Of a stretch of DNA of 7,531 bases, positions 1 through 7,531 are shown piece by piece. A program made the translations under genes and the position numbers. This DNA is from Gammaproteobacteria bacterium (GTDB taxonomy: Bacteria > Pseudomonadota > Gammaproteobacteria > HK1). The notes under the pieces were generated by a model. It was not told where the DNA came from. It made no database searches and worked only from the letters and a program-made list of their open reading frames with translations. The stretch lies in the NCBI GenBank assembly GCA_020444775.1, contig JAGRHX010000096.1:1-7531 (forward strand), given 5' to 3'. The first letter of the stretch is position 1; every line of letters starts with the position of its first letter.

Positions 1-378
1 GAGAATCTCGGGCCCGCCATTGGAGCGTTGACCGAGTCCCTTCGCGGTAGCCAAGAATCTACCCGTCTCCTCTCCGAGTCACTGAGCCGACTTGCCATGC
101 TCAACGACCGCGTCGATGCCACACTCCGTGCCGCACGCGATGTCGGACCGACCTCCTCGTCGAAGGACGCTGATCGTATCATTGCCGCGATCGCCCGACT
201 TGAGGAGCGTCTCGATTCATCGGCCACGCCGCGGGCCATTGACCGACGAGAGCTGCCTCACGCTCCGGCGGCCCGGCCACAGGGCGCGGACGCTACACCG
301 CCCGAGCCGTCTCCCCCGCCCACAACCGGTGAGCCTGAGGGCCTAATGGCTCGACTCTCGCGGAAGCTGTTCAGCTGA
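1..378 (+). CDS. zorA: C-terminal tail of a ZorA-like (MotA/TolQ/ExbB-type) motor subunit, 5' partial
   Basis: The reading frame is open from base 1, so this is the last 125 residues of a protein that starts upstream; the internal TTG at 28 is not taken as the start. Seen: residues about 1-70 form a helical stretch with regular hydrophobic spacing (leucines in TESLRGSQ, LLSESL, RLAMLNDRV), then a second short helix (IIAAIARLEERL). A low-complexity Pro/Ala region follows (about 80-112), and the end is a short basic amphipathic segment, GLMARLSRKLFS. Family knowledge: ZorA has a MotA-like membrane domain followed by a long cytoplasmic helical tail that is thought to transmit the motor signal. 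Inference: the ZorA assignment rests mainly on position, since the next gene, 1 nt downstream, is ZorB/MotB-like, and on this coiled-coil tail. No channel domain is visible, so another coiled-coil protein cannot be excluded. Confidence 0.6.
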   Translation, partial: ENLGPAIGALTESLRGSQESTRLLSESLSRLAMLNDRVDATLRAARDVGPTSSSKDADRIIAAIARLEERLDSSATPRAIDRRELPHAPAARPQGADATPPEPSPPPTTGEPEGLMARLSRKLFS

Positions 379-379
379 T

Positions 380-1018
380 ATGGAGTTCCGAGCCGGACAC
401 GCGGACGAGGAGTTCGCGCCGTGGTCGGTCCTGTCGGACATCTCGATCACCATGGTCCTCTTTCTGGTGATTTTCATCGTGCTGCAGTTCCTCCAAACCT
501 ATCGCGACAGTGCGATCAACAGGCAGCTGCGCCTCGAGAAGGAGACAGTGGCCCACGAGATTGTCACGGCAGCCGGTGCCCAGGTCATCCTTGACACGAC
601 GGACTCGCCCGAGCGCCAGCGGCTGACGTTTCGCGACGCAACGCTGTTCGAGACCTGCCAGTCCGCACTCAAGCCCGGAGGGCAGGAGCTTTTGGAGATT
701 GTCGGTAGCGTGCTGGCCAGACATGAAGCGCTCTTTCTCACCGTCAGTGTCGAGGGACATACCGATACACTGCCGACGCCCAATCGCGCGGGGTGTTCGT
801 ATGCGACGAACTGGGAGCTGTCATCTGCTCGCGCGACGTCGGTCGTGGCGCTCTGGTCTGCCAACGGGCTCATCACGAACGCGAAGATGTCCTCGGTCGG
901 AAAGGCCGAGTTCCACCCGATCGACCCGCAGGCCCTCGAACGTAACCGCCGCATCGAGGTACTCCTGACCTATGACCGAGGGTATGTGCAACGAAGGGTC
1001 TTGGGTGATGATCGCTGA
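380..1018 (+). CDS. zorB: ZorB-like MotB/OmpA-domain stator protein
   Basis: This 212-residue protein has the full MotB/ZorB plan. A short cytoplasmic N-terminus (1-18) precedes one transmembrane helix (about 20-39, DISITMVLFLVIFIVLQFL) with Asp20 at its start, the position of the proton-carrying aspartate in MotB and ZorB. Next come a charged linker helix (about 41-66) and a C-terminal OmpA-like peptidoglycan-binding domain (about 80-200). That domain carries EGHTD (125-129), NWELSSARA (144-152) and RNRRIE (188-193), which includes the Asp and Arg that bind diaminopimelate in this family. The expected role is an inner-membrane stator that pairs with ZorA, conducts ions and anchors to the cell wall. 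The ATG lies 1 nt after the upstream stop (TGATATG), which suggests translational coupling. The only two cysteines, Cys93 and Cys139, are both predicted periplasmic. A flagellar MotB is unlikely because the downstream neighbours are a helicase/nuclease and an unknown protein. The OmpA/MotB fold is certain; the Zorya label comes from context. Confidence 0.85.
   Translation: MEFRAGHADEEFAPWSVLSDISITMVLFLVIFIVLQFLQTYRDSAINRQLRLEKETVAHEIVTAAGAQVILDTTDSPERQRLTFRDATLFETCQSALKPGGQELLEIVGSVLARHEALFLTVSVEGHTDTLPTPNRAGCSYATNWELSSARATSVVALWSANGLITNAKMSSVGKAEFHPIDPQALERNRRIEVLLTYDRGYVQRRVLGDDR
993..998 (+). promoter_or_regulatory. ribosome binding site supporting the ATG at 1008
   Basis: GAAGGG sits 9 nt before the ATG at 1008 and inside the end of the zorB-like gene. 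It supports 1008 as the start of the third gene. The in-frame alternatives are weaker: ATG 972 has GAGG 12 nt upstream and would overlap the previous gene by 47 nt, and ATG 984 has GAGGG too close. GTG 1005 is also possible with the same site. Confidence 0.5.
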
Positions 1019-1517
1019 TCACACCGAGGAGCCAAGCGGAGAGCCTGCAGACCTCGGAGCCTGCCTGGTGGCCCTGCGTCAGCGGTTCGTTGCTGGTGCA
1101 GGGGGCACCGCGTCGACTGACGAGGATGTCGTCATTGCTGGCCTGCGCTACCTGGCAGTGCTGGCACTCTGGCCCGCCCATGAGGATCCGTGGCACGTCG
1201 CACTTCGTGGTGCTGAGCGTCTCCGAGCCAGCGTACTCAAGGTATTGCCGGCTCTGAGGGAGGCAACACGCTATCGCCGCTTCCTCGGCGAGCTAGTACG
1301 TGGCGAGATCGGCCTCGCCCCTCCATCGCTTCCCCAGGAGAATCCTGCCCAGTCCATGGGGGTAATTCACGCTGACGCGGTCCTCCCCGATTCCCCGACG
1401 TGGTGGGACAGGGTTCGCCAGGTCCTTGGCCTGCGGCCCCGTCGGACCTATCGGGGCGGTTTCTCCGGAACAATTGGCGTCACCAGCTTCTCGAGCAAGG
1501 ATGAGTCCCCAGAATGA
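1008..1517 (+). CDS. Unrecognised small helical protein, third gene of the Zorya-like operon
   Basis: I do not recognise this protein. With the ATG at 1008 it has 169 residues; an upstream in-frame ATG at 972 would give 181. Seen: a polar, acidic N-terminus (1-15); a mainly helical region (about 16-103) with hydrophobic stretches such as VVIAGLRYLAVLALWP that are too short and broken for a clear membrane span; a Pro-rich linker (about 104-130); a helix with tandem tryptophans, TWWDRVRQVLGLRP (131-144); and a Gly/Ser-rich end. I see no catalytic motif, zinc ligands or signal peptide. It overlaps the zorB-like gene by 11 nt and the helicase gene by 4 nt (ATGA), so it is made with both. Inference: it may be an adaptor linking the ZorA tail to the large effector, the place where ZorF would sit in a type III Zorya layout. 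I cannot confirm homology to ZorF, so no symbol is given. Confidence 0.75.
   Translation: MIADHTEEPSGEPADLGACLVALRQRFVAGAGGTASTDEDVVIAGLRYLAVLALWPAHEDPWHVALRGAERLRASVLKVLPALREATRYRRFLGELVRGEIGLAPPSLPQENPAQSMGVIHADAVLPDSPTWWDRVRQVLGLRPRRTYRGGFSGTIGVTSFSSKDESPE
1514..1517 (+). other. ATGA start/stop overlap
   Basis: The helicase ATG (1514-1516) overlaps the stop codon TGA (1515-1517) of the small protein. AAGGA at 1497-1501 lies 12 nt upstream, rather far for an independent site, so termination-reinitiation is the likely way the helicase is translated. Confidence 0.8.
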
Positions 1518-4500
1518 GTGAGCCTGCCCTCCCAGGAGCTGAGCCGGAGCTCGACCCGGACGTCATTCGGGATCGGCTTGCTCGAGTCTTTCAGTTCTTA
1601 AAGCTCCAGCAGGATGAACGAGTCCCCCCTCCAAGATCTCTCTCGAGCTATCCGTGGCGACTCGACCTCACGTCGCTTCCCGAGCATCCTGCGGTTCAAA
1701 GACGTCCACACGATCCGGAGCACGACTGGCCACTGCTCGAGGTGACTCGTGCTCACGTTGAGACCGCCCCTGCGCCTCCCGGCGTCCTTGAGGGCTGGGT
1801 GAACGACGGCTGGACCGCGATCAATGGCGCGATTGCTGTTGCGGCACGCCGCATCGTCACACCCGGTCCACCTGAAGATGTATTCGAGGAGTTCGAGGAT
1901 GAGCCGGAGAGGGCGGAGGCACTCGAAGCGTGGAAGCAGCGGTGGGTGGAGTGGCAGGCGCGGAACCGCCCCGCTTGGGAGGCTCGCCAGCTCTACGACC
2001 GACTGTTCGAATTGCATGCTGCGCTGGAACGGGATCTCGGCAGCGTGGAGGCCATCGCCGCAGACGTGCACCTGACATGGCAAGGTGCCACACGGGGGCC
2101 GCTCGACCATCCACTGCTTGCACGCCGAATGAAGGTCGAGTTCGACCCCGATACCCCGCTGATCCGAGTCATCGATTTACCAGAGGCCCCGACAGAGTTC
2201 CTCTCGCGGGTCCTGGTCGGTGAGCCTGAGGTGGCCGAGACGGCGCTTCGCGGCCTACAAGAAGGACTCAGAGAGGATCGGGTGCATCCCTTCAGTCCGG
2301 ATGCCGTGCAGGCATGGGGTCGGCGTGTCGTTCAGACGCTGTGGGTCGATGGCAGGTTCGAATCGGGCGTTCCTGATGACCCCGGGCCTCGCCCCGTTGT
2401 CAGTCCGCGTCCCGTTCTCCTGATGCGGAGTCGTGGCGCAGACCTCGCAGAGGTTCTGACCGAGGTGGTCGATCAGATCGGGGCGGGGAGCGACCTGCCC
2501 GCGTCCCTGGTGCAGATCGTCGGAGGAACGGCCGTTGCGAGGCCAGGCGTCACGCTCGGGTCGGGTGGCTGGTCAACGGTCGCACCGCCCGAGGTGCTGT
2601 TCGGGAAGGCCGCCAATCGGGAGCAGCTCAAGCTTGTCCAAGAGCTCGATCGGCATGATGCCGTGCTCGTGCAGGGCCCTCCCGGCACCGGCAAGAGTCA
2701 TACGATCGCCAACCTGATCGGACATCTGACCGCACAGGGAAAGACTGTGCTGGTCACCAGTCAGAAGGGCAAGGCGCTGAATGTCCTCAAAGGCCATCTG
2801 ATTTCGGCGCTCCAGCCGCTCGCAGTAAGTGTGATCAAGGAAGAAGGGTCAAAGCCACTCAAGAACGCGGCATCAGCGCTACTGGAGGGGATGGCCCAGA
2901 CCCAAGACGAACTCTCGGCCGAGGATGTCCGACTTACGTCGCTCCGGAGTGATCTGCATGCGATGATCGAGAAACTGACACGCGAGATCCTCGCATGCGT
3001 CCAGGGTGAATATCGCGAAATTCGGACGGGATACACCCCGCTCAGGCCTGCCGAGGCGGCCAAGCGGCTCGTCGAGGAAGTCGGTCGATCCGATTGGCTC
3101 CCCGGCCCGCTCTCACCTGAGACCGCATCGCCGCTGACGCCCGAGGAGACTGACCGGCTCTACCACCTGACGGCAAGCATCGATCCCGAGGTGGAGGCGG
3201 CAATCGAGGATGGTGTCCCCGCGGTGACCGACTTGCCGACACTGTCGGACTTCAGTGCGCTACTGGAGCAAGAGCGAGCGTTCGATGTTGCCGGCGCGTC
3301 GTGGGATCAATGGACGACGCCATTGCCCGAAGATGCTGCGGCGCATCGACGGCACGAGGACGCCTGCCGATCAGCCCTTGGCCGGGTCACCCGCCTGCGC
3401 CAGGAGCTCGCGGCACTCGAGCCATGGGAGGAGCCACTCCTCGACGTCGCGCTGCGCGCGGAAGGCACGCCCCCCTGGCTCAATCAGGCGGTCGAGAGTA
3501 TCGCCACATGGCATGATCTCGTGCGGTCTGAGCGGCAGGTGCGCATCGACCATGAGGTCGTGCTGCGCCCGGGAACCGATCCCCAGCGCCTCGAAGATCT
3601 GCTGTCCAAGGAGGTCGCGAAGCTGGGTGGGTCCTCCCACATCTCGCAGTGGCGGCGCCTGTTCAACGGAGATGCCAAGGAGGTCATGGCCAGCGCCACC
3701 GTAAATGGGCACCCCCCCATGTCGTCACGAGAGCTGGAGTTGGTCAGGAAGGTGCTGCACTTCTCCGGACAGCGGCGCCAGCACGCCCGGCAATGGGCTG
3801 AGCTCGTGCCCGGTGGCCCAGCGCTCCCTGACGATGAGGGGCAGAGCCTGGCCCTCCGGCGACGGTTGGAGCATCGTGCCGGGCTGGCACCTGAGTGGTT
3901 CGCTCTGCGGGCTGAGCTTCCACCAACGCTGGGGTTGTCCCCGAGTGCCCTTGATCGGGCTGGGGCTCCCGGGATCGAGTCCTTGCCACTGTTGCGCGAA
4001 GTCCGGCGCCTCGTCGCTGGCTTGGAGACGATGCTCCAGGACCGTCTTCAGGGCCTCAAGTCACGCGCAGCATCCATGCTGCTTGCCGAGGCGATCAGTC
4101 AGCTCCAGGCCGGCCCCACGCAACTGGCCCGGGAAGCGGCTCGGATCCTCCACGCCCGGGACCTGCCGTCATACGAGCGTTTCCTGGCGATCCGTGTCGA
4201 GCTTGAGCGCCAGGAGGCGCTCGTGTCGGAGCGCAAGCGGTTGCTCGGTCGCCTGCGGCCAACGGCACCTGGATGGGCCGAGGCTCTGCGCACTCGCGCG
4301 GACGGTCACAATGATGGCGTCTGTCCCGGACCCGTGATCGAAGCGTGGATCTATCGTCAGGCTGCCGAGGAGCTGGAGCGTCGGCACGCGGTCGACCTTG
4401 ATCAGCTGCAGGTCGACCTGCGAGAGTGCCAGCAGCAGCTTCTGGAGATCACCTCGCGGTTGATTGCAACTCGCACATGGCAGCACCTCCTGCAGGATCG

Positions 4501-6058
4501 ATTGCCTCGAAACAAGCAGGACCTGTTGACCTATACGCAGTTGATGCACCGGTACGGCAAGGGTACCGGAAAGCTTGCATGGCAGCTGCTTCGCCAGGCT
4601 CGAACCCATCTGGAGCAGGCAAGGCGGGCGGTTCCCATCTGGATCATGCCGATGGATCGTGTCTTCGAGTCATTCCGGCCCGAGTCACAGCTCTTTGATG
4701 TGGTGATTGTCGACGAGGCGAGCCAGTGTGATCTCACTGGCCTGCTTGCGTACTATATCGCCCGGAAGGTCGTCGTCGTCGGGGACCACGAGCAGGTCCA
4801 ACCCTCGGCGGTCGGCATGGACCTCGATACGACGGAGGAGCTGCGCCAGTCCTACCTGTACGATGTCCCGGGAAGCGCCCTGTTTCGTCCGGATACCTCG
4901 ATCTACGACTTTGCACGAACGTCGTTCGGCGGCCAGCTGATGCTGCGCGAGCACTTCCGGTGCGTTCCCGACATCATCGCGTTCAGCAACGGGTTGTCCT
5001 ATGACGGAGAGATCCGAGCGCTTCGCCCCGCCAGTGCCGCTCCCGCACCCCACGTCGTCGAACACGTCGTCCCCCGTTTGAGTCTGGGCGATCGTGACAA
5101 GACCAACGTCGCCGAGGCCCTGTGGATTGTCGCGCTCGTCACTGCGATGACGGAACACTCGCGGTACCGCGACAGAAGCATTGGCGTCGTCTCCCTCCTC
5201 TACGCGGAGCAGGTCAAAGAACTCGAATCGGCCATGCTGAAGCACGTGCCGGCAGCCCTGCTGGCTCGACATAACATCGTCTGCGGGTCGCCCAGCCAAT
5301 TTCAGGGCGACGAGCGCGATGTGATGCTGCTGTCCATGGTGTCACGGCCATCAGGGGGTCCCCAACGGCTGCTGTCGGAGCACATCTTCAAGTCGCGCTT
5401 CAACGTCGCGGCGAGCCGTGCGCGTGACCAGCTCTGGGTGGTGCATTCCCTCGATCCGGAGATCGACCTGAAAGAGGGCGATCTGCGGCGGGCGCTCATC
5501 AAGCATGTCCGTGATCCCGGGGCGCTGCGCAGGGTGTACGAAGAGAAGGCGGAGCAGGCGGAGTCACCCTTCGAGAAAGAGGTGTTGAGGCGCCTGATCG
5601 ATGCCGGCTTTGAGGTAACGCCGCAGCACCAGGTGGGCTTCTATCGCATCGACATCGTGGTCTGGGATGGGGATCGCCGGCTGGCCATCGAGTGCGATGG
5701 TGAGCGCTATCACACGCTCGACGATCTGCCGAGGGACCTCGCCCGACAGGCAACGCTGGAGCGCCTCGGCTGGACATTTGTCCGGATCCGGGGGAGTCAG
5801 TGGTATGGCGACCGCGATGCCGCCTGGAGATGGCTCAAGGACAAGCTGGCTCGGCATGAGATCGCACCGCGCGATGCCGACCTGCCTGGGCACGCCGAGC
5901 CGGGCGGTGAAGTCGAGTACCAGCTGCTGGGCCGCGCCCGCGAGTTGCTGGCCGAGTGGGGTCACGGGGACCTCGTGCCGCCGGTGGAGCCGGTCGCACC
6001 AGTCGTGCTGGGAGACCAGCAGGCAGTGGATCCCGAGCCGCATTTGCCTGAGGCGTAG
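1514..6058 (+). CDS. Large SF1 (Upf1/DNA2-like) helicase with C-terminal Vsr/DUF559-type nuclease domain
   Basis: This 1514-residue protein is predicted to be a cytoplasmic ATP-dependent DNA translocase/nuclease and the effector of the operon. The N-terminal region (1-350) resembles that of large bacterial AAA_11/AAA_12 helicases, with a HPLLARRMKVEFD segment near 201. Helicase motifs in order: Walker A GPPGTGKS (388-395); motif Ia TVLVTSQKGKAL (411-422); a helical, Arg/Leu/Glu-rich insert of about 600 residues; the family-typical lead-in PIWIMP (1041-1046); Walker B VDEASQ (1066-1071); motif III GDHEQVQP (1090-1097); motif IV LREHFRC (1144-1150); motif V QFQGDE (1262-1267); motif VI FNVAASRAR (1296-1304). 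The C-terminal domain (about 1351-1450) has a PD-(D/E)XK pattern with Glu1354, Asp1380 and the ECDGERYH block (1393-1400), as in REase_MTES_1575/DUF559/Vsr-like nucleases. An acidic, Pro-rich end follows. All key residues are present, so both activities look intact. It may correspond to ZorG of a type III Zorya, but I cannot verify this, so the symbol is left empty. Confidence 0.93.
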   Translation: MSEPALPGAEPELDPDVIRDRLARVFQFLKLQQDERVPPPRSLSSYPWRLDLTSLPEHPAVQRRPHDPEHDWPLLEVTRAHVETAPAPPGVLEGWVNDGWTAINGAIAVAARRIVTPGPPEDVFEEFEDEPERAEALEAWKQRWVEWQARNRPAWEARQLYDRLFELHAALERDLGSVEAIAADVHLTWQGATRGPLDHPLLARRMKVEFDPDTPLIRVIDLPEAPTEFLSRVLVGEPEVAETALRGLQEGLREDRVHPFSPDAVQAWGRRVVQTLWVDGRFESGVPDDPGPRPVVSPRPVLLMRSRGADLAEVLTEVVDQIGAGSDLPASLVQIVGGTAVARPGVTLGSGGWSTVAPPEVLFGKAANREQLKLVQELDRHDAVLVQGPPGTGKSHTIANLIGHLTAQGKTVLVTSQKGKALNVLKGHLISALQPLAVSVIKEEGSKPLKNAASALLEGMAQTQDELSAEDVRLTSLRSDLHAMIEKLTREILACVQGEYREIRTGYTPLRPAEAAKRLVEEVGRSDWLPGPLSPETASPLTPEETDRLYHLTASIDPEVEAAIEDGVPAVTDLPTLSDFSALLEQERAFDVAGASWDQWTTPLPEDAAAHRRHEDACRSALGRVTRLRQELAALEPWEEPLLDVALRAEGTPPWLNQAVESIATWHDLVRSERQVRIDHEVVLRPGTDPQRLEDLLSKEVAKLGGSSHISQWRRLFNGDAKEVMASATVNGHPPMSSRELELVRKVLHFSGQRRQHARQWAELVPGGPALPDDEGQSLALRRRLEHRAGLAPEWFALRAELPPTLGLSPSALDRAGAPGIESLPLLREVRRLVAGLETMLQDRLQGLKSRAASMLLAEAISQLQAGPTQLAREAARILHARDLPSYERFLAIRVELERQEALVSERKRLLGRLRPTAPGWAEALRTRADGHNDGVCPGPVIEAWIYRQAAEELERRHAVDLDQLQVDLRECQQQLLEITSRLIATRTWQHLLQDRLPRNKQDLLTYTQLMHRYGKGTGKLAWQLLRQARTHLEQARRAVPIWIMPMDRVFESFRPESQLFDVVIVDEASQCDLTGLLAYYIARKVVVVGDHEQVQPSAVGMDLDTTEELRQSYLYDVPGSALFRPDTSIYDFARTSFGGQLMLREHFRCVPDIIAFSNGLSYDGEIRALRPASAAPAPHVVEHVVPRLSLGDRDKTNVAEALWIVALVTAMTEHSRYRDRSIGVVSLLYAEQVKELESAMLKHVPAALLARHNIVCGSPSQFQGDERDVMLLSMVSRPSGGPQRLLSEHIFKSRFNVAASRARDQLWVVHSLDPEIDLKEGDLRRALIKHVRDPGALRRVYEEKAEQAESPFEKEVLRRLIDAGFEVTPQHQVGFYRIDIVVWDGDRRLAIECDGERYHTLDDLPRDLARQATLERLGWTFVRIRGSQWYGDRDAAWRWLKDKLARHEIAPRDADLPGHAEPGGEVEYQLLGRARELLAEWGHGDLVPPVEPVAPVVLGDQQAVDPEPHLPEA

Positions 6059-6094
6059 GAGCGGCTCGAGTCCCCTGACCCAAGTCGAGGATCT
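6059..6094. other. Convergent intergenic gap with no clear terminator
   Basis: These 36 nt separate the helicase stop from the hsdR stop on the opposite strand. The only self-complementarity I see is a 5-bp match (CTCGA at 6065-6069 with TCGAG at 6085-6089) around a 15-nt loop with no T-run on either side. Termination must happen by another route or inside the neighbouring genes. Confidence 0.6.
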
Positions 6095-7531
6095 CTACGC
6101 CACCCTCTCCTCATACAGGTGCCGCTGGAATCCCGAGAACGCCCCCTTGATCTCGTCGGCATCTCCCAGGTCGGCGAGGGCATCCGCGATCGAGTTGTGG
6201 TACTTGAGCCGCAGGAGCGGGGTCAACTTCTCGGGGTCAAGCTCCTCGACCCCTACCGCGACATAGTGCGACAGCACGAAGTCCAGAAACACCTGCTGCT
6301 TGGTGTTGAACTTGGTGCTGATCACCACCTTCGCGCGTGCCGCCCGTTCCTCCCGGCTGACCGGGGGCAGCGCATAGGCCACATGTGCCAGCACGTCGAA
6401 GATGTCGCTCTGCTCCGCATCGATGATTCGCTGCATCTCCAGCAGCTGGTCGTGTCCGAAGCCCCGCTCAGCCAGGCCCTCGAGCAACTTCCTCCTGGTC
6501 TCGGGGACGCCCCAGAGCGCACGTAGCTCCGCCTCGTCCCTGAAGAGCTCCGGGAGCCTCCCGAACAGCGACTCCATGAACTGCTGCGCGCTCATCGGTG
6601 TCCCATCGGGGTGCCAGAACGTGGTTGCCATCATGTGCTGGATGGTTCGTGCCTTGCCATCGGCCAGCTTTACGCGGGCCCGAGTCCGGCGCGGTCCAGC
6701 CTCCCTCTCCGAAGGGGGAGGCTCGGGGTAGGGTGGCGGCGGTCCCTCCTTCACGACCTTGGGCTCTGGCTCCAGCGGCTCGCCGTCCCACTCGGGGTCA
6801 TTGAAGTGGTGGTGCGCCTTCACGAAGTCGTAGATCGTGAAGTAGTCCTTCCCGTCGAACAGGCGCGTGCCTCGTCCGATGATCTGCTTGAACTCGATCA
6901 TCGAGTTGATCGGCCGGAGCAGGACGATGTTCCGGATGTTCCTGGCGTCCACACCGGTCGACAGCTTTTGCGAGGTAGTCAGGATAGTCGGGATCGTCTT
7001 CTCGTTGTCCTGGAACTCGCGCAGGTGTTGCTCGCCCAGGGCACCATCGTTTGCCGTGACCCGCTGGCAGTAGTTGGGGTCATCGCTCTGCTTCGTCTGA
7101 TTGATGAGGTCGCGCACGAGAAGGGCATGATCCTGTGTCGCGCAGAAGACTAGCGTCTTCTCGCGTTGGTCGATCGCGTCCATGAAGATGCGGACTCGTT
7201 CAGCCTCCCGTTCCTTGATCTCGATGAGCCGGTTGAAGTCGCTCTCGACGTACCGCCGTCCCTGTTCGATCTCGCCCTCGATCAGTGTGTCGTCGCTGGT
7301 GTAGACGTACTCGTCGATGGTGGTCGAGATCTGGCGCACCTTGAACGGCGTCAGGAAGCCGTCGTTGATCCCTTCCTTGAGCGAATAGACGTAGACCGGC
7401 TCGCCGAAGTAGGCATAGGTGTCGACGTTGTCGGTGCGCTTGGGGGTCGCGGTGAGGCCGAGCTGGACGGCGGGCGCGAAATATTCGAGGATGCCGCGCC
7501 AGTTGCTCTCGTCGTTGGCGCCGCCGCGATG
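6095..7531 (-). CDS. hsdR: Type I restriction endonuclease subunit R, C-terminal part (EcoEI-like)
   Basis: The frame is open to the window edge, so 478 C-terminal residues are visible; the GTG at 7339 is internal. Numbering from the edge: the protein begins with HRGG, the end of the DECHRG-type motif II, whose first residues lie outside. It continues with motif III GLTATP (25-30), the second RecA domain with KTLVFC (about 125-130), motif V STGVD (191-195) and motif VI QIIGRGTRL (216-224). A proline-rich linker follows (about 253-280), then the helical EcoEI_R_C-type C-terminal domain ending in FSGFQRHLYEERVA. HsdR is the ATP-driven translocation and cleavage subunit of a type I restriction-modification complex and works with HsdM and HsdS, neither visible here. 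The N-terminal nuclease domain is off the edge. No frameshift or stop interrupts the visible part. The gene converges on the Zorya-like operon with 36 nt between stops, so it is a separate transcription unit in the same defence neighbourhood. A palindromic element lies within the linker. Confidence 0.95.
   Translation of the reverse strand, partial: HRGGANDESNWRGILEYFAPAVQLGLTATPKRTDNVDTYAYFGEPVYVYSLKEGINDGFLTPFKVRQISTTIDEYVYTSDDTLIEGEIEQGRRYVESDFNRLIEIKEREAERVRIFMDAIDQREKTLVFCATQDHALLVRDLINQTKQSDDPNYCQRVTANDGALGEQHLREFQDNEKTIPTILTTSQKLSTGVDARNIRNIVLLRPINSMIEFKQIIGRGTRLFDGKDYFTIYDFVKAHHHFNDPEWDGEPLEPEPKVVKEGPPPPYPEPPPSEREAGPRRTRARVKLADGKARTIQHMMATTFWHPDGTPMSAQQFMESLFGRLPELFRDEAELRALWGVPETRRKLLEGLAERGFGHDQLLEMQRIIDAEQSDIFDVLAHVAYALPPVSREERAARAKVVISTKFNTKQQVFLDFVLSHYVAVGVEELDPEKLTPLLRLKYHNSIADALADLGDADEIKGAFSGFQRHLYEERVA
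6698..6723. repeat. Palindromic element inside hsdR, resembling a dispersed intergenic repeat
   Basis: AGCCTCCC (6698-6705) pairs perfectly with GGGAGGCT (6716-6723). The stem extends inward by a T-G and a C-G pair (6706/6715, 6707/6714), leaving the loop TCCGAA. The G-rich flank CTCGGGGTAGGG (6722-6733) follows. Both the hairpin and this flank resemble the small CCCTCTCC-hairpin-GGGTGAGGG type of repeat scattered in many GC-rich bacterial genomes. Here it is in frame on the minus strand, encoding part of a Pro/Ser/Glu-rich linker of HsdR (around PEPPPSEREAGP) without disturbing the flanking domains. Whether it is a true copy of a genomic repeat family cannot be decided from this window. Confidence 0.55.

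Follow-up and report, generated by a model that had tools for sequence, protein, structure and literature searches.

A cluster of four genes in the window (the whole stretch of 7,531 nucleotides analysed here) is somewhat likely to be a Zorya-like antiphage operon outside types I to III, in which an SF1 helicase-nuclease occupies the place of ZorD as a module gathered by the motor. The cluster looks like a variation on a defence already known, not a system of a new kind, and what is new is the different helicase-nuclease in the seat of ZorD. The gene layout, the identity of ZorB, the motifs of the helicase and of the nuclease, and another cluster of helicase, ZorA and ZorB genes (L068, in a different genome) are seen directly. 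The features of the window are:

1 to 378, plus strand: probable 3' end of zorA, a reading frame open at its 5' end and truncated by the contig start
380 to 1018, plus strand: ZorB-like protein of 212 amino acids (PADLOC ZorB1, ZorB2 and ZorB3 models, Pfam OmpA, hydropathy)
1008 to 1517, plus strand: orphan small protein of 169 amino acids (ORF call, codon-position GC like that of its neighbours)
1514 to 6058, plus strand: UPF1-like SF1 helicase with a C-terminal MTES_1575 (Vsr-like) nuclease, 1514 amino acids (Pfam, motifs)
6095 to 7531, minus strand: C-terminal part of an HsdR of the EcoAI/FtnUII type (NCBIfam NF046051, E 1.6e-146; Pfam EcoEI_R_C)

The four genes between positions 1 and 6058 all lie on the same (plus) strand. 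The zorA tail ends at 378 and the ATG of zorB is at 380, which leaves a gap of 1 nt; zorB and the small ORF (ATG 1008) overlap by 11 nt, and the stop of the small ORF overlaps the helicase ATG at 1514 by 4 nt (ATGA). The first-pass annotation had described this layout, and its ORF sizes and its three junctions were all reproduced. The overlaps of 4 and 11 nt argue for a single transcript and translational coupling. The cluster is taken to end at 6058 because the next gene, the HsdR part, is convergent, and this neighbour is taken as a separate system.

That the 212-amino acid protein is ZorB-like, as first proposed, is well supported by sequence comparison. It matches the PADLOC models ZorB1 (PDLC00608, E 3.8e-14), ZorB3 (E 8.8e-10) and ZorB2 (E 7.6e-7) as well as Pfam OmpA (E 1e-11), and has one transmembrane helix, with the most hydrophobic 19-residue stretch starting at residue 17, and an OmpA-type peptidoglycan-binding domain. 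Asp20 lies within the helix and is aligned with an aspartate in nine of nine ZorB-type proteins, in agreement with the conserved ZorB aspartates described as critical in solved ZorAB complexes in the available part of PMC11890865. A profile of 29 rows (A2: the window protein and P0123 to P0150, taken from the 120 listed of 199 matches) was compared with the PDB and found chains of solved ZorAB complexes, namely 8vvn_B (66.7 bits), 8qyd_F (46.2 bits) and 8vvi_A (43.8 bits), with each alignment spanning both the transmembrane and the OmpA parts. The same part of PMC11890865 gives 8VVN as type I ZorAB and 8VVI as type II ZorAB; the sequence of 8qyd_F is identical to that in entries whose other chain is named ZorA. 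Flagellar MotB chains outscore the ZorB chains with this profile (up to 116.9 bits), almost wholly through the OmpA part, and the NCBIfam matches of the window protein include MotD, MotS and TssL, all below their own cut-offs. These MotB and NCBIfam matches, together with the position of any ZorA channel domain outside the window, would suit a MotAB/TolQR-type motor with an envelope task instead of a role in defence; this is very improbable, given that the PADLOC ZorB matches span the transmembrane and OmpA parts, that the overlapping genes lead into a helicase-nuclease, and that a restriction-modification gene adjoins.

The 1514-residue SF1 helicase-nuclease of the first-pass annotation is borne out by Pfam matches to AAA_11 (residues 368-468), AAA_12 (1142-1310) and MTES_1575 (1353-1444), all above cut-offs. 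Walker A is found at 388-394, Walker B at 1067-1068 and QFQGDE from 1262, and D1380, E1393 and D1395 are present as putative nuclease residues; across an alignment of 13 proteins, neither the Walker residues nor these three vary. PDB relatives by sequence include SEN1, SMUBP-2, DNA2 and UPF1. In the available part of PMC3710099, MTES_1575 is classed as an REase of the Vsr type, and the protein described there bears an SF1 helicase as well. A database entry (P0002) starts the protein 95 codons later, at a GTG; the start at 1514 is preferred because P56, H58 and R79 are invariant in the 13 proteins. The best PADLOC match of the helicase is the candidate system PDC-S37 (residues 954-1450). For PDC-S37, Hhe, Mko and antiphage_ProA the best stretch covers helicase sequence and is confined to the C-terminal third of the protein. 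For PDC-S37, Hhe and antiphage_ProA it extends through the nuclease to residues 1440-1452; the best stretches for PADLOC Mko end by 1314. The scores of 194 bits for antiphage_ProA and 139.7 bits for Hhe lie far below the NCBIfam cut-offs of 1500 and 2000 bits, respectively.

Zorya types I, II and III have ZorC/ZorD, ZorE and ZorF/ZorG, respectively (PMC8565338, PMC11890865, in the parts available), with ZorF being a DUF3348 protein and ZorG a DUF2894 protein (PMC8565338, likewise). Among the five window proteins there was no match to ZorC (EH signature) or ZorD (PADLOC, E≤1) and none to HNH or ZorE families (PADLOC, Pfam, and the NCBIfam families shown), so that the absence of these proteins noted at first holds in these scans. 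Likewise, no DUF3348 or DUF2894 match was found among the five proteins (PADLOC, Pfam), and the type III assignment offered as one option in the first-pass annotation is therefore ruled out. The PADLOC scans have a positive control for type I only, the canonical locus L100, where the ZorA, ZorB, ZorC and ZorD models all match. The window resembles type I in having ZorB, a probable ZorA and a large helicase-nuclease in one cluster; however, PADLOC describes ZorD as "SWI2/SNF2 helicase, Mrr-like nuclease," whereas the window has a UPF1-like SF1 helicase with MTES_1575, and an orphan small ORF instead of a ZorC match. It shares ZorB and a nuclease gene with type II (ZorA, ZorB, ZorE), but has the helicase-nuclease where an HNH protein would be expected and was not found. 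The ZorB3 match is a likeness to type III, from which the window differs in lacking a match to either DUF. Of the new variant proposed as the other option, the joining of ZorB to a helicase-nuclease stands, while unwinding and cutting by one polypeptide is not itself new because PADLOC already describes ZorD in this way. In the literature searched, no Zorya with an SF1-MTES_1575 partner was found, and no mention of a type IV Zorya or of a Zorya-like, ZorAB-like or ZorA-like system.

A second helicase-ZorA-ZorB cluster is found in an Elusimicrobiales MAG (L068, CALUUY010000013.1), in the order helicase, ZorA, ZorB, a 651-amino acid protein and a 259-amino acid protein. Its main features are:

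to 13209 (stop to 13212): helicase, coding bases
from 13230: full ZorA of 493 amino acids (PADLOC ZorA1, E 3.7e-15; solved ZorA chains 8vvn_C, E 2e-7, and 8qyk_A, E 9e-5)
from 14724: ZorB (PADLOC ZorB1, E 1e-34)
from 15329: ZorC-like protein of 651 amino acids

The helicase-ZorA junction is 17 nt and the ZorA-ZorB junction 12 nt, followed by a 4-nt ATGA overlap. As in the window, a helicase of the same family adjoins ZorA and ZorB, and ZorA has a proline-rich linker and a short basic/hydrophobic tip. The differences are that the helicase comes first, that the 651-amino acid ZorC-like protein is present, and that the helicase is from another branch of the family. The two helicases are 36% identical over residues 858-1452 and 25% over 125-576, and fall in separate branches of the tree, so the pairing of helicase and ZorAB may have arisen twice; the end branch of L068 is long (1.68), which makes its placement less sure. 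The 651-amino acid protein is plausibly a divergent ZorC. Neither it nor its relative in L099 (32% identical) is matched by a ZorC model of PADLOC or Pfam, and the comparison of an L068/L099 ZorC-like profile with a single canonical ZorC was insignificant (E 0.14, probability 0.4%). ZorC-like profile A4 compared with profile A5, made of three canonical ZorCs, gave E 4e-4 and a probability of 35% for the C-terminal part, where FW and H..W residues are held in common. Since the library misses these ZorC-like proteins, a divergent ZorC in the window could also escape it. At E≤1e-15, and with its own genome counted, the L068 ZorB has relatives in three genomes out of 247 from the same phylum and in two out of 90 from the same family. 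The loci L099 and L100, the latter the canonical type I control, are among these. L099 has ZorA, ZorB and a ZorC-like gene, and in its genome (completeness not given) no helicase of the window family was found at E≤1e-20; a related motor in a genome with no such match counts against the main reading.

The helicase family is large, with at least 2181 relatives (7992 candidates scored). Among the 120 listed, the closest are P0003 (56%) and P0004 (55%), or about 55-57%, and other full-length alignments have at most 38% identity, some short segments being higher. In a tree of 58 rows these two and the window helicase form a clade with 100% support, and its stem is long, at 1.2 changes per column, which would suit a specialised partner. 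Neighbourhoods were fetched for 82 helicase loci, 80 from genomes (the best 80 of at least 403 relatives) and two viral, many of them truncated by contig ends. By the ZorB profile (E≤1e-3), a ZorB-like neighbour is present in just one of the 82, L068, which speaks against the main reading. The helicase is thus mostly not kept beside zorAB elsewhere, contrary to what a conserved cassette would show, with L068 as a clear exception. Single-sequence phmmer searches of the 82 loci with the window ZorB, small protein and ZorA tail gave no match, and no second copy of the exact four-gene order, the conservation of which across genomes had been raised earlier, was found. For 41 of the helicase loci, 39 genomes were searched with ZorA1, and three of them had a match at E≤1e-6; this match adjoins the helicase only in the genome of L068, the remaining two genomes having it on a different contig. 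Among 207 neighbouring ORFs of 63 helicase loci, no partner occurs in more than two loci, except for two groups of six: one apparently consists of pieces of split helicases, and the other of upstream genes on the opposite strand, mostly in Gastranaerophilales. With a ZorB-like neighbour in one of the 82 loci, the helicase as a general partner of ZorAB is ruled out.

The helicase-nuclease may instead be a stand-alone defence gene that landed behind zorAB in a defence island by a type I restriction-modification gene, the two working apart. This is rather unlikely, although a widespread family that mostly has no constant partner, a best PADLOC match to the candidate system PDC-S37, and HsdR downstream of the helicase all fit it; the gene overlaps argue against it, as does L068, where a second member of the helicase family ends 17 nt ahead of zorA. 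The counter-case to a Zorya-like operon is nonetheless real: a ZorB-like neighbour is missing from most of the fetched loci, the helicase seems to be lacking from related motors, and defence genes cluster.

Relatives of the window ZorB were searched for in overlapping sets of 24, 297, 296, 246, 188, 279, 77 and 145 genomes (centre genomes recur, and phyla were read from record titles), with an E limit of 1e-8 for the 24-genome set and limits of 1e-34 to 1e-40 for the others. At 1e-8, 17 of 24 genomes matched, with generic OmpA, and ORFs were scored in eight loci (L083-L090). At the strict limits, matches were found in 1/296, 1/246, 11/188 and 1/77 genomes and in 0/297, 0/279 and 0/145, where the empty sets, having no known positive, carry no weight. 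The sole strict match with a frame of ZorB size is G1180, the others having frames of at least 294 amino acids. No helicase of the window family is found in the 20-kb region of G1180, and none was seen on the 5.3-kb contig of G981. In the sampled genomes, few matched regions of which were inspected, the window ZorB subfamily and the helicase were not seen together at any locus. Thirteen ZorB relatives have 45-55% identity (among 120 of 199 matches listed), against few close helicases (two at 55-57%, the best other full-length ones among the 120 listed at 38%), a contrast that points to different partners for related motors. The helicase P0003 is on a contig of 13631 nt and the ZorB P0123 on one of 13667 nt; these lengths are near and unequal, and show nothing on linkage. 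The database proteins of the window locus itself are on an 8064-nt contig, by eye the sole contig common to both protein lists.

On plasmids, helicase relatives occur in 397 records, all below 60% identity (the top is 38% among 30 listed), and the window ZorB gives partial OmpA matches in 30 records; helicase and ZorB were not seen side by side among the records listed. ZorA and ZorB of L068 match two and 20 plasmid records, respectively, which are annotated Zorya genes and other OmpA proteins. Of four loci inspected, one is a Zorya annotated as type II, two are pairs of an OmpA protein and a protein in the ZorA position, and one is a conjugation region. A DNA search with the window matched only the HsdR part (ten matches listed), and profile A2 had no match in viral contigs.

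For the small ORF, a further open ATG lies upstream at 972 (181 amino acids), and ATG 1008 is the start used by the database protein P0001. In codon-position GC the ORF is like its neighbours, as would be expected if it is coding. Its AF2 model has a mean pLDDT of 41 and is uninformative. Among 1817 candidates sharing 5-residue words, from 5.8 billion proteins, only the protein itself was found at E≤1e-3, so the conservation of this gene beside zorAB-like genes considered earlier was not seen. The ORF occupies the position of ZorC (type I) or ZorE (type II), and of two related systems, L068 includes the helicase and L099 does not. Both points would suit a complete three-gene motor system of ZorA, ZorB and the small protein, such as L099 may be, to which the helicase would be an optional extra, broadening or reinforcing its action. 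That arrangement is improbable, as the small ORF has no homologue in this search and no nuclease or ZorC match (PADLOC, Pfam, NCBIfam).

In the Zorya-like operon favoured here, the order of events would follow published work on Zorya. An ion-driven motor made of ZorA and ZorB would sit in the inner membrane. On breach of the envelope by a phage, the OmpA domain of ZorB would grip or sense peptidoglycan, and the cytoplasmic tail of ZorA would then draw the nuclease module to the point of entry. The SF1 helicase and its Vsr-like nuclease would serve as this module, unwinding and cutting DNA in the seat that ZorD has in type I, and the small protein may be an adaptor. The helicase would thus be the effector of the motor and the cassette would act on phages. 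Zorya effectors have already been described as modular, and recruitment of ZorCD, ZorE or a similar nuclease module by ZorAB has been proposed (PMC11890865, in the part available); the simplest account is therefore that the helicase-nuclease is another such module. The pairing of helicase and ZorAB is rare and occurs in two branches of the family (the placement of L068 being unsure), each time in a tight same-strand order.

A further Zorya type, in which an SF1 helicase with a Vsr-like nuclease was taken up at least twice from a mostly free-standing family and docks via the basic/hydrophobic tip of the ZorA tail, is a tentative possibility. If true, ZorAB would be a general sensor of envelope breach that accepts interchangeable DNA-destroying modules. 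If the main reading holds, the SF1 helicase-nuclease would join the list of Zorya effectors, and the ZorAB motor as a plug-in sensor would be supported. How the ZorA tail picks its nuclease would become testable, as ZorD and the SF1 type would answer to the same kind of motor. ORF 1 is probably the C-terminal part of ZorA, mainly from its position before zorB; a MotA/TolQ/ExbB-type channel domain, as the first-pass annotation would expect, would lie beyond the contig start. The 125-residue fragment matches no model in PADLOC (E 1), Pfam (E 0.1) or NCBIfam (E 0.1), and its failure to match a ZorA model counts against the main reading. Hydrophobic periodicity in its first 85 residues is ambiguous, with p 0.03 at 3.4 and at 3.6 residues, 0.49 at 3.5 and 0.30 at 3.67 (uncorrected). 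It has a helical-looking stretch, a proline-rich linker and a short basic/hydrophobic end, EGLMARLSRKLFS, similar in style to the ZorA C-termini of L068 (KKGFLGFFKH) and L099 (EGLFKTIFGKLIGK); six other proteins that are ZorA or in its position (L100, L116, L117, L118, L119 and L120) do not have such a tail layout. This comparison covers nine proteins by eye, with no statistics, and the ZorAs of L068 and L099 are related (35% identical). Among these few proteins, ZorA tails end differently in ZorD-type and in SF1-type systems.

The ZorC-like proteins of L068, an Elusimicrobiales MAG locus with a helicase of the SF1-nuclease family, and of the related locus L099 are undetected by any PADLOC or Pfam ZorC model, and their C-terminal part aligns with three canonical ZorCs.

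L068:15329-17281 and L099:10604-12613, ZorC-like proteins (650-670 aa)
L099:8138-12613, ZorA, ZorB, ZorC-like three-gene cluster (genome G802, same family as the genome of L068)

Judging from these sequences, systems with ZorC-like proteins of this type may be overlooked by current models. No ZorD neighbor of the L099 cluster was seen within the 19.5 kb fetched, and G802 has no SF1 helicase of the window-helicase family at E<=1e-20; the cluster may represent a separate, small variant of Zorya.

The strict ZorB match in genome G1180 is an OmpA protein that has an Asp and is hydrophobic over a stretch near its N-terminus; its surroundings have no helicase of the window-helicase family within the 20 kb fetched.

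L113:9955-10596, OmpA protein of ZorB size

Residues 1-391 of the window helicase (window 1514-2686) gave a confident structure prediction (mean pLDDT 89), and a Foldseek search of this model against the PDB returned no match at E<=0.001. The neighboring HsdR part, 71% identical to HsdR on a Methylomagnum ishizawai plasmid record, suggests a defense island.

Window 6095-7531, HsdR C-terminal part, EcoAI/FtnUII-type

Two SF1-nuclease family members adjoin helicase-like proteins, SNF2-type by eye, that are related to each other.

L008:6886-8604, 3' of the helicase, 4-nt overlap
L024:5481-8654, 5' of the helicase, 118 nt to its earliest possible start
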